A stretch of DNA of 56,730 bases from an uncultured Lachnospiraceae bacterium (GTDB taxonomy: Bacteria > Bacillota > Clostridia > Lachnospirales > Lachnospiraceae). A program made the position numbers and the translations under genes. The DNA lies in NCBI GenBank assembly GCA_902790935.1, contig CADATP010000006.1:1-56730 (forward strand). Direction: 5' to 3'. The notes beneath the pieces are model-generated. The model ran no database searches. It saw only the letters and a program-made list of their open reading frames with translations, and was not told the origin of the DNA. Below, piece after piece: positions 1-56,730 of this stretch (position 1 is the first letter of the stretch; every line of letters starts with the position of its first letter).

Positions 1-44
1 CCGTCTTTGTATTCCTTCTTTTCTCCTGCAACTGTAATTGTCAT
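1..44 (-). CDS. 5' end of a gene cut by the window edge (possible TGS-domain protein)
   Basis: An ATG at 44 reading leftwards is preceded by a strong GGAGG ribosome site (53-57, 8 bases before the ATG), so a real gene starts here and runs off the left edge. Only 14 residues are visible (MTITVAGEKKEYKD). This resembles the first beta strand of a TGS/ubiquitin-like domain, as at the N-terminus of threonyl-tRNA synthetase or of clostridial uridine-kinase-family nucleoside kinases, but the fragment is too short to decide. It lies downstream of glf on the same strand, separated by the paired palindromic repeats at 65-142. Confidence 0.5.
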   Translation of the reverse strand, partial: MTITVAGEKKEYKD

Positions 45-64
45 TTCATAATCCTCCATATTTT

Positions 65-93
65 TGACACAGGGGGACGGGGTTCCTGTGTCA
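65..93 (+). repeat. 29-bp REP-like palindromic repeat, copy 1
   Basis: The unit starts TGACACAGG and ends CCTGTGTCA, giving a 9-bp stem around a G-rich loop that carries the family core GGGACGG. The first 20 bases (65-84) recur as a perfect inverted copy at 123-142. Five further 29-bp units in this window share the TGACAC start, the GGGACGG core and the terminal TCA. Size, intergenic position and hairpin potential resemble REP elements mobilised by RAYT/IS200-type transposases; no such gene is present here. Confidence 0.85.
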
Positions 94-113
94 TTGTCAG
101 AATATTCTGACAA

Positions 114-142
114 TGAACCCCCAACCCCGTCCCCCTGTGTCA
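114..142 (-). repeat. 29-bp REP-like palindromic repeat, copy 2
   Basis: This is the inverted partner of copy 1. The two form a large palindrome centred on a perfect 26-bp palindrome at 91-116. On the minus strand the first three bases of the unit (TGA) are the stop codon of glf, so the repeat abuts the gene with no spacer. Confidence 0.85.
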
Positions 143-1261
143 TTTTTTAAGTTCTTTAGAGCAAGCAACAAGGGCGGCGTATATTACCGCGTCCATATCA
201 TAGTACTTATATTCGCCCAGTCTTCCGCCAAAGAGCACGTTACTTTCAGCCTCGGCAAGTTTTTTATATTTAAGGTAAAGATCCTGATTCTTCTCGTCAT
301 TTATAGGATAATAGGGTTCTTCCCCTTGCTTCCATTCGTATGAATACTCTTTTGAAATAACTGTTTTGGGTATGTCTCTTCCGCAATCATCTTTGCCAAA
401 TTCAAACCATTTATGCTCGATAATGCGCGTGAAGGGAGTCTCTCTATCGGTATAATTAACGACAGCATTCCCCTGGAAATCGGGAATATCAAGAACCTCT
501 GTCTTAAATCTGACGCTTCTGTACTCAAGAGCGCCAAGCTTGTATCCAAAGTAAGCATCAATAGGACCTGTGTAAACAACCTTCGAAGCAACGGAATCAA
601 GTTCAGCCTTATCATCTAAATAATCGGTATTTAACCTTACCTCGATTCCATCAAGAAGATTCTCAACAAGCTTTGTATATCCGCCCTTTGGAATTCCCTG
701 ATAGAGAGCATTGAAATAATTGTTGTCAAAGGTAAACCTTACAGGAAGTCTTTTTATAATGAATGCCGGAAGGTCCTTGCAATCCCTCCCCCACTGTTTC
801 TCAGTATAGCCCTTAATCAGTTTTTCAAAGATATCGCGGCCGACAAGGGATATGGCCTGCTCCTCAAGATTTTCGGGTTCAGTTATCCCGGCTTCTTTCC
901 GCTGGGCGGAAATCTTCGCTGCTGCCTCTTCAGGCGTCACTACTCCCCACATTTTATTAAAAGTGTACATATTGAAAGGAAGAGAATATAGCTCACCCTT
1001 ATAATTAGCTACAGGTGAATTAATAAAACAATTAAAGCGGGCAAACCTGTTTACGTATTCCCATACCCGTCGGTTATTGGTATGAAAAATATGAGCTCCG
1101 TATTTGTGAACGTGGATACCATAGGTATCTTCAGTAAAAACATTTCCGGCAATGTGCTCTCTCTTATCTATCACAAGGACGCTCTTACCTGCATCTGCCA
1201 TCTCCCGGGCAAAAACCGCACCGTATAATCCTGCTCCGATAATCAAATAATCATACTTCAT
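140..1261 (-). CDS. glf: UDP-galactopyranose mutase
   Basis: Glf is a cytosolic flavoenzyme that converts UDP-galactopyranose to UDP-galactofuranose, the donor for galactofuranose in cell-surface glycans. The protein (373 aa) opens with the FAD-binding Rossmann motif GAGLYGAVFAREMA near residue 8. It continues with the UGM signatures GNVFTEDTYGIHVHKYGAHIFHT (split here as GNVFTEDTYGI and HVHKYGAHIFHT, residues about 43-65) and EKQWG near residue 155. The ATG at 1261 was chosen because AAGGA lies 9 bases upstream and the Rossmann strand starts at once; an open frame extends 34 codons further but overlaps the dnaJ-like gene. Its stop codon is the first triplet of a palindromic repeat. No other galactofuran genes are visible nearby. 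Confidence 0.93.
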   Translation of the reverse strand: MKYDYLIIGAGLYGAVFAREMADAGKSVLVIDKREHIAGNVFTEDTYGIHVHKYGAHIFHTNNRRVWEYVNRFARFNCFINSPVANYKGELYSLPFNMYTFNKMWGVVTPEEAAAKISAQRKEAGITEPENLEEQAISLVGRDIFEKLIKGYTEKQWGRDCKDLPAFIIKRLPVRFTFDNNYFNALYQGIPKGGYTKLVENLLDGIEVRLNTDYLDDKAELDSVASKVVYTGPIDAYFGYKLGALEYRSVRFKTEVLDIPDFQGNAVVNYTDRETPFTRIIEHKWFEFGKDDCGRDIPKTVISKEYSYEWKQGEEPYYPINDEKNQDLYLKYKKLAEAESNVLFGGRLGEYKYYDMDAVIYAALVACSKELKK

Positions 1262-1304
1262 AACTTTATCCTTGGTCGGGGTGGTTGCTTTTTTGTTTGC
1301 AATC

Positions 1305-2018
1305 TTAGCATCTGTACCCTCCCATGCAAAGCCCGCTGCTGCCGCAGCAGAGGTTAAGCACAAGGTTTGCTATACAGATTCTTGTACAGATTTTTGAGGC
1401 TGAGCTCTGGGTGTATCCATAGCTGGTCTGCCTCTGTGAGTACCAGGCCCCGCCGTTTTGAAGCTGTTCAAGGAGCTGTCTGTACTCGAAATTATTGGGC
1501 TCCATAGCACTTGCCATACGGGCATGTTCAAGGGCCGCAACGGTATTTCCGAGGCCGGCGCTGGCAAGCGCACTATAGTAAAACCATCTGGCGTTTCTTT
1601 GCTCCGTTTCCATACCGTCAAGTGTATTTCTCGCCTCTTTATAATATCCGCTTCGTATGTAGTTTCCCGCCGCACGGATCCTTGGATCTTCCTCGTAACC
1701 GGTTTCAGATCCGCGATAGGCATTTCGGTATCCGTATTCAAAACCACCCCTGTAAGTACTGCCACCATAGGAGCCGTCGCTGTACCCGCTGTTACCGTAG
1801 GCGCTACCCCCGTAGCTTCCGCTGTAGCCTTCCGTGCGTTCCTTCATAATCTGCTGATAAGCGCTCTGGATTTGTTTAAATTTTTCCTCAGCCTGTGCCT
1901 TATTGGGATTATTAACATTCGCATCCGGATGGTATCTGCGGCTTAAAGATCTGTATGCTTTTTTTATCTCTTCTTCCGTAGCGCTCCTGGAAACGCCAAG
2001 AACCTGATAGGGATCCAT
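1305..2018 (-). CDS. J-domain (DnaJ-like) co-chaperone
   Basis: The protein (237 aa) has an N-terminal J domain (residues 1-70) with the HPD tripeptide in YHPDANV, which stimulates Hsp70 ATPase. A Gly/Tyr/Ser-rich low-complexity stretch follows (about 65-115), then a TPR-like helical region (about 120-190) and a Cys-rich tail. It lacks the DnaJ zinc-finger and C-terminal substrate domains, so it is a specialised J protein rather than DnaJ. It lies between a DUF5685 gene upstream and glf downstream with gaps of a few dozen bases, probably one transcript. The client is unknown. Confidence 0.85.
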
Positions 2019-2053
2019 CTTTATACCTTACCTGTCGTTTTATAAAACATTGA

Positions 2054-2905
2054 TTACTCTTTTGCTATAGCAGCGTTTTTATTCTTTTCCCGTTTTGCCC
2101 TTATTGCTTCGAATTTCCCCCAAACACCTGAGTACAATATATTTCGCAAAATCTCCGCATTCTCTATTATCGGTAGCATCTCAAAGTTTTTACAGCATTC
2201 GGACATCATCATCGTAAGCACAACCCTGATCTCTTCATCAAAATCGGGCTTACCGAATTTTTCCTTAAAAGGATTGTATTTATTTCTCTTTATATCCCGC
2301 TCTACATCATCGTAAGCATCAAGTATATAGATAAACTTTCCGAGGTAAAACCCCAGCTTACCCATTATATCAGACCATTCGTCCTTACTGCGAACAAGAA
2401 TATCAGCCATTATATTTCCGAAAAGTCCGGAAATCAGATCGACGTCCCTGCACTCCGCTTTTTCCAAAGAAGATATCTTGCAAAGATTATCTTTTATACG
2501 GTTTTCTTTTTCCCGATATAGCCTTCTTTTTTTACGGCTAATTTTACGGAGAATACATCCAAAGCAGGCCTTGAGCGCGTTTTTGTCGTCATTCCAGTCG
2601 TCTTCGGCCTTATAGAGAGAAAGCATTACATTCATATCCGCAACGTAATCCACAACCGGGCTGCAGATATATTCATGCCTCTCGAAGGGATGAGCGATGC
2701 AGACGCATTTTTTTACGGCCATATCCGGTTCGTAAAGCCCCGACAAAAGCAAAGCCGCAAAAGTCATGTCATAGCTGAGCGTAACCTGCCCAAGCAGGCC
2801 AAAGCGCCTTAAAAGACTCTGGCACACGCCGCAATAATAGGCGTGGTAGACGTCAAACTCTTTGAACTTCATCTCTGCTTTATTTATAGTAATATAACCA
2901 AACAT
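2054..2905 (-). CDS. DUF5685 family protein
   Basis: The protein (283 aa) begins MFGYITINKAEMKFKEF, followed by a YYCGVCQ motif, the opening I associate with the DUF5685 family of clostridial proteins. Further cysteines occur in KKCVCIAHPFERH and in ACFGCILRK, suggesting metal binding. The rest is mainly alpha-helical, with acidic pairs such as DAYDDVERDIKRNKYNPF that resemble helical prenyl-transferase-like or metal-binding helices. Function is not known. It sits 35 bases upstream of the J-domain gene, so the two probably share a transcript. Confidence 0.75.
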   Translation of the reverse strand: MFGYITINKAEMKFKEFDVYHAYYCGVCQSLLRRFGLLGQVTLSYDMTFAALLLSGLYEPDMAVKKCVCIAHPFERHEYICSPVVDYVADMNVMLSLYKAEDDWNDDKNALKACFGCILRKISRKKRRLYREKENRIKDNLCKISSLEKAECRDVDLISGLFGNIMADILVRSKDEWSDIMGKLGFYLGKFIYILDAYDDVERDIKRNKYNPFKEKFGKPDFDEEIRVVLTMMMSECCKNFEMLPIIENAEILRNILYSGVWGKFEAIRAKREKNKNAAIAKE

Positions 2906-2924
2906 ATAAGGCTCCGAAAAAGCT

Positions 2925-3326
2925 TCAGCTCTTTCTAATAAACTGCTCGCCGCACTTACGGCATCTTATTTCTATCTTTCCCCTGCCTCTCGGAACACGC
3001 AATTTCTGTCCGCACTTAGGGCATTTAAATACTTTGTATTTCCTTCCTTCGGTAAAAGAATACTTGATCTTTCCAAAGAATTTTCTTAACCAAAGGGTAT
3101 GGTTAACGAACCAAAGGTTCTCCTTGTATCTCGCAGATCTGTTTTTGCTGAACATTCTGAAATACTCGTATCCAATGATAGCTATTGAGAGAAGATACAG
3201 ATACGGCACGGTAAAAAGAGAAACAATGAATATGATCATCGCCACCGTTATCAAAAACAGTCCCAGCTGATCCTGACCGTATCGCCCGTACATAACGCGC
3301 TGCAACCAGTTTCTGAATCTATTCAT
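2925..3326 (-). CDS. small membrane protein with C-terminal zinc ribbon
   Basis: The protein (133 aa) has a basic N-terminus, a hydrophobic segment at about residues 20-52 that could form one long or two short membrane helices, and a C-terminal zinc ribbon with CPKC (102-105) and CRKC (122-125). I do not recognise a family. The ATG at 3326 is chosen over a TTG at 3383 because GGAGGT lies 8 bases upstream. That ribosome site sits inside a 12-bp hairpin (3334-3374), so translation may be regulated. The DUF5685 gene follows 19 bases downstream. Confidence 0.75.
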   Translation of the reverse strand: MNRFRNWLQRVMYGRYGQDQLGLFLITVAMIIFIVSLFTVPYLYLLSIAIIGYEYFRMFSKNRSARYKENLWFVNHTLWLRKFFGKIKYSFTEGRKYKVFKCPKCGQKLRVPRGRGKIEIRCRKCGEQFIRKS

Positions 3327-3333
3327 AAAAAAC

Positions 3334-3374
3334 ACCTCCAATTCGCATAAGATAAATTTAGACGAATCGGAGGT
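3334..3374 (-). promoter_or_regulatory. hairpin sequestering a Shine-Dalgarno site
   Basis: In the minus-strand mRNA, ACCUCCGAUUCG (3374-3363) pairs over 12 bp, with one G-U, with CGAAUUGGAGGU (3345-3334) across a 17-base loop. The 3' arm contains the complete GGAGGU ribosome site of the membrane zinc-ribbon gene, whose ATG is at 3326. Such a structure would hold translation off unless melted, by temperature, a ligand, a protein or a translating leader. The pairing is seen directly; the regulation is inferred. Confidence 0.7.
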
Positions 3375-3442
3375 AAATCGCAATTAAATAAGTATAAACT
3401 TTTATAAAATTTCAAATAAATTCGCAGAAATATAAAACTATT

Positions 3443-4378
3443 TCACTCATGTAATCTGTGGACCATTCTAAAAGCTGTCTCGTACTGATTGATAAGAGGC
3501 GTGTTATGGGCAAAAAATACTATTCCGTCAGTTGATGCTGCTATCTCTTCACGCACAGAGCCGTCGAAGGTATCAAGTATCTCCGCCATCTTTTCCCCGT
3601 ACCTTACGTACTCGCCGCATTTTACAACCGGTTTAAAAAGCCCGGCGCGTCCCGCATAGACATCAGTAAGATCCTCTTCCTTTAAGACATGACTTATATA
3701 GCCTGAGTGACACTCATACTTAATAATACCCATTCTCGTAAGGAATCTGAGCACCGCGGAGATTGCATTCTTTGTGCAGGCGTCATCGAGCTGTTCCTTA
3801 GCCTTTGTATAGATGTTAAAGGCGCAGTTTTCCTCGGTCTGCATATTGTAATTTAGAGTAGCCGTATCCGTAGGAACAGGCTTTTTAACAACAACGTAAG
3901 GAAGTCCGAAAAGATTTGCCAAGGAAACATTTTGATAGCCGGTTTCTGTCATTCTTACATGAGGTACGCATTCCGCCCTCTCATAAAAGGATGTAAACTG
4001 TATCGCGTAGGTGTACTCCTTTATCTTCTCAAAAAGGCCTCCGGTAAGCCTGCTTATGGGCTCACCGTAATTATTTCCGGGAAAGTACGCATTGATATCA
4101 AGGTTCTTTACGCCGAAAAAGTCTTTGGCAAGATTAAATCCGTAGAAATTAACCGACGGTATGACCATGATCTGTTTATCCGTAGCTATAACCCCACCCT
4201 TTTCAAGTTCCGTAAGCTTTTTTACAAGCTGGCTGCAGATGTAGAGCTGCTGGTATTCATTGCCTCTTGAAGGTCCGATTATACAAGCGGTCTTTTCTCC
4301 GGAGCCGAAGACATAACCCTTAACGGCCATATCTTCCCTGTATGTAGATTTAAAATCATATAAATCAACTATTTGCAT
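3443..4378 (-). CDS. M14/aspartoacylase-family protein lacking the catalytic residues (pseudoenzyme)
   Basis: The protein (311 aa) aligns along its length with the neighbouring M14-type gene, which is also 311 aa, but the zinc and substrate residues are changed. The first His ligand is Arg38 (PSRGNE for THGDE), the Arg in DxNR is Ala97 (DINAYFPG), the second His ligand is Thr129, and the Glu equivalent to the catalytic base is Lys165. Only Glu41 remains. The fold elements GFNLAKDFF and DINAYFPG are retained. It is therefore probably not a zinc deacylase. It starts 15 bases after the intact paralogue ends, suggesting co-translation and possibly a heteromeric partner or regulatory subunit. A new activity cannot be excluded. 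Confidence 0.8.
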   Translation of the reverse strand: MQIVDLYDFKSTYREDMAVKGYVFGSGEKTACIIGPSRGNEYQQLYICSQLVKKLTELEKGGVIATDKQIMVIPSVNFYGFNLAKDFFGVKNLDINAYFPGNNYGEPISRLTGGLFEKIKEYTYAIQFTSFYERAECVPHVRMTETGYQNVSLANLFGLPYVVVKKPVPTDTATLNYNMQTEENCAFNIYTKAKEQLDDACTKNAISAVLRFLTRMGIIKYECHSGYISHVLKEEDLTDVYAGRAGLFKPVVKCGEYVRYGEKMAEILDTFDGSVREEIAASTDGIVFFAHNTPLINQYETAFRMVHRLHE

Positions 4379-4393
4379 ATATTCTCCAAAATC

Positions 4394-5329
4394 CTAAAAC
4401 GCCCCTGTAAGTATTCTCGCAAGAAGGTCTCCTTCGCTTACAACGGGATAAATACGCTGTGTAAACAAAAGTCCGGAGCTTGCCGAAACAATATCCATTA
4501 TCTTCTCACCTGCAAAGGGATCCAAAAGTTCTCCGATAACTTCACCCGCCTTAACGAAATGGTTATGCTCCTTAAGAGGGATGAAAATACCCGCCTTTTC
4601 GCTTCTGATAAATTCGACGGAGCCATCCGAGCTCATAGCCGGAAGCTGTGTTCTCGGCCTCGTACCGACCCACATGCCAAGCTCACACATTATATTGAAG
4701 ATACCGTCAACTATCTGGTCACCGTATGGCTTGTTTATCTGATGTCCCTGGCCCATTTCGATTACCATGGTCGGTACTCCCAGTACGTTAAGGGAGTGGG
4801 CAAGGGTGGATTCATGTACCGTAGCGGTAGCGTTGGTCCAGATCATATCAGCATTTGTAAGCTTTGCAAACTGGATCAGATTTGCAGCAAACTCCTCGCT
4901 GAGCCTGACCTGTGGAATCTCTCTTACAAAGATATCGCTGGCATGTATATCAAGGCAAAGATCCGAACCTAAAATGCTCTCAACGACTCCGCTTGCAACT
5001 CTCTCTATAAGGTTTCCGTCTGCACTTCCCGGGAAAGTACGGTTCATATCGAGGTTAAAGAGGGGATTGTTTTTACTTGCCATATCGATTCCGAAGGGAT
5101 TAAGGGCCGGATAGATATCTACAATACCCATCAGGTTCTCCGGTTCCAAGGCGATACGCCTTGCCACTTCGTAGCAGATATACTGGCCCTCGAGCTCATC
5201 ACCGTGGGTTCCGCTTACTATTGAAATCCTTCCCGGCGAATTGATCTCCGAGCAGGGCATTATTCTGTTTCTGTAGATGCGAAGCTTTTCCCCCACGGGA
5301 AGCTCGTATTCAAATACTGTTTCTTTCAT
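4394..5329 (-). CDS. M14-family zinc deacylase/carboxypeptidase (succinylglutamate desuccinylase/aspartoacylase type)
   Basis: The protein (311 aa) has the AstE/AspA catalytic set: HGDE with His42 and Glu45, DMNRTFPG with Arg97, DIHASD with His129 and IEMGQG with Glu191 as likely catalytic Glu. The family hydrolyses N-acyl amino acids or related amides with one zinc; the exact substrate cannot be read from sequence. GAGAGG precedes the ATG at 5329. It is first in a two-gene unit with the degenerate paralogue just downstream, and a terminator-like hairpin at 5374-5396 separates the pair from the upstream tetR gene. Confidence 0.85.
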   Translation of the reverse strand: MKETVFEYELPVGEKLRIYRNRIMPCSEINSPGRISIVSGTHGDELEGQYICYEVARRIALEPENLMGIVDIYPALNPFGIDMASKNNPLFNLDMNRTFPGSADGNLIERVASGVVESILGSDLCLDIHASDIFVREIPQVRLSEEFAANLIQFAKLTNADMIWTNATATVHESTLAHSLNVLGVPTMVIEMGQGHQINKPYGDQIVDGIFNIMCELGMWVGTRPRTQLPAMSSDGSVEFIRSEKAGIFIPLKEHNHFVKAGEVIGELLDPFAGEKIMDIVSASSGLLFTQRIYPVVSEGDLLARILTGAF

Positions 5330-5373
5330 AGATTACCTCTCCCGCTACTACGGGCCCAGCGCAAAAACTAATA

Positions 5374-5396
5374 AAGCAGGAGAAGAACTCCTGCTT
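5374..5396 (-). terminator. intrinsic terminator after tetR
   Basis: Nine-bp inverted arms (AAGCAGGAG and CTCCTGCTT) surround a 5-base loop, followed on the minus strand by TATTAGTTTTT. It lies 28 bases after the tetR stop codon and upstream of the M14 pair. Confidence 0.7.
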
Positions 5397-5423
5397 GTTT
5401 TAGCTTTATAAATAAAGATAGGA

Positions 5424-6017
5424 TTAATTCTCGGATTTATCCTCAACCCCTAAGGTGCTGAGAATATAAATAAACTGCTTATCAATCATATCCGCAGAAA
5501 TTCCGATGGTAAGGGACATGATCTTTAATCCCTCGAGTACAAGCATAATATTGGCAGCCGCCTCCGCAGGGCTGTCACAGACAAGCTCTCCTTCAGAAGC
5601 TCCAACCTCTATAACCCTCTGTAGGATCTTAAGAGCGGAGTCGAAATCCTTTTTATAAGAATCTTCCTTTTTGTCGGGTCTGTCCTGAAAATAGAACTCA
5701 AAGGTGGCCTTGATAAGAGAATTTCTCTTGCGAAGGATCTCCTTTTTTTGCTCCACAAGGAAAAGAACAAGGATTTCCGCAGCTGTAGAATCCTCCGTTA
5801 CCTTGCCGTTGAAAATATCTTCACTTTCCTGCTCTTTACGCAGTATTTCAAGGAAAAGAGATCTGGTACTGTCAAAATATAAATACAATCCGCCACGGCT
5901 GATCTGGCATGCGTCTACAATGTCCTTCATAGTAACATCTTTATAGCCTCTCTGCGCAAATACCTCGCGTGCCTTGTCTATGATATATTGCTTTTTTCTG
6001 ACTGATTTGTCACCCAT
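5424..6017 (-). CDS. TetR/AcrR-family transcriptional regulator
   Basis: The protein (197 aa) has an N-terminal TetR helix-turn-helix (about residues 10-55) with the family pattern AREVFAQRGYKDVTMKDIV followed by ISRGGLYLYFDS, and an all-helical C-terminal ligand domain. The ATG at 6017 is preferred over the in-frame TTG at 6026 because the GAAGGGGA ribosome site would abut the TTG. It follows a small unknown gene by 26 bases on the same strand. An inverted repeat at 6553-6580, upstream of that gene, is a plausible operator for autoregulation. The ligand is unknown. Confidence 0.88.
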   Translation of the reverse strand: MGDKSVRKKQYIIDKAREVFAQRGYKDVTMKDIVDACQISRGGLYLYFDSTRSLFLEILRKEQESEDIFNGKVTEDSTAAEILVLFLVEQKKEILRKRNSLIKATFEFYFQDRPDKKEDSYKKDFDSALKILQRVIEVGASEGELVCDSPAEAAANIMLVLEGLKIMSLTIGISADMIDKQFIYILSTLGVEDKSEN

Positions 6018-6043
6018 TACGGACAATCCCCTTCAATAAATAT

Positions 6044-6517
6044 TTACTTGAGATTTCTCTCAGCATTCCATTCTGTAACTATCTGCAGCATCTTTGATAC
6101 ACAAAGATAAAAGATTCTCTCCGAAGCTCCCTGGCTCCAAAGTACGGCTCTCGTACGACCGCCGAGAACGTAATTGGAGAGGATGCCGCAAAGCACATCC
6201 CAGCTTTTGTAATCGGCGCTTTCGATCAGCCTTCTTTCATCTTCGGGACTCTTTATGGACTTTCTCGTATAGATATACATATAGTTTCTGTCCATAAAAG
6301 CCGATGCTGTCGCTTCTTTTATAAACGACATCAGTGTCGAATCATATACAGGTACTGCCAAAGCGTTGGGACTGTCAAGTCCGTTTCCTCTGTATATGCT
6401 GGATGCGGTCTTCTCCGTAGCCTGTTCAAGCCAGGGAAGATAACGCACAAGAGGCTCCAGCTCCTTGCGGTATTCCGCCATTTTTTCTCTCATGTATTCG
6501 GTATCGTTTTCCTGCAT
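6044..6517 (-). CDS. hypothetical protein upstream of tetR
   Basis: I do not recognise this 157-aa protein. It is soluble, predicted mostly helical, with an acidic/basic N-terminal helix and the motifs EPLVRYLPWLEQA (about 21-33) and SDYKSW-like W/Y residues (SADYKSWDVL, about 100-109). There is no signal peptide or membrane helix. It lies 26 bases upstream of the TetR gene, so it is probably the first gene of a small autoregulated operon and may act with the regulator or be its target. Confidence 0.7.
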   Translation of the reverse strand: MQENDTEYMREKMAEYRKELEPLVRYLPWLEQATEKTASSIYRGNGLDSPNALAVPVYDSTLMSFIKEATASAFMDRNYMYIYTRKSIKSPEDERRLIESADYKSWDVLCGILSNYVLGGRTRAVLWSQGASERIFYLCVSKMLQIVTEWNAERNLK

Positions 6518-6552
6518 ATTTATTTCCTTCCGATAGCCGTCCTAACACCATA

Positions 6553-6580
6553 ATAACACTAAAAGTGACACAAGTGTTAT
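6553..6580. promoter_or_regulatory. inverted repeat, possible TetR operator
   Basis: ATAACACT (6553-6560) and AGTGTTAT (6573-6580) form perfect 8-bp arms around 12 bases. They lie 36 bases upstream of the first gene of the tetR operon in a very AT-rich gap. Size and position suit a TetR-family operator; this is an inference. Confidence 0.45.
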
Positions 6581-6655
6581 CATTTTATCATATAATGTTA
6601 CAAAAGTATATATATTTTGTTAACGGATTTTTCTATGTTTTGTTAATGTTTTCTA

Positions 6656-8029
6656 CTATGACTCCTCAGCAATGATGTCAGCTACGTATACACCACTGGC
6701 GGATGCATGTGAAAGGGAGTGGGTAACTCCGCTTCCGTCTCCGATGATAAAGAGTCCGGGATAGTTGCACTCGAGACGCTCGTTAAGCTTAACCTCCATA
6801 TTGTAGAACTTAACTTCTACGCCATAGAGGAGGGTATCGTCATTGGCGGTACCGGGTGCGATACGGTCAAGAGCGTAGATCATCTCGATAATGCCGTCAA
6901 GGATTCTCTTGGGAAGAACAAGGCTGAGGTCACCGGGAGTAGCCGCAAGTGTGGGCTGTATTGTTCCCTCGTCGATACGCTTCTGGTTACTTCTTCTTCC
7001 TCTCTCAAGGTCGCCGAAACGCTGTACGATCACGCCGCCTCCGAGCATATTTGAAAGTCTTGCGATGGACTCGCCGTATCCGTTTGAATCCTTAAAGGGC
7101 TCTGAGAAATGCTTAGCCACAAGAAGGGCAAAGTTTGTGTTGTTGGTCTTCTTGGAAGGATCCTCGAAGCTGTGTCCGTTAACGGTAACGATTCCGTTTG
7201 TATTCTCGTTTACGACGATACCGTTGGGGTTCATACAGAAGGTTCTTACGGAATCCTCAAACTTGGCTGTTCTGTATACGATCTTTGACTCATAGAGCTT
7301 GTCCGTAAGGTGGGAGAAAATCTCCGCGGGGATCTCTACTCTGACACCGATATCTACACGGTTTGAGCTGGTGGGGATTCCCATCTTCTTACAAACGCTC
7401 TCCATCCACTTCGATCCGCTTCGTCCTACTGATACGATACACTTTTTACACTCTGCGAATTCGCCGTCGCCGTAGATAACCTTATATCCGCCCTCTGTCT
7501 GCTCGATGTCGCTGACGGGGGTCTTAAACTTAAAATCAACCTTGTCCTTTAACTCATCATAGAGCTTTCCGAGAACAATATAATTGATATCGGTTCCGAG
7601 ATGTCTTACGGATGCGTCAAGAAGAGTAAGCTTATTTTGCATACAAAGCTTCTTAAACTCGCTGCCTGCGGTGGAGAACATATGGGTATTCTCACCGCCG
7701 TGAGATACGTTGATCTCATCAACATAATTCATAAGCTCAAGAGCTTTTTGCTTTCCGATATACTCGTGAAGAGTTCCGCCGAAGTCGTTGGTAATATTGT
7801 ACTTACCGTCGGAAAAAGCTCCGGCGCCTCCGAATCCGTTCATAATAGCGCAAGTCTTGCACTTTATACAGGATTTAACCTTATCTCCGTCTATAGGGCA
7901 ATGACGTTCTTCAAGGGGGTAGCCTGTCTCAAATACCGCAACCTTGAGATTTGGTGCCTTTTTTGTGAGCTCGTATGCGGAGAAGATACCTCCGGGGCCC
8001 GCTCCGATTATTATAACGTCATATTTCAT
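6656..8029 (-). CDS. FAD-dependent dehydrogenase (COG2509 type)
   Basis: The protein (457 aa) opens with the FAD/NAD(P) Rossmann motif GAGPGGIFSAYELT (residues 8-21). A cysteine-rich segment follows (CPIDGDKVKSC and CIKCKTC, about 44-62) and then GFGGAGAFSDGKYN, the signature I associate with the uncharacterised COG2509 FAD dehydrogenases common in clostridia. The C-terminus has the second FAD motif GLFIIGDGSGVTHSL. The physiological substrate is unknown. It is the last gene of the mscL-TPR-pyrF series, 35 bases after pyrF. No clear terminator follows. Confidence 0.85.
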   Translation of the reverse strand: MKYDVIIIGAGPGGIFSAYELTKKAPNLKVAVFETGYPLEERHCPIDGDKVKSCIKCKTCAIMNGFGGAGAFSDGKYNITNDFGGTLHEYIGKQKALELMNYVDEINVSHGGENTHMFSTAGSEFKKLCMQNKLTLLDASVRHLGTDINYIVLGKLYDELKDKVDFKFKTPVSDIEQTEGGYKVIYGDGEFAECKKCIVSVGRSGSKWMESVCKKMGIPTSSNRVDIGVRVEIPAEIFSHLTDKLYESKIVYRTAKFEDSVRTFCMNPNGIVVNENTNGIVTVNGHSFEDPSKKTNNTNFALLVAKHFSEPFKDSNGYGESIARLSNMLGGGVIVQRFGDLERGRRSNQKRIDEGTIQPTLAATPGDLSLVLPKRILDGIIEMIYALDRIAPGTANDDTLLYGVEVKFYNMEVKLNERLECNYPGLFIIGDGSGVTHSLSHASASGVYVADIIAEES

Positions 8030-8064
8030 ACTGATAACTCCTTACATTAGTTTTCTTCAAATAT

Positions 8065-8991
8065 TTAACGGCTCTCAAGGGCCTGTCTGATGTCTTCTTT
8101 CATTGCGATAACGGCGGCTCTTGATGCGTCCGCATATCCGCTCTCGCCGTAGGAAGCGTATGCCTCCTGCTGATAAGCGGCGATGATTCCTCTTGAGGAA
8201 TTGATGATGGCTCCGAGTCCATCCTCGTTAAAGAAATGAACAAGGTCGGCGCCCTTACCGCCCTGGGCTCCGTATCCGGGAACGAGGATAAAGGATTTAG
8301 GCATAACCTTTCTTAAAAGCTTTCCCTGCTCGGGATAGGTAGCTCCCACAACTGCTCCGACGTAGCTGTAAGAATCTCCCATAAGCTCTTCGCCCCACTG
8401 TGCCACCTTCTCGCCTACAAGCTCGTAAAGAGGCTTTCCGTCGCAGATACGGTCCTGGAACTCTCCGCTGGAAGGATTTGATGTTTTTACAAGAACGAAG
8501 ATTCCCTTTTTCTCCTCGGCACAAACCTTGATAAAGGGCTTAACACCGTCGGATCCAAGGTAGGGGTTAACGGTAACGAAATCCTCGTCAAATCCGTAGA
8601 AGCTGTTTTTTCCAACGGAAACCTTTCCCACATGTCCTACGGCATAGGCCTCGGATGTGGATCCGATGTCGCCTCGTTTGATATCTCCGATGACAACAAG
8701 TCCCTTCTCCTTGCAGTAATCTACCGTCTTTTTAAATGCCATAAGACCGGGAATTCCAAACTGCTCATACATAGCGATCTGGGGCTTTACCGCGGGAACG
8801 AGGTCGCAGATTGCATCAACTATCCCTTTATTGTACTGCCAGATAGCTTCCGCAGCTCCCTCTAAGGTCTCTCCGAATTCTGCAAATGCCTTTTTCTGTA
8901 TATATTCAGGTACGAATTTCATCATAGGATCAAGTCCTACTACGATAGGTGCCTGGGTTTTTTCGATTTTTGAAATAAGCTTGTTTATCAT
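8065..8991 (-). CDS. pyrF: orotidine 5'-phosphate decarboxylase (type 2)
   Basis: PyrF decarboxylates OMP to UMP, the last step of de novo pyrimidine synthesis. The protein (308 aa) has the catalytic motif VVIGDIKRGDIGSTSEAYA (about residues 98-116) with the Asp-Lys-Asp charge network, VGLDPMM near the N-terminus, and VPGYGAQGG for phosphate binding near residue 234. Its length and motif context fit the longer type 2 subfamily. It lies 45 bases downstream of the TPR lipoprotein gene; other pyr genes are absent from the window. Confidence 0.95.
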   Translation of the reverse strand: MINKLISKIEKTQAPIVVGLDPMMKFVPEYIQKKAFAEFGETLEGAAEAIWQYNKGIVDAICDLVPAVKPQIAMYEQFGIPGLMAFKKTVDYCKEKGLVVIGDIKRGDIGSTSEAYAVGHVGKVSVGKNSFYGFDEDFVTVNPYLGSDGVKPFIKVCAEEKKGIFVLVKTSNPSSGEFQDRICDGKPLYELVGEKVAQWGEELMGDSYSYVGAVVGATYPEQGKLLRKVMPKSFILVPGYGAQGGKGADLVHFFNEDGLGAIINSSRGIIAAYQQEAYASYGESGYADASRAAVIAMKEDIRQALESR

Positions 8992-9036
8992 ATTGATTCC
9001 TTTAATCTGTATGTCTGTATTTGCCGGAATACCGGT

Positions 9037-10077
9037 CTATCTTGTCATAAGAAATGTCTGTTCTCTTAAGGCTTCCTCGTCATTGGGATAACCTGTAAGA
9101 TATGCGCTCATAAGAGCCTGGGCCTTTTTGAATTCTCCGAGATGCTCGTAAGCCACGATCTCGTTGAAGCTAAGGCTTTTCATGCAACTCGTATCACCGG
9201 TCTGCATGCCCGCCTGAATATTTTCAAGCGCTCCCTCGTAGTCCCCCATAGCCATCTTGCAAAGAGCAAGCTGGTTATACACCGGCGCGGATTTAGGGTT
9301 GCGCGCCAGGTAGCTTTCGTAAACATTAGAAGCGTAATTGTACTCTCCCACAGCCTCGTAGGCCTTGCCGAGATACAAAGAACTCTCTGCGTCGGAACCG
9401 TCCGCGCTTCTTGCTTCCTCCAAGGAAACAGCGGCGGTTTGGTATTCACCGAGATAGTAATATATCTTTCCCTCGTTTTTGGCGGTAAGGTTCTTGCCAC
9501 CCCTTTCAAGCGCAGCGCGAAGATACTCCTCGCCGGCCTGCCTGTATCCGCTCTCCGAGAGGGCTCCGTAGATATTGATAATCATCTCTATATCTCCCGG
9601 TGCCATGCCCACTGCCTTGTCGAAATCATCTACCGCAAGAGTATAGGCATCCTGCTTAAGTCTGACTTTTCCGCGAAGATAGTAGGCTGTAGGGTCATCT
9701 CTTAAATCGATTATGGAGGAGTAGGCCTTTTCGGCGTTTTCATACTCTCCCAGCCCGATATAAGCATCAGCCAGATAGTAATTGATATCAAAATCAACAT
9801 CAGCCAGCAGTCCGTCGGATAACCTCAGGGACTCCAAAAAAGCGTCTCTGGCCTCCTCGTAGGACGTTTGTCCGAGATAGGCGATACCTCTTCCTCTTTC
9901 GATAAGCCTTAAGTTCTCTCCGGCCTCCTGTGCCTCGTCAAAAAGAGCCAGCGCATCACTGTACTGCAATGCGCTGATCTGCTGCATTCCCTCTTCAGTT
10001 TTTGAATTAACTCCGCCGCAGCCCGTAAGAGCAAGGCACAGGGCCGCAGCAAGAGTAAAAAGTACAGATTTTTTCAT
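9037..10077 (-). CDS. TPR-repeat lipoprotein
   Basis: The protein (346 aa) starts with a lipoprotein signal peptide and lipobox (LALTGCGG, Cys20), so it should be anchored on the outer face of the membrane. The remainder is a series of about seven tetratricopeptide repeats (for example DALALFDEAQEAGEN, ENAEKAYSSIIDL, TLAVDDFDKAVGMAPG, YEGALENIQAGMQTGD), which usually scaffold protein complexes. Partner unknown. It is 21 bases downstream of mscL and 45 bases upstream of pyrF on the same strand. Confidence 0.88.
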   Translation of the reverse strand: MKKSVLFTLAAALCLALTGCGGVNSKTEEGMQQISALQYSDALALFDEAQEAGENLRLIERGRGIAYLGQTSYEEARDAFLESLRLSDGLLADVDFDINYYLADAYIGLGEYENAEKAYSSIIDLRDDPTAYYLRGKVRLKQDAYTLAVDDFDKAVGMAPGDIEMIINIYGALSESGYRQAGEEYLRAALERGGKNLTAKNEGKIYYYLGEYQTAAVSLEEARSADGSDAESSLYLGKAYEAVGEYNYASNVYESYLARNPKSAPVYNQLALCKMAMGDYEGALENIQAGMQTGDTSCMKSLSFNEIVAYEHLGEFKKAQALMSAYLTGYPNDEEALREQTFLMTR

Positions 10078-10098
10078 AAGCTGAATGCGAAAAAAGAA

Positions 10099-10572
10099 TT
10101 ATAACTGTGAAGTGCAGTGAGGGCAGCGGGTAGCTTCGATATTGATCTCGCTGCGGCAGTAAGGGCAGATCTTGGTTGTAGGTGCAGGTGCTTCCTCGTC
10201 AGCTTTCTTCTTCTCAGCAAGCTTCTTAACAGCGTTGATTCCCTTGATGAGGAAGAAAAGAGCTACTGCAGTGATGAGGAAAGAAATAACCGCAGAAATA
10301 AAGTTTCCGAATGCAAATACAGGATACTCTACGTTTAATCCCATATTTCTCATAAGGGTAACCCAAGGAAGTTTAACAACGAGATTCATTCCGTCAAATC
10401 CGAATCCGCCGAAGATAGTGTTGATAAAAGGATTGAGAATATCATTTACAAGTGAATTGACAATTGCGGTGAAGGCTCCGCCGATGATGATACCGACTGC
10501 CATATCAAGGACATTGCCTCTTGTGATAAACTCTTTAAACTCCTTAAAAATACCCGTTTTCTTTCCGCTCAT
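10099..10572 (-). CDS. mscL: large-conductance mechanosensitive channel with zinc-ribbon tail
   Basis: MscL is a homopentameric membrane channel that opens under osmotic downshock. The protein (157 aa) has the conserved N-terminal segment FKEFITRGNVLDMAVGIII (TM1, about 12-45) and TM2 at about 88-112 (FISAVISFLITAVALFFLI). The tail differs from the usual MscL helical bundle: after a charged linker it ends in a zinc ribbon, CPYC (136-139) and CPHC (150-153). The ATG at 10572 has GGAGG 8 bases upstream. A promoter lies at 10640-10668. It heads the run that includes the TPR lipoprotein, pyrF and the FAD dehydrogenase. Confidence 0.93.
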   Translation of the reverse strand: MSGKKTGIFKEFKEFITRGNVLDMAVGIIIGGAFTAIVNSLVNDILNPFINTIFGGFGFDGMNLVVKLPWVTLMRNMGLNVEYPVFAFGNFISAVISFLITAVALFFLIKGINAVKKLAEKKKADEEAPAPTTKICPYCRSEINIEATRCPHCTSQL

Positions 10573-10639
10573 TTTAATAACCTCCCATACGAATATGAAT
10601 TCATTTTGACTATCCTTCAAAAACCCGATAGCCTTTATA

Positions 10640-10668
10640 ATTCTATCAATTTTCCGTACCTGTATCAA
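10640..10668 (-). promoter_or_regulatory. sigma-A promoter for mscL
   Basis: On the minus strand TTGATA (10668-10663) and TAGAAT (10645-10640) are separated by 17 bases, 68 bases before the mscL ATG. Confidence 0.7.
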
Positions 10669-10709
10669 GGGTTTTTGTTAAAAATAAACCACAAAAAGCG
10701 AATTTCCCC

Positions 10710-10739
10710 TTGACCTTTCGGGCAAGTTTGAAGTATTTT
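10710..10739 (+). promoter_or_regulatory. sigma-A promoter for comEC
   Basis: TTGACC (10710-10715) and TATTTT (10734-10739) are separated by 18 bases, with the comEC ATG 31 bases further on behind GAGGGG. Confidence 0.6.
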
Positions 10740-10769
10740 GTTTAAAGCAATATTTTATGAGGGGAAAAC

Positions 10770-13073
10770 ATGAAAAGACCACTGTTTTATTTGTGTCTTT
10801 TTATCGTGATCATAATCGGGAGTCTGAATATTTTCGGTGTTTTTTCTAAAGAAAAAAGCCCTCTGCTTTCCGGCAGGGACTTCGGTCTGCTTAATATAAG
10901 CGCGCAAATCACGGATAAAGACGAATACTCTTATACTCTTAAATGTATTTCGGTATTGGGAGATACCGGGACTATTTTTGATGCCTTTAAAGGCAAAAAG
11001 CTAAAGCTTCCCTTCTCCGAAACCGTCCGTGACGATCTTTATATAGGTCAAAGCATTGTACTGACCGGAAAATTTAAAGCGTATGACCGGGCTTCTAATC
11101 CCGGTGAATTTGACAAAAGAAAATACTATCTTGAAAAGGATATATACGGAAAAATAACCGGCGGTGATATCAAAAAGGTCTCCGGAAAAAAGAGTTTTAT
11201 TCGCGGAAATCTGTATGAATTAAGGCTTGTTCTAAAGAAAAGGATCTACAGCGTCTTTCCCGAAAAGGAGGCTTCCGTTCTATGCGACCTTACCGTCGGA
11301 GATAAAGCGGGCGTTCTACCCGAGATCAAGGATCTCTATACCCGAAACGGTATAGCTCATATTCTTTCAATCTCAAATCTGCACATATCCATATTGGGGC
11401 TCGGACTTTACGAGGCCCTTAAAAGACTGGGTGCGAAAGTACCCGCAGCTGCCGCCGGCACGGCATTTTTTCTTGTTTTCTATGCCTTCCTTAGTGGCAT
11501 GAGCATCCCCGCCTTAAGATCTGTTTTGATGTTTCTCATCGCGCTTTTGGGAGACGTCCTTAAAAGAACACCCGATAAGCTGACTTCACTCGCACTTGTA
11601 GCCGTTATTATGCTGATTCCGGACCCGGCGAATCTTTTTTCCTGCGGATTTTTACTCTCCTTCGGCTCGGTTTGCGGAATCATCCTTTTGTATCCCGCTC
11701 TGAAGCTTTGCGCAAAAGACATAGAAAGCCGCATTCCCTACTCTTTAAGGCTTAGAAAGGATTCTCGCGTAAAAAGATTTTTAGATTTTATCTGTCAGTC
11801 CCTTTTGATCTCTCTTTCCATCAGCCTTACCACGCTGCCTGTTATGCTGTATTATTTCTTTGAAGTTCCCATCTACAGCGTGCTTTTGAATCTGTTTATA
11901 GTTCCTCTCTTATCTGCCCTTTTGATCAGCGCATTTCTCGCTATGATCATCCCCGGCGGCGGCTTTCTCGGGACTATAGCCTATCTGGTACTTAAGTTTT
12001 ATGAATTTATCTGCGGCGTATTCGACAAGCTTCCCGGCAGGAGCTGGAATCCGGGGCGTGAAAACATACTATCCATTGTCATTTATTACTTTGTCTGGCT
12101 TCTCGTCATTTTGTACCCCAAAATGCGAAATGACAAAATTTTAGACAAAAAGCTAAAAGGCAGGGCGAAAAGATATTTTAAGTTTGTCCCCGCTTTAGCC
12201 TTTTTGCTTCCCTTAATAATGGCTTACCCAAGGCTCAGGCCCAATACGCTTATAATGCTTGATGTAGGGCAGGGGGATTCTTTTATATATCTGTCCGACG
12301 CCCGAGAAGTCTTTACCTTTGACGGAGGATCCTCTTCCTACAAAGAGGTGGGAAAAAATGTCATTAAGCCGGCCCTTAAGTATTACGGCCTTTCAGATAT
12401 AAAGGCAGCCTTTATCTCTCACCCTGACGAGGACCATTTTAACGGAATCTCAGAAATAGTTAAAAACCGGGACGCCTGGGGGATTGATATAAAAAGCCTT
12501 GTACTTCCCTACCCGGTAAAAGAGAAACCCGGAGAGGTACAAGACCTTATAGAAAGCTGCTCGAAAGCGTCTTATAAAAAGAGTATTCCTGTCGCTTATA
12601 TTTCTTTGGGAGATGAGTTTGAAAGCGGGCGAAATAAATTTACCTGTCTTCACCCGGACAAAGATAAAGAGCTTACTTCAACTAATGAATTTTCGGAGTG
12701 TTTCTACGTCAGTATCTCAGACAAGGTCAGTCTCATACTTACAGGAGATGTAGAAGGAGATGGGGAAATTCGGTTCAAAGAAAGCCTCAGGGCCTACCTT
12801 TCAGAAAGCGGGGCCAATTTGCCGGATAAGATTACAATCCTAAAGGTAGCCCACCACGGCTCAAAATACTCGACTGAAAATTCATTTCTTGATATCGCGG
12901 ATCCCGATATCGCCCTTATAAGCGCCGGCCTTGGCAACCGCTACGGCCATCCTCATAAAGAGCTGACAAGGAGGCTCGAAGAGCGGGGAATAAGTATCCT
13001 TGGAACGCAAGAAAACGGAGCAGTCACCATAAAGGTGCTGCCCCGCAGAATTGTCATTGACTCAATTTTTTAA
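10770..13073 (+). CDS. comEC: ComEC/Rec2 DNA-uptake channel
   Basis: ComEC is the polytopic membrane channel that passes single-stranded DNA into the cell during transformation. The protein (767 aa) has an N-terminal TM and OB-like region (about 1-150), the Competence membrane domain with many helices (about 190-480), and a C-terminal metallo-beta-lactamase-like domain (about 490-760). The last carries LDVGQGDSFIYLSD, SHPDEDHFNG, VAHHGSKYST and the final GNRYGHPHKE. GAGGGG precedes the ATG. It is transcribed alone, and its stop overlaps the stop of the convergent MATE gene by 4 bases. No other competence genes lie nearby. Confidence 0.93.
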   Translation: MKRPLFYLCLFIVIIIGSLNIFGVFSKEKSPLLSGRDFGLLNISAQITDKDEYSYTLKCISVLGDTGTIFDAFKGKKLKLPFSETVRDDLYIGQSIVLTGKFKAYDRASNPGEFDKRKYYLEKDIYGKITGGDIKKVSGKKSFIRGNLYELRLVLKKRIYSVFPEKEASVLCDLTVGDKAGVLPEIKDLYTRNGIAHILSISNLHISILGLGLYEALKRLGAKVPAAAAGTAFFLVFYAFLSGMSIPALRSVLMFLIALLGDVLKRTPDKLTSLALVAVIMLIPDPANLFSCGFLLSFGSVCGIILLYPALKLCAKDIESRIPYSLRLRKDSRVKRFLDFICQSLLISLSISLTTLPVMLYYFFEVPIYSVLLNLFIVPLLSALLISAFLAMIIPGGGFLGTIAYLVLKFYEFICGVFDKLPGRSWNPGRENILSIVIYYFVWLLVILYPKMRNDKILDKKLKGRAKRYFKFVPALAFLLPLIMAYPRLRPNTLIMLDVGQGDSFIYLSDAREVFTFDGGSSSYKEVGKNVIKPALKYYGLSDIKAAFISHPDEDHFNGISEIVKNRDAWGIDIKSLVLPYPVKEKPGEVQDLIESCSKASYKKSIPVAYISLGDEFESGRNKFTCLHPDKDKELTSTNEFSECFYVSISDKVSLILTGDVEGDGEIRFKESLRAYLSESGANLPDKITILKVAHHGSKYSTENSFLDIADPDIALISAGLGNRYGHPHKELTRRLEERGISILGTQENGAVTIKVLPRRIVIDSIF

Positions 13074-14407
13074 GCACGTTCACCGCTCTTTGCAAAATTG
13101 TGTATCCAGTCTGCACTGAAATAGTATATGAGAAATACTATTGCACTTGCGCTCCAGGTAAGAGGATAAGCCCAGAAAATAACATTAACAACAGGGATTA
13201 TCCGAACGATTATCGTGATGTATGTAATACGTAACAGACACCAGCTTGAGAGCATAACGATCATCGGAACCTTCGTTTTTCCCGCTCCCCTTAAGATTCC
13301 CGCAAGACAGTGGTTCAAGGCGAGGAGGCAGTAAAAGAGGCTCTCCGTCCTTGCCTGTCTTGTTCCTACAGCAATTACCTCGGCCTCGCTTGAAAACATC
13401 CGAAGGAGGATCGGCGCCAGCAAAAATACAAGTACACCTATAAGTTCGGCGCAGGAGACACTGATAATACTTCCGATGCGGGCTCCCTTTTTAACTCTGT
13501 CGTACTGGCCCGCGCCAAGGTTCTGGCTGACAAATGTGGTAAGAGCCATTGACATGCAGGTGATGGGCAAAAATACAAAGCCTTCCAGCTTAAAGTAGCT
13601 TCCGCAGCCTGCCATGGCAACATCTCCAAAGGAGTTGATATTTGACTGAACCACAACGTTTCCGATGGCGATGACGCTGTTTTGAATACCCGTTGGAAAT
13701 CCGATCTTTAATTCCTTACTCAAGGTTTCTCTGTCTATCTTAAGCTTCCTAATATAGATTCTGTGGGGTCCGTCTACTCTTGTAAGGCGGATAAAAGCAA
13801 GAAGGGCGCTGACAAACTGCGCGATGATGGTAGCCGCAGCGGCACCTCCGATCCCGAATCCAAGGAATTTGACAAACAAAATATCAAGAACCGTATTGAT
13901 AACCGTACTGACTATAAGATAGTACAGGGGATGCTTTGAATCGCCTACAGCCTGGAATACGCCACAGCAAGCGTTATACATGACATTTCCAAGTCCGCCG
14001 AGGAAGTATATCCTGAAATATAAAACGGAGCTGGGCATAACGTTTTCCGGAGTCCCCATCCATCCAAGGATGACAGGGGTTGCGAAAAATCCCACAACCG
14101 TAAGAGCTACGCCCATTATAAGGGCAAAGGTGATACCGGTATGGGTCGCTGTACTGACGCCTTCAAAGTCCTTGGCGCCGTATCTTTTGCCGATTATAAC
14201 GCCGCCTCCCATAAAGAGTCCGGTTATAAATCCGACCATTAAAAAGATAAGGCTTCCCGCTGTACTGACGGCGGCAAGCGCTTCTTTTCCGAGTACATTT
14301 CCAACTACCACAGAGTCAACAACGTTGTAAAGCTGCTGCAAGAGCTGACCCACAAAAAGCGGAATCGCAAATGTAATAAGTTTTTTTGTAATAGAACCTT
14401 CTGTCAT
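13070..14407 (-). CDS. MATE-family multidrug/cation antiporter
   Basis: This is a polytopic transporter (445 aa, about 12 membrane helices) with the MatE duplication: residues 1-220 and 230-440 each contain one MatE repeat, starting from ITKKLITFAIPLFVGQLLQQLYNVVDSVVVG (here split after IPLFVG). MATE proteins export cationic drugs or metabolites using Na+ or H+ gradients; the substrate is not predictable. It is monocistronic and converges on comEC with a 4-base overlap of stop codons and no terminator between them. A 29-bp palindromic repeat (14490-14518) lies upstream. Confidence 0.9.
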   Translation of the reverse strand: MTEGSITKKLITFAIPLFVGQLLQQLYNVVDSVVVGNVLGKEALAAVSTAGSLIFLMVGFITGLFMGGGVIIGKRYGAKDFEGVSTATHTGITFALIMGVALTVVGFFATPVILGWMGTPENVMPSSVLYFRIYFLGGLGNVMYNACCGVFQAVGDSKHPLYYLIVSTVINTVLDILFVKFLGFGIGGAAAATIIAQFVSALLAFIRLTRVDGPHRIYIRKLKIDRETLSKELKIGFPTGIQNSVIAIGNVVVQSNINSFGDVAMAGCGSYFKLEGFVFLPITCMSMALTTFVSQNLGAGQYDRVKKGARIGSIISVSCAELIGVLVFLLAPILLRMFSSEAEVIAVGTRQARTESLFYCLLALNHCLAGILRGAGKTKVPMIVMLSSWCLLRITYITIIVRIIPVVNVIFWAYPLTWSASAIVFLIYYFSADWIHNFAKSGERA

Positions 14408-14489
14408 AATTGTTATTCCTTTTTATTTTAGACAACATTATCATTTTACGCCTAAAATAAAACTTTGCAATAACAATATATTTCACAGA

Positions 14490-14518
14490 TGACCCCCCAA
14501 CTCCGTCCCCGGGTGTCA
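14490..14518 (-). repeat. 29-bp REP-like palindromic repeat, copy 3
   Basis: A single unit on the minus strand starting TGACACCCGGGGACGGAG and ending GGGGTCA, in the 117-bp gap between the lysR stop and the MATE start. Confidence 0.8.
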
Positions 14519-14524
14519 TTATGA

Positions 14525-15430
14525 TCAGCCCGCGGCAAGTTTTTTCAGTTCATTTATATAGAGGTTTCCGAAGTCACTTATTATGTGATTTTTCTTTGTG
14601 ATATAACCTATGGTTAGCGTGTCTTCCTCTTTGAGCTTGATCGAAACAAACACATCCTTTACCGCTATAGAGTCCGTCATTCCGCCGGTTCCGATGGCAA
14701 AGCCTCCAAGCATAGTCAGCACCTCACAGGAAGTCGCCCTGTCCCCTGTTTTTATGACCTTTTTAAAATGGTAGCCGGACAAAGCCTCCTCAGAAAGATA
14801 AAACTCGCTCTCACCGGTTTGGTCAAAAATAACACAGGGGTAATCCTGTAACTGGTCCAAAGAAAGTTCCTTTTCCCCTGAAAGCGGATGGTTTTTACTG
14901 AGATAAACGTATGTTGAGCAAACCTTTAAAGGATAAAAATCAAGATCGTACCCCTTTAGAAGCTTACCGATGATATTCTTGTTGCTTTCAGCATAAGATA
15001 GCACACCTATCTCGCTTTTATAGTCCCGCACATTCTGAAGAACCTCTTCCGTCTTTGTCTCCTTGATAAGATAAGAGAAAGCATCTGAACTTCTCTTTTT
15101 GATGGAATTGACAAAGGCATGTACGGCAAAGACGTAGTGCTGCATGGATATTGAGTAGTAATCCTTCTCGGGGTCGAGCTTTAAATACTTATGCTCCACA
15201 ATCTCATACTGGCCGACTGCCTGTTTTGCCGATTCGAGAAACTCTCTTCCCGCCTCGGTAAGGTTTATACCCTTATTCGTACGTTCAAAAATCTTTATTC
15301 CAAGTTCTTCCTCGAGATCCCTTACGGATGTAGACAGGGCGGGCTGCGAAACGTAAAGTTTGCTTGCCGCTTCCCTCATCGAAGATGACATTGAAATAAC
15401 CACGATGTATTTAAGCTGTAGGATCGTCAT
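14525..15430 (-). CDS. LysR-family transcriptional regulator
   Basis: The protein (301 aa) has an N-terminal winged helix (about 1-60, with MREAASKLYVSQPALSTSVR and LEEELGIKIFERTNKGINLT) and a LysR co-inducer domain (about 90-295). It is the last gene of the sulfonate-type ABC cluster on the same strand. It has its own promoter (15472-15499) and an AGGGGG ribosome site. LysR proteins of the CysB/Cbl group commonly control sulfur assimilation, so it is likely the regulator of this cluster; that role is inferred from position. Confidence 0.88.
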   Translation of the reverse strand: MTILQLKYIVVISMSSSMREAASKLYVSQPALSTSVRDLEEELGIKIFERTNKGINLTEAGREFLESAKQAVGQYEIVEHKYLKLDPEKDYYSISMQHYVFAVHAFVNSIKKRSSDAFSYLIKETKTEEVLQNVRDYKSEIGVLSYAESNKNIIGKLLKGYDLDFYPLKVCSTYVYLSKNHPLSGEKELSLDQLQDYPCVIFDQTGESEFYLSEEALSGYHFKKVIKTGDRATSCEVLTMLGGFAIGTGGMTDSIAVKDVFVSIKLKEEDTLTIGYITKKNHIISDFGNLYINELKKLAAG

Positions 15431-15471
15431 ATAGAGCCCCCTGAATAAAGTGAATTTACTCTTACTACACT

Positions 15472-15499
15472 ATAATAGCAAGATGATAAGAATCCTCAA
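15472..15499 (-). promoter_or_regulatory. promoter for lysR
   Basis: On the minus strand TTGAGG (15499-15494) and TATTAT (15477-15472) are spaced 16 bases, 42 bases before the lysR ATG. The regulator can therefore be made independently of the ABC operon. Confidence 0.55.
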
Positions 15500-15549
15500 A
15501 ATACTCAGTTTCTATAGCTTGCGATAGGATGGGATTATACTTATAGGGC

Positions 15550-16350
15550 TTAAATATAATACTCCGGCTCTTTGCGCTTAACATCATTGAAGAATTCTTT
15601 GTAAATCTTTGACCTGATTGATGCAAACTCGGCGGAGTTTCTATCCCTTTCCCTGGGAAGGTCCACATTAAATACCTTCCTCAAGGTACCGGGACGGCTG
15701 GAGAGCACCACCACCTTATCGCCCAGATAAATTGCCTCATCAATGTCATGAGTTACCAAAACCATTGTTTTCTTTTCAGCTTCCCATATTCTAAGAATTT
15801 CGTTTTGCATGTTGATCCTCGTTATGGCATCGAGAGCGCCAAAAGGCTCGTCGAGCAAAAGCACATCCGGATTATTGATAAGTCCTCTCGCAATGCTGAC
15901 TCTCTGTTGCATTCCTCCGGACAGCTGCTTTGGTATAGCCTTTTCAAATCCCTTTAACCCAACAAGTTCTATGAGGCTGTTCACCAATTTCTTTTTTGCA
16001 TATTTATCAAGTTTCTTGCTTTTTGAATGAGTGATACCAAATTCTATATTCTTTTCAACGTTGGACCAAGGGAAAAGCCTTGATTCCTGAAATACCATTC
16101 CGGTTTTCAAGGTGGGCTGCGTAACCTTTTGACCACCAACGGTAATTTCGCCCTCCTCCACGGTTTCAAGCCCGGATATCATACGAAGAAGTGTACTTTT
16201 TCCGCATCCGCTGGCGCCGACGATACAGATAAACTCGCCCTTTTTGAACTCAAGGTTAATGTCCTTCAAGATATCAACCTTCTTTTTATCTATGACGAAT
16301 TTTTTATTCACTCCGTGTATTTCAATTTGATTTGTATTATCATTACTCAT
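15550..16350 (-). CDS. ssuB: sulfonate/nitrate/taurine-type ABC transporter ATP-binding protein
   Basis: This is the cytoplasmic ATPase (266 aa) of an SsuABC/TauABC-class importer. Walker A is GASGCGKST (about 42-50), the signature is LSGGMQQRVSIARGL (about 144-158), Walker B is VLLLDEPFGALD (about 163-174), and the H-loop lies in VLVTHDIDEA. It is third in the transporter set, 28 bases after the permease. The subfamily also includes pyrimidine (ThiZ) and nitrate importers, so the substrate assignment rests on context. Confidence 0.9.
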   Translation of the reverse strand: MSNDNTNQIEIHGVNKKFVIDKKKVDILKDINLEFKKGEFICIVGASGCGKSTLLRMISGLETVEEGEITVGGQKVTQPTLKTGMVFQESRLFPWSNVEKNIEFGITHSKSKKLDKYAKKKLVNSLIELVGLKGFEKAIPKQLSGGMQQRVSIARGLINNPDVLLLDEPFGALDAITRINMQNEILRIWEAEKKTMVLVTHDIDEAIYLGDKVVVLSSRPGTLRKVFNVDLPRERDRNSAEFASIRSKIYKEFFNDVKRKEPEYYI

Positions 16351-16378
16351 AACGCTCTTCCCTTTCCGTATTAGGGAT

Positions 16379-17140
16379 TTAACTCCAATAAATCAATCTC
16401 TTTTCAAGCCACTTGACCACAAGATCCAGTGCAAGTCCCACGACGCCCAGAGTCAGTAATCCGACAAACATAACCGCCGGTTGTGACATTTCTCTGGCAT
16501 ATTGAATCATATAACCGATTCCCCTCACAGAAGCTATCATCTCTGCTGCAATTACGCTTCTCCATGCTCCGCTTATACCGAGCCTGATACCTGTAAACAG
16601 TGAAGGCAGTGCAGCCGGAATGACTATTTTTGATAAAACAACAAATCGGTTTTTCTGAAGTATTCTTGCGACTTCAAGCAGTTTAGCATCGGTTCCGCTG
16701 ATTCCTCTCTGAGTGTTTAAAAGGACCGACCAGAAAGTTCCAAGGGAAATAATTATTATCTTGGATTCTTCTCCGATACCGCACCATAAAATAAAGAGTG
16801 GAATCAGACCTATGGTAGGTATTGATCTTAAGACGCTGAAGATTACCGTCACAAGATCGTCCACCTTTTTAAACAATCCCGTTAATACTCCGATAGCCAC
16901 ACCTGCTACCGTTCCCACGGTAAAACCAATGGATACTCTGAAAAGGCTGGCACTGAATTGTTCCCAATATTTTCCGGTTACAATAAGGGATTTAAATGCC
17001 TCAATAACCTTCTTGGGAGATGGCATTATGGCGCCATTTATCCAGCCTTTATCAGTTACAACCTGCCAAATTGTCAGCAGTAAAATCGGAGATATAATTA
17101 TGATGACATAATCTACTATGCCTTTCTTACTTCTGTTCAC
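16379..17140 (-). CDS. ssuC: sulfonate/nitrate/taurine-type ABC transporter permease
   Basis: The protein (253 aa) has about six membrane helices and the BPD_transp_1 EAA-like loop (about residues 140-180, ending GAWRSVIAAEMIAS). The N-terminus VDYVIIIISPILLLTIWQ is a membrane helix. It pairs with the ATPase downstream and the binding protein 24 bases upstream. It is the membrane pore of an importer for a small sulfonate-like or related molecule. Confidence 0.9.
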   Translation of the reverse strand: MNRSKKGIVDYVIIIISPILLLTIWQVVTDKGWINGAIMPSPKKVIEAFKSLIVTGKYWEQFSASLFRVSIGFTVGTVAGVAIGVLTGLFKKVDDLVTVIFSVLRSIPTIGLIPLFILWCGIGEESKIIIISLGTFWSVLLNTQRGISGTDAKLLEVARILQKNRFVVLSKIVIPAALPSLFTGIRLGISGAWRSVIAAEMIASVRGIGYMIQYAREMSQPAVMFVGLLTLGVVGLALDLVVKWLEKRLIYWS

Positions 17141-17164
17141 GACTTCCTCCCTGTATTTTCGGAT

Positions 17165-18184
17165 TTATTTATTGTATAATCCTGCGTTCTCAAGGAATGA
17201 AGTGTTAACAAGATCCTTTACATCAAACTTTGATGTGATGTTTCCGTTATCGTAAGCAAACTGAATTGAATCTTCAAGACCTCCCTCAAGATTTTCCTGC
17301 CATCCGATAACCCAATCTCTGGTTTCAAAATATGTTCTTACTCCCTCGATATCGCTACCGTTAAAATCAGATACAATCTTTACAGCCTCGTCAGGATTCT
17401 CAAGTCCCCACTTTGTAGCCTTATCAAGAACCTTAAGAACTCTGCTGACAATCTCGGGATTCTTCTTTGCAAAATCTCCCTTTGCCAAAATAAATACAGG
17501 CTGAACATTGTAATCCTTGTTTGTTACGATGAGCTTTCCTCCGGTCTGTTCAAGTGTGGGTTCAAAGGGCTGCGCTGCAATTACAGTATCAAGATCACCT
17601 GCTACGATAGCGGCAATTCCTTCTGCTGAACCGATATTAACAAGAGTTACGTCGGACTCTTTTAATCCTTCCTTTTCCAGAATCTTAAGAATGAGCTGGT
17701 GTGTGGTTGTTCCTGCTCTGTATCCAAGTCTTTTTCCTTTAAGGTCTTTTGTTGATTCAACTCCCGAATCAGGGCCTGCAATAAGGGCATATGCGTTGTC
17801 TGAAAGCCATAAAGTGGAAATAATCTGAACATCAATACCGTTTGCAAATCCCTGTATAGCAGGTGTGTCTCCGTAAGCTGCAAAGTCAAGCTCACCGGCT
17901 GTTATTGCTTCGTTAATGGCGGGACCGTTCTCAAAAACAAGCACTTCAAAGTTGTAGTCGTCTCCAAACTCTTCGGCAAAAAATCCTTTTTCCAAAGCTA
18001 TCTTTGCGGGAATATAATTTGCCTGATCCGCAAATCTGATTGTTCTTGCAGTATTAAGCTCTCCGGAATTCTCAGCGCTGACATTTCCTGCAGAGCAGCC
18101 TGTTAAAGCTCCTGCCGCAAGTGTTAAAGCAGCTACAATTCCTGTCAACTTTCCAAATAAAGCCTTATTCTTCAAATTTTTCAT
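17165..18184 (-). CDS. ssuA: sulfonate-type ABC transporter substrate-binding lipoprotein
   Basis: The protein (339 aa) has a lipoprotein signal peptide with lipobox ALTGC (Cys about 30). The mature part is an SsuA/NMT1-like binding protein: IRFADQANYIPAKIALEKG, then GELDFAAYGDTPAIQG, GKRLGYRAGTTTHQLILKI and VAGDLDTVIAAQPFEP. It should capture the substrate outside the cell and deliver it to the permease. It starts 12 bases after the PPOX-fold gene ends, so the enzyme genes and transporter are probably one operon. The ligand (sulfonate, taurine, other) cannot be read from sequence. Confidence 0.9.
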   Translation of the reverse strand: MKNLKNKALFGKLTGIVAALTLAAGALTGCSAGNVSAENSGELNTARTIRFADQANYIPAKIALEKGFFAEEFGDDYNFEVLVFENGPAINEAITAGELDFAAYGDTPAIQGFANGIDVQIISTLWLSDNAYALIAGPDSGVESTKDLKGKRLGYRAGTTTHQLILKILEKEGLKESDVTLVNIGSAEGIAAIVAGDLDTVIAAQPFEPTLEQTGGKLIVTNKDYNVQPVFILAKGDFAKKNPEIVSRVLKVLDKATKWGLENPDEAVKIVSDFNGSDIEGVRTYFETRDWVIGWQENLEGGLEDSIQFAYDNGNITSKFDVKDLVNTSFLENAGLYNK

Positions 18185-18196
18185 AATTTTCTCTCC

Positions 18197-18685
18197 TTAA
18201 TTTGCGTATCTGTACTCGTCTTTTGCAAGTCTGTCTACGTGAATCTCATATGGATTTGATGTCTCAAGGACCTCTCTTCTTGCTAAGAATGTCTGCTCTG
18301 AAGTGCTCTCAACATCGATAAGCCAAATGGATGAAAGGTCGATATCTTTGCCCTTTTTCTCCTGCACAGCAACATATGCATCAATAAACTCTTTACCAGA
18401 ATTTATAGTCTTATAAGCTTTTCCCTTTATGAGATAGCTCTTCCTGTCGGGAGTAATGATGTTTATTGCAATATACTTGTCAAACCATATGGAATATACA
18501 AGATTTTTCTGGGTCTGTGACTTTTCCAAAAGTTCCAGAAATCTTATCCTGCCGTTTTCATCAACAGTAAGAGACCCCTTGGGAGTAACATGTGGAATTC
18601 CCTCTTTGCTGATTGTTGCCACAACCTTAATGGAATCAGGATTGTTTATGGCATCTATAATTTCTTTGCTAAGCTGATTACTCAT
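18197..18685 (-). CDS. PPOX-class FMN-binding split-barrel protein
   Basis: The protein (162 aa) has the pyridoxamine-phosphate-oxidase-like split-barrel pattern: an N-terminal helix, then IKVVATISKEGIPHVTPKGS (about 19-38), DENGRIRFLEL and KYIAINIITPDRKSYLIKG. The fold binds FMN or F420 as a dimer and serves in flavin reductases, hydrogenases and small oxidoreductases. It lies between a radical SAM gene (19 bases upstream) and ssuA (12 bases downstream). In an anaerobe it could supply electrons or act on the imported compound in place of the SsuE/SsuD flavin pair. That role is hypothesis. Confidence 0.8.
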   Translation of the reverse strand: MSNQLSKEIIDAINNPDSIKVVATISKEGIPHVTPKGSLTVDENGRIRFLELLEKSQTQKNLVYSIWFDKYIAINIITPDRKSYLIKGKAYKTINSGKEFIDAYVAVQEKKGKDIDLSSIWLIDVESTSEQTFLARREVLETSNPYEIHVDRLAKDEYRYAN

Positions 18686-18704
18686 TGTTCCTATCCTTTC
18701 TTCT

Positions 18705-19958
18705 TTAAATTCTGTCGAGATTTAAATTGGGATGCATTCCGCACTTTCTGTAGCTGTCCATGTCTGCGCTGAGACCATACTTTTTATTAATCTCATACAA
18801 TCCCTTGGTAAGCTGAACATAGTAATCCAGCGAAGGATTAAGCTGTCCTCTAAAAATTGAATTGTCTCCCACATGCCAAATATCATGCTTAAGAAGTACG
18901 CCGTGAGAAGCCATTTCCTCAGCGGTTTCAAAGTCCTTTTTAAGGGCTTCTGCTTCTGTTTTAAAGCCATTGGGTGAAGCTAGCTCAACTCCTGAAACAA
19001 GTCCTGTGTCAACATATCCCTTTCCGAATACATCAACCGCGTCAAATAGTCTTTTCTTCCACTCCTCGTGTGAAATAGCTTTTGCCTTACCCGGGCAAAT
19101 CCACTGATAAAGTTCATCGTCAAATACTTCAAGGTCTGTGGTGTAACTTGTAAGTCCTGTCTGATCGTAAAGCCTTTGAAGCTGTTCCTTGTCAAACGCC
19201 GTTGTATTAATCTGGCTGGGCCACTTTTTTGTCTTAAAGACCGTTCCCATTGCCTGAAGTACATCAATGTAAATCTGAAGTTCATCTTCGCAGAGCTTTG
19301 GGCCGCTTAAAATGCTTCCGCCCGTAAGGATTACACCAACAAATCTTCCGGGTTCCTTAACAAGCTCTCTCATTGTCTCTTCAACATCCTGAAGATTAAT
19401 CAAGTCGTCAGGCTTACCATGATACTTAACTCCGCTTGAACCAATCGAGCAGTACTTGCATCCATCCTTGGCACACTCCCAGAAATGGCAGAATTTACTG
19501 GGCTGAAGAGAATATCTCTGAGGTCTTGCCTGAATAACATTCTTCATTGGAGTTCCGCGACTGGTAAACTTATCAAAGAACTTGGGCTTTTCCCAGAAAG
19601 AAACCTCTTCATATACCTTGCCCTGATCCACAAGAACGATTTTGTTGTCTACAACATCAACCAGATAAGGATCTCTTGCGGTCTTAGTCGTATCCTCTGA
19701 AACTACCAAATGGCTGCCGTCTCTTAATGTTAGGGATGCAGGAACCTTTCTGAATGTACCGTCTCTAAGCTTATATTCTGTGACCTGATGAATCGAATCA
19801 TCCAGTCTTTCAAGAGCTGCATCTGTATAGAAAACTCCACGTCTGTGAGCGTCTATTTCCAATATGGCGATGGGCGGAAGCTCCGGATATTTCTTTATGA
19901 TTTCCTCAATGCTCTCCTCCTTTTTTCTCCATTCCTGATCGTACTGTAATCCTGCCAT
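18705..19958 (-). CDS. radical SAM protein with atypical cysteine motif
   Basis: The protein (417 aa) has about 150 N-terminal residues of unknown fold, then a radical SAM-like core. The cysteines are C157, C162, C167 and C170, giving CX4CX4CX2C instead of the standard CX3CX2C; KYCSIGSSG follows the last pair. LTGGSIL (211-217) fits the SAM-contacting GGE position. The later part, with LEVFDDELYQWICPGK and GYVDTGLVSGVE, resembles biotin synthase/ThiH-like TIM barrels. GGAGGG overlaps the end of metK and the ATG follows its stop by 3 bases, so it is tightly coupled to SAM synthesis. Downstream are an FMN-binding protein and a sulfonate-type importer. Function is unknown; I infer a role in anaerobic organosulfur conversion. 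Confidence 0.82.
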   Translation of the reverse strand: MAGLQYDQEWRKKEESIEEIIKKYPELPPIAILEIDAHRRGVFYTDAALERLDDSIHQVTEYKLRDGTFRKVPASLTLRDGSHLVVSEDTTKTARDPYLVDVVDNKIVLVDQGKVYEEVSFWEKPKFFDKFTSRGTPMKNVIQARPQRYSLQPSKFCHFWECAKDGCKYCSIGSSGVKYHGKPDDLINLQDVEETMRELVKEPGRFVGVILTGGSILSGPKLCEDELQIYIDVLQAMGTVFKTKKWPSQINTTAFDKEQLQRLYDQTGLTSYTTDLEVFDDELYQWICPGKAKAISHEEWKKRLFDAVDVFGKGYVDTGLVSGVELASPNGFKTEAEALKKDFETAEEMASHGVLLKHDIWHVGDNSIFRGQLNPSLDYYVQLTKGLYEINKKYGLSADMDSYRKCGMHPNLNLDRI

Positions 19959-19961
19959 TGG

Positions 19962-21152
19962 TTATCCCTCCATAAGTGCTGACCTAATTTCCTCCACCTT
20001 GTTCAAATGCTCCCAAGTAAGGTCAATGTCAGTTCTTCCAAAATGTCCGTATGCTGCTGTCTTTTTATAAATAGGTTTTCTCAAATCCAGCGCATCAATA
20101 ATTGCCGCAGGTCTTAAATCGAACACCTTCTCAATTACTTCCTCGATTTTTTCATCGCTGTACTTTCCGGTTCCGAAAGTCTCTACAGTTATTGAAACCG
20201 GCTTTGCTACTCCGATTGCATACGCGAGTTCTACCTCGATCTTGTCAGCAGCTCCCGCAGCCACCAGGTTTTTAGCAACCCATCTTGCAGCGTATGCTGC
20301 AGATCTGTCAACCTTTGTGGGGTCCTTTCCTGAAAATGCTCCGCCTCCGTGTCTTCCCGTTCCGCCATATGTATCAACAATGATCTTTCTTCCTGTAAGT
20401 CCCGAATCACCCTGTGGTCCTCCGATAACAAATCTTCCTGTGGGATTTACGTAGTAAATCGTCTCGTCATCTAAAAGCTCCGCAGGGATAACCGGCTTAA
20501 TTACGAACTCGATAATATCTCTTCTTATTCTGTCAAGGGAAACTTCTTCTGAGTGCTGAGTTGAAATAACAATTGTGTGTACTCTCTTTACCGTCTTTCC
20601 GTCATCTCCGAATTCCACGGTAACCTGGCTCTTTCCATCCGGTCTGAGATATGGAAGTGTTCCCTCTTTTCTTACCCTTGCAAGCTGTCTTGTAAGTCTG
20701 TGTGCAAAAGAAATTGCGGGTGGAAGGTATTCCGGCGTCTCATTGGTTGCGTATCCAAAAATGATTCCTTGGTCTCCTGCACCTGTACCATAATCTTTTG
20801 TCTCTCCCTCTACCTTTGATTCAAACGCCTTATCTACACCAAGTGCGATGTCTGCTGACTGCTCATCGATTGAAGTAAGTACAGCAATTGATCTTGCGTT
20901 ATAACCGTCTACGTTATTGACATAGCCGATTTCCTCGATGGTATCTCTTGCGATCTTCGCAATGTCTACATAAGCCTTTGTAGTGATCTCTCCAACGATA
21001 AGAGCGATTCCTGTAGCTACGGTGGTTTCAGCGGCTACTCTTGAATAGGGATCCTGCTCAAGGAGTGCATCTAAGATAGCATCCGAAATCTGATCCGCGA
21101 TCTTGTCGGGGTGTCCTTCCGTAACTGATTCTGATGTAAATAACTTTCCCAT
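19962..21152 (-). CDS. metK: S-adenosylmethionine synthetase
   Basis: MetK condenses methionine and ATP to S-adenosylmethionine. The protein (396 aa, usual length) has [20 protein letters not shown] at the N-terminus, the signature [12 protein letters not shown] (about 121-132) and [16 protein letters not shown] (about 270-285). It is the first gene of the radical SAM/PPOX/ABC cluster, which suggests that SAM supply and the downstream radical SAM enzyme are coupled. A promoter lies at 21210-21238. The untranslated leader is only about 50 bases, too short for an S-box riboswitch. Confidence 0.97.
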
Positions 21153-21209
21153 TTTCCTTTACCTTTCTTTTCCGGCGTTTTTCTTCCGCCTTATTTAATC
21201 GTTTTTAAG

Positions 21210-21238
21210 ATACTATCACCGGGAGCACATCCTGAAAA
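21210..21238 (-). promoter_or_regulatory. promoter for metK cluster with candidate operator upstream
   Basis: On the minus strand TTTTCA (21238-21233) and TAGTAT (21215-21210) are spaced 17 bases. Immediately upstream lies the palindrome TTACGTAA (21239-21246), overlapping the near-palindrome TAAGCCTTA (21244-21252). A LysR-type activator could bind there. Confidence 0.45.
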
Positions 21239-21275
21239 TTACGTAAGCCTTATTGTCAGTGATAAAAAAAACTTA

Positions 21276-21304
21276 TGACACAGAGGGACGGGGATAGGGG
21301 GTCA
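21276..21304 (+). repeat. 29-bp REP-like palindromic repeat, copy 4
   Basis: The unit starts TGACACAGAGGGACGGGG and ends GGGGGTCA. It is the first of two direct copies separated by 3 bases, in the divergent gap between metK and the lipoprotein gene, just upstream of the metK promoter. Confidence 0.85.
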
Positions 21305-21307
21305 CAA

Positions 21308-21336
21308 TGACACAGGGGGACGGGGGTGGGGTGTCA
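21308..21336 (+). repeat. 29-bp REP-like palindromic repeat, copy 5
   Basis: The unit starts TGACACAGGGGGACGGGG and ends GGGTGTCA, in direct orientation 3 bases after copy 4. Confidence 0.85.
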
Positions 21337-21381
21337 TTCGCCAAATTTGTTCAAATTGCCACTTTCACTTATCTTTTGGTG

Positions 21382-21390
21382 TGGTATACT
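21382..21390 (+). promoter_or_regulatory. extended -10 promoter for lipoprotein gene
   Basis: TG-N-TATACT (TATACT at 21385-21390) is an extended -10 element, with a weak -35 (CTTTCA) 17 bases upstream. A small GCGCT/AGCGC hairpin (21403-21415) lies in the leader before the ribosome site. Confidence 0.55.
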
Positions 21391-21437
21391 TGTACAGTCT
21401 TTGCGCTCGTAGCGCATGACAGAATGGAGAAGAAAAA

Positions 21438-22511
21438 ATGAAAAGAAAAAGTTTACTTATCGTATTCATCGCAGCAGGTCTTCTTACCGCTTGCGGAAGT
21501 AAGAATACTCAGCCTCAGGAAGCGGCTGAAACAGATGTAACAAGCAGCGTTTCCGAAGATGCGGCAGTTTCAGAAGTTCCCGCATCAGAAGCCGGAGAAA
21601 CAAAACCTGAAGAAGAAACAGCTTCTTCCGATGAAGCTGATGCACCTTTCGAGATAGAGCCCGTTGCTGAATCAGAAAAAATCTACGTATCGCCCGAAAA
21701 GACACCTGCAAAGTTTAAAGATGCAGAGGAGATTTCTTTTGATGAGTGGTATGAGTTTGATACTGCCAAGACTTACACTTTTGAAGTAGAAAGCTCGTCA
21801 AAGTTTGTTTTCACCTTTGAGAACGGCCCTGACGCCGATCTTTACGATTGCAACGGCGATATTCTCAAGAACTTTATGTTCGATAATAAGGTGAACTGGG
21901 AAGACTCAAAATACATCGCCGACAGCACCTACTATCTTAAGGCAGGTCGTTACTATCTGCAGGTTACAAAGCATAACGATACCGGAAGATACTTCGATCC
22001 GAGATTAAATGATCCCGACTCAGTATGTGTGGAATGTGAAGATTCAAATGAGTCTTTTGTTGAAAGCTATAATTTAAGCGACGACTCAGCAGAGGATGCT
22101 AATGTAATAAATCTTGGAAAGAATTATTACGGACAGCTTGGATTTGATGATACTGCTGACGTATTCAAATTCACCCTTCCCAAAGCAGCGGAAGTAACCA
22201 TTTATTACAAGTCCACTCTTTCACACGCTAAGTATGGTCTTATCGATTCAGAACTCAAGATGGTTCCCGAAAACCTGGACGATAACGCCTCCAAGCTCGC
22301 TGAAAGAATCGGAAAATCAGATTTAGATGTTGAGATCTTAAAGGCACTGTTCTCTGAGCCCAGATCAATTCCCGACGGCCAGGACAGCGTCGTACAAAAG
22401 ATTCAGCTTGAAGCAGGCGATTACTACTTCAGCGCTATGGGCGATGCCTGGGGTGGTGAGGCTCTCGAGTATCATTCAGGTACATACGAGTTCAAAATTT
22501 CAGTAGAATAA
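21438..22511 (+). CDS. putative secreted lipoprotein
   Basis: The protein (357 aa) has a lipoprotein signal peptide and lipobox (LLTACGS, Cys19), then an acidic Glu/Ser/Ala/Thr-rich linker (about 25-75) typical of cell-wall-spanning spacers. After that come two beta-rich units, about 90-200 and 205-355. Both have the alternating pattern of pre-peptidase-C-like beta sandwiches (KTYTFEVESSSKFVFTFENG; YYLKAGRYYLQV; DVFKFTLPKAAEVTIYY; LEAGDYYFSAMGDAWGG). I cannot name a family with certainty. It is monocistronic with a promoter at 21382-21390 and a strong terminator at 22542-22570. Confidence 0.8.
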   Translation: MKRKSLLIVFIAAGLLTACGSKNTQPQEAAETDVTSSVSEDAAVSEVPASEAGETKPEEETASSDEADAPFEIEPVAESEKIYVSPEKTPAKFKDAEEISFDEWYEFDTAKTYTFEVESSSKFVFTFENGPDADLYDCNGDILKNFMFDNKVNWEDSKYIADSTYYLKAGRYYLQVTKHNDTGRYFDPRLNDPDSVCVECEDSNESFVESYNLSDDSAEDANVINLGKNYYGQLGFDDTADVFKFTLPKAAEVTIYYKSTLSHAKYGLIDSELKMVPENLDDNASKLAERIGKSDLDVEILKALFSEPRSIPDGQDSVVQKIQLEAGDYYFSAMGDAWGGEALEYHSGTYEFKISVE

Positions 22512-22541
22512 AAATATAGAGTTTAATCTCTTCAGACGTAA

Positions 22542-22570
22542 AAACCCGCTGCAAAATAAGCAGCGGGTTT
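22542..22570 (+). terminator. intrinsic terminator after lipoprotein gene
   Basis: AAACCCGCTGC (22542-22552) pairs with GCAGCGGGTTT (22560-22570) over 11 bp, followed by GTTATTTC. It is U-rich on both sides. Confidence 0.85.
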
Positions 22571-22587
22571 GTTATTTCAGTTTAGGA

Positions 22588-22616
22588 TGACACCCCGGGA
22601 CGGGGGTGGGGGGTCA
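22588..22616 (+). repeat. 29-bp REP-like palindromic repeat, copy 6
   Basis: A single unit starting TGACACCCCGGGACGGGG and ending GGGGGTCA, located 17 bases after the lipoprotein terminator. Confidence 0.82.
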
Positions 22617-22637
22617 TTTTTAGCAATATTTACGCAG

Positions 22638-22668
22638 TTTGAGGAATGATACGCGTATTAATTTGAGG
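22638..22668. promoter_or_regulatory. palindrome and direct repeats upstream of xylosidase
   Basis: Two direct copies of TTTGAGG (22638-22644 and 22662-22668) flank the perfect 10-bp palindrome ATACGCGTAT (22649-22658), about 75 bases before the GH120 start. The second TTTGAGG may also serve as a -35 (TTGAGG). This arrangement is a candidate binding site for a sugar-responsive regulator; none is encoded nearby. Confidence 0.35.
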
Positions 22669-22744
22669 TACTTTTGGGTATATTCAGATTATGAGAAGCC
22701 CGTAAATCGGGGAAATAAGCACTATCTAATAACAAGGAGGCTAT

Positions 22745-24754
22745 ATGCAGAAAAACAGGATTATTTACGTTGATATTAACGCTTCCAAAGAGGGAAACGG
22801 AAGCAAGGAGATGCCCTTTAAGCATATTAATGATGCGGCAAAGGTTGCAAAGCCGGGCGATGAGGTTATCGTTGCTCCCGGCGTCTACAGAGAGTATGTC
22901 TGCCCTGTAAATGCCGGACTCGAAGATGCAAGAATCACATATCGCTCAGAAAAGCCCCTGGGGGCTGTAATAACCGGTGCCGAAGAGGTTAAAACCTGGA
23001 AGAAATATAAAAAGGACGTTTGGACCGCAAGGATCAATAACTCAATCTTCGGCTCCTACAATCCTTACAAAGAGTATGTCTACGGAGACTGGTATTTTGC
23101 CCCCAGGATCCGCCACACCGGCTGCGTATTTTTAAACAACCTCGCAATGTACGAGACCGCGTCCCTTGATGAGTGTATCAAAGCCGAAGCCGACGAATAC
23201 GCTTGGAACGCCGAAGAATCAAGGTTTAAATGGTACACAGAGCAGGATGGAGACGAGACCGTTCTTTACGCCAACTTCAGAGGCGCTGACCCCAACAAGG
23301 AAAATGTCGAAGTTACGGTAAGAAGAAACTGCTTCATGCCTGACAAGAATTATGTAAACTATATAACAGTAAGCGGCTTTAATATCAATAAGGCAGCTCC
23401 TACCTGGGCTCCTCCCGCCGCATATCAGGACGGTATGGTCGGACCTCATTGGTCAAAGGGATGGATCATCGAGGACTGCGAGATCTACGGAAGCCGTTGC
23501 TGCGGTATCTCCCTCGGAAAGTATTACGACCCCGAAAACAATATGTACTTTACCGAGAAATACGTTAAAAGCCCTACTCAGATGGAGCGCGACGCTGTCT
23601 GCAGAGGCCAGTATCACGGATGGACAAAGGAGCGCATCGGAAGCCATATCATCCGCCGCTGCAATGTACACCACTGCGAACAGACAGGTATCGTAGGACG
23701 TATGGGAGGAGTCTTCTCAACTATTGAAGACTGCCACATCCACCACATCTGCAACTCTTCACAGCTTGCAGGCGCTGAAACCGCTGGTATCAAGCTTCAT
23801 GCCGCTATCGACGTTACGATCCGCAGGAACCATATCCACGACTGTATCGAAGGAGTCTGGCTTGACTGGGAAGCGCAGGGTGCGAGAATTACCCAGAACC
23901 TCTTCCACAATAACCAGAGACCCGAGGGCGTAAAGATAAGAGACGGCATCATGTTCAACACCGATATCTTTATCGAGGTAGGACACGGACCCACACTTAT
24001 CGACAATAACCTCCTTCTTTCAAAGGTATCAATCACTATCCCCAGCGAAGGAATCGGCGTTGTGAACAATCTGATACTCGGATCCTTCAGCCTTATAAAC
24101 TCCGGCGTTGACAGCGTTGTTAACGGACAGCGCGAGCCCAGATACACTCCCTACCACATCCGCCACAGGACAGAGGTAGCGGGATTTATGACGATCCTTC
24201 ATGGCGACGATCGTATCTACAACAATGTATTTGTTCAAAACTATAAGATTACCGATAAAAAGAAGACTCCTCAGGACAATGATTACGAAGCAGCAGGAAC
24301 AAAGTGCTTCGATATCTTCCCGACTTACGAGGAGTGGTATGCACCTTTTGCAGACGGAAAACTCCCGGATATGGGTGCTCTCGCAAATGCGCACTTCGGT
24401 CATCTGCCTGTATGGGTAAAGGGAAATGCTTACTTTAACGGTGCAAATGTCTGCAAACACGAGAAAGTTAAGCTCGTGGATAAAAAGAATAAAGTAACCG
24501 TGGAACTTGTAGAAAAGGACGGAAGCTATAGCCTTAAGACTAATCTTCTCCCTCTTCTTAAGGATTTCAAGAACGGCATCATTACAAGCGATACCTTAGG
24601 ATGTGCCTTCCAGCCCGAGCAAAGATTTGAAAATCCCGATGGAACCGCCATTACCTTTGACTCCGACTACTTCGGAAACCACAGAGGAATCGAAGCGATC
24701 CCCGGTCCCTTTGCGGATGAAAAAGCCGCTAAAAAAGTGCTTAGCAAGTTTTAA
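22745..24754 (+). CDS. xylC: GH120 beta-xylosidase (cytosolic, parallel beta-helix)
   Basis: The protein (669 aa) has a right-handed parallel beta-helix and resembles Thermoanaerobacterium GH120 XylC through its length. Shared motifs are FNPYKE-like GSYNPYKEYVYGDW (about 103-116), APTWAPPAAYQ, VGPHWSKGWIIED (232-244), GIKLHAAIDV, GVWLDWEAQG (370-379) and FIEVGHGP (409-416). Asp374 and Glu411 correspond to the GH120 nucleophile and acid/base positions as I recall them. There is no signal peptide, so it acts on imported xylo-oligosaccharides, releasing xylose. A strong AAGGAGG precedes the ATG. It is transcribed alone, without a transporter. Confidence 0.88.
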   Translation: MQKNRIIYVDINASKEGNGSKEMPFKHINDAAKVAKPGDEVIVAPGVYREYVCPVNAGLEDARITYRSEKPLGAVITGAEEVKTWKKYKKDVWTARINNSIFGSYNPYKEYVYGDWYFAPRIRHTGCVFLNNLAMYETASLDECIKAEADEYAWNAEESRFKWYTEQDGDETVLYANFRGADPNKENVEVTVRRNCFMPDKNYVNYITVSGFNINKAAPTWAPPAAYQDGMVGPHWSKGWIIEDCEIYGSRCCGISLGKYYDPENNMYFTEKYVKSPTQMERDAVCRGQYHGWTKERIGSHIIRRCNVHHCEQTGIVGRMGGVFSTIEDCHIHHICNSSQLAGAETAGIKLHAAIDVTIRRNHIHDCIEGVWLDWEAQGARITQNLFHNNQRPEGVKIRDGIMFNTDIFIEVGHGPTLIDNNLLLSKVSITIPSEGIGVVNNLILGSFSLINSGVDSVVNGQREPRYTPYHIRHRTEVAGFMTILHGDDRIYNNVFVQNYKITDKKKTPQDNDYEAAGTKCFDIFPTYEEWYAPFADGKLPDMGALANAHFGHLPVWVKGNAYFNGANVCKHEKVKLVDKKNKVTVELVEKDGSYSLKTNLLPLLKDFKNGIITSDTLGCAFQPEQRFENPDGTAITFDSDYFGNHRGIEAIPGPFADEKAAKKVLSKF

Positions 24755-24765
24755 ATCGGCGCAGG

Positions 24766-25239
24766 CTAACAGACTTCTATAAATATGCTGCTGTCACGGC
24801 GTCCGTCGTCTACTATGATACGGACGCCTTCTTCTATGTATGCAAAGCCTTCGGATGCCTTGTATTCCACTATTTTCCCGAACTGCTCAGTCGCGATCCG
24901 TATATTTTCACCGAAAAAGTACGCTCCTTCACCTATTAGAAAGGCGAAGGAAATGCCTTCTTTTGATGCTTTTTGCAAACAAAAGTCAAAGTCCTTTGTT
25001 TTAAGTATTCTGTCAAAAACAAAATCAGGGTCCGTTTTCGCGGGCCCTGAGTATTTACTAACGATACTTATACTTACGTTTTGAAACCATGCCCCCATAT
25101 CTTTTAAAGCTTCCTTTGCAGCACTCTCCTCGCCTTTGGCTACTGCCGCCAGGGCGATAGGTACGCCGTTTGCTTTAATCCTTGCCTGTTGTAAAAGAAG
25201 CGCTGAGCCTTCTTTTATCTGATCTGTGATATAATCCAT
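24766..25239 (-). CDS. hypothetical protein
   Basis: I do not recognise this 157-aa protein. It is soluble, with no signal peptide: a helical N-terminal half, then a region with regular beta strands ending in EEGVRIIVDDGRRDSSIFIEV. GGGGAG precedes the ATG at 25239. It converges on the GH120 gene with 11 bases between stop codons and lies 68 bases downstream of a Ser/Thr kinase gene on the same strand, so it may share the kinase transcript. Confidence 0.65.
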   Translation of the reverse strand: MDYITDQIKEGSALLLQQARIKANGVPIALAAVAKGEESAAKEALKDMGAWFQNVSISIVSKYSGPAKTDPDFVFDRILKTKDFDFCLQKASKEGISFAFLIGEGAYFFGENIRIATEQFGKIVEYKASEGFAYIEEGVRIIVDDGRRDSSIFIEVC

Positions 25240-25307
25240 TTTCTCCCCCGGTTTAAACTAATGTATTTTATATTGTATACTATTAAATGTTTCTCTATCA
25301 GTTTTTT

Positions 25308-26153
25308 TCATAGCCTTATATTTTTCTCAAATACAACGCCTCTGTCTTTTCTTTCCTTAATCGCTCTGTAAGCTTCCTTTTCCATCTTTTTATAGCCTCC
25401 GGGCGTACAGCTTGCAATCTCGACCATACGCTTTGTTACTCCGTACATATCCGGGATACGCTGCGCTTTATCAAGGATCGTGCAGTCCTCTATAAGAAGC
25501 TCTAGGCTATAGCTGAGTCCCTCGTCAAAATCCTGCAGCGGTAAAAACTTATCCGCCGCTCCCTCTGAAAGAGGATTGATACCTGTAAGCAGAAAATGGA
25601 AAAACCTGCCAAATGCATATACATCCGAGAAAAGTCCGGCCTCCTCGGAAAACTGCTCAGGTGCGGAGGCTCCTACAGTGCCGCTTACAGAATCCGCCGC
25701 ATCCCTAAGATAGCAGGCGGACCCGAGATCCAAAAGCCTTACATCCCCTTCAGGAGTAAGGACCATATTCTCGGCCTTAAGGTCTCTGAAAACTATGGGA
25801 TTATCCTTGGTCTGGAGCCAGCCGAGTCCGTCGGCAACCGTAAGCGCCATCTTCATCGCCTCGCTTTGGGCAAATCCCTTTCTCCTTGTAAGGACATCGC
25901 TTAAGTTCTCTCCGAAGATGTACTCCATGATGATAAAGTACTCACCATCTGACTCGCCCGCATCTATAAATGCGGGAAAAAGAGGATGATCCGCTTCCTG
26001 TAAAAGCGCTGTTTCAATCTCCCAGACCTTTTTCTCTTTTATAACCTTGAGAGCCGCGTACTCTCCGGTTTCTTTGTTCTTTATCCGATAGACAGTTCCG
26101 AAGCTGCCCTCTCCCACCTTAACGGGAGTCTCGTATTTTGCTGAAAAATCCAT
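25308..26153 (-). CDS. serine/threonine protein kinase
   Basis: A soluble Hanks-type kinase (281 aa) with the glycine loop GEGSFGTVY (14-22), Lys36 in AALKV, the catalytic loop VFRDLKAENM (Asp124; FRD instead of HRD), the magnesium motif DLG (142-144) instead of DFG, and APEQF in the activation segment. All key charged residues are kept, so it is probably active. It has no membrane helix or PASTA domains, unlike PrkC. It follows rseP by 24 bases, suggesting expression with the envelope/isoprenoid operon. Substrates are unknown. Confidence 0.88.
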   Translation of the reverse strand: MDFSAKYETPVKVGEGSFGTVYRIKNKETGEYAALKVIKEKKVWEIETALLQEADHPLFPAFIDAGESDGEYFIIMEYIFGENLSDVLTRRKGFAQSEAMKMALTVADGLGWLQTKDNPIVFRDLKAENMVLTPEGDVRLLDLGSACYLRDAADSVSGTVGASAPEQFSEEAGLFSDVYAFGRFFHFLLTGINPLSEGAADKFLPLQDFDEGLSYSLELLIEDCTILDKAQRIPDMYGVTKRMVEIASCTPGGYKKMEKEAYRAIKERKDRGVVFEKNIRL

Positions 26154-26176
26154 TAAAAATCCTCTTGATCAAATGA

Positions 26177-27280
26177 TCATTTTACAAAAAAGATGTTTCT
26201 TATATCGTTGAAGAAAACAAGGACGATAAGTACGATAAAGAAAACCACTCCGATGAAATTAACCAGAGCCTCTTTATCCCTCGGTACAGGCTTTCCTCTG
26301 ATTATTTCAATAAGTATAAACATCAGCCTGCCGCCATCGAGAGCAGGGATAGGCAGGAGATTCAGGATTCCGAGATTGATGGTAAGCATTAATGCGATGT
26401 TTAGCATATTTACCACAACCGTCGAAAATCCGTACTCTTTTGTCTGTTCATAGGTCTTGCCTACAACGTTTACCGCTATGCCGACAGGGCCCGAAATATC
26501 GCTTGTTTTGACCTTACCCCTTATCAGCATAAAGAGGCTTCCGTAGGTCATCTTGAAATTGTATCTGACCTCATACCAGGTGTACTTAAGGGCATCCGCT
26601 CCTTTAAGGGTTACAAAGTCCGAGTTCATAATACCGATAAGGTATCTGCCTTCCTCACTGTCATAAACAGGAGTAAGAGTAGTCTTATATTTTTCCCCGT
26701 CTCTCATATACTCGACATCAACATCCCCACCGTTATAAAGAGCGTTGAAAAGGATGATGTCATCGTAGAGGTATATCTTTTGTCCGTTAAGAGAAAGGAT
26801 TCTGTCCCCATCCTCGAGACCGGCCGCCTGCGCTGCGCCTCCCTCTGTTACCTGAGTAGCCACGGGCTCTCTTATAGCTATGAGATTTACCATTATAAAG
26901 GCAATGATAAATCCAAGGATAATATTAAAAGCGGGACCTGCCAAAGTTACCGCAAGCCTTTTCCAGACACCGGCCTCTAAGAATGATCCGCCGTACTTAC
27001 CCTCCGGATTTTCTATGCCGGAATTGCCTTCCTTTTTTTCGCCTTCAGCAACGTCGTCCTGGCCTTCAAATACGCAGGCTCCGCCCAGTGGAAGGAGCTT
27101 TATGGAGTACTTTGTACCGCCCTTAGTCCAGTGGATGATCGTAGGTCCAAATCCTACAAAGAACTCCACAACATGTATCCCGTTGGCTCTCGCAATAATA
27201 AAATGCCCGAATTCATGGGACACAACTACCACAGAAAAAATAAGCAAAAACCAAAAGATGCTGACGAGAGTATTTAACAT
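26177..27280 (-). CDS. rseP: site-2 intramembrane metalloprotease
   Basis: RseP/RasP cleaves membrane substrates such as anti-sigma factors and signal peptides inside the bilayer. The protein (367 aa) has the zinc motif HEFGH (22-26) in its first membrane helix, a PDZ domain (about 140-210, including GGAAQAAGLEDGDRILSLNG), and the C-terminal NLLPIPALDGGR motif (the conserved second Asp site). Its start overlaps the end of dxr by 7 bases, so the two are translationally coupled, as is common in Firmicutes. Confidence 0.95.
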   Translation of the reverse strand: MLNTLVSIFWFLLIFSVVVVSHEFGHFIIARANGIHVVEFFVGFGPTIIHWTKGGTKYSIKLLPLGGACVFEGQDDVAEGEKKEGNSGIENPEGKYGGSFLEAGVWKRLAVTLAGPAFNIILGFIIAFIMVNLIAIREPVATQVTEGGAAQAAGLEDGDRILSLNGQKIYLYDDIILFNALYNGGDVDVEYMRDGEKYKTTLTPVYDSEEGRYLIGIMNSDFVTLKGADALKYTWYEVRYNFKMTYGSLFMLIRGKVKTSDISGPVGIAVNVVGKTYEQTKEYGFSTVVVNMLNIALMLTINLGILNLLPIPALDGGRLMFILIEIIRGKPVPRDKEALVNFIGVVFFIVLIVLVFFNDIRNIFFVK

Positions 27281-28413
27281 ACTTCGGATACCTCCCTCTC
27301 GGCCTCAAGTATCTGCTCTACTGAGGGATTATCTATTACAGTGTGGGCATCCATTGCCTTCTCTATGATATCGTAAATATCCAAAAATCCGATCTTTTTG
27401 TCAAGGAATCTGGCAACCGCAAGCTCGTTGGCCGCGTTAAATACAGTAGGCATGCTTCCGCCTTCAGCTGCCGCCCTAAGAGCGAGGGCAAGGCCTCTAA
27501 ACACTTCGGGATCGGGCTTTTCGAAGGTCATATTCTTAACCGCAAAAAGATCAAGCTTGTTTCCGGTCATAGGAAGTCTGTTGGGATAGAAAAGAGCGTA
27601 CTGTATCGGAAGTTTCATATCCGGCACGCCCATCTGGCCTATAACAGCTCCGTCCTCAAATTCCACAGCAGAGTGTAAGATGCTCTGGGGATGCACAACA
27701 ACCTGTATCTTCGAAACCGGAACATCAAAAAGCCATCCGGCCTCCATTACCTCAAGTCCTTTATTTACAAGGCTTGCAGAGTCGATAGTAATCTTTCTTC
27801 CCATCGACCAATTGGGATGCTTTAAGGCATCCTCAACCGTCTTTGTACGGAGCTGCTCTGTAGTCATATTTCTGAAAGGCCCGCCACTGGCGGTAAGAAG
27901 TATCTTAGAGATCTTATTACCCTTTTCCCCGTGGAGAGACTGGAAAATAGCGGAATGCTCGCTGTCAACGGGAAGTATCTTAACTCCCTTTTTCGCTGCG
28001 AGGGGCATGATTATATGCCCTGCGCAAACAAGAGTCTCCTTGTTGGCAAGGGCTATATCTTTACCGGCTTCTATAGCTGCGATAGTCGGTCTAATACCGA
28101 TCATTCCCACAACAGCCGTAAGGACGATATCTGCCTCAGCTAAAGTTGCGGCCTCTATAAGTCCGTCCATTCCCGATAGGATCTTTACGGGTAAATCCTT
28201 TACTCTTTCCTTAAGATCCTTTGCCGCTTCCTCGGACCACATAACAGCCAAAGAAGGACCAAACTTTCTTATCTGCTTTTCCATAAGAGTAACATTGCTG
28301 CCTGCGCAAAGGGCAAGGACAGAAAGATACTCTCTGTAACTGTCTACTACTTCAAGGGTCTGGGTACCGATAGAACCGGTAGAGCCCAAAACAACTATCT
28401 TTTTTTTCTCCAT
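27274..28413 (-). CDS. dxr: 1-deoxy-D-xylulose 5-phosphate reductoisomerase
   Basis: Dxr converts DXP to methylerythritol phosphate with NADPH, the committed step of the MEP isoprenoid pathway. The protein (379 aa, typical) has the nucleotide motif VLGSTGSIGTQTLEVV (8-23), ALANKETLVCAG (about 121-132), PVDSEHSAIFQ (about 147-157), and the flexible loop with TASGGPFRN. Together with uppS just upstream it links isoprenoid supply to undecaprenyl carrier synthesis. Confidence 0.97.
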   Translation of the reverse strand: MEKKKIVVLGSTGSIGTQTLEVVDSYREYLSVLALCAGSNVTLMEKQIRKFGPSLAVMWSEEAAKDLKERVKDLPVKILSGMDGLIEAATLAEADIVLTAVVGMIGIRPTIAAIEAGKDIALANKETLVCAGHIIMPLAAKKGVKILPVDSEHSAIFQSLHGEKGNKISKILLTASGGPFRNMTTEQLRTKTVEDALKHPNWSMGRKITIDSASLVNKGLEVMEAGWLFDVPVSKIQVVVHPQSILHSAVEFEDGAVIGQMGVPDMKLPIQYALFYPNRLPMTGNKLDLFAVKNMTFEKPDPEVFRGLALALRAAAEGGSMPTVFNAANELAVARFLDKKIGFLDIYDIIEKAMDAHTVIDNPSVEQILEAEREVSEVC

Positions 28414-28481
28414 ACAAAAATCCCTATATTCAAGACAATGCCCTTAGGCCGATCATCTTGTCGAACTTTCCTGTTACCTAA

Positions 28482-28512
28482 AAAAGATTTGTCGCCCCCG
28501 CCAGGGAGCGAC
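28482..28512 (-). terminator. weak hairpin between cdsA and dxr
   Basis: On the minus strand GTCGCTCCC and GGGGGCGAC arms (one mismatch) are followed by AAATCTTTTTT. It may attenuate transcription between cdsA and dxr; the T-run begins about five bases after the stem, so efficiency is doubtful. Confidence 0.4.
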
Positions 28513-28528
28513 ATCCTTAAAACTCATA

Positions 28529-29416
28529 CTAAAAATTGTTTAAAATCAGTAAAAGTGAAAGAACATATATAGCAGGTGCGGTGGAGATCATAGAGTCAAA
28601 CCTGTCCATGATTCCGCCATGTCCGGGTATAAGCTTCGCGTAATCTTTAAATCCTTTGTTACGCTTGATTCCAGATGCAACCAAATCCCCCAGCATTCCT
28701 ATAAGTCCGCCTACCATACTGATGGCAGCGAGTATAAGATAAAAATATTGAATCTCAATTCCCATCTTCGCAAGACCGGGCATAACGTAGAAGTATCCGT
28801 AAACACCTCCGATAATACCGCTTGCAAGGATTCCGCCGATACATCCGGCCAATGATTTATTGGGGGATAAAACGGGGAAGATCTTTCTCTTTCCAAAAGC
28901 ACTTCCGATAAGGTAGGCGAAAGTATCGCATCCCCATGAACCGATAAGTATCATCCAGATAAGATACTTTCCGTAGGGCTCGGACTGTCTCGTCATATAG
29001 ATAAATGAAAGCATTACGGGGCAGTAAAGGAAAGAAAAGCTGATGTCTGCGATCCTTCCGATCTCAACTTTCGGGAAGCTGAAAACATAGACAAAAAGGA
29101 TAGCAATTACAAAGCAGACAACCACCATGAACTGGTAAACAGGTTCATGGAAAAATACCATTACGCCGTAATAAACTACTATTGTGACAAGTCCGATAAT
29201 GTCGAGAAAGTCAATCTTTTTCTTAGCCGGCAGAGGCACTCTCTCTCCGCCCGGAACAACGCTTTTGCAGGCAAATGCCTTAGAAAGCTCCCAGAATCCG
29301 ATACAGGAGATAACAAGTAAAACTCCCGCGAGTGCATAGCCTCCGAATATGAAAAGCGCAACAATGCCCGCAAGCATTGTGATAGCACTGATCGATCTTG
29401 TAATAAATTTACGCAT
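28529..29416 (-). CDS. cdsA: phosphatidate cytidylyltransferase
   Basis: CdsA makes CDP-diacylglycerol from phosphatidate and CTP, the branch point for anionic phospholipids. The protein (295 aa) is polytopic. It ends with the family signature region: GSWGCDTFAYLIGSAFGK (about 164-181), SPNKSLAGCIGG, LGDLVASGIKR and KDYAKLIPGHGGIMDRFDS (about 256-274). GGAGG lies just upstream of the ATG. It follows uppS by 20 bases. Confidence 0.96.
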   Translation of the reverse strand: MRKFITRSISAITMLAGIVALFIFGGYALAGVLLVISCIGFWELSKAFACKSVVPGGERVPLPAKKKIDFLDIIGLVTIVVYYGVMVFFHEPVYQFMVVVCFVIAILFVYVFSFPKVEIGRIADISFSFLYCPVMLSFIYMTRQSEPYGKYLIWMILIGSWGCDTFAYLIGSAFGKRKIFPVLSPNKSLAGCIGGILASGIIGGVYGYFYVMPGLAKMGIEIQYFYLILAAISMVGGLIGMLGDLVASGIKRNKGFKDYAKLIPGHGGIMDRFDSMISTAPAIYVLSLLLILNNF

Positions 29417-29436
29417 TAAGTCCTCCGAAACGGGTT

Positions 29437-30150
29437 TTACTTTAATCCGCCGAAACGGCGCTCTCTGTGATTGTAGGCATCAATAGCCTTTTCAAGCTCT
29501 GCTTCATTAAAGTCGGGCCATGCCACATCAGTAAAATAAAACTCGGTATATGCAAGTTGCCAAAGAAGGAAATTGGAAATCCTCTGCTCTCCGCATGTAC
29601 GGATAAGGAGATCCGGATCGGGAATTCCCGCAGTATCGAGCTCTCCCGCTATGGTTTCTTCCGTAATATCTTCAGGCTTTATCTCCCCCGAAAGGACTTT
29701 ATCTGACAGTTTTGAAACAGCGCGTCTTATCTCATCCCGTCCGCCGTAGTTGATGGCTATCTGGAAATGAAGTCCGGTGTTTGCCGCTGTTTCGCGCTCA
29801 AGGTCCTCGATACTTTTAACAATATCGGGATCAAGCCTTGTCCTGTCACCAATGACCTGTATGTGAACATTATTCTTTGCCGCTTTTCGCAGGCTTCCCA
29901 CCATATATTTACGGAGAAGTCCCATAAGAGCGGTAACTTCATCTCCCGGTCTGTTCCAGTTTTCCGTGGAAAAGGCGTAAACCGTGAAGTATTTGATACC
30001 GGCCTTATCGACAATTGTAAGCATGTCCTCCACAACCTGTGCTCCGCGGACATGGCCTGCGTTACGAGGCAATCCTTTTGCCTTTGCCCAGCGTCCGTTG
30101 CCGTCCAGAATAACAGCCACGTGACGTGGAATTTTTCTCTCATCAGGCAT
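29437..30150 (-). CDS. uppS: undecaprenyl diphosphate synthase
   Basis: UppS extends farnesyl diphosphate to undecaprenyl diphosphate, the lipid carrier for peptidoglycan and teichoic-acid precursors. The protein (237 aa) has HVAVILDGNGRWAKAKGLPR (9-28) with the catalytic Asp, then YAFSTENWNRP (about 78-88) and DLLIRTCGEQRISNFLLWQL (about 187-206). Its ATG overlaps the frr stop by one base. It belongs to the pyrH-frr-uppS-cdsA-dxr-rseP operon. Confidence 0.97.
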   Translation of the reverse strand: MPDERKIPRHVAVILDGNGRWAKAKGLPRNAGHVRGAQVVEDMLTIVDKAGIKYFTVYAFSTENWNRPGDEVTALMGLLRKYMVGSLRKAAKNNVHIQVIGDRTRLDPDIVKSIEDLERETAANTGLHFQIAINYGGRDEIRRAVSKLSDKVLSGEIKPEDITEETIAGELDTAGIPDPDLLIRTCGEQRISNFLLWQLAYTEFYFTDVAWPDFNEAELEKAIDAYNHRERRFGGLK

Positions 30151-30701
30151 TATACTGTCATTAACTCCTTGGTCTTGACCTCTACAAGAGCATCAATATC
30201 CTTAACATACTTGTCTGTGATCTTCTGAAGTTCATCCTCAAGAGACTTGATCTCATCTTCAGAAACTTCACCCTTGCCAAGCTTCTTAAATGCATCATTG
30301 CCGTCGCGGCGTACATTTCTTACCGCAACCTTAGCATCCTCAGCCTTTTTCTTGATATCCTTAACAAGCTCCTTACGACGATCCTCGGTAAGCTCGGGGA
30401 ATACAAGTCTGATAACATTACCGTCATTGGTAGGATTGATTCCGATGTCGGATGTAAGGATTGCCTTTTCGATGTCCTTTAAAAGGCTCTTCTCCCAGGG
30501 CGCGATCTGGATGATCCTTGCCTCGGGAACAGTAACGTTTCCTACCTGCTGAATAGGGGTAGGGGTTCCGTAATAATCAACACGAAGCTTGTCGAGGACA
30601 TGGGGATTTGCTCTTCCCGCACGGATAGCGGCGAAGTCAGCCTCAAGATGCTCGATGGCTTTAGTCATTTTTTCGTCGTAGCTTTTAATTCTTTCGTCCA
30701 T
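30150..30701 (-). CDS. frr: ribosome recycling factor
   Basis: RRF splits post-termination ribosomes together with EF-G. The protein (183 aa) has the standard pattern: MTKAIEHLEADFAAIRAGRA near residue 11 (the arm domain), then DYYGTPTPIQQVGNVTVPEA and IAPWEKSLLKDIEKAI, and the C-terminal EDRRKELVKDIKKKAEDAKV helices. It sits 21 bases after pyrH and overlaps uppS by one base. Confidence 0.97.
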   Translation of the reverse strand: MDERIKSYDEKMTKAIEHLEADFAAIRAGRANPHVLDKLRVDYYGTPTPIQQVGNVTVPEARIIQIAPWEKSLLKDIEKAILTSDIGINPTNDGNVIRLVFPELTEDRRKELVKDIKKKAEDAKVAVRNVRRDGNDAFKKLGKGEVSEDEIKSLEDELQKITDKYVKDIDALVEVKTKELMTV

Positions 30702-30722
30702 TATATTAAGTCTCCTATGACA

Positions 30723-31415
30723 TTACACGGTAACCTTAGTTCCGTGGAATTCTCCTTTAAGCGTATTTACGATGCTGTTTTCCTCATTAAGTCCGAACAC
30801 CCACATAGGCATATGGTTGTCCCTTGCGAGAATCGAAGCGGTCATATCAACAACCTGAAGGTTCTTTGCGATAACCTCGTCGATCGATACCTCATCGTAC
30901 TTAACAGCGGCAGGATTCTTTGCAGGGTCTGAATCGTATACTCCGTCGATTGACTTGGCAAGGAGTATAACATCCGCCTCTACCTCAATCGCACGAAGTA
31001 CAACTCCCGTATCCGTAGAGAAGTAAGGATGTCCGGTTCCTCCTGCGAAAAATACTACCTGACCGTGAGCAAAATATTTATTAGCTCTGTCCTTGGAGAA
31101 AAGCTTGGTAAAGGAACCGCACTCAAAAGGAGTAAGAACATTGGTCATCATCCCAACGCTTCTGAAAATCTCAGATACATAGATGCAGTTCATAACAGTA
31201 GCAAGCATTCCTATCTGGTCTGCCTTTGTACGGTCGATATTTTCGCTTGAGCGGCCACGCCAGAAGTTTCCGCCTCCGGTCACGATACCTACCTCGATAC
31301 CGTCATCTACCAGCTGTTTAACCTGAAGCGCAACTTTTCTGACGGTAGCCTCGTCAAATCCCGTCTTGTTGGGGCCTGCAAGGGCTTCACCGCTTAACTT
31401 TAACAAAATACGCAT
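30723..31415 (-). CDS. pyrH: UMP kinase
   Basis: PyrH phosphorylates UMP to UDP. The protein (230 aa) starts MRILLKLSGEALAG and has VTGGGNFWRGR (about 45-55), AGGTGHPYFSTDTGVVLRA (about 115-133) and DGVYDSDP (about 158-165), the amino-acid-kinase-family signatures of bacterial UMP kinase. GGAGAA precedes the ATG. The bactofilin gene lies 22 bases upstream, in the place where tsf usually precedes pyrH. Confidence 0.97.
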   Translation of the reverse strand: MRILLKLSGEALAGPNKTGFDEATVRKVALQVKQLVDDGIEVGIVTGGGNFWRGRSSENIDRTKADQIGMLATVMNCIYVSEIFRSVGMMTNVLTPFECGSFTKLFSKDRANKYFAHGQVVFFAGGTGHPYFSTDTGVVLRAIEVEADVILLAKSIDGVYDSDPAKNPAAVKYDEVSIDEVIAKNLQVVDMTASILARDNHMPMWVFGLNEENSIVNTLKGEFHGTKVTV

Positions 31416-31437
31416 ATTTTTTCTCCAAAACTATTAA

Positions 31438-32388
31438 TTACTTATCGCTCTTATTCTTCTTGTTGCCGATAGTCTCGGGCTTGTAATCGTCAAAGAAGGA
31501 TGTAGGGCTGACATCAGCGTAGCACTGTGAGCACATACCTTCGATAGCCGCACCGTTGTTGATCTGTACGGACTTTGAACGGATATTGCCCATAACGATC
31601 GCTGAAGAATCAAGGATAACAGGTCCGTGTACATCGATATCTCCCTTAACCGCACCTGCAACTGCTGCGGAGAAGCCTGTGATATTTCCTACGATAACGG
31701 TTCCAGCACCGATCTTGATCGAAGATTCGCTGGATACATCGCCTGTGATCTTTGCGTTCTCAGCGAAGATTTCATGAGCCTTTGAATTTCCGGTAACATG
31801 TCCGGTGATGTTGAGCTTACCGTTAACGTCAATGTTTCCTTTAACGCTTCCGAGTATCTCGAGAGAGCCTTCGGTGCTGATATCACCATTTACAGTCATA
31901 CCCAGGGTGATTACTGATGTTTCATCTGAATAGTTTGCATTACTGTCCATTTTAAAATCTGCTCCTTTGAAATTATTATCTTCGAATTTATCTTCTTCAT
32001 AAACAGGCTCTTCCTCGGTAACGGCCGAAGCTGAAGCAGCCTCCATATCGGCAAATACGGTGTCGAGTGCCGATTCGGCATCCGAGCTTTCGGTCTGTTC
32101 TGCGGCTTCTTCGCTTTCCTTTGCCTGTTCAAGAGAAATATCTCCGTTTAAAGCCTCGTTCAAGAGATTCTCATAATCCGCATCGCTTAAAGCTTCCGGT
32201 TTCTCGTCTATAGCGTCGAGCATTGCGGATACATCAGGGAGATCTGTCTTTTCTTCTTCGGATACTTCGGCGGCTTTTTCTGCAAGAGCCGCTTCATCCA
32301 AAGCCTCGGTAGTTTCGTTTTTCTCTTCGGGAATAAGTTCATTTACCGCCTGAGATAAGTCCTGCTTAAGGTCTCCAAAAAAACCCAT
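31438..32388 (-). CDS. bactofilin-like polymer-forming protein
   Basis: Bactofilins are cytoskeletal beta-helical filaments, often membrane-associated, that organise cell-wall enzymes. The protein (316 aa) has a short amphipathic N-terminus (MGFFGDLKQDLSQAVNEL), a long acidic disordered region (about 20-155), and a C-terminal bactofilin domain (about 160-295) with regular repeats such as GSLEILGSVKGNIDVNGKLN and GAVKGDIDVHGPV. The acidic extension is longer than in typical bactofilins. It is immediately downstream of a NodB-type deacetylase and upstream of pyrH, suggesting a wall or cell-shape role. Confidence 0.88.
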   Translation of the reverse strand: MGFFGDLKQDLSQAVNELIPEEKNETTEALDEAALAEKAAEVSEEEKTDLPDVSAMLDAIDEKPEALSDADYENLLNEALNGDISLEQAKESEEAAEQTESSDAESALDTVFADMEAASASAVTEEEPVYEEDKFEDNNFKGADFKMDSNANYSDETSVITLGMTVNGDISTEGSLEILGSVKGNIDVNGKLNITGHVTGNSKAHEIFAENAKITGDVSSESSIKIGAGTVIVGNITGFSAAVAGAVKGDIDVHGPVILDSSAIVMGNIRSKSVQINNGAAIEGMCSQCYADVSPTSFFDDYKPETIGNKKNKSDK

Positions 32389-32406
32389 TTACGTAATTCC
32401 TCCTTT

Positions 32407-33399
32407 TTATTCTACATGCCGTACCGGTTCGGTATCGGATGTAATAGGTAAAATTGCTGCCCCTTCGATCTTTTGTATTTTCTCGATGATCGCGGGGAGT
32501 GCCTGTACTGTTGTAGGCTTGTCGAGAGAGTCATGCATCAGTATCACGGACACCTCTCTGTTTTCTATTCCGCTCGTAGCGTTCAGAAGAATCTGCTCTG
32601 CGCTTAAAAGCTCTCCCGAAGCATCTCCCGAAGATACGTTCCAGTCGAAATAGGTCACGCCTCTGTCATTCAATATACTGATAAAACGGTGCATATCAAG
32701 AGCGCTTACGCTGTTGGAGCTTCCTCCCGGGAAGCGGTAAAACTGCGGCTCTTTTCCCGTTGCGCTTTCAAGTAATGTCGTAATACTGTCAAGGTCATCC
32801 GTGAAGTTTTCTTCACTTGAATAGATCTTGGAGTAAACATGGCTGTAAGAGTGCATTCCGAGGGTATGTCCCTCCTCTACTATCCTCTTATATGCCTCAA
32901 GATCGCTTTCGGATTCCTTGCCCACTACGAAAAATGTGGCCTTTACGCCATAGCTGTCCAAAATATCAAGAATATCATCGGTATAAGCACTGGGGCCGTC
33001 ATCAAAGGTCAGATAGACTTTGTGGGCCGCTTCGCTGACATCTCCTCCGCCGGAAAAGGTCCAGACAACCTCATCAGACAAAAGTCCCGCCCCGGTATTT
33101 TCCCCGGGAAGATCAGCCACAGCGGTATTTCCGGCCATTTCCTCCGGTTCCATAAGAGCCTCGGCTATAGCGAGCCTTTCCGCGCCGTCTAAGCGGCCTA
33201 CATGAGAAAAGCCCTTAAGCTTCATATCAGCAACTTCCGCGGCAAGGTTATTTACCCTTTTTTCGATGGAAGCCTGTTTGATGACAAGATATATCCCGGT
33301 GATATTGGGCAGGATAAGCAAAATTACCAAAGCGCCGATGATAAGTTTCTTAAGCCTCGCCACTCTCCCGGCGCCGGCTCTTTTCATACGCTCTTCCAT
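32407..33399 (-). CDS. membrane-anchored polysaccharide deacetylase (NodB domain)
   Basis: The protein (330 aa) has a basic N-terminus, one membrane helix (about 15-38, LIIGALVILLILPNITGIYL) and an extracellular NodB domain (about 125-325). The metal and catalytic motifs are TFDDGPS, HSYSH, RFPGGSSN, DWNVSSGD and VILMHDS, so it is likely an active peptidoglycan or glycan N-deacetylase. The ATG at 33399 is chosen for the GGGA 8 bases upstream; ATGs at 33408 and 33387 are alternatives. It starts the operon running through the bactofilin to rseP, with an extended -10 promoter at 33442-33450. Confidence 0.9.
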   Translation of the reverse strand: MEERMKRAGAGRVARLKKLIIGALVILLILPNITGIYLVIKQASIEKRVNNLAAEVADMKLKGFSHVGRLDGAERLAIAEALMEPEEMAGNTAVADLPGENTGAGLLSDEVVWTFSGGGDVSEAAHKVYLTFDDGPSAYTDDILDILDSYGVKATFFVVGKESESDLEAYKRIVEEGHTLGMHSYSHVYSKIYSSEENFTDDLDSITTLLESATGKEPQFYRFPGGSSNSVSALDMHRFISILNDRGVTYFDWNVSSGDASGELLSAEQILLNATSGIENREVSVILMHDSLDKPTTVQALPAIIEKIQKIEGAAILPITSDTEPVRHVE

Positions 33400-33441
33400 A
33401 ACAAACATCCCAAATATATAGCTATTTCACACCTATCCAAC

Positions 33442-33450
33442 AGTATAACA
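33442..33450 (-). promoter_or_regulatory. extended -10 promoter for deacetylase-bactofilin-pyrH operon
   Basis: On the minus strand TG-N-TATACT (TATACT at 33447-33442) with a T-rich, weak -35 about 17 bases upstream. It lies 43 bases before the chosen deacetylase ATG. Confidence 0.55.
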
Positions 33451-33477
33451 TATTAGCCAAAAAGCAAAAAGGATTTT

Positions 33478-33506
33478 TTGACATTTTTTTCGCCATATAC
33501 TATAAT
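33478..33506 (+). promoter_or_regulatory. consensus sigma-A promoter for DAHP synthase
   Basis: A perfect TTGACA (33478-33483), 17-base spacer and perfect TATAAT (33501-33506), 42 bases before the aro gene ATG. A leader this short leaves no room for a T-box. Confidence 0.92.
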
Positions 33507-33547
33507 TTGAAAGGTTTAAAATCTTTTACAGAAATGAGGACAGGCTA

Positions 33548-34579
33548 ATGAGTTTCGAATTCATAAAAAAGCTGCCTACCCCCGATGAGATCAGGGAACA
33601 ATATCCGGTTCCGGAAGAGGTTTTAAAGATCAAGGCCAAAAGAGATGCCGAGATCAAGGATGTCATCACGGGAAAGAGCAACAAGTTTTTGGTTATTATC
33701 GGCCCCTGCTCTGCAGACAACGAGGAGTCCGTTTGCGACTATGTAAACCGTCTCGCAAGGGTTAATGAGCAGGTAAAGGATAAGCTTATACTTATCCCCA
33801 GAATCTACACCAACAAGCCCCGTACCAACGGTGGCGGTTACAAGGGAATGATCCACCAGCCCGATCCGGAAAAGGGTGTAGACTTTTTAGCCGGTCTTAT
33901 CGCTATCAGACATATGCACCTTCGTGCCGTTAAGGAAACAGGACTTAGTTCTGCAGACGAGATGCTTTATCCCGAGAACTGGAGATATCTCTCCGACCTT
34001 GTTTCCTACGTAGCTGTAGGTGCCCGTTCCGTTGAAGACCAGCAGCACAGACTTACCGTTTCAGGTTTCGATGTTCCCGCCGGAATGAAGAACCCCACAA
34101 GCGGTGACTTCTCTGTTATGCTCAATTCAGTATTTGCTGCCCAGCATCCTCATTCCTTTATCTATCGTGGATGGGAAGTAAATACCAGCGGAAACGAATT
34201 TGCACACACCATCCTTCGCGGTGCCACCAACAAGCACGGAAACAATACTCCCAACTACCACTACGAGGACCTTGTAAGACTCCTTGATATGTATAACAAG
34301 ATGGAGCTTAAGAATCCCGCATGCGTAGTTGATACAAACCATTCAAACTCCAATAAGCAGTTTGAACAGCAGGTTCGTATCGCAAAGGAAGTTATGCACA
34401 ACCGCAAGCTTAATCCCGACCTCGAAAAGCTCGTAAAGGGACTTATGATCGAGAGCTATATCGAAGAGGGCAGCCAGAAGATCGGCGAGCACATCTATGG
34501 AAAATCCATCACAGACCCCTGCCTTGGATGGGAAGCTTCCGAAAGACTTATCTACGATATCGCTGATTCTGTTATCTAA
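33548..34579 (+). CDS. aroF: 3-deoxy-7-phosphoheptulonate (DAHP) synthase, class I
   Basis: DAHP synthase condenses PEP and erythrose 4-phosphate, the first step of aromatic amino acid synthesis. The protein (343 aa) matches the AroF/G/H type: IGPCSADNEESVCDYVNRLA (about 51-70), PRIYTNKPRTNGGGYKGMIH (split as PRIYTNKPRTN, GGGYKGMIH), GARSVEDQQHR, AGMKNPTSGD, DTNHSNSNKQ and a C-terminal SYIEEGSQ. GAGG precedes the ATG. It is transcribed alone from a consensus promoter and ends in a strong terminator. The exact isoenzyme letter is arbitrary. Confidence 0.95.
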   Translation: MSFEFIKKLPTPDEIREQYPVPEEVLKIKAKRDAEIKDVITGKSNKFLVIIGPCSADNEESVCDYVNRLARVNEQVKDKLILIPRIYTNKPRTNGGGYKGMIHQPDPEKGVDFLAGLIAIRHMHLRAVKETGLSSADEMLYPENWRYLSDLVSYVAVGARSVEDQQHRLTVSGFDVPAGMKNPTSGDFSVMLNSVFAAQHPHSFIYRGWEVNTSGNEFAHTILRGATNKHGNNTPNYHYEDLVRLLDMYNKMELKNPACVVDTNHSNSNKQFEQQVRIAKEVMHNRKLNPDLEKLVKGLMIESYIEEGSQKIGEHIYGKSITDPCLGWEASERLIYDIADSVI

Positions 34580-34611
34580 GTTTAAGCAGTTTTTCAATGC
34601 AAAGATAAGGC

Positions 34612-34644
34612 AAGAGCCGATTCCAAAAGGAACCGGCTCTTTAT
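34612..34644 (+). terminator. intrinsic terminator after DAHP synthase
   Basis: AGAGCCG-A-TTCC and GGAA-C-CGGCTCT arms around AAAA, followed by TTATTT, lie 33 bases after the stop and before the convergent marR gene. Confidence 0.85.
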
Positions 34645-34696
34645 TTACGTTAATAAAAGTATTAAAAAGGTTGATTCTCGAAAAGGATCTGCAGCC

Positions 34697-35179
34697 CTAC
34701 TCCGTAATCCCGATCATCTTGCATGCCTCTTCGTCCATAATCTCTTCAAGGCTCTTGATACTTTCCACAAGCTGGATAAATCTGATATAGCCTATTCTCT
34801 TAACTACATTGTAGAGATAGTCATTCAGGATCTCCTGCTGTTCCTGCATAAGTCTGTGACCGGTTTCGGAAAGTCTGATGTAGGTACCCTTTCCGTCATG
34901 CTCCCAGTAGATATAGCCCTTAGTCTGAAGCCTCTTAACTGCATTTGATACTTGGCTGATGGTCATATTAAACTGCTCTGAAAGCTGTGTGAGGTAAATG
35001 GGCTCAGTGATGTGTTCTTCCGTGGTATTCCCGTATACCTTTTTTAAGGCCGTAAAATCGATCAAGGATATCTTCGAAAAGATCTTTTTCAAATGATCCG
35101 AGTCAATGGTGGACCTGATCTGTAGCATCTGATTCGCAAGTTTAACGAGGTCATCCTTTGTTACTTCATTTGTAGACAT
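34697..35179 (-). CDS. MarR-family transcriptional regulator
   Basis: The protein (160 aa) has a central winged helix (about 55-115) with YLTQLSEQFNMTISQVSNAV and the wing LQTKGYIYWEHDGKGTYIRL, flanked by helices that form the MarR dimer interface. GAGAGG precedes the ATG. It follows xerD by 71 bases on the same strand and converges on the DAHP synthase gene. No ligand or target can be assigned. Confidence 0.88.
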   Translation of the reverse strand: MSTNEVTKDDLVKLANQMLQIRSTIDSDHLKKIFSKISLIDFTALKKVYGNTTEEHITEPIYLTQLSEQFNMTISQVSNAVKRLQTKGYIYWEHDGKGTYIRLSETGHRLMQEQQEILNDYLYNVVKRIGYIRFIQLVESIKSLEEIMDEEACKMIGITE

Positions 35180-35250
35180 ATTTGCCCTCTCTTTCGCTTG
35201 TTTTGGATGTTATAGGTTTAAAAATATCGCGGTAAGTTATTCCCTACGGA

Positions 35251-36123
35251 TTATCCTCTGGGATGTGCCCCGCTGTATACTTTTCTAAGATCATTGTGGC
35301 CGAGAGATGCATAAACCTGGGTTGTATATACATCGGAGTGGCCAAGCATTTCCGACACGCTGTGTACATCGGCTCCTCCCGCCATCATATGGGCGGCGAA
35401 GGAATGGCGTAGAGTATGGGGTGTGATCTCCATCTCGATACCGGCCTTCTTGCCATAGGCTTTAATAAGCTTCCAAAAGCCCTGGCGGCTCATAGGATCG
35501 CCGAGGCAGCTGGGGAACAGTATATCGCTCTCATTTCCCTTAAGAAGCAGCTCTCTGCTCTCGGAAAGATAATTCACAAGAGCCTCTCTTGCATTGGATC
35601 CGAAAGGAATAACCCTTCCCTTACAGGTAAGGAGGTCCTTAGCAAGATCTACATCGCTTACTTTGAGTCCGATAAGTTCTGAAACTCTGATGCCGGTGGC
35701 ATACAGAAGTTCAAGCATAGCCTTGTCTCTGACTCCCTTAGGGTCAACGCTCTTAGGCTGGGCAAGAAGCTTTTTAACTTCTTCCTCAGACATTATCTCC
35801 GGAACGTGCTTTTCAATCTTGGGTGCCTGCAAACATTCCGATACGTCTGTATCTACAATATGCTCGTTATACAAGTAATGGAAAAAAGCATGAATAGAAG
35901 CAACATTTCTGGAAATAGTTGCTGCCTTGAAACTGCCGGCTTCCAAATATACGATGTAGGACTTAAGGTTGGCGGCAGATACCTGTCTGGCATCATGAAT
36001 CGCCAATCCGTTGCAATACTGCTGAAGTTTAACCAGATCGCGCTTGTATGATAAGCGAGTATTTTCGGACATCTTCTTTTCATCTTCCAGGTATGTCAAA
36101 AATGAGTCCAATTCGTCGTTCAT
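35251..36123 (-). CDS. xerD: tyrosine recombinase XerD
   Basis: XerD with XerC resolves chromosome dimers at dif. The protein (290 aa) has the N-terminal SAM-like DNA-binding domain (about 1-85) and the catalytic domain with Arg in ATGIRVSEL, HTLRHSFAAH, LGHSDVYTTQVYASL including the nucleophile Tyr, and the conserved Lys region. Length and sequence fit a housekeeping Xer rather than a mobile integrase, and no attachment sites or phage genes are nearby. AGGAG precedes both an ATG at 36123 and a GTG at 36126; either may be used. Confidence 0.9.
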   Translation of the reverse strand: MNDELDSFLTYLEDEKKMSENTRLSYKRDLVKLQQYCNGLAIHDARQVSAANLKSYIVYLEAGSFKAATISRNVASIHAFFHYLYNEHIVDTDVSECLQAPKIEKHVPEIMSEEEVKKLLAQPKSVDPKGVRDKAMLELLYATGIRVSELIGLKVSDVDLAKDLLTCKGRVIPFGSNAREALVNYLSESRELLLKGNESDILFPSCLGDPMSRQGFWKLIKAYGKKAGIEMEITPHTLRHSFAAHMMAGGADVHSVSEMLGHSDVYTTQVYASLGHNDLRKVYSGAHPRG

Positions 36124-36429
36124 CACATCTCTACTCCTTTGTCGCCTTAGTAATCCAAAGTTTGTAATAATTTCTCCAAGTGAAATTCAGAGATATTTTC
36201 AGGCGGCAAAGCCTATTATAAATATGATAATTTATAAAAGCAATGTGGCAATTTTCACTATAAAATTACTGAAATTTCTGCGTTTTTTCTACTTACACAA
36301 GATACTGGCACAAGTCATTTTATGTAACCCAAGATGTTGTCGAAACAAATGTTTGTGGGTAATAAATATGCCACAAAAATTTTTGATATATTAAAAATTT
36401 ATTACAAAATTATTTACAAATATTCCTGA
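36124..36429. other. AT-rich intergenic region between xerD and nudix gene
   Basis: This 306-bp gap has no gene. It holds the inverted repeat TTTGTGG-N12-CCACAAA (36352-36377), possibly a weak terminator for the nudix gene, and a small AGGC/GCCT hairpin near 36196-36209 in the presumed xerD leader. I looked for c-di-GMP, fluoride and preQ1 riboswitch signatures and did not find them. Confidence 0.5.
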
Positions 36430-36969
36430 TTATTTTTTGTATTTATATGCATATAGCATTATACCGCAGATTGTTTTTGAATCCTGGATCTTGTTTTCGT
36501 AGATCATAGATATAAGTTCTTCAAGGTCGTATGCATACACGTCAACGAACTCATCCTCGTCAAGGTCCTGGCCCTCACGTCTTTTCAGACCGGTAGCAAG
36601 ATAGATGTCTATCTTTTCGTTACAAAAAGCTACGGTTGTATAGATGGAAGTAAGAAACTCTGTCTTTTCGGCTATATAGCCTGTTTCTTCTCTAAGTTCT
36701 CTCACAGCCGCATCCATAGTAGGCTCGTCCCGGCCGTTTAACCCTCCGGCGGGGATTTCTATCGTCTCTCTTTCAAGGGCGTTTCTGTACTGTTTAACCA
36801 TAATAAGCTTGCCGTCTTCTCTTACTGCCACAACAGCGGCAGCCCCCTTATGGTCTATAAGGTCCCATTTAGCTATATTCCCGTTAGGAATCTGCATAGT
36901 GTCTCTGTAGTAATCAATAATAGCTCCCTTGGCTACAAGTTCTCTTCCGATTCTCTTTATTTCTTCCAT
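36430..36969 (-). CDS. Nudix hydrolase, ADP-ribose pyrophosphatase type
   Basis: The protein (179 aa) has the Nudix box, GGLNGRDEPTMD followed by AAVRELREETGYIA (about 91-116), with the REEXG catalytic core, and MVKQYRNALERETIEIPAGG just before it, the pattern of ADP-ribose pyrophosphatases (NudF). It hydrolyses ADP-ribose or similar dinucleotides. The ATG at 36969 has GGAGG upstream; the terminator of the aminotransferase gene sits just before it, so it has its own promoter or relies on readthrough. Confidence 0.9.
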   Translation of the reverse strand: MEEIKRIGRELVAKGAIIDYYRDTMQIPNGNIAKWDLIDHKGAAAVVAVREDGKLIMVKQYRNALERETIEIPAGGLNGRDEPTMDAAVRELREETGYIAEKTEFLTSIYTTVAFCNEKIDIYLATGLKRREGQDLDEDEFVDVYAYDLEELISMIYENKIQDSKTICGIMLYAYKYKK

Positions 36970-36980
36970 TTTTATCCTCC

Positions 36981-37011
36981 AAAAAAGCGGCTCCCTTAAG
37001 GGAACCGCTTT
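36981..37011 (-). terminator. intrinsic terminator after aminotransferase
   Basis: On the minus strand AAAGCGGTTCCC and GGGAGCCGCTTT arms around TTAA, followed by a T-run, 5 bases after the aminotransferase stop. Confidence 0.88.
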
Positions 37012-37015
37012 AATT

Positions 37016-38308
37016 CTACTTGCTTTCCAATATTTTTTCAACACTGACCAGTTTTACGCAAAGGACAAAGAGGTCAGTCGCCTGAGCCATCTCTTCCGGT
37101 GAAGGGAAGGAAGGGGCGATTCTGATATTTTTATCCTCAGGATCTTTACCGTAAGGGAATGTAGCTCCGGCTCCGGTAAGAACAACTCCCGCTTCCTTAC
37201 ACTTGGCAACGATTGCCTTTGCGCATCCCGGAAGGGAATCAAAGGATATGAAGTATCCTCCGTTGGGATTAGTCCAGGTTCCGATTTCAAGTCCGCCGAG
37301 TTCCTTTTCAAGTACTCCTTCAACTGCAAGGAACTTAGGTCTCATCGATTCGGCATGCTTCATCATATGAGCCTTTACTCCGTCAAAATTCTTAAAGAAC
37401 TTAACATGTCTTAACTGATTCACCTTATCGTATCCGATAGTCTGAACCGTCATAGACTTCTTGATCCATGCAAGGTTATCGGGAGATGATGCTACCGCTG
37501 AAATTCCGCCTCCGGCGTAGGTAACCTTTGAGGTAGAAGCAAACTCATATACCATATCAGGGTTTCCGCACTTCGCGCACTCATCAAGGATGTTCAGGAT
37601 ATTATCCTGCTTATCGGGCTCCTCGTAGAGATGGTGAATGGCGTATGCATTATCCCAGAATATCCTGAAATCCTTAGCTGCAGGCTTCAAAGCAGCAAAG
37701 CGTTTTACTGTCTCATCGCTGTAGCTATAGCCTTGGGGATTTGAATACTTTGGAACACACCAGATTCCCTTTACAGTTTCGTCGTTATTTACATACTTCT
37801 CGACCATATCCATATCGGGTCCTTCGGGGGACATGGGAACAGTGATCATCTCAACGCCAAAGAACTCGGTTATGCGGAAGTGTCTGTCGTATCCCGGTGC
37901 GGGGCAGAGGAACTTAACCTTATCAAGCTTACACCAGGGAGTATTTCCGTTAACACCGTGTGTAAAAGATCTTGACACGGTATCGTACATTATATTAAGA
38001 CTTGCATTTCCGCAGACAATAACAGACTCGGGGCTGACATCCATAATCTGTGCCATAAGCTCCTTTGCTTCGGGAATACCGTCGAGAACGCCATAGTTTC
38101 TCGTATCGGTACCATCCTGTGCCTTTAAAGTGTCTTCGGATGAAAGTGCATCAAGAAATCCTTTAGAAAGATCAAGCTGTGCGGGGCTGGGCTTTCCTCT
38201 CGACATATCGAGCTTAAGTCCCTTTCCTTTTGCGTCCTCGTAAGCCTTTTCAAGCTCTGCTTTAAGAGTAAGCAGTTCTTCGCGAGTCATTTCCTTGTAA
38301 GCCTTCAT
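37016..38308 (-). CDS. PLP-dependent aminotransferase (aspartate aminotransferase subgroup Ic type)
   Basis: The protein (430 aa) belongs to fold type I aminotransferases. LDMSRGKPSPAQLDLS near residue 33 and NYGVLDGIPEAKELMA are features I associate with the subgroup Ic aspartate aminotransferase family (PF12897). The PLP lysine lies in FASTSKVTYAGGGIS (about 254-268), and the FWDNAYAIHHL segment carries the Asp/Tyr ring contacts. It probably makes aspartate or a related amino acid. The ATG at 38308 has GGAG 9 bases upstream. A perfect 16-bp palindrome (38335-38350) 27 bases before the ATG suggests repressor control. Confidence 0.88.
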   Translation of the reverse strand: MKAYKEMTREELLTLKAELEKAYEDAKGKGLKLDMSRGKPSPAQLDLSKGFLDALSSEDTLKAQDGTDTRNYGVLDGIPEAKELMAQIMDVSPESVIVCGNASLNIMYDTVSRSFTHGVNGNTPWCKLDKVKFLCPAPGYDRHFRITEFFGVEMITVPMSPEGPDMDMVEKYVNNDETVKGIWCVPKYSNPQGYSYSDETVKRFAALKPAAKDFRIFWDNAYAIHHLYEEPDKQDNILNILDECAKCGNPDMVYEFASTSKVTYAGGGISAVASSPDNLAWIKKSMTVQTIGYDKVNQLRHVKFFKNFDGVKAHMMKHAESMRPKFLAVEGVLEKELGGLEIGTWTNPNGGYFISFDSLPGCAKAIVAKCKEAGVVLTGAGATFPYGKDPEDKNIRIAPSFPSPEEMAQATDLFVLCVKLVSVEKILESK

Positions 38309-38334
38309 TACAAATCTCCAATCCTTGTTGTCTC

Positions 38335-38350
38335 TGATTGTATACAATCA
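38335..38350. promoter_or_regulatory. 16-bp palindromic operator, GntR-like
   Basis: TGATTGTATACAATCA is a perfect palindrome with the TTGTATACAA core typical of GntR-family (FCD type) operators. It lies 27 bases before the aminotransferase ATG, likely at or just past the transcription start. No GntR gene is in the window. Confidence 0.6.
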
Positions 38351-38413
38351 TACAAATATACATCTTGCTTATAATACAATAAGTTAGCAAATCCTTCAAT
38401 AGGCAATATTTAA

Positions 38414-38448
38414 CAAAAAAATGCCACTACCCGAAGGTAATGGCATTT
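38414..38448 (-). terminator. intrinsic terminator after RNase Y
   Basis: On the minus strand ATGCCATTACC and GGTAGTGGCAT-type arms around a TTCGG loop, followed by seven T bases. It is 42 bases past the rny stop. Confidence 0.88.
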
Positions 38449-38489
38449 ATTTTGCTTTAAGTAATGTTTTTCGAAACCGGAATTATGAT

Positions 38490-40058
38490 TTATTTAGCGT
38501 AATCTGTCACGCGACTCTCGCGGATAACATTAACCTTAATCTGTCCGGGATACTTCATTTCAGCCTCAATCTGTTTAGAAATATCGTGAGCAAGAAGTAC
38601 CATATCGGTATCTGAAATCTGCTCGGGGACAACCATAACTCGAACTTCTCGTCCTGCCTGAATAGCAAAAGACTTTTCTACCCCTTTGAAATTGTTGGAA
38701 ATATCTTCCAGCTGTTTTAAACGGCTGGTGTAAATCTCGAGAGTCTCTCTGCGAGCTCCCGGTCTGGCTGCGGAGATTGTATCCGCTGCCTGAACGATGC
38801 ATGCAATAAGTGAAGTAGCTTCTACATCGCCGTGATGTGATTCAACGGCATTAATGACAACTGCGTTTTCCTTATACTTGCGGCACAGATCAGCTCCAAG
38901 CTGTACATGAGATCCTTCCATCTCATGGTCAACCGCTTTACCGATATCATGCAAGAGTCCGGCGCGTTTAGCAAGTCTGACATCAAGTCCCAGTTCAGAA
39001 GCAAGTAATCCTGAAAGGTGAGCTACTTCGATGGAATGCTTAAGAGCATTCTGACCGTAGCTTGTACGATACTTCATACGGCCAAGTAATTTGACGAGTT
39101 CAGGATGCAGGCCGTGCACTCCAACTTCCAGTACGGCTGCTTCACCTTCTTCTTTAATGGTCTGGTCAACTTCCTTTTGAGCCTTCTCAACCATTTCTTC
39201 GATTCTCGCAGGATGGATTCTTCCATCCACAATGAGTTTCTCGAGCGCAATCCTTGCAACCTCACGGCGCACAGGATCGAATGCGGAAAGTACGACTGCT
39301 TCCGGAGTATCATCAATGATAAGCTCAACCCCGGTCAAGGTTTCGAGCGTACGGATATTTCTACCCTCTCTACCGATAATACGTCCCTTCATCTCGTCGT
39401 TAGGAAGCTGGACTACTGAGATAGTTGTCTCTGAAACATGATCAGCTGCACATCTCTGAATTGCGGTAACAACATACTCTTTAGCCTTCTTGTCCGCCTC
39501 TTCCTTTGCCCTGTTCTCCATTTCCTTGATCATCAGGGCTTCGTCATGTCTGACTTCATCTTCAACAATTTTCAACAAGTACTCTTTTGCTTGTTCAGAG
39601 GTTAATCCGGAAATTCTTTCCAGTTCCTGTAGTCTCTGCTCGTTAAGCTTAGAGATTTCCTCCTTCATCTTAGAAAGATTCTCTTCTCTCGCTGCGAGGC
39701 TTTGCTCACGACGCTCGAGAGCGTCTGTTTTCTTATCAATCGCTTCTTCCTTCTGCTGAATCCTGTGCTCGCTCTTGGAAACTTCAGCGCGACGTTCTTT
39801 AACTTCGCGATCGGTTTCGTTCTTAATACGAATGGATTCCTCCTTCGCTTTAAGAGCAGCTTCTCTCTTGTCGGACTCCGCAGTTTTTAAGGCTTCATCA
39901 ATTATCTCTCTGGCTTTGTCCTCAGCAGAACCGATTGTTTTCGCTGCTGATTTCTTGAGGGTGTTGGACGTTATAAGTACTGCCAAAACGGCGGTAATTA
40001 ATATAGCACCAGCGAGGATCCCGATGAATGCGACCATAGGAATTGGTGGCATAGGCAT
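38490..40058 (-). CDS. rny: ribonuclease Y
   Basis: RNase Y is the membrane-anchored endoribonuclease that initiates mRNA decay in Firmicutes. The protein (522 aa) has an N-terminal membrane helix (about 8-30), a long charged coiled coil (about 35-200), a KH domain (about 213-275 with [15 protein letters not shown]) and an HD domain (about 335-430 with [22 protein letters not shown]). It has a consensus-like promoter at 40104-40132. Its GGAGG ribosome site lies in a small hairpin (AGGAG-GTG-CTCCT, 40062-40074). The gene follows recX by 105 bases. Confidence 0.96.
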
Positions 40059-40061
40059 TAC

Positions 40062-40074
40062 AGGAGCACCTCCT
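40062..40074 (-). promoter_or_regulatory. small hairpin covering the rny ribosome site
   Basis: AGGAG-GTG-CTCCT is a perfect 5-bp hairpin whose 5' arm is the ribosome binding site of rny. It is short, so its effect on translation is uncertain. Confidence 0.45.
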
Positions 40075-40103
40075 TATTTAATTTTCATAGTACAACATTT
40101 ATT

Positions 40104-40132
40104 ATATTAATGTTTTGAGGGAATAATGTCAA
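40104..40132 (-). promoter_or_regulatory. sigma-A promoter for rny
   Basis: On the minus strand a perfect TTGACA (40132-40127) and TAATAT (40109-40104) are separated by 17 bases. An AACATT/AATGTT inverted repeat surrounds the -10. Confidence 0.85.
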
Positions 40133-40163
40133 CCCCAAATAACCGGCGTAATATTATCGGATT

Positions 40164-40787
40164 TCAGAAGGAATCCCAATCGCCAAGGGCTTTTCTGACA
40201 GTTTCGGAGGAATATCCTTTTGATGCAAGATATGCAAATTGTTTTGCAAACTCTTTTCGGTCATTGCATGTCAAAGGGTCAAATTTTCTTTTTCTCAAAA
40301 GATTTTTAATCTGCTCCGTCTCGTCCTGTATAAAGCCCTCATCAGAGCAAGCCTCAAAAGCCTCGCGGATTGTTTCGGAAGATATTCCTTTTCTTTGGAG
40401 GTCCTGTTTAATACGCATACGGCTCTTGTCCGAAAGGTGTACCCGTATGTACTCCTCGGAAAGCCTCTTATCGTCAAGATATCCGTAGGAAGAGACATAG
40501 CTTATGGCACCGGCTATTATCTCCTCGGGATAGAAGCCCTCTCTTAATTTGTCTTCAAGCTGTTTTATGGAATATGTACGGCTCTTTAAAAGATTCATAG
40601 CCCGCAACTTCGCTCTCTTAGGAAGAAGAGTATTTACTATTTCAATATAATCTTTTTCGGAAAGTTCCTCGCCCTCCCGGATATTAAAACGGCGAAGTTC
40701 GCCTTTGTAAAGGACAAAGGCGAACTCCTCATCAAGCCATACTCGGCTTCTTTTTTTATCCAGAGGCAGAATCTTTGTAACCTGCAT
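40164..40787 (-). CDS. recX: RecX regulator of RecA
   Basis: RecX binds along RecA filaments and limits their activity. The protein (207 aa) has the three-helix repeats of the family, for example KLRAMNLLKSRTYSIKQLED, REGFYPEEIIAGAISYVSSY GYLDDKRL (two pieces) and SRMRIKQDLQRKGISSETIREA, and ends with a third RecX module. The ATG at 40787 follows the recA stop by 4 bases, with GAGGA overlapping the recA end, so the two genes are co-translated. An open frame extends 31 codons further upstream, overlapping recA, but lacks a ribosome site. Confidence 0.92.
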   Translation of the reverse strand: MQVTKILPLDKKRSRVWLDEEFAFVLYKGELRRFNIREGEELSEKDYIEIVNTLLPKRAKLRAMNLLKSRTYSIKQLEDKLREGFYPEEIIAGAISYVSSYGYLDDKRLSEEYIRVHLSDKSRMRIKQDLQRKGISSETIREAFEACSDEGFIQDETEQIKNLLRKRKFDPLTCNDRKEFAKQFAYLASKGYSSETVRKALGDWDSF

Positions 40788-40791
40788 CAGA

Positions 40792-41871
40792 TCAATCCTC
40801 GGTATTCTTTTCCTTTGATGCTCTTCCGGAGGTCTTAACGGGCGCCTCGTCAGGAGCTTCAGCGGCAGCTGAGGTGCCATTTAATCCGTAATGAGCACGT
40901 ACCTTAGCTTCTATCTCTCCGCAGATAGCGGGGTTATCCTTAAGGAACTGCTTTGCATTCTCACGTCCCTGTCCGATCTTGTCTCCGTTATAGGCATACC
41001 ATGCACCTGATTTAACAATAATATCCGCATCGGCAGCCTTATCGAGAATATCTCCCGCAACGGATATACCCTCACCGAACATAATATCAAACTCAGCTTC
41101 CTTGAAAGGAGGCGCTACTTTGTTCTTAACGACTTTAACTCTGGTTCTGTTACCGATAACTTCTCCGCCCTGCTTGATAGATTCGATACGTCTTACATCG
41201 AGTCTTACAGAGGAGTAGAATTTAAGAGCACGTCCACCTGTAGTTGTCTCGGGGTTTCCGAACATAACACCTACCTTCTCACGAAGCTGGTTGATAAATA
41301 CAACTACGCAGTTTGACTTGCTGATAACAGCGGTAAGCTTTCTGAGCGCCTGGGACATAAGCCTTGCCTGAAGGCCTACATGGGAATCTCCCATATCACC
41401 GTCGATCTCGGCCTTGGGAACAAGGGCAGCAACAGAGTCAACTACTACAATATCTACAGCACCGGAGCGAACCATCGTCTCAGCGATCTCAAGCGCCTGC
41501 TCACCGTTGTCAGGCTGGGAAATATAGAGGTTATCGATATCTACGCCGATATTCTTTGCATACACGGGATCGAGGGCATGCTCTGCATCGATAAATCCGG
41601 CGATTCCGCCTCTTTTTTGTACTTCAGCTATCATATGAAGAGTAACGGTAGTCTTACCACTTGATTCGGGACCATAGATCTCTACGATCCTTCCCTTAGG
41701 TATTCCTCCGAGTCCAAGGGCGATGTCAAGGCTTATGGAACCGGTGGGGATGGTCTCAACGGACATCTGCGCGTTGGGATCTCCGAGTCTCATAACCGTT
41801 CCTTTTCCGTACTGCTTTTCAATCTGGCTCAGAGCCGCTTCAAGTGCTTTTTTCTTCTCTTCGTTTTCCAT
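40792..41871 (-). CDS. recA: recombinase RecA
   Basis: RecA forms filaments on single-stranded DNA, drives homologous pairing and triggers LexA cleavage. The protein (359 aa) has Walker [10 protein letters not shown] (about 67-75), [37 protein letters not shown] (about 141-160), and the L2 loop region [20 protein letters not shown]. The ATG at 41871 has AAGGAG upstream. It sits under a sigma-A promoter with two LexA boxes and is followed by recX. Confidence 0.98.
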
Positions 41872-41888
41872 TATATAATCTCCTTTTG

Positions 41889-41902
41889 AGAACGAATGTT
41901 CG
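41889..41902 (-). promoter_or_regulatory. LexA (SOS) box 2 of recA
   Basis: On the minus strand CGAACATTCGTTCT matches the Firmicutes box CGAACRNRYGTTYC at 12 of 14 positions and is a perfect GAAC-N4-GTTC palindrome. It lies just downstream of the -10, near the transcription start. Confidence 0.85.
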
Positions 41903-41914
41903 CTTTCTTGTATC

Positions 41915-41943
41915 AGAATAAAACATCCGTTCGATTTTGTCAA
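41915..41943 (-). promoter_or_regulatory. sigma-A promoter for recA
   Basis: On the minus strand a perfect TTGACA (41943-41938) and TATTCT (41920-41915) are spaced 17 bases. A LexA box fills the spacer. Confidence 0.85.
41920..41933 (-). promoter_or_regulatory. LexA (SOS) box 1 of recA
   Basis: On the minus strand CGAACGGATGTTTT matches CGAACRNRYGTTYC at 13 of 14 positions. It lies between the -35 and -10 elements, the ideal repression site. Confidence 0.85.
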
Positions 41944-42101
41944 CCGAATTAATCAAAATTCGGGCCTGTTTCAATCACATTTTTAATTTATCATATTTTA
42001 GGGGTAATAAAAGTCACTTTATCGGCATATAAGCCGAAATCTTGAATTTTGAACTGTATGATTTCAAATATTGAAAATTCTTCCGCATGGGTAAAATAAC
42101 A

Positions 42102-42130
42102 CAGAGGGCTCACAAACGCAAGCCCTCTGC
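42102..42130 (-). terminator. intrinsic terminator after cinA
   Basis: AGAGGGCT and AGCCCTCT arms (flanked by further pairing) around a 10-base loop, followed on the minus strand by GTGTTATTTT, about 45 bases past the cinA stop. Confidence 0.75.
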
Positions 42131-42173
42131 AAATAATTTATATATTTTTTCGAAAAACGAAAACTCCGAAAGA

Positions 42174-42965
42174 TTAATCCTCGTCGGATCCGAAAGTAAC
42201 TCTGCTGTAATACTCCAGCATATTATTCCTCATAAAGGCAAGAGCTGCGGCGGTCGCGGCCTCTCTTATCTCATTTCTTTCGCCTGTAAAATGGGCTTCG
42301 GTAACAGCTACCTTTCCCTTTATGCAGCATCCGATGTACACAAGGCCCACAGGCTTATCCTCACTGGCGTCCGGACCCGCATTTCCGGTCACGCTGACAC
42401 AGATATCCGCTTTTGTTATGGCAGCAAGGCCCTTAGCCATATCTTTGGCCGTTTCGGCGCTAATAACTCCGTACTTGTCTATAACGGAGCGCCTTACTCC
42501 GAGGATTTTTCTCTTTGACTTGTTGGAGTATGTTATATATCCGTATTTATATACTTCGGATACTCCGGGAACGTTGATAAGTCTCGCGCTAAGCATTCCG
42601 CCGGTGCAGGACTCCGCACAGGATACAGTAAGATTGTTTGCGAGCAAAAGATCGACCACAGCCTGCTCAAGAGTAACGCTTTCTTCAGTAGAGTAGATGT
42701 AGTTTCCAAAGATTTCCTTAAGCTGTCCGACAACGGGCTTTATGATCTTTCTTGCTGATTTTTTGTCCTCTGCGGCTGTCGAAACACGTATATGCACCTC
42801 TCCCACTATTGAAGAGATGTCAACCTGCGCTTTTTCGGGGACCTCTACATCGGTGATAAGGCCTCTTACCTTGTCTTCCCCGATTCCGCAGATTTTAACG
42901 CATCTTGAAAAGATTGTTTCTTTTCCGTTTTCAGATGTGGTTTCCTTGATTTTATCCAGTTTCAT
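42174..42965 (-). CDS. cinA: CinA-family protein lacking the N-terminal MoCF domain
   Basis: The C-terminal half (about 100-255) is the CinA nicotinamide-nucleotide amidase domain, with SCAESCTGGMLSARLINVPG, YGYITYSNKSKR, VISAETAKDMAKG and SVTGNAGPDASEDKPVGLVY, which hydrolyses NMN to nicotinate mononucleotide. Residues about 20-95 match the CinA middle domain (KICGIGEDKVRGLI, GEVHIRVST). The N-terminal MoCF/COG1058 domain of about 150 residues present in full CinA (about 410 aa) is absent; the protein is 263 aa and a normal start with ribosome site is present. It keeps the usual pgsA-cinA-recA order. Confidence 0.9.
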   Translation of the reverse strand: MKLDKIKETTSENGKETIFSRCVKICGIGEDKVRGLITDVEVPEKAQVDISSIVGEVHIRVSTAAEDKKSARKIIKPVVGQLKEIFGNYIYSTEESVTLEQAVVDLLLANNLTVSCAESCTGGMLSARLINVPGVSEVYKYGYITYSNKSKRKILGVRRSVIDKYGVISAETAKDMAKGLAAITKADICVSVTGNAGPDASEDKPVGLVYIGCCIKGKVAVTEAHFTGERNEIREAATAAALAFMRNNMLEYYSRVTFGSDED

Positions 42966-42987
42966 ATTTTCTCCAATTTACCTTTTA

Positions 42988-43593
42988 TCAGCGGGTAAGA
43001 ACTTTATGATTCTTGTAGATATAATCCACAAGAGAGATCACTGTAAGGATCAGCGCCAGGTACATAACTATCGTCAAAAGAATTCCGTAAAAAGGAATAT
43101 AGGGGCTAAGATCCAGAATCGCCATGATAACAAGTGTCATTTGAAGCGTAGTCTTCCACTTTCCCCAATAGCTGGCAGCTATTACGATACCTGCATCCGA
43201 AGCCACAAGTCTGAAGCCGCTGATTATAAATTCGCGCGCTATTATAACTATGACGATCCATGCAGGTACTCTCCCCATTTCCACAAGGCAGATGAGTCCG
43301 GAGCAAACAAGGACCTTATCCGCAAGGGGATCCATAAACTTTCCGAAATTGGTGACAAGATTGTATTTTCTCGCTATCTTTCCGTCAAAAAGGTCAGTAA
43401 GGCTCGCGAGAATAAAGATAGCATCAGCAACTATGCAAGCGGTGAAAAAATTGTCCTCGCCATACCAGCCGTGGGTTGCCCCCAAGAGAGCAAGTACAAA
43501 AGGGATGATGAGTATCATCCTGACCGTAGTCATAATATTAGGCACATTCCAGATTTTAGTCTTAGTCTCGCCCTTTTCCTCTGAATTACCCAT
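42988..43593 (-). CDS. pgsA: CDP-diacylglycerol-glycerol-3-phosphate 3-phosphatidyltransferase
   Basis: PgsA makes phosphatidylglycerol phosphate in the membrane. The protein (201 aa) carries the CDP-alcohol phosphatidyltransferase motif DG-(x)2-AR-(x)8-G-(x)3-D-(x)3-D, seen as DLFDGKIARKYNLVTNFGKF then MDPLADK (about 67-95), and about five membrane helices. The ATG at 43593 has GGAG 9 bases upstream and overlaps the rimO end by 8 bases. Confidence 0.95.
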   Translation of the reverse strand: MGNSEEKGETKTKIWNVPNIMTTVRMILIIPFVLALLGATHGWYGEDNFFTACIVADAIFILASLTDLFDGKIARKYNLVTNFGKFMDPLADKVLVCSGLICLVEMGRVPAWIVIVIIAREFIISGFRLVASDAGIVIAASYWGKWKTTLQMTLVIMAILDLSPYIPFYGILLTIVMYLALILTVISLVDYIYKNHKVLTR

Positions 43594-44914
43594 TATAAAT
43601 TTCTCCAATCAGATCATAATCATTAGTATCCGTAACAATAACTTTTACAAAGTCTCCGGTCATCAGATTAGCTGTCGTATTTAAAAACAGATATCCGTCT
43701 ACTCCCGGCGCGTCGCGATAGGTTCTAGTAACGTACGTATCTTCGTCGGCTACCTTTCCCTCTACCATAACGGTAAGAATTGTTCCCGGCATAGAATCGT
43801 TTCTTTCGAAGACTATCTCCTGCTGCAGCTCCATAAGCTCATCGCGCCTGAATTTCTTAACTTCCTCATCTATCTGATTCTTCATTTCACCCGCTACGGT
43901 ATCCTCCTCACGGGAGTATGGAAATACACCGAGTCTGTCAAATTCCATATCATTAACGAATCTGTAAAGCTCTTCGAAATCCTCCTGTGTCTCTCCGGGG
44001 AATCCGGAAATCAGGGTTGTTCTAAGAGCTATGTCAGGAATTCGATCCCTTAGCTTTTCTATCATATCACGAAGCTGCTTTTGGTTTGTCCATCTGCCCA
44101 TCCGGCGCAAAATATCGTCCGAAGCGTGCTGAATGGGAATATCGAGATAATGGCAGATCTTCTTTTCGGAAGCTATCGTATCTATAAGCTCGTCCGTAAT
44201 CTCTTCGGGGTAGCAATAAAGAATCCTGATCCAGTAAAGTCCCGATATCTTACAAAGCCTTCTTAAAAGCTCCGGAAGAGACTTCTTTCCGTAGAGGTCT
44301 TTTCCGTAAAGGGTTGTCTCCTGTGCAACAAGGATTAGTTCCTTAACTCCGTCCTGCGCAAGCTTTTCCGCTTCCGAAACAAGATCCTCCATCGGAACGG
44401 AACGATATCCTCCGCGGACCTTTGGTATGATGCAGTAGGTGCAGTTTTTGTCGCAGCCTTCAGCTATCTTAAGGTATGCAAAATGCCCACCGGTAGTAAG
44501 AACTCTCTTTGAGCGTATCGAAGGATCGCTTGATAGTGGCCTGAATGAGTTGGCAGGTGTGCCTTTAAGTACCTTATCAAGGGTATCAGCGATATCCGGA
44601 ACAGACATTGTTCCTATAAGAGCATCAACCTCGGGAATCTCTTTTTGTATTTCATCTTTGTATCTTTCGGATAAGCATCCGGAGGCGATAAGTGCCTTTA
44701 TCTTTCCGCTTTTACGCAGCTCGCCCATCTCAAGAAGAGTATTTATGCTCTCCTCTTTTGCATCGCCTATAAAGCAACAGGTATTTACTATGACAGCCTC
44801 AGCCTCAGCTTCGTCGTCTGTAAATTCGTAGCCTCTTTCAGATAAAAGACCTATCATCTTCTCCGTATCCACAAGGTTTTTGTCGCATCCGAGAGAAATA
44901 ATAAGTATCTTCAT
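43586..44914 (-). CDS. rimO: ribosomal protein S12 methylthiotransferase
   Basis: RimO is a radical SAM methylthiotransferase that modifies the conserved Asp of ribosomal protein S12. The protein (442 aa) has the N-terminal UPF0004 domain (SLGCDKNLVDTEKMIG; cysteines also in NTCCFIGDAKEES), the radical SAM motif CDKNCTYCIIPKVRG (CX3CX2C, about 152-166) and a C-terminal TRAM domain (about 375-440). The start is the ATG at 44914; no clear Shine-Dalgarno is visible. The gene starts a run with pgsA and cinA after the rpoZ terminator. Confidence 0.95.
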   Translation of the reverse strand: MKILIISLGCDKNLVDTEKMIGLLSERGYEFTDDEAEAEAVIVNTCCFIGDAKEESINTLLEMGELRKSGKIKALIASGCLSERYKDEIQKEIPEVDALIGTMSVPDIADTLDKVLKGTPANSFRPLSSDPSIRSKRVLTTGGHFAYLKIAEGCDKNCTYCIIPKVRGGYRSVPMEDLVSEAEKLAQDGVKELILVAQETTLYGKDLYGKKSLPELLRRLCKISGLYWIRILYCYPEEITDELIDTIASEKKICHYLDIPIQHASDDILRRMGRWTNQKQLRDMIEKLRDRIPDIALRTTLISGFPGETQEDFEELYRFVNDMEFDRLGVFPYSREEDTVAGEMKNQIDEEVKKFRRDELMELQQEIVFERNDSMPGTILTVMVEGKVADEDTYVTRTYRDAPGVDGYLFLNTTANLMTGDFVKVIVTDTNDYDLIGEIYNG

Positions 44915-44930
44915 ATAAATTTCTATAAGC

Positions 44931-44971
44931 AAAAATACAGCCGAAATGCGGTTTGTCTCCCCATTTCGGCT
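44931..44971 (-). terminator. intrinsic terminator after rpoZ
   Basis: AGCCGAAATG (44939-44948) and CATTTCGGCT (44962-44971) form 10-bp arms, followed on the minus strand by GTATTTTTGC. It separates the glgA-yicC-gmk-rpoZ run from rimO. Confidence 0.85.
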
Positions 44972-44989
44972 CCCTTTTTCTGTACCGGA

Positions 44990-45226
44990 TTAATCTTCAA
45001 TATTAGGAAGGATCTTTACTTTTCCGTCGTAAATCTCCTTAACCGCAATAGAAAGGGGCTTTTCGTCCTCCTGACCTGCGAGCTGGGGATCTCCGCTTAC
45101 AAGCTGTCTTGCGCGCTTTGCGGAAGCCATAACGATGGAATAACGGCTGCTTACTACAGGCTCTTCGTCCTCAGCAACATCCTTATTAACAACATTCATA
45201 AGATCAACATAAGAAGGGTGTAACAT
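44990..45226 (-). CDS. rpoZ: RNA polymerase omega subunit
   Basis: Omega assists assembly of RNA polymerase. The small protein (78 aa) has SSRYSIVMASAKRARQLVSG (about 26-45), the core omega helix, and a KPLSIAVKEIYDGKV tail. It follows gmk by 16 bases, the standard Firmicutes gmk-rpoZ pair, and precedes a terminator. Confidence 0.93.
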   Translation of the reverse strand: MLHPSYVDLMNVVNKDVAEDEEPVVSSRYSIVMASAKRARQLVSGDPQLAGQEDEKPLSIAVKEIYDGKVKILPNIED

Positions 45227-45242
45227 TTTATCATCTCCTTTA

Positions 45243-45869
45243 TTATTTGTCGTACACTTTAAGCTGCTCTTTCATCTCTTCGATAAAAGATTTCATCCTA
45301 AGGGGCTGGCGCCTTGCCAGGTCTATTATGCGATGAACCTCATCAACACATTCCTCAAGGTCGTCATTAACAACTATATAATCGTAGGTATCCATTCCGT
45401 CAGATTCTTCGAAGGCCCTCTTAAGCCTCTTTGCAATTACATCATCCGTCTCGGTACCGCGGCCCTTAAGTCTCCTTTCGAGCTCGGTAGCACTGGGCGG
45501 TGTGATAAAGATAAGAAGGCTCTCGGGGAATGCCTTTTTTATATTGGTTGCTCCCTGAATCTCTATCTCGAGTATAACATTTTTTCCGGCATTAAGCTGT
45601 TCCTCCACAAAGGCTTTGGGGGTACCGTAATAATTGCCGCAATATTCAGCATACTCAAGAAGTCCGTTTTCTGCAATAGTTTTTTCAAATTTTTCTCTTG
45701 TAACAAAGAAATATGTCTCACCTTCCACATCGGTAGGACGCGGTTTTCTCGACGTCATAGATATGGAGAGGGCATATTCATCGTATTTCTCGCGAAGACG
45801 GTTTACAACGGTGCCCTTTCCGGCCCCGGAAAAGCCGGATATCACAAGTAAAATACCCTTTTTATCCAT
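45243..45869 (-). CDS. gmk: guanylate kinase
   Basis: Gmk phosphorylates GMP to GDP. The protein (208 aa) has the P-loop GFSGAGKGTV (about 12-21), the GMP-binding region SISMTSRKPRPTDVEGETYFF (in pieces SISMTSRKPRPT, EGETYFF, about 36-55) and GTPKAFVEEQL. It lies 15 bases after yicC and 16 bases before rpoZ, the conserved Firmicutes order. Confidence 0.97.
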   Translation of the reverse strand: MDKKGILLVISGFSGAGKGTVVNRLREKYDEYALSISMTSRKPRPTDVEGETYFFVTREKFEKTIAENGLLEYAEYCGNYYGTPKAFVEEQLNAGKNVILEIEIQGATNIKKAFPESLLIFITPPSATELERRLKGRGTETDDVIAKRLKRAFEESDGMDTYDYIVVNDDLEECVDEVHRIIDLARRQPLRMKSFIEEMKEQLKVYDK

Positions 45870-45883
45870 AAAAAGTCCTCACA

Positions 45884-46762
45884 TTATTCAATATTCTGTA
45901 TCTGTTCACGTACCTTTTCAATCTCGGTCTTAAGCTCGATGCCGCAATTGGCGATCTCTAAATCGGTAGACTTTGAAAGAATGGTATTTGCTTCTCTGTT
46001 AAGCTCCTGTGCAAGGAAATCAAGCTTACGGCCGATATTCTCGCCACCGCCGAGCTCTTTCTTTACCGTATCGATATGGCTCTTTAGTCTGACGATCTCT
46101 TCGTCAACACAGATCTTGTCGGCAAAAACGGTAACCTCCGTAAGGAGTCTTCCCTCATCAACTGTATTATCTCCGAGGATCTCCCTTACTCTTGCATCGA
46201 TCTTTGATCTGTATTCCTCGATGATCTTAGGAGATCTCTCCTCGATAAAGGAAACAAGCTCAGCCATATGATCGAGCTTCCCGATAAGATCGTCTTTTAA
46301 ATGCTCACCTTCAGTGATACGTGTTTTGACAAAGGTATCGCAGGCTGCATCTATAACGCTCTGGAGATCCTTCCAAAGCTCCTCCTCGTCAACATCATTT
46401 TCTTCCATAACAAAGACATCGGGATACTTTGAAAGATTGGATACTCTGATATCGTTTTCAAGTCCGAACTCCTCGCTCATCTGCTTAAGATAGCCAAGAT
46501 ATTCGGCGGCAAGCTCTCTGTTGTACCTTACGGTCGATGTGGCCTCTCCGAGGTTTTCATAGGTAATAAATACATCAACCTTTCCTCTGGAGATATACTT
46601 TTTCAGCTCCTGTCTGATGGCAGAGTCGAAAAAGTTGAGTGCCTTGGGCATACGGATGTTTACATCCAGGTAGCGGTGGTTAACGCTTTTAAGTTCAACG
46701 GAAAACTTCCGGTCGTGAACTGTAATCTCGCTTCTTCCGAAGCCGGTCATGCTCTTAATCAT
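45884..46762 (-). CDS. yicC: YicC-family endoribonuclease
   Basis: YicC/YloC proteins are endoribonucleases implicated in small-RNA and mRNA turnover. The protein (292 aa) has the signature opening MIKSMTGFGRSEI, VELKSVNHRYLDVNIRMP (about 26-43) and the C-terminal DUF1732 domain ending GRKLDFLAQELNREANTILS and KTEIEKVREQIQN. It is upstream of gmk-rpoZ as in many Firmicutes, 21 bases downstream of glgA. Confidence 0.94.
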   Translation of the reverse strand: MIKSMTGFGRSEITVHDRKFSVELKSVNHRYLDVNIRMPKALNFFDSAIRQELKKYISRGKVDVFITYENLGEATSTVRYNRELAAEYLGYLKQMSEEFGLENDIRVSNLSKYPDVFVMEENDVDEEELWKDLQSVIDAACDTFVKTRITEGEHLKDDLIGKLDHMAELVSFIEERSPKIIEEYRSKIDARVREILGDNTVDEGRLLTEVTVFADKICVDEEIVRLKSHIDTVKKELGGGENIGRKLDFLAQELNREANTILSKSTDLEIANCGIELKTEIEKVREQIQNIE

Positions 46763-46782
46763 TTTAAACGTCCTTGTTTGAT

Positions 46783-48246
46783 TTATTTATCCGCATCGTA
46801 ATCCGGGCAAAGCCACATATACATTTCCTGGTACTTTTTAGCGGATACCTCCCAGGAAAAATCTACCGCCATAGCGCGGTCAACCATCTTGTTCCATTCA
46901 CGCTTTCGATCGTAGAAGATCCTCTCGGCGTATCTGATGGTGGAAAGCATTTCGTGTGCATTATAATTTATAAATCCGAAGCCCGTGCCTGTACTCTCAT
47001 ATTCATTGTAAGGCTCTACGGTATCCTTAAGTCCTCCGGTCTGGCGGACGATAGGGATCGTTCCGTAATGGAGCGCCATCAGCTGGCTGAGTCCGCAGGG
47101 CTCAAAAAGCGAAGGCATCAGGAAAGCATCGCAGGCCGCATATATCTTATGGGACAATGCGTCGGAATAGTAGATATTTGCTGAAACCTTGTTATTGTAT
47201 TTCCAGTCGAAATGCCTGAACATATTCTCGTAGCGCTCTTCGCCGGTTCCGAGAACAACAAGCTGAATATCATCCTGGCAAAGCTCATCCATGACATAAG
47301 CGATCAGGTCAAGTCCCTTCTGGTCAGTAAGTCTCGACACAATACCGATCATCATTTTCTTGTCATCGACCGTAAGACCGAGTTCTTCCTGAAGAGCATG
47401 CTTATTCTTAACCTTTTCCTTTCGGAAATTCACGGCGTTATATTTCTTAACGATATGCTTGTCAGTAGCGGGGTCGAAGTCCGTATAGTCGATTCCGTTT
47501 ACGATTCCCCTTAAGGAATTGGCTCTGGCTCTCAAAAGAGGATCAAGCCCCTCGCCGTAGAAAGGAGTCTTTATCTCTTCAGCATATGTATCAGAAACAG
47601 TTGTTATTGCATCTGCAAAAACGATGCCGCCCTTTAGAAGATTGGCGTCTTTGTAGGATTCAAGCTTATCCGGAGTAAAGTAATAATCCGGAAGACCTGT
47701 AATATTTTGAACCGTCTTAACATCCCATTTACCCTGGAACTTAAGGTTATGGATCGTAATAACGCTCTTCACCCCCCGGTAAAACTCGCTTCCCGCGAAT
47801 CTTTCCTTAAGATATACGGGGATGATACCGGTCTGCCAGTCATGGCAGTGGATAAGGTCAGGTCTGAAATCTATAACGGGAAGCGCGGAAAGGACAGCCT
47901 TGCAAAAATAGGTATATCTTTCTATTTCATATCTGGGATCATCATTGTATACCTTCGCGCCCGCCCAGTAAAACTCGTTGTCAATAAAGTAATAATGTAC
48001 TCCGTCCACTATGGCTTCGAAAATACCGACATAAATATTCTGCCAGTTGAAGTCCATATAGAAATTGGTCACGTACTTAAGCTTGTCTTTCATTTCCTGC
48101 TTCATGCAGGCGTACTTGGGAAGAAATACCCTCACATCAAAGTATTTTTTGTCAATGTATTTCGGCAGCGATCCAACAACGTCCGCCAATCCTCCGGTCT
48201 TGATAAAAGGAACACCTTCGGATGCGACAAAAAGAATTTTCTTCAT
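46783..48246 (-). CDS. glgA: glycogen synthase (ADP-glucose type)
   Basis: GlgA transfers glucose from ADP-glucose to glycogen. The protein (487 aa) has the GT5 N-terminal motif VPFIKTGGLADVVGSLPK (about 12-29), HCHDWQTGIIPVYLK (about 125-139), and the C-terminal GT-B motifs MPSLFEPCGLSQLMALHYGT (about 378-397) and VRQTGGLKDTV. The ATG at 48246 has GGAGG upstream. No other glycogen genes are in the window, and it is probably co-transcribed with yicC-gmk-rpoZ. A 9-bp inverted repeat (48264-48272 with 48309-48317) flanks its leader. Confidence 0.95.
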   Translation of the reverse strand: MKKILFVASEGVPFIKTGGLADVVGSLPKYIDKKYFDVRVFLPKYACMKQEMKDKLKYVTNFYMDFNWQNIYVGIFEAIVDGVHYYFIDNEFYWAGAKVYNDDPRYEIERYTYFCKAVLSALPVIDFRPDLIHCHDWQTGIIPVYLKERFAGSEFYRGVKSVITIHNLKFQGKWDVKTVQNITGLPDYYFTPDKLESYKDANLLKGGIVFADAITTVSDTYAEEIKTPFYGEGLDPLLRARANSLRGIVNGIDYTDFDPATDKHIVKKYNAVNFRKEKVKNKHALQEELGLTVDDKKMMIGIVSRLTDQKGLDLIAYVMDELCQDDIQLVVLGTGEERYENMFRHFDWKYNNKVSANIYYSDALSHKIYAACDAFLMPSLFEPCGLSQLMALHYGTIPIVRQTGGLKDTVEPYNEYESTGTGFGFINYNAHEMLSTIRYAERIFYDRKREWNKMVDRAMAVDFSWEVSAKKYQEMYMWLCPDYDADK

Positions 48247-48403
48247 CAGAATCCTCCAAATATATATGCTATCCCCTGTGCGAATACGTCTCGGCACACA
48301 TAACTATAATAGCATATTTCCTCAAATAATAATAGCGGATTATTTCTATTCGTGTTAGACTTTATGAGTGTAGATTTTACGTTTAATAGGGAAAGTTTAG
48401 AAA

Positions 48404-50110
48404 ATGAACAATGAATCTGTCAGCTCTAAGACAAAAAGCGGAGCTTTGAACAATTTTATAACCCAGGCCGGTATACTTGCGGCCGCCGGGTTCATCAGCC
48501 GTATAATCGGTCTTCTATACACCAGTCCTCTCTCGGCTATAATCGGAGATCTCGGACTTGGATATTACTCCTCAGCCTACAATTACTATACTATAATCCT
48601 CCTGGTCTCCTCCTACAGTATCCCCTCGGCCATCTCAAAGGTAATGGCGGGAAAGCTGGGAGCCGGAGAATATAAAAACGCCCACAGACTATTTATAGGT
48701 TCACTGATATATGTCCTTGTGATCGGCGGTATCGCCAGCGCTTTTTTGTATTTCGGAGCAGGTCTTTTCGTAGAGCCCGACGCGATACCCGTTCTTCGCA
48801 CATTTGCTCCCACAATCTTTATTTACGGCATTTTGGGAGTCCTCAGAGGATACTTCCAGGCCCATAAAAATATGGTGCCGACCTCCGTATCTCAGATTTT
48901 GGAGCAGATTGCCAACGCCATAGTAAGCGTCGGTGCCGCATACCTTCTTATCAGATATGCGCAGACTCATTCCGTCTTCGGACTGTCTCCCATCTCAGCC
49001 ATATCCTCTAAAGTCGGCAAGGAAATAGCCGAAGCCGTAAGCGGTGCAATAGGAAGTGCCTTAGGTACAGGCAGTGGCGTTGTCATCGCCCTTATATTTA
49101 TGTTTTTTGCATATATGAAAGTCCGTCCGGGATTTAAAAAGATGATACAGTCAGATACCCATAAAGACGTGGACAGCGCAGGCTCTATCATCAAAATGAT
49201 CACGCTTATCGTAACACCTTTTATTTTATCAACGGCAATGAGCAATCTTGCCTCGACAGTAAACAACAAGCTCTTTACCTCTTTCTATCCGGCTATAAGG
49301 AATCTTAATCTGGTTGAGGTAACAAGTCACTGGGGAATCTTTTCGGGTAAATCTATGAAGATTTCCAATATTCCGATAGCCTTTGCCTCGGCAATGGCAG
49401 CGGCTATGATACCGCAGATCGCCCAGCTTATAGCTTCAAATAAGACCGAGGAATCAAAAGGAAAGATAGCTCTCGCAGTCAAGGCGACAATGCTGATATC
49501 CATCCCCTGTGCGGTAGGACTCTTTGTCTTGGCGGCGCCCGTAACTCTCCTTCTCTACCCCAATACGCTGCCTAACATCGATCTCGCAAGGCACTCATTA
49601 ATGGCCCTGTCTCTTTCGGTCATCTTTTACGCCTTAAGTACATTAAACAGTTCCGTTCTCCAGGGACTCGGAAAAGTTGTCACGCCTATCATAAACGCAG
49701 GTGTCGCTTTAGTAATCCAAACAGGAGTCGGAGCGGCGCTGCTTTTCCTCACAGATCTGGATGTTTTCTCAATAGCGATATCCAGCACCCTTTACTCAGC
49801 CGTTATCGCAATCCTTAACCAGCTTGCCGTAAGACGCCATACAGGCTACAAACAGGAAATGCTCCGCACTTTCCTCCTTCCCTTTGCAGCTTCGGGTATT
49901 ATGGGAGCAGCCTCCTACGGAGTATACAGATTGATCCTGCACTTTACCTCCTCACCGAGGATTTCCGTAATCCCGGCTATTATAGCAGCAGTCCCTGTTT
50001 ACTTTGTAGCCCTTCTTCTTGTAAGAGCTGTAACTGCCGAGGAGCTTAAAGCATTCCCCAAAGGAGCCACTCTCGTAAGGATTGCAAGGAAACTCCACCT
50101 GTTAACATAA
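48404..50110 (+). CDS. SpoVB/MurJ-like polysaccharide flippase
   Basis: A polytopic membrane protein (568 aa, about 14 helices) of the MOP/MVF flippase superfamily. It starts with ITQAGILAAAGFISRIIGLL and YTSPLSAIIGDLGLGYYS, the opening typical of the SpoVB group, and includes ILRGYFQAHKNMVPTSVSQI-type sequence at about 146-165 (VLRGYFQAHKNMVPTSVSQI). It probably flips a lipid-linked cell-wall or glycan precursor. It is divergent from glgA and ends near a strong terminator. Whether it substitutes for MurJ or serves another glycan is not decidable here. Confidence 0.87.
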   Translation: MNNESVSSKTKSGALNNFITQAGILAAAGFISRIIGLLYTSPLSAIIGDLGLGYYSSAYNYYTIILLVSSYSIPSAISKVMAGKLGAGEYKNAHRLFIGSLIYVLVIGGIASAFLYFGAGLFVEPDAIPVLRTFAPTIFIYGILGVLRGYFQAHKNMVPTSVSQILEQIANAIVSVGAAYLLIRYAQTHSVFGLSPISAISSKVGKEIAEAVSGAIGSALGTGSGVVIALIFMFFAYMKVRPGFKKMIQSDTHKDVDSAGSIIKMITLIVTPFILSTAMSNLASTVNNKLFTSFYPAIRNLNLVEVTSHWGIFSGKSMKISNIPIAFASAMAAAMIPQIAQLIASNKTEESKGKIALAVKATMLISIPCAVGLFVLAAPVTLLLYPNTLPNIDLARHSLMALSLSVIFYALSTLNSSVLQGLGKVVTPIINAGVALVIQTGVGAALLFLTDLDVFSIAISSTLYSAVIAILNQLAVRRHTGYKQEMLRTFLLPFAASGIMGAASYGVYRLILHFTSSPRISVIPAIIAAVPVYFVALLLVRAVTAEELKAFPKGATLVRIARKLHLLT

Positions 50111-50216
50111 GCCGGATTTCATTAAGTTATGTGTCCATGGCAAATTGCCGCTTAGGGCCTTATGTTAACCGATATGACGACGTCGTCGCTTTTAGATAAA
50201 TAACATAGATGTCACA

Positions 50217-50251
50217 AAAAGCCGCCTGTTGATCATTGCAGGCGGCTTTTC
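50217..50251. terminator. bidirectional intrinsic terminator
   Basis: AAAAGCCGCCTG and CAGGCGGCTTTT arms around 10 bases lie between the convergent flippase and rqcH genes. A 12-bp palindrome GACGACGTCGTC (50176-50187) lies just before it. Confidence 0.88.
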
Positions 50252-50315
50252 TGACACTTGATTCATTTTTGTCAAATCGAAAAAATGTTTTTCCCGGGTT
50301 CTTCGGACAATTTCT

Positions 50316-52097
50316 CTAATCTGCCAAGGTAAGGTTTGATATATCAGTATCCGTTGTCATAGAGTAATTGGTGTAGTAAACCACAAAGCCGGGCTTCGCT
50401 CCGCTTGGCTTTTTTACTTCCTTTTTGCGGACATAGTCTACTTCAACTTTATCAAACTCTCTTCCGGAGGAATAGAAGGCTGCAAGCTTTGCTGCCTCTT
50501 CAAAGGCTCTGTCGGGTACTTCCTCTCCCTGCTTTACCTTAAGGATCACATGAGAGCCGGGGATTTTTTTTGCATGGAACCACCAGTCACCCCCGTTAGC
50601 GGTCTTAAAGGTCAGTTCGTCATTTTGGAAATTGTTCTTTCCAACGTAAATATCATACCCGTCAGAGGAAATGTAATGGAAGGGCTTGCTTGTAATCTTT
50701 TCCTTTTTCCCCTTAGAGGAGGTCTTTTTAACGTATCCTCCTTCTTCGAGTTCCAGACGTATCTGTACAAGATCTTCCTCTGCCAGAGCTATATCAAGGG
50801 CTGTCTGAATAGACTTTAGATGCTCTACATCGCCGGCAGATTCCTCTATCAGGCCGGTAAGATGCTCGTAGGTTCTTTTTTGCTTACCGTATTTATCGAA
50901 ATATCTTTTGGCATTTTCCGAAGGAGTAAGGCTCTTATCCATCGGGATCCTCAGTTTTTCGCCGTTATAATAATTCTCCACCTCAGCAAAATCACATCCG
51001 TTATCTATCTGATAAGCGTAAGCAGTAAGTAGTTCTCCATAGAGTCTGTTTGTATCTCTGTCCTCGGTATCTTTCAGCTGTTTAAGCTGAAGATCCAGCT
51101 TTTTAACATTTCTCTCTAAAGCCACCTGTACAATATGCCTTAAGTCGGCTGATCTCTGGCGTATTCTTACCGAGAGATTCTTTTCTCTGTAAAACTTCTC
51201 AAGAAGCTTTGATATGGAGGATTCCTGCCTCAGATCGGCGCTATTTCCGTACATCGTAAGTTCCAAAGCGCAGTACTCTGCCGGCACCTTATTTTTGTAT
51301 ATGATGCAGGGCGCAAATTCTCCTCTTAAAACCTTTCCGGCAATATCTGTAAGTTCTTTTCTAAGCAGCGCTTTTGAAGCCTCATCAAGATCTGTTACAG
51401 GCATATCAGGGTCAATATTGGCACGGTAGCAGATTTCATTGGCCATAAGGGGAGATATTCCCTTAAATCCGCCATAAATCGCTTTAAACAGAGGCTTCCC
51501 TCCGCTCAAAACAGATAGCACATCGCCACCCGCTCCATCCTCTCTATGACCTCTGTCACCCACTTCTTTACAGTAATCAAGAAGCTCCGCCTTATCCTGC
51601 GAGGGAGGTATTATATAATCTTTCCCCGGGAGAACTTCTCTAACGCTGCTGATAGCAAAGGATATTCTCTTGATACTGTCTATTATCTTACCGTCCGAGT
51701 CCGTAAAAATAATATTGCTGTGCTTTCCCATCAGCTCAAATATAAGTCGTTTTCTGCAAAGATCCCCCATCTCATCAAGGTGCTCAATCTCTGTTATCAT
51801 AATTCTCTCAAGCCCCGGTTGGGTTACGGACACGATCCTTCCGCCCTGGATATGCTTTCTTAGAAGCATACAAAAATTGGGGGCCGTGAGCGGTCCCTGC
51901 TTATTGTTATCCGTAAGATATGCCAAAGGTAACGACGCATCCGCCGAAATCAGGAGTTTAAGGTTTCCCTCCGCGGTATGTATCGTAAGAATAAGCTCAT
52001 CCGCTTCCGGCTGAGCTATTTTGCTTATTCTTCCGTCTTTAATTTTACTGTCCAGCTCCTTAACAAGAGCCGCCATAGTTATTCCGTCAAAAGCCAT
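50316..52097 (-). CDS. rqcH: RqcH (Rqc2 homologue), NFACT-family ribosome rescue factor
   Basis: RqcH binds obstructed 50S subunits and adds C-terminal alanine tails to stalled chains. The protein (593 aa) starts MAFDGITMAALVKEL, has the NFACT-N domain (about 1-220), a helix-hairpin-helix and coiled coil (about 240-440), and the NFACT-R domain (about 465-570, with SSDGYDIYVGKNNFQNDEL and GGDWWFHAKKIPGSHVILK). It was formerly called fibronectin-binding protein. It follows the YkgJ-type gene by 6 bases. Confidence 0.93.
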   Translation of the reverse strand: MAFDGITMAALVKELDSKIKDGRISKIAQPEADELILTIHTAEGNLKLLISADASLPLAYLTDNNKQGPLTAPNFCMLLRKHIQGGRIVSVTQPGLERIMITEIEHLDEMGDLCRKRLIFELMGKHSNIIFTDSDGKIIDSIKRISFAISSVREVLPGKDYIIPPSQDKAELLDYCKEVGDRGHREDGAGGDVLSVLSGGKPLFKAIYGGFKGISPLMANEICYRANIDPDMPVTDLDEASKALLRKELTDIAGKVLRGEFAPCIIYKNKVPAEYCALELTMYGNSADLRQESSISKLLEKFYREKNLSVRIRQRSADLRHIVQVALERNVKKLDLQLKQLKDTEDRDTNRLYGELLTAYAYQIDNGCDFAEVENYYNGEKLRIPMDKSLTPSENAKRYFDKYGKQKRTYEHLTGLIEESAGDVEHLKSIQTALDIALAEEDLVQIRLELEEGGYVKKTSSKGKKEKITSKPFHYISSDGYDIYVGKNNFQNDELTFKTANGGDWWFHAKKIPGSHVILKVKQGEEVPDRAFEEAAKLAAFYSSGREFDKVEVDYVRKKEVKKPSGAKPGFVVYYTNYSMTTDTDISNLTLAD

Positions 52098-52103
52098 CTT
52101 GTT

Positions 52104-52739
52104 TTATTCCGTTTCGTACTTTCTTGCTCTTTCAATAAACTCGGGATAAAAATCGCCAAAAGGAGTCATATAAAATTCATTTAAAAGACTCATTACTATG
52201 CTCTTTCTTTCCTCTTCCGAAGCTTCCAAAGCCTTTTGTCCCATTTTCCTGATGATTTTGTGCCACAAAAGGACATACGCTTCGTGTTCCTTAAGCTCAG
52301 GCGTATCTATCCACTTTTTAACCTTTACTTTAGTAAGAGGCTTATCGCACTGCCCTACCTGCAAAATATATGAAAATCCATCCTCCTCGTAGAGTCTTCC
52401 CAAAGGAAAGAGCCTGCAAAAGTCGGGACGATTGCCGTGAATAGTGCATCTTTTATCTTCCGATAAGAAATTACACCCGTTTTTATTCGTCTTAACGTGG
52501 GGTAGGATCAGCCCGTCTACCATACCGAGCTCGATATTTACGTCAAGCATATCATTAAAGCTTTTATTTGTCTCTTTTTCTATCCTATAAATATCAATCG
52601 GGCTAAGAATTATGGTATCCGTCATGATCTCACAGCATTTTGAGCATCCCTTGCATCCGCCCGCGTCCGCTTTAACCAAATCGTTTATACCATATCTTCG
52701 CCCGTCAGATATATCCTCAAGTCTTTCGTCTCTAAGCAT
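52104..52739 (-). CDS. YkgJ-family cysteine-cluster protein
   Basis: The protein (211 aa) has CKGCSKCCEIM (about 29-39) and a second Cys group, CNFLSEDKRCTIHGNRPDFC followed by RLFPLG (about 88-113), the CxxCxxCC...C...C.IH..RP..C layout of the UPF0153/YkgJ family, which binds metal or an Fe-S cluster. Its function is unknown. It begins one base after the LacI-EAL gene ends and lies 6 bases before rqcH, so all three are probably one operon. Confidence 0.87.
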   Translation of the reverse strand: MLRDERLEDISDGRRYGINDLVKADAGGCKGCSKCCEIMTDTIILSPIDIYRIEKETNKSFNDMLDVNIELGMVDGLILPHVKTNKNGCNFLSEDKRCTIHGNRPDFCRLFPLGRLYEEDGFSYILQVGQCDKPLTKVKVKKWIDTPELKEHEAYVLLWHKIIRKMGQKALEASEEERKSIVMSLLNEFYMTPFGDFYPEFIERARKYETE

Positions 52740-52740
52740 T

Positions 52741-55425
52741 TTACCTACTGTTCTTTTCCTGATTCATGCGTTTTATTTCTTCCGAAATCTCCTTCGGGAT
52801 TTCGCTTATAACCTCAAAGGCAGGTCTTGCCGTATAATATCCCTGTATAAGATCGGCTCCAAGCCCTATCACGCATCCAAGCTCCTCTGAGGTCTCAACA
52901 CCCTCTGCCAGCACCTGTATATGCGCTTCCTTCGCAAACTCGATCAGGCTCTTAACAAACATCTGCTTGTTTCTGTCATTTTGAATATTGCTGATAAGAT
53001 ATCTGTCAACCTTAACTATCTGCGGCCTGTATTCAAGGAGGTTAACGATATTCGAATGTCCGGTTCCGTAGTCGTCTACCGCGATATCGTTATGACAATC
53101 CTCTCCCGCAAAATGCGCTATAGCTTCAATTTCCTTCTGGTCAGCGGTCTGAGATTCGGTAAGCTCGATGGTAATCCTCTTAAGCAGGTCGCCAAATTCC
53201 GAACGCAGATTTCTGACTTCTACCTTTGTAAGGAAATGTCCGGGAATTGTGTTTATAAATATCTTCTTTCCGCCAAAATCATTAATCTGGCTTCTGATAC
53301 GTCTGAGAATATGTGTAAACGTACAGCGCTCCATATCGGCGTACTTATCGAACATCTCCATTGCATTAAGTACTTCAAGAGGGCTCATTCCGATAGTCTC
53401 ATCAGTCCTCATAAGGGCTTCGTAAGCCACTATCTCACCGTTAACAGCGCTGACAATGGGCTGGAAATGGTAGATGAACCGATCATCCTGTATAAGGGAG
53501 ATAAGCCTGCGTCTATAGTCAAGCAGCGCCTTTCCTGCCCCGATTTTCTCTATCTGTGACGTCTTTCTCTGAACTGCAGCACGGTTTCTGTAAAGAGTAG
53601 CCAGAGCGGCATTGATATAGCCCTCAAAGCTGTCATTATCCTCAAGCTCGTCAGAGACATATCCGCAGCTGACCTCGAGGATATCCCAGTCGGGGCCTTC
53701 CGCTCTCTTGGTTTCAACCGCAGTAAAGAAGTTGTTGATGGTAACCTCTATCTCCCTTGATGAGTTATGTTCATTTTCGAAAATATAACCCACAACGAAG
53801 CTGTCCGAGGAGATCCTGGCGATCATGGTATTGTCTGGATTCATTTCCTTAAGGGTCGTTGCAATGTATTTCAGGCAGGTCTCAAGGAAATCAGCACCAT
53901 ATTCATTAAGGATCCTTGCGTAGGAAATAAGCGAGTACACTCCTATAAGCATATAGGAATGCTTCGCGATCTCATCACTGACGTAGTTTTGGTACCAGCG
54001 GCTGGCACCGTCATAGTTTAGCATCTCGGTAAGGGGATCGTTATAACGGCTCTTATTGATCTTGTCAGCAAGGTAAAGCTGTCTCTCACCACTTATGGCG
54101 ATTGAAAGGCCTCTGTCCAAAGTAACGATAAATCTGTTAAGACGACCGCCCTCATTAAGCGGATCAGATGTTTTGTCGACAGCAATTCCGTATACCACAT
54201 TATGAGCCGAAATAGCGGAGAAAACCACCATCTCGTCCTCTTTACAGGTAATAAGACTCTCCATCATAGCAGATTTATAATCGCATTCCCTTGTGGTCAT
54301 TATTCCTTCGTCATTGTAGGAATAGGAAATAACCTTTTGCGGCAGTCTTTCAGACTCTTCACCTCTGCTGAACTTCCAGTAAGCTTCAGGTCTTACAAGG
54401 ACCGATCTTCCCTTTACAAGGATTTTAGGGAATGAATTGTCTAAATGTTCGAAATCCTGCTGTGAAAGCAAATTGTCGATCCAGACGTTGCAGTCTTCCT
54501 CGTCGGCGTCATCGAGCCTGAATCTCTTAAATATCTCATTTGCCGAAGAGTTCTCTCCGATCCCGTTTCCGTCATATCCCGCAGAAGCGCCGTAAACAGG
54601 GAAGAATTCATAACTGAATGTTTCGGGAGGGATTTCCTTATTCAGGGCCTTTTTAATAACTTCTATTGCGAGATGAGAGACACTGTCCATACTCTCAGCA
54701 CAGGTTGTAAGCGAAGGAGTGGAGAATCTTGCACTCTCTAGGCCGTCAAAGCCCACAACAACGGTATCTCCCGGTACGGAAAATCCCCGCTCCTTAAGCC
54801 TCTCCATAACGGCCAGTGCCATAATATCATTTGCACAAAAGATAGCCCTTGGAGGCTTCTTTCCGCCTTCAAGGAGCATATCGACTATTTTATAGGTCGG
54901 TACTTCGTAATACTCTCCGTATCCTATCTTTGTATCATCAAAAGGAACATCAAGTTCCTTGCAAACCTTGCGGAATATTTCGATACGGCGCCTGGAATCA
55001 ACTCCGGAATTGCGACGCCCACCGATGTAGAAAACATCCTGAATACTGTTTTGTTTAAGAACATCCCTGATAAGTCTCTCGTAGACTTTTTCATACGTGC
55101 CCACAAGGCCGTAGCATCCGGGATATTCGTCTCTGGCGATTATAACGGGCAGCCCTGCTTTTATCGCATTATGAATAATACGTGCCTTGAGTTCTTTGTC
55201 ATAAATAGTATCATGCAAAATAATAAGTGCGCATAAATTCTCATAAGGAATTGCATCAAAAACAAAGGCTGCCCCTGATTCACCTTCCTCATCAAAGTCA
55301 TACACACTCTGAAAGACGCAGACTCTGAAACCCGCCTTTTTTGCATTGTCCAGAAGACTGCCGAGAAACGTTCTGCACATTTCTCCCTGTATTCTTGTAA
55401 CACATACTCCAATGACATTACTCAT
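52741..55425 (-). CDS. LacI-type sensor/degenerate GGDEF/EAL c-di-GMP phosphodiesterase
   Basis: The protein (894 aa) has no HTH, signal peptide or membrane helix. Residues 1-280 are a LacI/periplasmic-binding-fold sugar sensor (VIGVCVTRIQGEMCRTFLG; AIFCANDIMALAVMERL; VVGFDGLESARFSTPSLTT). Residues about 440-610 are a GGDEF-like domain (DPLTEMLNYDGASRW) whose active site reads SSDSF, so it cannot make c-di-GMP. Residues about 630-885 are an EAL domain with complete catalytic residues: YEALMR, FINT, ELTES, AVDDYGTGHS, VKVDR, AEGVET, IQGYY. It should degrade c-di-GMP under control of a cytosolic ligand. The promoter at 55432-55460 leaves almost no leader. Confidence 0.9.
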   Translation of the reverse strand: MSNVIGVCVTRIQGEMCRTFLGSLLDNAKKAGFRVCVFQSVYDFDEEGESGAAFVFDAIPYENLCALIILHDTIYDKELKARIIHNAIKAGLPVIIARDEYPGCYGLVGTYEKVYERLIRDVLKQNSIQDVFYIGGRRNSGVDSRRRIEIFRKVCKELDVPFDDTKIGYGEYYEVPTYKIVDMLLEGGKKPPRAIFCANDIMALAVMERLKERGFSVPGDTVVVGFDGLESARFSTPSLTTCAESMDSVSHLAIEVIKKALNKEIPPETFSYEFFPVYGASAGYDGNGIGENSSANEIFKRFRLDDADEEDCNVWIDNLLSQQDFEHLDNSFPKILVKGRSVLVRPEAYWKFSRGEESERLPQKVISYSYNDEGIMTTRECDYKSAMMESLITCKEDEMVVFSAISAHNVVYGIAVDKTSDPLNEGGRLNRFIVTLDRGLSIAISGERQLYLADKINKSRYNDPLTEMLNYDGASRWYQNYVSDEIAKHSYMLIGVYSLISYARILNEYGADFLETCLKYIATTLKEMNPDNTMIARISSDSFVVGYIFENEHNSSREIEVTINNFFTAVETKRAEGPDWDILEVSCGYVSDELEDNDSFEGYINAALATLYRNRAAVQRKTSQIEKIGAGKALLDYRRRLISLIQDDRFIYHFQPIVSAVNGEIVAYEALMRTDETIGMSPLEVLNAMEMFDKYADMERCTFTHILRRIRSQINDFGGKKIFINTIPGHFLTKVEVRNLRSEFGDLLKRITIELTESQTADQKEIEAIAHFAGEDCHNDIAVDDYGTGHSNIVNLLEYRPQIVKVDRYLISNIQNDRNKQMFVKSLIEFAKEAHIQVLAEGVETSEELGCVIGLGADLIQGYYTARPAFEVISEIPKEISEEIKRMNQEKNSR

Positions 55426-55431
55426 AAATCA

Positions 55432-55460
55432 ATTATAGATTTCCAATTCAATATAGTCAA
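55432..55460 (-). promoter_or_regulatory. sigma-A promoter giving a leaderless mRNA
   Basis: On the minus strand TTGACT (55460-55455) and a perfect TATAAT (55437-55432) are spaced 17 bases. The ATG of the LacI-EAL gene begins at 55425, 7 bases after the -10, so transcription should start at or next to the ATG. There is no Shine-Dalgarno. Confidence 0.8.
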
Positions 55461-55461
55461 A

Positions 55462-55493
55462 CAAAATCTGCCGCCCGATCCCTCAGGCGGCAG
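55462..55493 (-). terminator. intrinsic terminator after surface-protein gene
   Basis: CTGCCGCC (55468-55475) and GGCGGCAG (55486-55493) form 8-bp arms, followed on the minus strand by ATTTTGTTTG. It insulates the surface-protein gene from the downstream EAL gene, whose -35 begins right after it. Confidence 0.85.
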
Positions 55494-55505
55494 AAAAAGA
55501 TTTTC

Positions 55506-56730
55506 TTATTGTACTCCGAAGTACTGGTTAAGCCAAAGGGGACCGTACCAGGGAATATTTTCGTCGTATAATTCTGCCATTTTCTTACCTGTCACGACGA
55601 CGAAATACTCTTTATCTTCGTAGATGAACCAAAACTCGAGTTTTGCGTTCGGATGCTTCGAAAGAGCCAGCATCACGTTCTGAGGTAATGCATTTCCCTC
55701 GTTAAACCTGATAACCGCATCGCTGTCAGCAGGTATGCTGTCAAATATAGAAGCTATCGTATTAAGATTACCCTCATATGTATTGTTACCGCTATCCCCG
55801 CCGCCTGCGCCGTCGTCACTGTCATCGGGAGCAAAAAACAGCTCGGGAGTTCCATCCTTCATTGCTATCGCGTAATTTGAAAAGCTGGATGTTTCAAATA
55901 CGATTGCATTATCGCCGGGAATATATCTCGTCGGTATCGTCTCGTATGTGCCGTCCGCACGCTCGTGTACGATCAAAACAACTTTATTTGATACGTCTGC
56001 GTCAAGTCCGAAGGCTATGGTAGCAGGTCTTTCCAGATCGCTGACCCTTGTGATCCATGCATCATCGGCGCTTCCCTTATTTATCTTGTTGTATAGGGAA
56101 ATATCTACGTAGTTCTCTACAGTATATTCACCGGCTGCCGCTTCGAAGGAAGCAGCCTGCTCTCCGCTAACGGCAACATCCTCAACTTCGAGGAGCGCAC
56201 TACCCATTGTCATCGAATTATCCCCATCGCCGATCTGTACATCACCGGTATAAATACCCGTGGCTGTATCCGTGTTTACTTCATTGTTCACGGATTCAAC
56301 GTTAGCACCGAGATGGAAATTCGCGGGAGTGATCGTAAATGTGAACTCCGCTATATTATTCTCAGGGCTGAATTGGCCGGAGGCCAAAGGCGTTCCGTTA
56401 ATAGTAAATTCATTGACCTGGAATCCAAACCTTGGTGCAACCCTCATAGTAACCTTACTTCCTACAGGAAGTACCATTTCACCCTGTCCGTTTTCGACGC
56501 CATATGTCAGATACCGGGCTGTTTTCTGACTTCTCTCAAGCCTCGATTCGGCGGCTATAGTGGCTTCGTCAAACACCGTACTTCCAAGATAATCCGGATA
56601 CTCCACTCTGATAAGACTTATTTCGCTGTCTCCACTCCTGTCCTCCCACCAAAGGAAGTTTCCGATATAACACTGGCTTATATCAATAGGACGGAGATTT
56701 GCAACTATCGTAAGCGTTATATTTCCGTTT
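55506..56730 (-). CDS. C-terminal part of a large surface protein (5' end beyond window)
   Basis: The reading frame stays open to the right edge, so only about the last 407 residues are visible. They hold beta-rich modules: MVLPVGSKVTMRVAPRFGF (a Big/InlB-like repeat strand pattern), then an ENYVDISLYNKINKGSADDA region with VVLIVHERADGTYETIPTRY and SFSNYAIAM, common in clostridial secreted repeat proteins. A short Asp/Gly linker (DDSDDGAGGGDSGN) follows, then a compact C-terminal domain ending NIPWYGPLWLNQYFGVQ. No LPXTG or membrane anchor is seen. It is likely an extracellular adhesin or wall protein. Confidence 0.8.
   Translation of the reverse strand, partial: NGNITLTIVANLRPIDISQCYIGNFLWWEDRSGDSEISLIRVEYPDYLGSTVFDEATIAAESRLERSQKTARYLTYGVENGQGEMVLPVGSKVTMRVAPRFGFQVNEFTINGTPLASGQFSPENNIAEFTFTITPANFHLGANVESVNNEVNTDTATGIYTGDVQIGDGDNSMTMGSALLEVEDVAVSGEQAASFEAAAGEYTVENYVDISLYNKINKGSADDAWITRVSDLERPATIAFGLDADVSNKVVLIVHERADGTYETIPTRYIPGDNAIVFETSSFSNYAIAMKDGTPELFFAPDDSDDGAGGGDSGNNTYEGNLNTIASIFDSIPADSDAVIRFNEGNALPQNVMLALSKHPNAKLEFWFIYEDKEYFVVVTGKKMAELYDENIPWYGPLWLNQYFGVQ

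Follow-up and report, generated by a model that had tools for sequence, protein, structure and literature searches.

The use of sulfonate sulfur by fermenting anaerobes without O2 is an old question, reportedly taken up in the late 1990s by growth studies on Clostridium. Aerobic use of alkanesulfonates proceeds via SsuEADCB, with SsuD as the FMNH2- and O2-dependent enzyme. The locus described here has the same type of importer, but SsuD is absent from its operon and a variant radical SAM protein (rSAM) together with a PPOX/split-barrel protein stands in its place. As oxygen-independent desulfurising enzymes, the literature counts Xsc, Isl and now Isr (PMC11423573). Like the route proposed here, IslAB achieves radical-mediated anaerobic cleavage of the C-S bond of a sulfonate with release of sulfite (PMC6453916, PMC8473560). 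It is, however, a glycyl radical enzyme, and a profile search of the operon genes revealed neither such an enzyme nor SsuD or SsuE. MarBHDK likewise serves sulfur supply by anaerobic C-S cleavage, but is nitrogenase-like and releases methanethiol (PMC11423573). Isr consists of a nitrogenase-like enzyme and a radical SAM protein and is required for anaerobic isethionate assimilation (PMC11423573); it was missing from the anaerobic routes given in an earlier note on this DNA, which named glycyl radical lyases and was therefore incomplete. Judging by comparative sequence analysis, the operon probably represents an O2-independent sulfonate desulfurisation or sulfur-acquisition module that would release sulfite and be akin to, but distinct from, Isr.

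The window, i.e., the whole stretch of 56,730 nucleotides analysed, stems from an uncultured Lachnospiraceae bacterium and thus from an anaerobic, gut-dwelling family. The following features are relevant:

19962-21152, minus strand: metK, SAM synthase (TIGR01034, 581.8 bits versus a cut-off of 309.4)
18705-19958, minus strand: variant radical SAM protein (rSAM) of clade A (NF045502 'variant_rSAM', 170.8 versus 125; PF04055, 34.3 versus 29.5)
18197-18685, minus strand: PPOX/split-barrel protein (PF01243, 18.2 bits, under the cut-off of 28.1; split-barrel fold by AF2 model)
17165-18184, minus strand: SsuA-family substrate-binding protein (TIGR01728, 192.5 versus 163.5 bits)
16379-17140, minus strand: SsuC-like permease with GTG start (PF00528 over cut-off; best NCBIfam match SsuC, 165 bits, under the cut-off of 347)
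15550-16350, minus strand: SsuB-like ABC ATPase (PF00005, 126 bits, over cut-off)
14525-15430, minus strand: LysR-type regulator, possibly of the operon (PF00126 HTH over the Pfam cut-off)
15544-19996, minus strand: exchangeable rSAM-PPOX-SsuABC cassette, flanked by conserved metK and LysR (comparison with L083, see below)

Coordinates and family matches agree with the earlier description of six head-to-tail genes on one strand, separated by 3-28 bases and followed by a LysR gene. The gaps from metK through rSAM, PPOX, SsuA and SsuC to SsuB amount to 3, 19, 12, 24 and 28 bases, and 119 bases lie before the LysR gene. Terminator-like sites are absent from the coding strand of the metK-ssuB interval in a weak scan (6 in the region versus 8.7 in shuffles). 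The Rfam scan of the window yielded zero matches, TPP riboswitches included, and control of the operon by a riboswitch was rejected on this basis. The substrate domain of the LysR protein scores slightly below the Pfam cut-off (25.4 versus 28). Its inclusion in the unit, as originally suggested, is supported by the near relatives L032 and L083, where a 97-98% identical protein is encoded in the same place, and finds no support beyond near relatives. We rejected it as a core part because its cluster (c44) is confined to 4 loci (the window, L032, L083 and L068).

The substrate-binding protein is placed in the SsuA family by exceeding the TIGR01728 cut-off, carries a lipobox-like LTGC motif and has SsuA and TauA as its closest solved structures. 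In X. citri SsuA, the sulfonate is coordinated by Q36, G68, G86 and S141 (PMC3839906). Gly87, Gly105 and Thr160 of the window protein align with Gly68, Gly86 and Ser141, the exchange of serine for threonine keeping the hydroxyl group, while Gln54 was placed by eye as the counterpart of Gln36, which lies beyond the printed alignment. The sulfonate-coordinating residues thus appear to be kept, and sulfonate binding is predicted. Note that proteins binding nitrate, taurine or pyrimidine precursors belong to the SsuA family or are similar to it, and that Pfam NMT1 (THI5-like) also covers the protein. The latter match would suit a different reading, in which the SsuA-like protein is a binder of the ThiY/NMT1 type and the imported compound turned over by the enzyme pair is thiamine- or pyrimidine-like, but the structure matches point away from it: SsuA (E 6e-22) is well ahead of yeast THI5 (2e-9) and a pyrimidine-precursor binder (2e-8). 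For the SsuB-like ATPase, no NCBIfam equivalog exceeded its cut-off among the matches listed, the best of which was SaoA. Most SaoX-like proteins are linked to metals (PMC13188914); SaoX-like metal/selenium transport was rejected because the SaoA score is far under its cut-off (251.5 versus 360).

A PF04055 score above cut-off and a barrel model place rSAM in the radical SAM superfamily. The AF2 model (pLDDT 90) has lipoyl synthase (LipA) and ThiH, and also BioB, as nearest solved folds, with TM values of ~0.4 by query length. By its sequence, the protein falls into a variant class covered by the NCBI model NF045502. The canonical CX3CX2C motif is absent; the cluster cysteines C157, C167 and C170 form CX9CX2C. 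Either CX8CX2C or CX9CX2C is present in 93 of 96 clade-A copies, and the columns of C157, C167, C170, C288 and C406 hold cysteine in all 96. The partner is modelled as a split barrel (AF2, pLDDT 93), with Foldseek E values of ~1e-8 to HupZ and ~1e-6 to FMN-binding split barrels. Residues W67, Y104, H149 and D151 are invariant among 60 aligned PPOX sequences. HupZ, the nearest solved structure, is presumably a haem protein, and the cofactor, FMN-type according to the earlier note, may possibly be haem.

The co-occurrence of rSAM and PPOX with ssuABC proved to be conserved. In a sample of 299 genomes of the family, with clade-A rSAM defined as at least 42% identity, 6 genomes contain the PPOX subfamily; these are the very ones that have a clade-A rSAM (Fisher P ~1e-12), and the two genes are at most 0.6 kb apart. 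A set of 80 named loci from seven phyla contains 92 rSAM copies. PPOX lies within 2.5 kb of 88 of these, 77 have at least one Ssu component no further than 5 kb away, and all three components are near 64. The first number is an updated count: five well-flanked rSAM genes had no PPOX by ORF calling, and tblastn recovered it in four cases. The 15 copies without an Ssu component within 5 kb come from Chlorobiaceae, Paenibacillaceae, locus L084 and short contigs; L098 (Paenibacillaceae) has a sugar-type ABC system. Altogether, the pair is present in Lachnospiraceae, Treponema, Clostridium, Synergistaceae, Chlorobiaceae, Pseudomonadota and Paenibacillus; one culturable carrier is Clostridium tyrobutyricum. 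Of 398 genomes sampled from the phylum, 4 others gave close clade-A matches, and all of these carry PPOX and SsuABC (two of them are the same genomes as those of L069 and L075). More distant variant rSAMs are mostly found apart from Ssu genes, which counts against the proposed role. Among seven weaker phylum matches to variant rSAM, L132 alone adjoins SsuABC; in the family, the weaker loci L028 and L030 are without Ssu genes and L029 has only an ATPase-like gene. A pair mostly apart from sulfur genes, which the earlier note would have taken as speaking against its proposal, is not what the window's clade presents.

The metK gene belongs, by sequence, to a separate, system-linked lineage. The window MetK shares 64.5% identity with the other MetK of the same genome (contig C42). 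When compared with 34 MetKs from related loci, it is 78-97% identical to 26, including those of Treponema, 73% to one and 61-66% to seven. With a threshold of E 1e-190 or better and at least 74% identity, the lineage occurs in 8 of the 299 family genomes, and in all eight the distance to a variant rSAM gene is no more than 4 kb (4 of clade A, 4 of clade B). Comparison of the window with its near relative L083 revealed ~92% DNA identity in the flanks on both sides, whereas the five proteins encoded in between are 34-59% identical, the binding protein being the most diverged of the five. rSAM-PPOX-SsuABC is thus an exchangeable cassette that is replaced as a block in L083, and this natural swap would predict substrate specificity.

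The genetic context relates the pair to sulfur metabolism. On contig C7, the window's genome encodes an AsrC-like sulfite reductase with TusA, ThiS, ThiF, JAB and OAH-sulfhydrylase (OAHS). Matches for sulfate-activation or nitrogenase-like genes (PF01507, PF01747, PF00148) are absent from this genome, which is 82.7% complete, so that these absences are provisional. A sulfite/nitrite reductase domain is present in all six clade-A family genomes as compared with 147 of 299 overall (P 0.013), and in eight of eight when two sister genomes are added (P 0.003). Of 83 clade-A loci, 7 themselves contain an AsrC-like gene. SsuD over the curated cut-off is encoded near the pair in three loci. In L081 and L087 it is accompanied by SsuA, SsuC and SsuB; in L087 the genes for SsuA, SsuD, SsuC, SsuB and an FMN reductase directly precede rSAM-PPOX, with one opposite-strand ORF between. 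In L108, SsuD is found with SsuA and SsuC-like genes divergent from the pair. These reductase and SsuD findings argue against the idea that the substrate is an organosulfur compound other than a sulfonate (sulfone, sulfinate, sulfoxide or methylthio compound), or that methanethiol or sulfide is formed instead of sulfite. The breadth of the binding-protein family, the methanethiol release by nitrogenase-like Mar (PMC11423573) and the position of the sulfite reductase of the window's genome at another locus would fit that idea, which we nevertheless regard as improbable.

Among 42 clade-A sources scanned, the window included, SAM riboswitches were found in three and a TPP riboswitch in none. In L054 and L084 the SAM riboswitch is a neighbour of the pair without preceding it, and that of L084 precedes genes for OAHS and a MetH-like protein. 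The situation is different for sister rSAM-PPOX pairs with 38-39% identity: in both loci concerned (L023, L024) a TPP riboswitch lies upstream, and the neighbours are PF09819, ABC ATPase and CbiQ-type genes, joined in L023 by a YKOF family gene. The pair is therefore not inherently a desulfonase. Conversion of a thiamine-like compound, which the earlier note had listed as an alternative, suits this sister clade with its thiamine-type transport genes. For the window, which has no TPP riboswitch and whose clade has sulfur genes as neighbours (SsuD, sulfite reductase, OAHS and homocysteine-synthesis genes), we consider it unlikely.

Returning to sulfonate desulfurisation, the core idea of the earlier note, rSAM and PPOX with an Ssu importer and a dedicated MetK, has strong comparative support at the sequence level. 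From this combination we infer the following route. The compound imported by SsuABC would be a sulfonate or a closely related organosulfur oxyanion. The variant rSAM would hold a [4Fe-4S] cluster via C157, C167 and C170 and cleave SAM, and the resulting 5'-deoxyadenosyl radical would activate the substrate for breakage of its C-S bond and release of sulfite. The split-barrel protein, with flavin or possibly haem, would give or take the balancing electrons. Since one SAM would be spent and methionine regained per turnover, the dedicated MetK could reload it without net loss of sulfur. The proteins encoded at the other locus, namely the AsrC-like sulfite reductase and the set of TusA, ThiS, ThiF, JAB and OAH-sulfhydrylase, would then carry the sulfite on to homocysteine. 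The pair would be a compact two-protein candidate for O2-free release of sulfur from sulfonates.

No description of the rSAM-PPOX pair was found in excerpts of the literature searched, in which few subscription journals are covered. A comparable group of variant rSAMs is clade B, the core of NF045502. Clade B shares CX8-9CX2C, often SsuABC and the same MetK lineage with the window protein, but is only ~25% identical to it, and the clade-B loci seen mostly hold Isr-like or HGD/BadF-type genes. Eight loci combine D-like with K-like genes; seven of them contain clade B, and the remaining one, L041, is a short clade-A contig. The Isr cysteine signature, a single cysteine in the D-like and three in the K-like subunit, is found in eight of eight cases each. 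No CX3CX2C protein was detected among the genes called in the seven loci checked. Equating clade B with IsrB was set aside even though the synteny, the cysteine signature and this lack of a CX3CX2C protein are suggestive; IsrB shares the radical SAM motif with NifB (PMC11423573), which may speak against it. Plasmid searches returned two Streptomyces matches at 25% for clade-A rSAM and one Agrobacterium match at 27% for clade B. The D-like protein matched 72 records; among the best 20 of 72, 18 were nifE of Rhizobium. A nitrogenase-like cluster of Treponema saccharophilum is also among these D-like matches, and its radical SAM protein is NifB-like.

What IsrB does is described as unclear (PMC11423573). 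Either the radical SAM protein itself cleaves the C-S bond or it activates a partner, and the present finding bears on this question. Transferred to the window, the second option would make the pair an accessory, serving to activate another enzyme or to build its cofactor, as considered for IsrB, and the proximity of clade B to Isr-like nitrogenase-like genes is in line with it. We judge it very improbable here: no PF00148 protein was found in the 82.7% complete genome, apart from transporter and metK no gene cluster occurs in more than 13 loci, and several diverged rSAM copies within one locus (L043, L049, L051, L053, L069) are more readily explained by substrate specificity than by a maturase in common. 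The first option can be extended to the tentative and rather doubtful proposal that variant-motif rSAMs are the C-S-breaking catalysts of a broad anaerobic sulfonate-assimilation class, with Isr-type, HGD/BadF-type and PPOX proteins as interchangeable electron partners. IsrB would then be the true desulfonase, and the window would represent a minimal form without an ATP-driven reductase.

Among described systems, IsrBHDK with SsuCAB of Rhodobacter capsulatus is close to the operon in that it is anaerobic and assimilatory and that sulfite is its inferred product (PMC11423573). It has an Ssu importer and a radical SAM protein, IsrB, which may or may not be related to the window's rSAM. Rhodobacter sphaeroides has served as host for Isr. 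The phyla named for Isr, Bacillota, Spirochaeta, Pseudomonadota and Myxococcota, overlap with those of the pair (PMC11423573). However, Isr needs the nitrogenase-like IsrHDK (PMC11423573), in place of which the window has PPOX and metK.

The genes proposed in an earlier note as an oxygen-independent organosulfur utilisation system lie where they had been placed on the minus strand (14525..21152), with intergenic gaps of 3, 19, 12, 24 and 28 bases and, as claimed, a LysR gene after ssuB, across a gap of 119 bases. Family matches confirmed metK, the permease, the ABC ATPase and LysR; the radical SAM gene matches NF045502, the variant radical SAM protein (rSAM), and the binding protein scores above the curated SsuA-family cut-off. 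For the PPOX protein the fold stood, a split barrel in the predicted model, whereas PF01243 was matched only below its cut-off.

The pairing of rSAM with PPOX is real. Among 299 genomes of the window's family, its own included, six carry an rSAM of the window's clade (clade A) at 42% identity or more, and the PPOX subfamily profile (E 1e-12) matches exactly the same six (Fisher P about 1e-12), all seven PPOX copies lying within 0.6 kb of an rSAM. Two further family genomes, termed sister genomes here, hold an rSAM at 38-39% identity with an adjoining, much diverged split-barrel-like gene, which tblastn detected (E 1e-9 to 1e-10). The conserved co-occurrence anticipated in the earlier note was borne out in 80 named loci, which are the best 80 of 390 confirmed and biased to close relatives: PPOX lies on the same strand within 2.5 kb at 88 of 92 rSAM copies (near 50 of the 51 copies flanked by 5 kb on each side), and at least one Ssu component lies within 5 kb on either strand at 77. 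All three Ssu components occur within this distance of 64 copies, none of them at 15, and metK is near 42; LysR is in place in L032 and L083 only. These loci come from Bacillota, Spirochaetota, Synergistota, Chlorobiota, Pseudomonadota, Myxococcota and Thermodesulfobacteriota. Of 398 genomes sampled from the phylum, four others have close clade-A matches, and all four carry PPOX and SsuABC. These samples share genomes: L069 and L075 come from two of the four just named, and L035, L043, L078 and L099 from four of the family genomes.

The window's rSAM has C157, C167 and C170 as its cluster cysteines. Of the 96 clade-A copies listed, 93 show a spacing of CX8CX2C (47) or CX9CX2C (46); in clade B, the NF045502 core clade, 20/20 copies have CX8CX2C. 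The columns of C288 and C406 hold cysteine in all 96 clade-A copies, and H409 is invariant (n=67 aligned). The predicted rSAM structure is similar to those of lipoyl synthase, ThiH and BioB (TM about 0.4).

metK belongs to the rSAM-PPOX system. The operon's MetK shares 64.5% identity with the genome's other MetK, and among 34 MetKs of related loci, 26 match it at 78-97% (three from Treponema at 84%), one at 73% and seven at 61-66%; because of these last, its lineage is not universal. That lineage (E 1e-190 or better, at least 74% identity) occurs in 8/299 family genomes, in every one of which a variant rSAM lies within 4 kb, of clade A in G000, G002, G014 and G122 and of clade B in G029, G153, G240 and G295. 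In the same 299 genomes, the clade-A genome G083 lacked the lineage, and G116, listed as the same genus, gave no match for rSAM, the sulfite reductase domain, PPOX or this MetK lineage.

In locus L083, DNA is 92.0% identical to the window at 8158-15544 and 91.6% at 19996-21276, with matches at 82-93% beyond, and the segment from metK's last bases to just beyond ssuB is swapped. L083's own rSAM, PPOX, SsuA, SsuC and SsuB stand in a different order and share 34-59% identity with the window's, SsuA least, while the flanking metK and LysR products are 97-98% identical. As five genes are replaced between conserved flanks, rSAM-PPOX-SsuABC acts like a single exchangeable unit, and substrate specificity may change with it. 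A short GC-rich repeat, CCCCGTCCC..TGTGTCAT, occurs in the window at 64-143, 14501-14519, 21275-21325 and 22587-22605 (6 matches when up to 3 mismatches are allowed, 0.04 expected), with copies on either side of the operon.

Contig C7 of the window's genome encodes an AsrC-like sulfite reductase, TusA, ThiS, ThiF, JAB, O-acetylhomoserine sulfhydrylase (OAHS), a PF13241 protein, presumably of siroheme type, and a second, more distant Ssu-like transporter. This sulfite-to-homocysteine set and transporter span L142:4913-16466, where a FecCD-type transporter adjoins the PF13241 gene. The genome (82.7% complete) gave no match to PF01507 (PAPS reductase/CysD) or PF01747 (ATP sulfurylase); the combination of a sulfite reductase with no sulfate activation points to another source of sulfite, e.g., sulfonates. 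The NIR_SIR domain, which also covers nitrite reductases, is present in 6/6 clade-A genomes versus 147/299 overall (P 0.013), in 8/8 once both sister genomes are counted (P 0.003) and in 11/13 genomes with matches in the rSAM search of the family sample (P 0.008). At least one of OAHS, AsrC, ThiF, JAB, TusA and ThiS shares the locus in 18/83 clade-A loci.

Rfam gave no match anywhere in the window. Scanning 42 clade-A sources, among them the window and, as a repeat of L075, L126, gave SAM riboswitches in 3, and in none directly before the pair: they flank it on both sides in L084, ahead of OAHS and a MetH-like gene, follow it immediately in L054 and lie farther downstream in L069. A GA-cis RNA (RF02987) sits where rSAM meets PPOX at L022:10757-10852.

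Six loci (L081, L087, L097, L098, L107 and L108), whose lineages we take to be capable of respiring oxygen, contain a luciferase-like cluster. Of four tested against the alkanesulfonate monooxygenase cut-off, L081, L087 and L108 lie above it and L098 below (344 vs 518). SsuA-SsuD-SsuC-SsuB precede rSAM-PPOX in L081 and L087, with an opposite-strand ORF in between and, in L087, an FMN reductase as well; in L108, SsuD, SsuA and SsuC-like genes run opposite to the pair. It looks as if oxygen-dependent and oxygen-independent enzymes were paired here on one import system. The context of L098, where the pair and metK accompany an SsuD-like gene and an ABC transporter closest to carbohydrate types, all below cut-off, hints at a sulfosugar substrate.

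Some findings speak against the proposed system: the sister pairs, the still more distant variant rSAMs, the 15 clade-A copies lacking a nearby Ssu component, and a LysR gene that is in place in L032 and L083 only. The sister pairs (L023:5225-10617, L024:8363-13850) combine rSAM and the split-barrel-like gene with PF09819, which we assume to be of YkoE type, ATPase and CbiQ-type genes, and in L023 a YKOF-family gene. Because of the PF09819, ATPase and CbiQ-type neighbours and a TPP riboswitch upstream of both, we assign these pairs a thiamine-related use; they could be a new thiamine-salvage enzyme pair. Variant rSAMs beyond them lie mostly away from Ssu genes: SsuABC accompanies only L132 among seven weaker phylum matches; among weaker family loci it accompanies L025, L026 and L027, whereas L029 has just an ATPase-like gene and L028 and L030 have none.

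In the Isr system of PMC11423573, anaerobic isethionate assimilation relies on nitrogenase-like IsrHDK together with a radical SAM protein and SsuCAB. Nitrogenase-like genes in neighbour loci match the cysteine patterns given there for IsrD and IsrK (8/8 each), and 7 of these 8 loci hold a clade-B variant rSAM. Chlorobiaceae superclusters (L050, L060, L106) join, in about 20 kb, up to three clade-B rSAMs, Isr-like nitrogenase genes, HGD/BadF-type genes and an rSAM-PPOX pair. At L153:33-8157, a clade-B rSAM near the contig end, a system-type metK and an Ssu-like transporter occur with a BadF/HGD-like protein of 978 aa, which may be a third type of reductase partner. The Treponema saccharophilum plasmid pTS2 (L154) carries four nitrogenase-component-1 genes, nifH, a NifB-like radical SAM gene and an ABC transporter. 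As a means of assimilating sulfonate sulfur anaerobically, the window operon, whose specific chemistry we infer, is probably a new variant. Isr has nitrogenase-like subunits, whereas the window's genome, at 82.7% completeness, gave no match to them (PF00148); by these defining subunits the system stands outside Isr, which it would nevertheless resemble at the pathway level.
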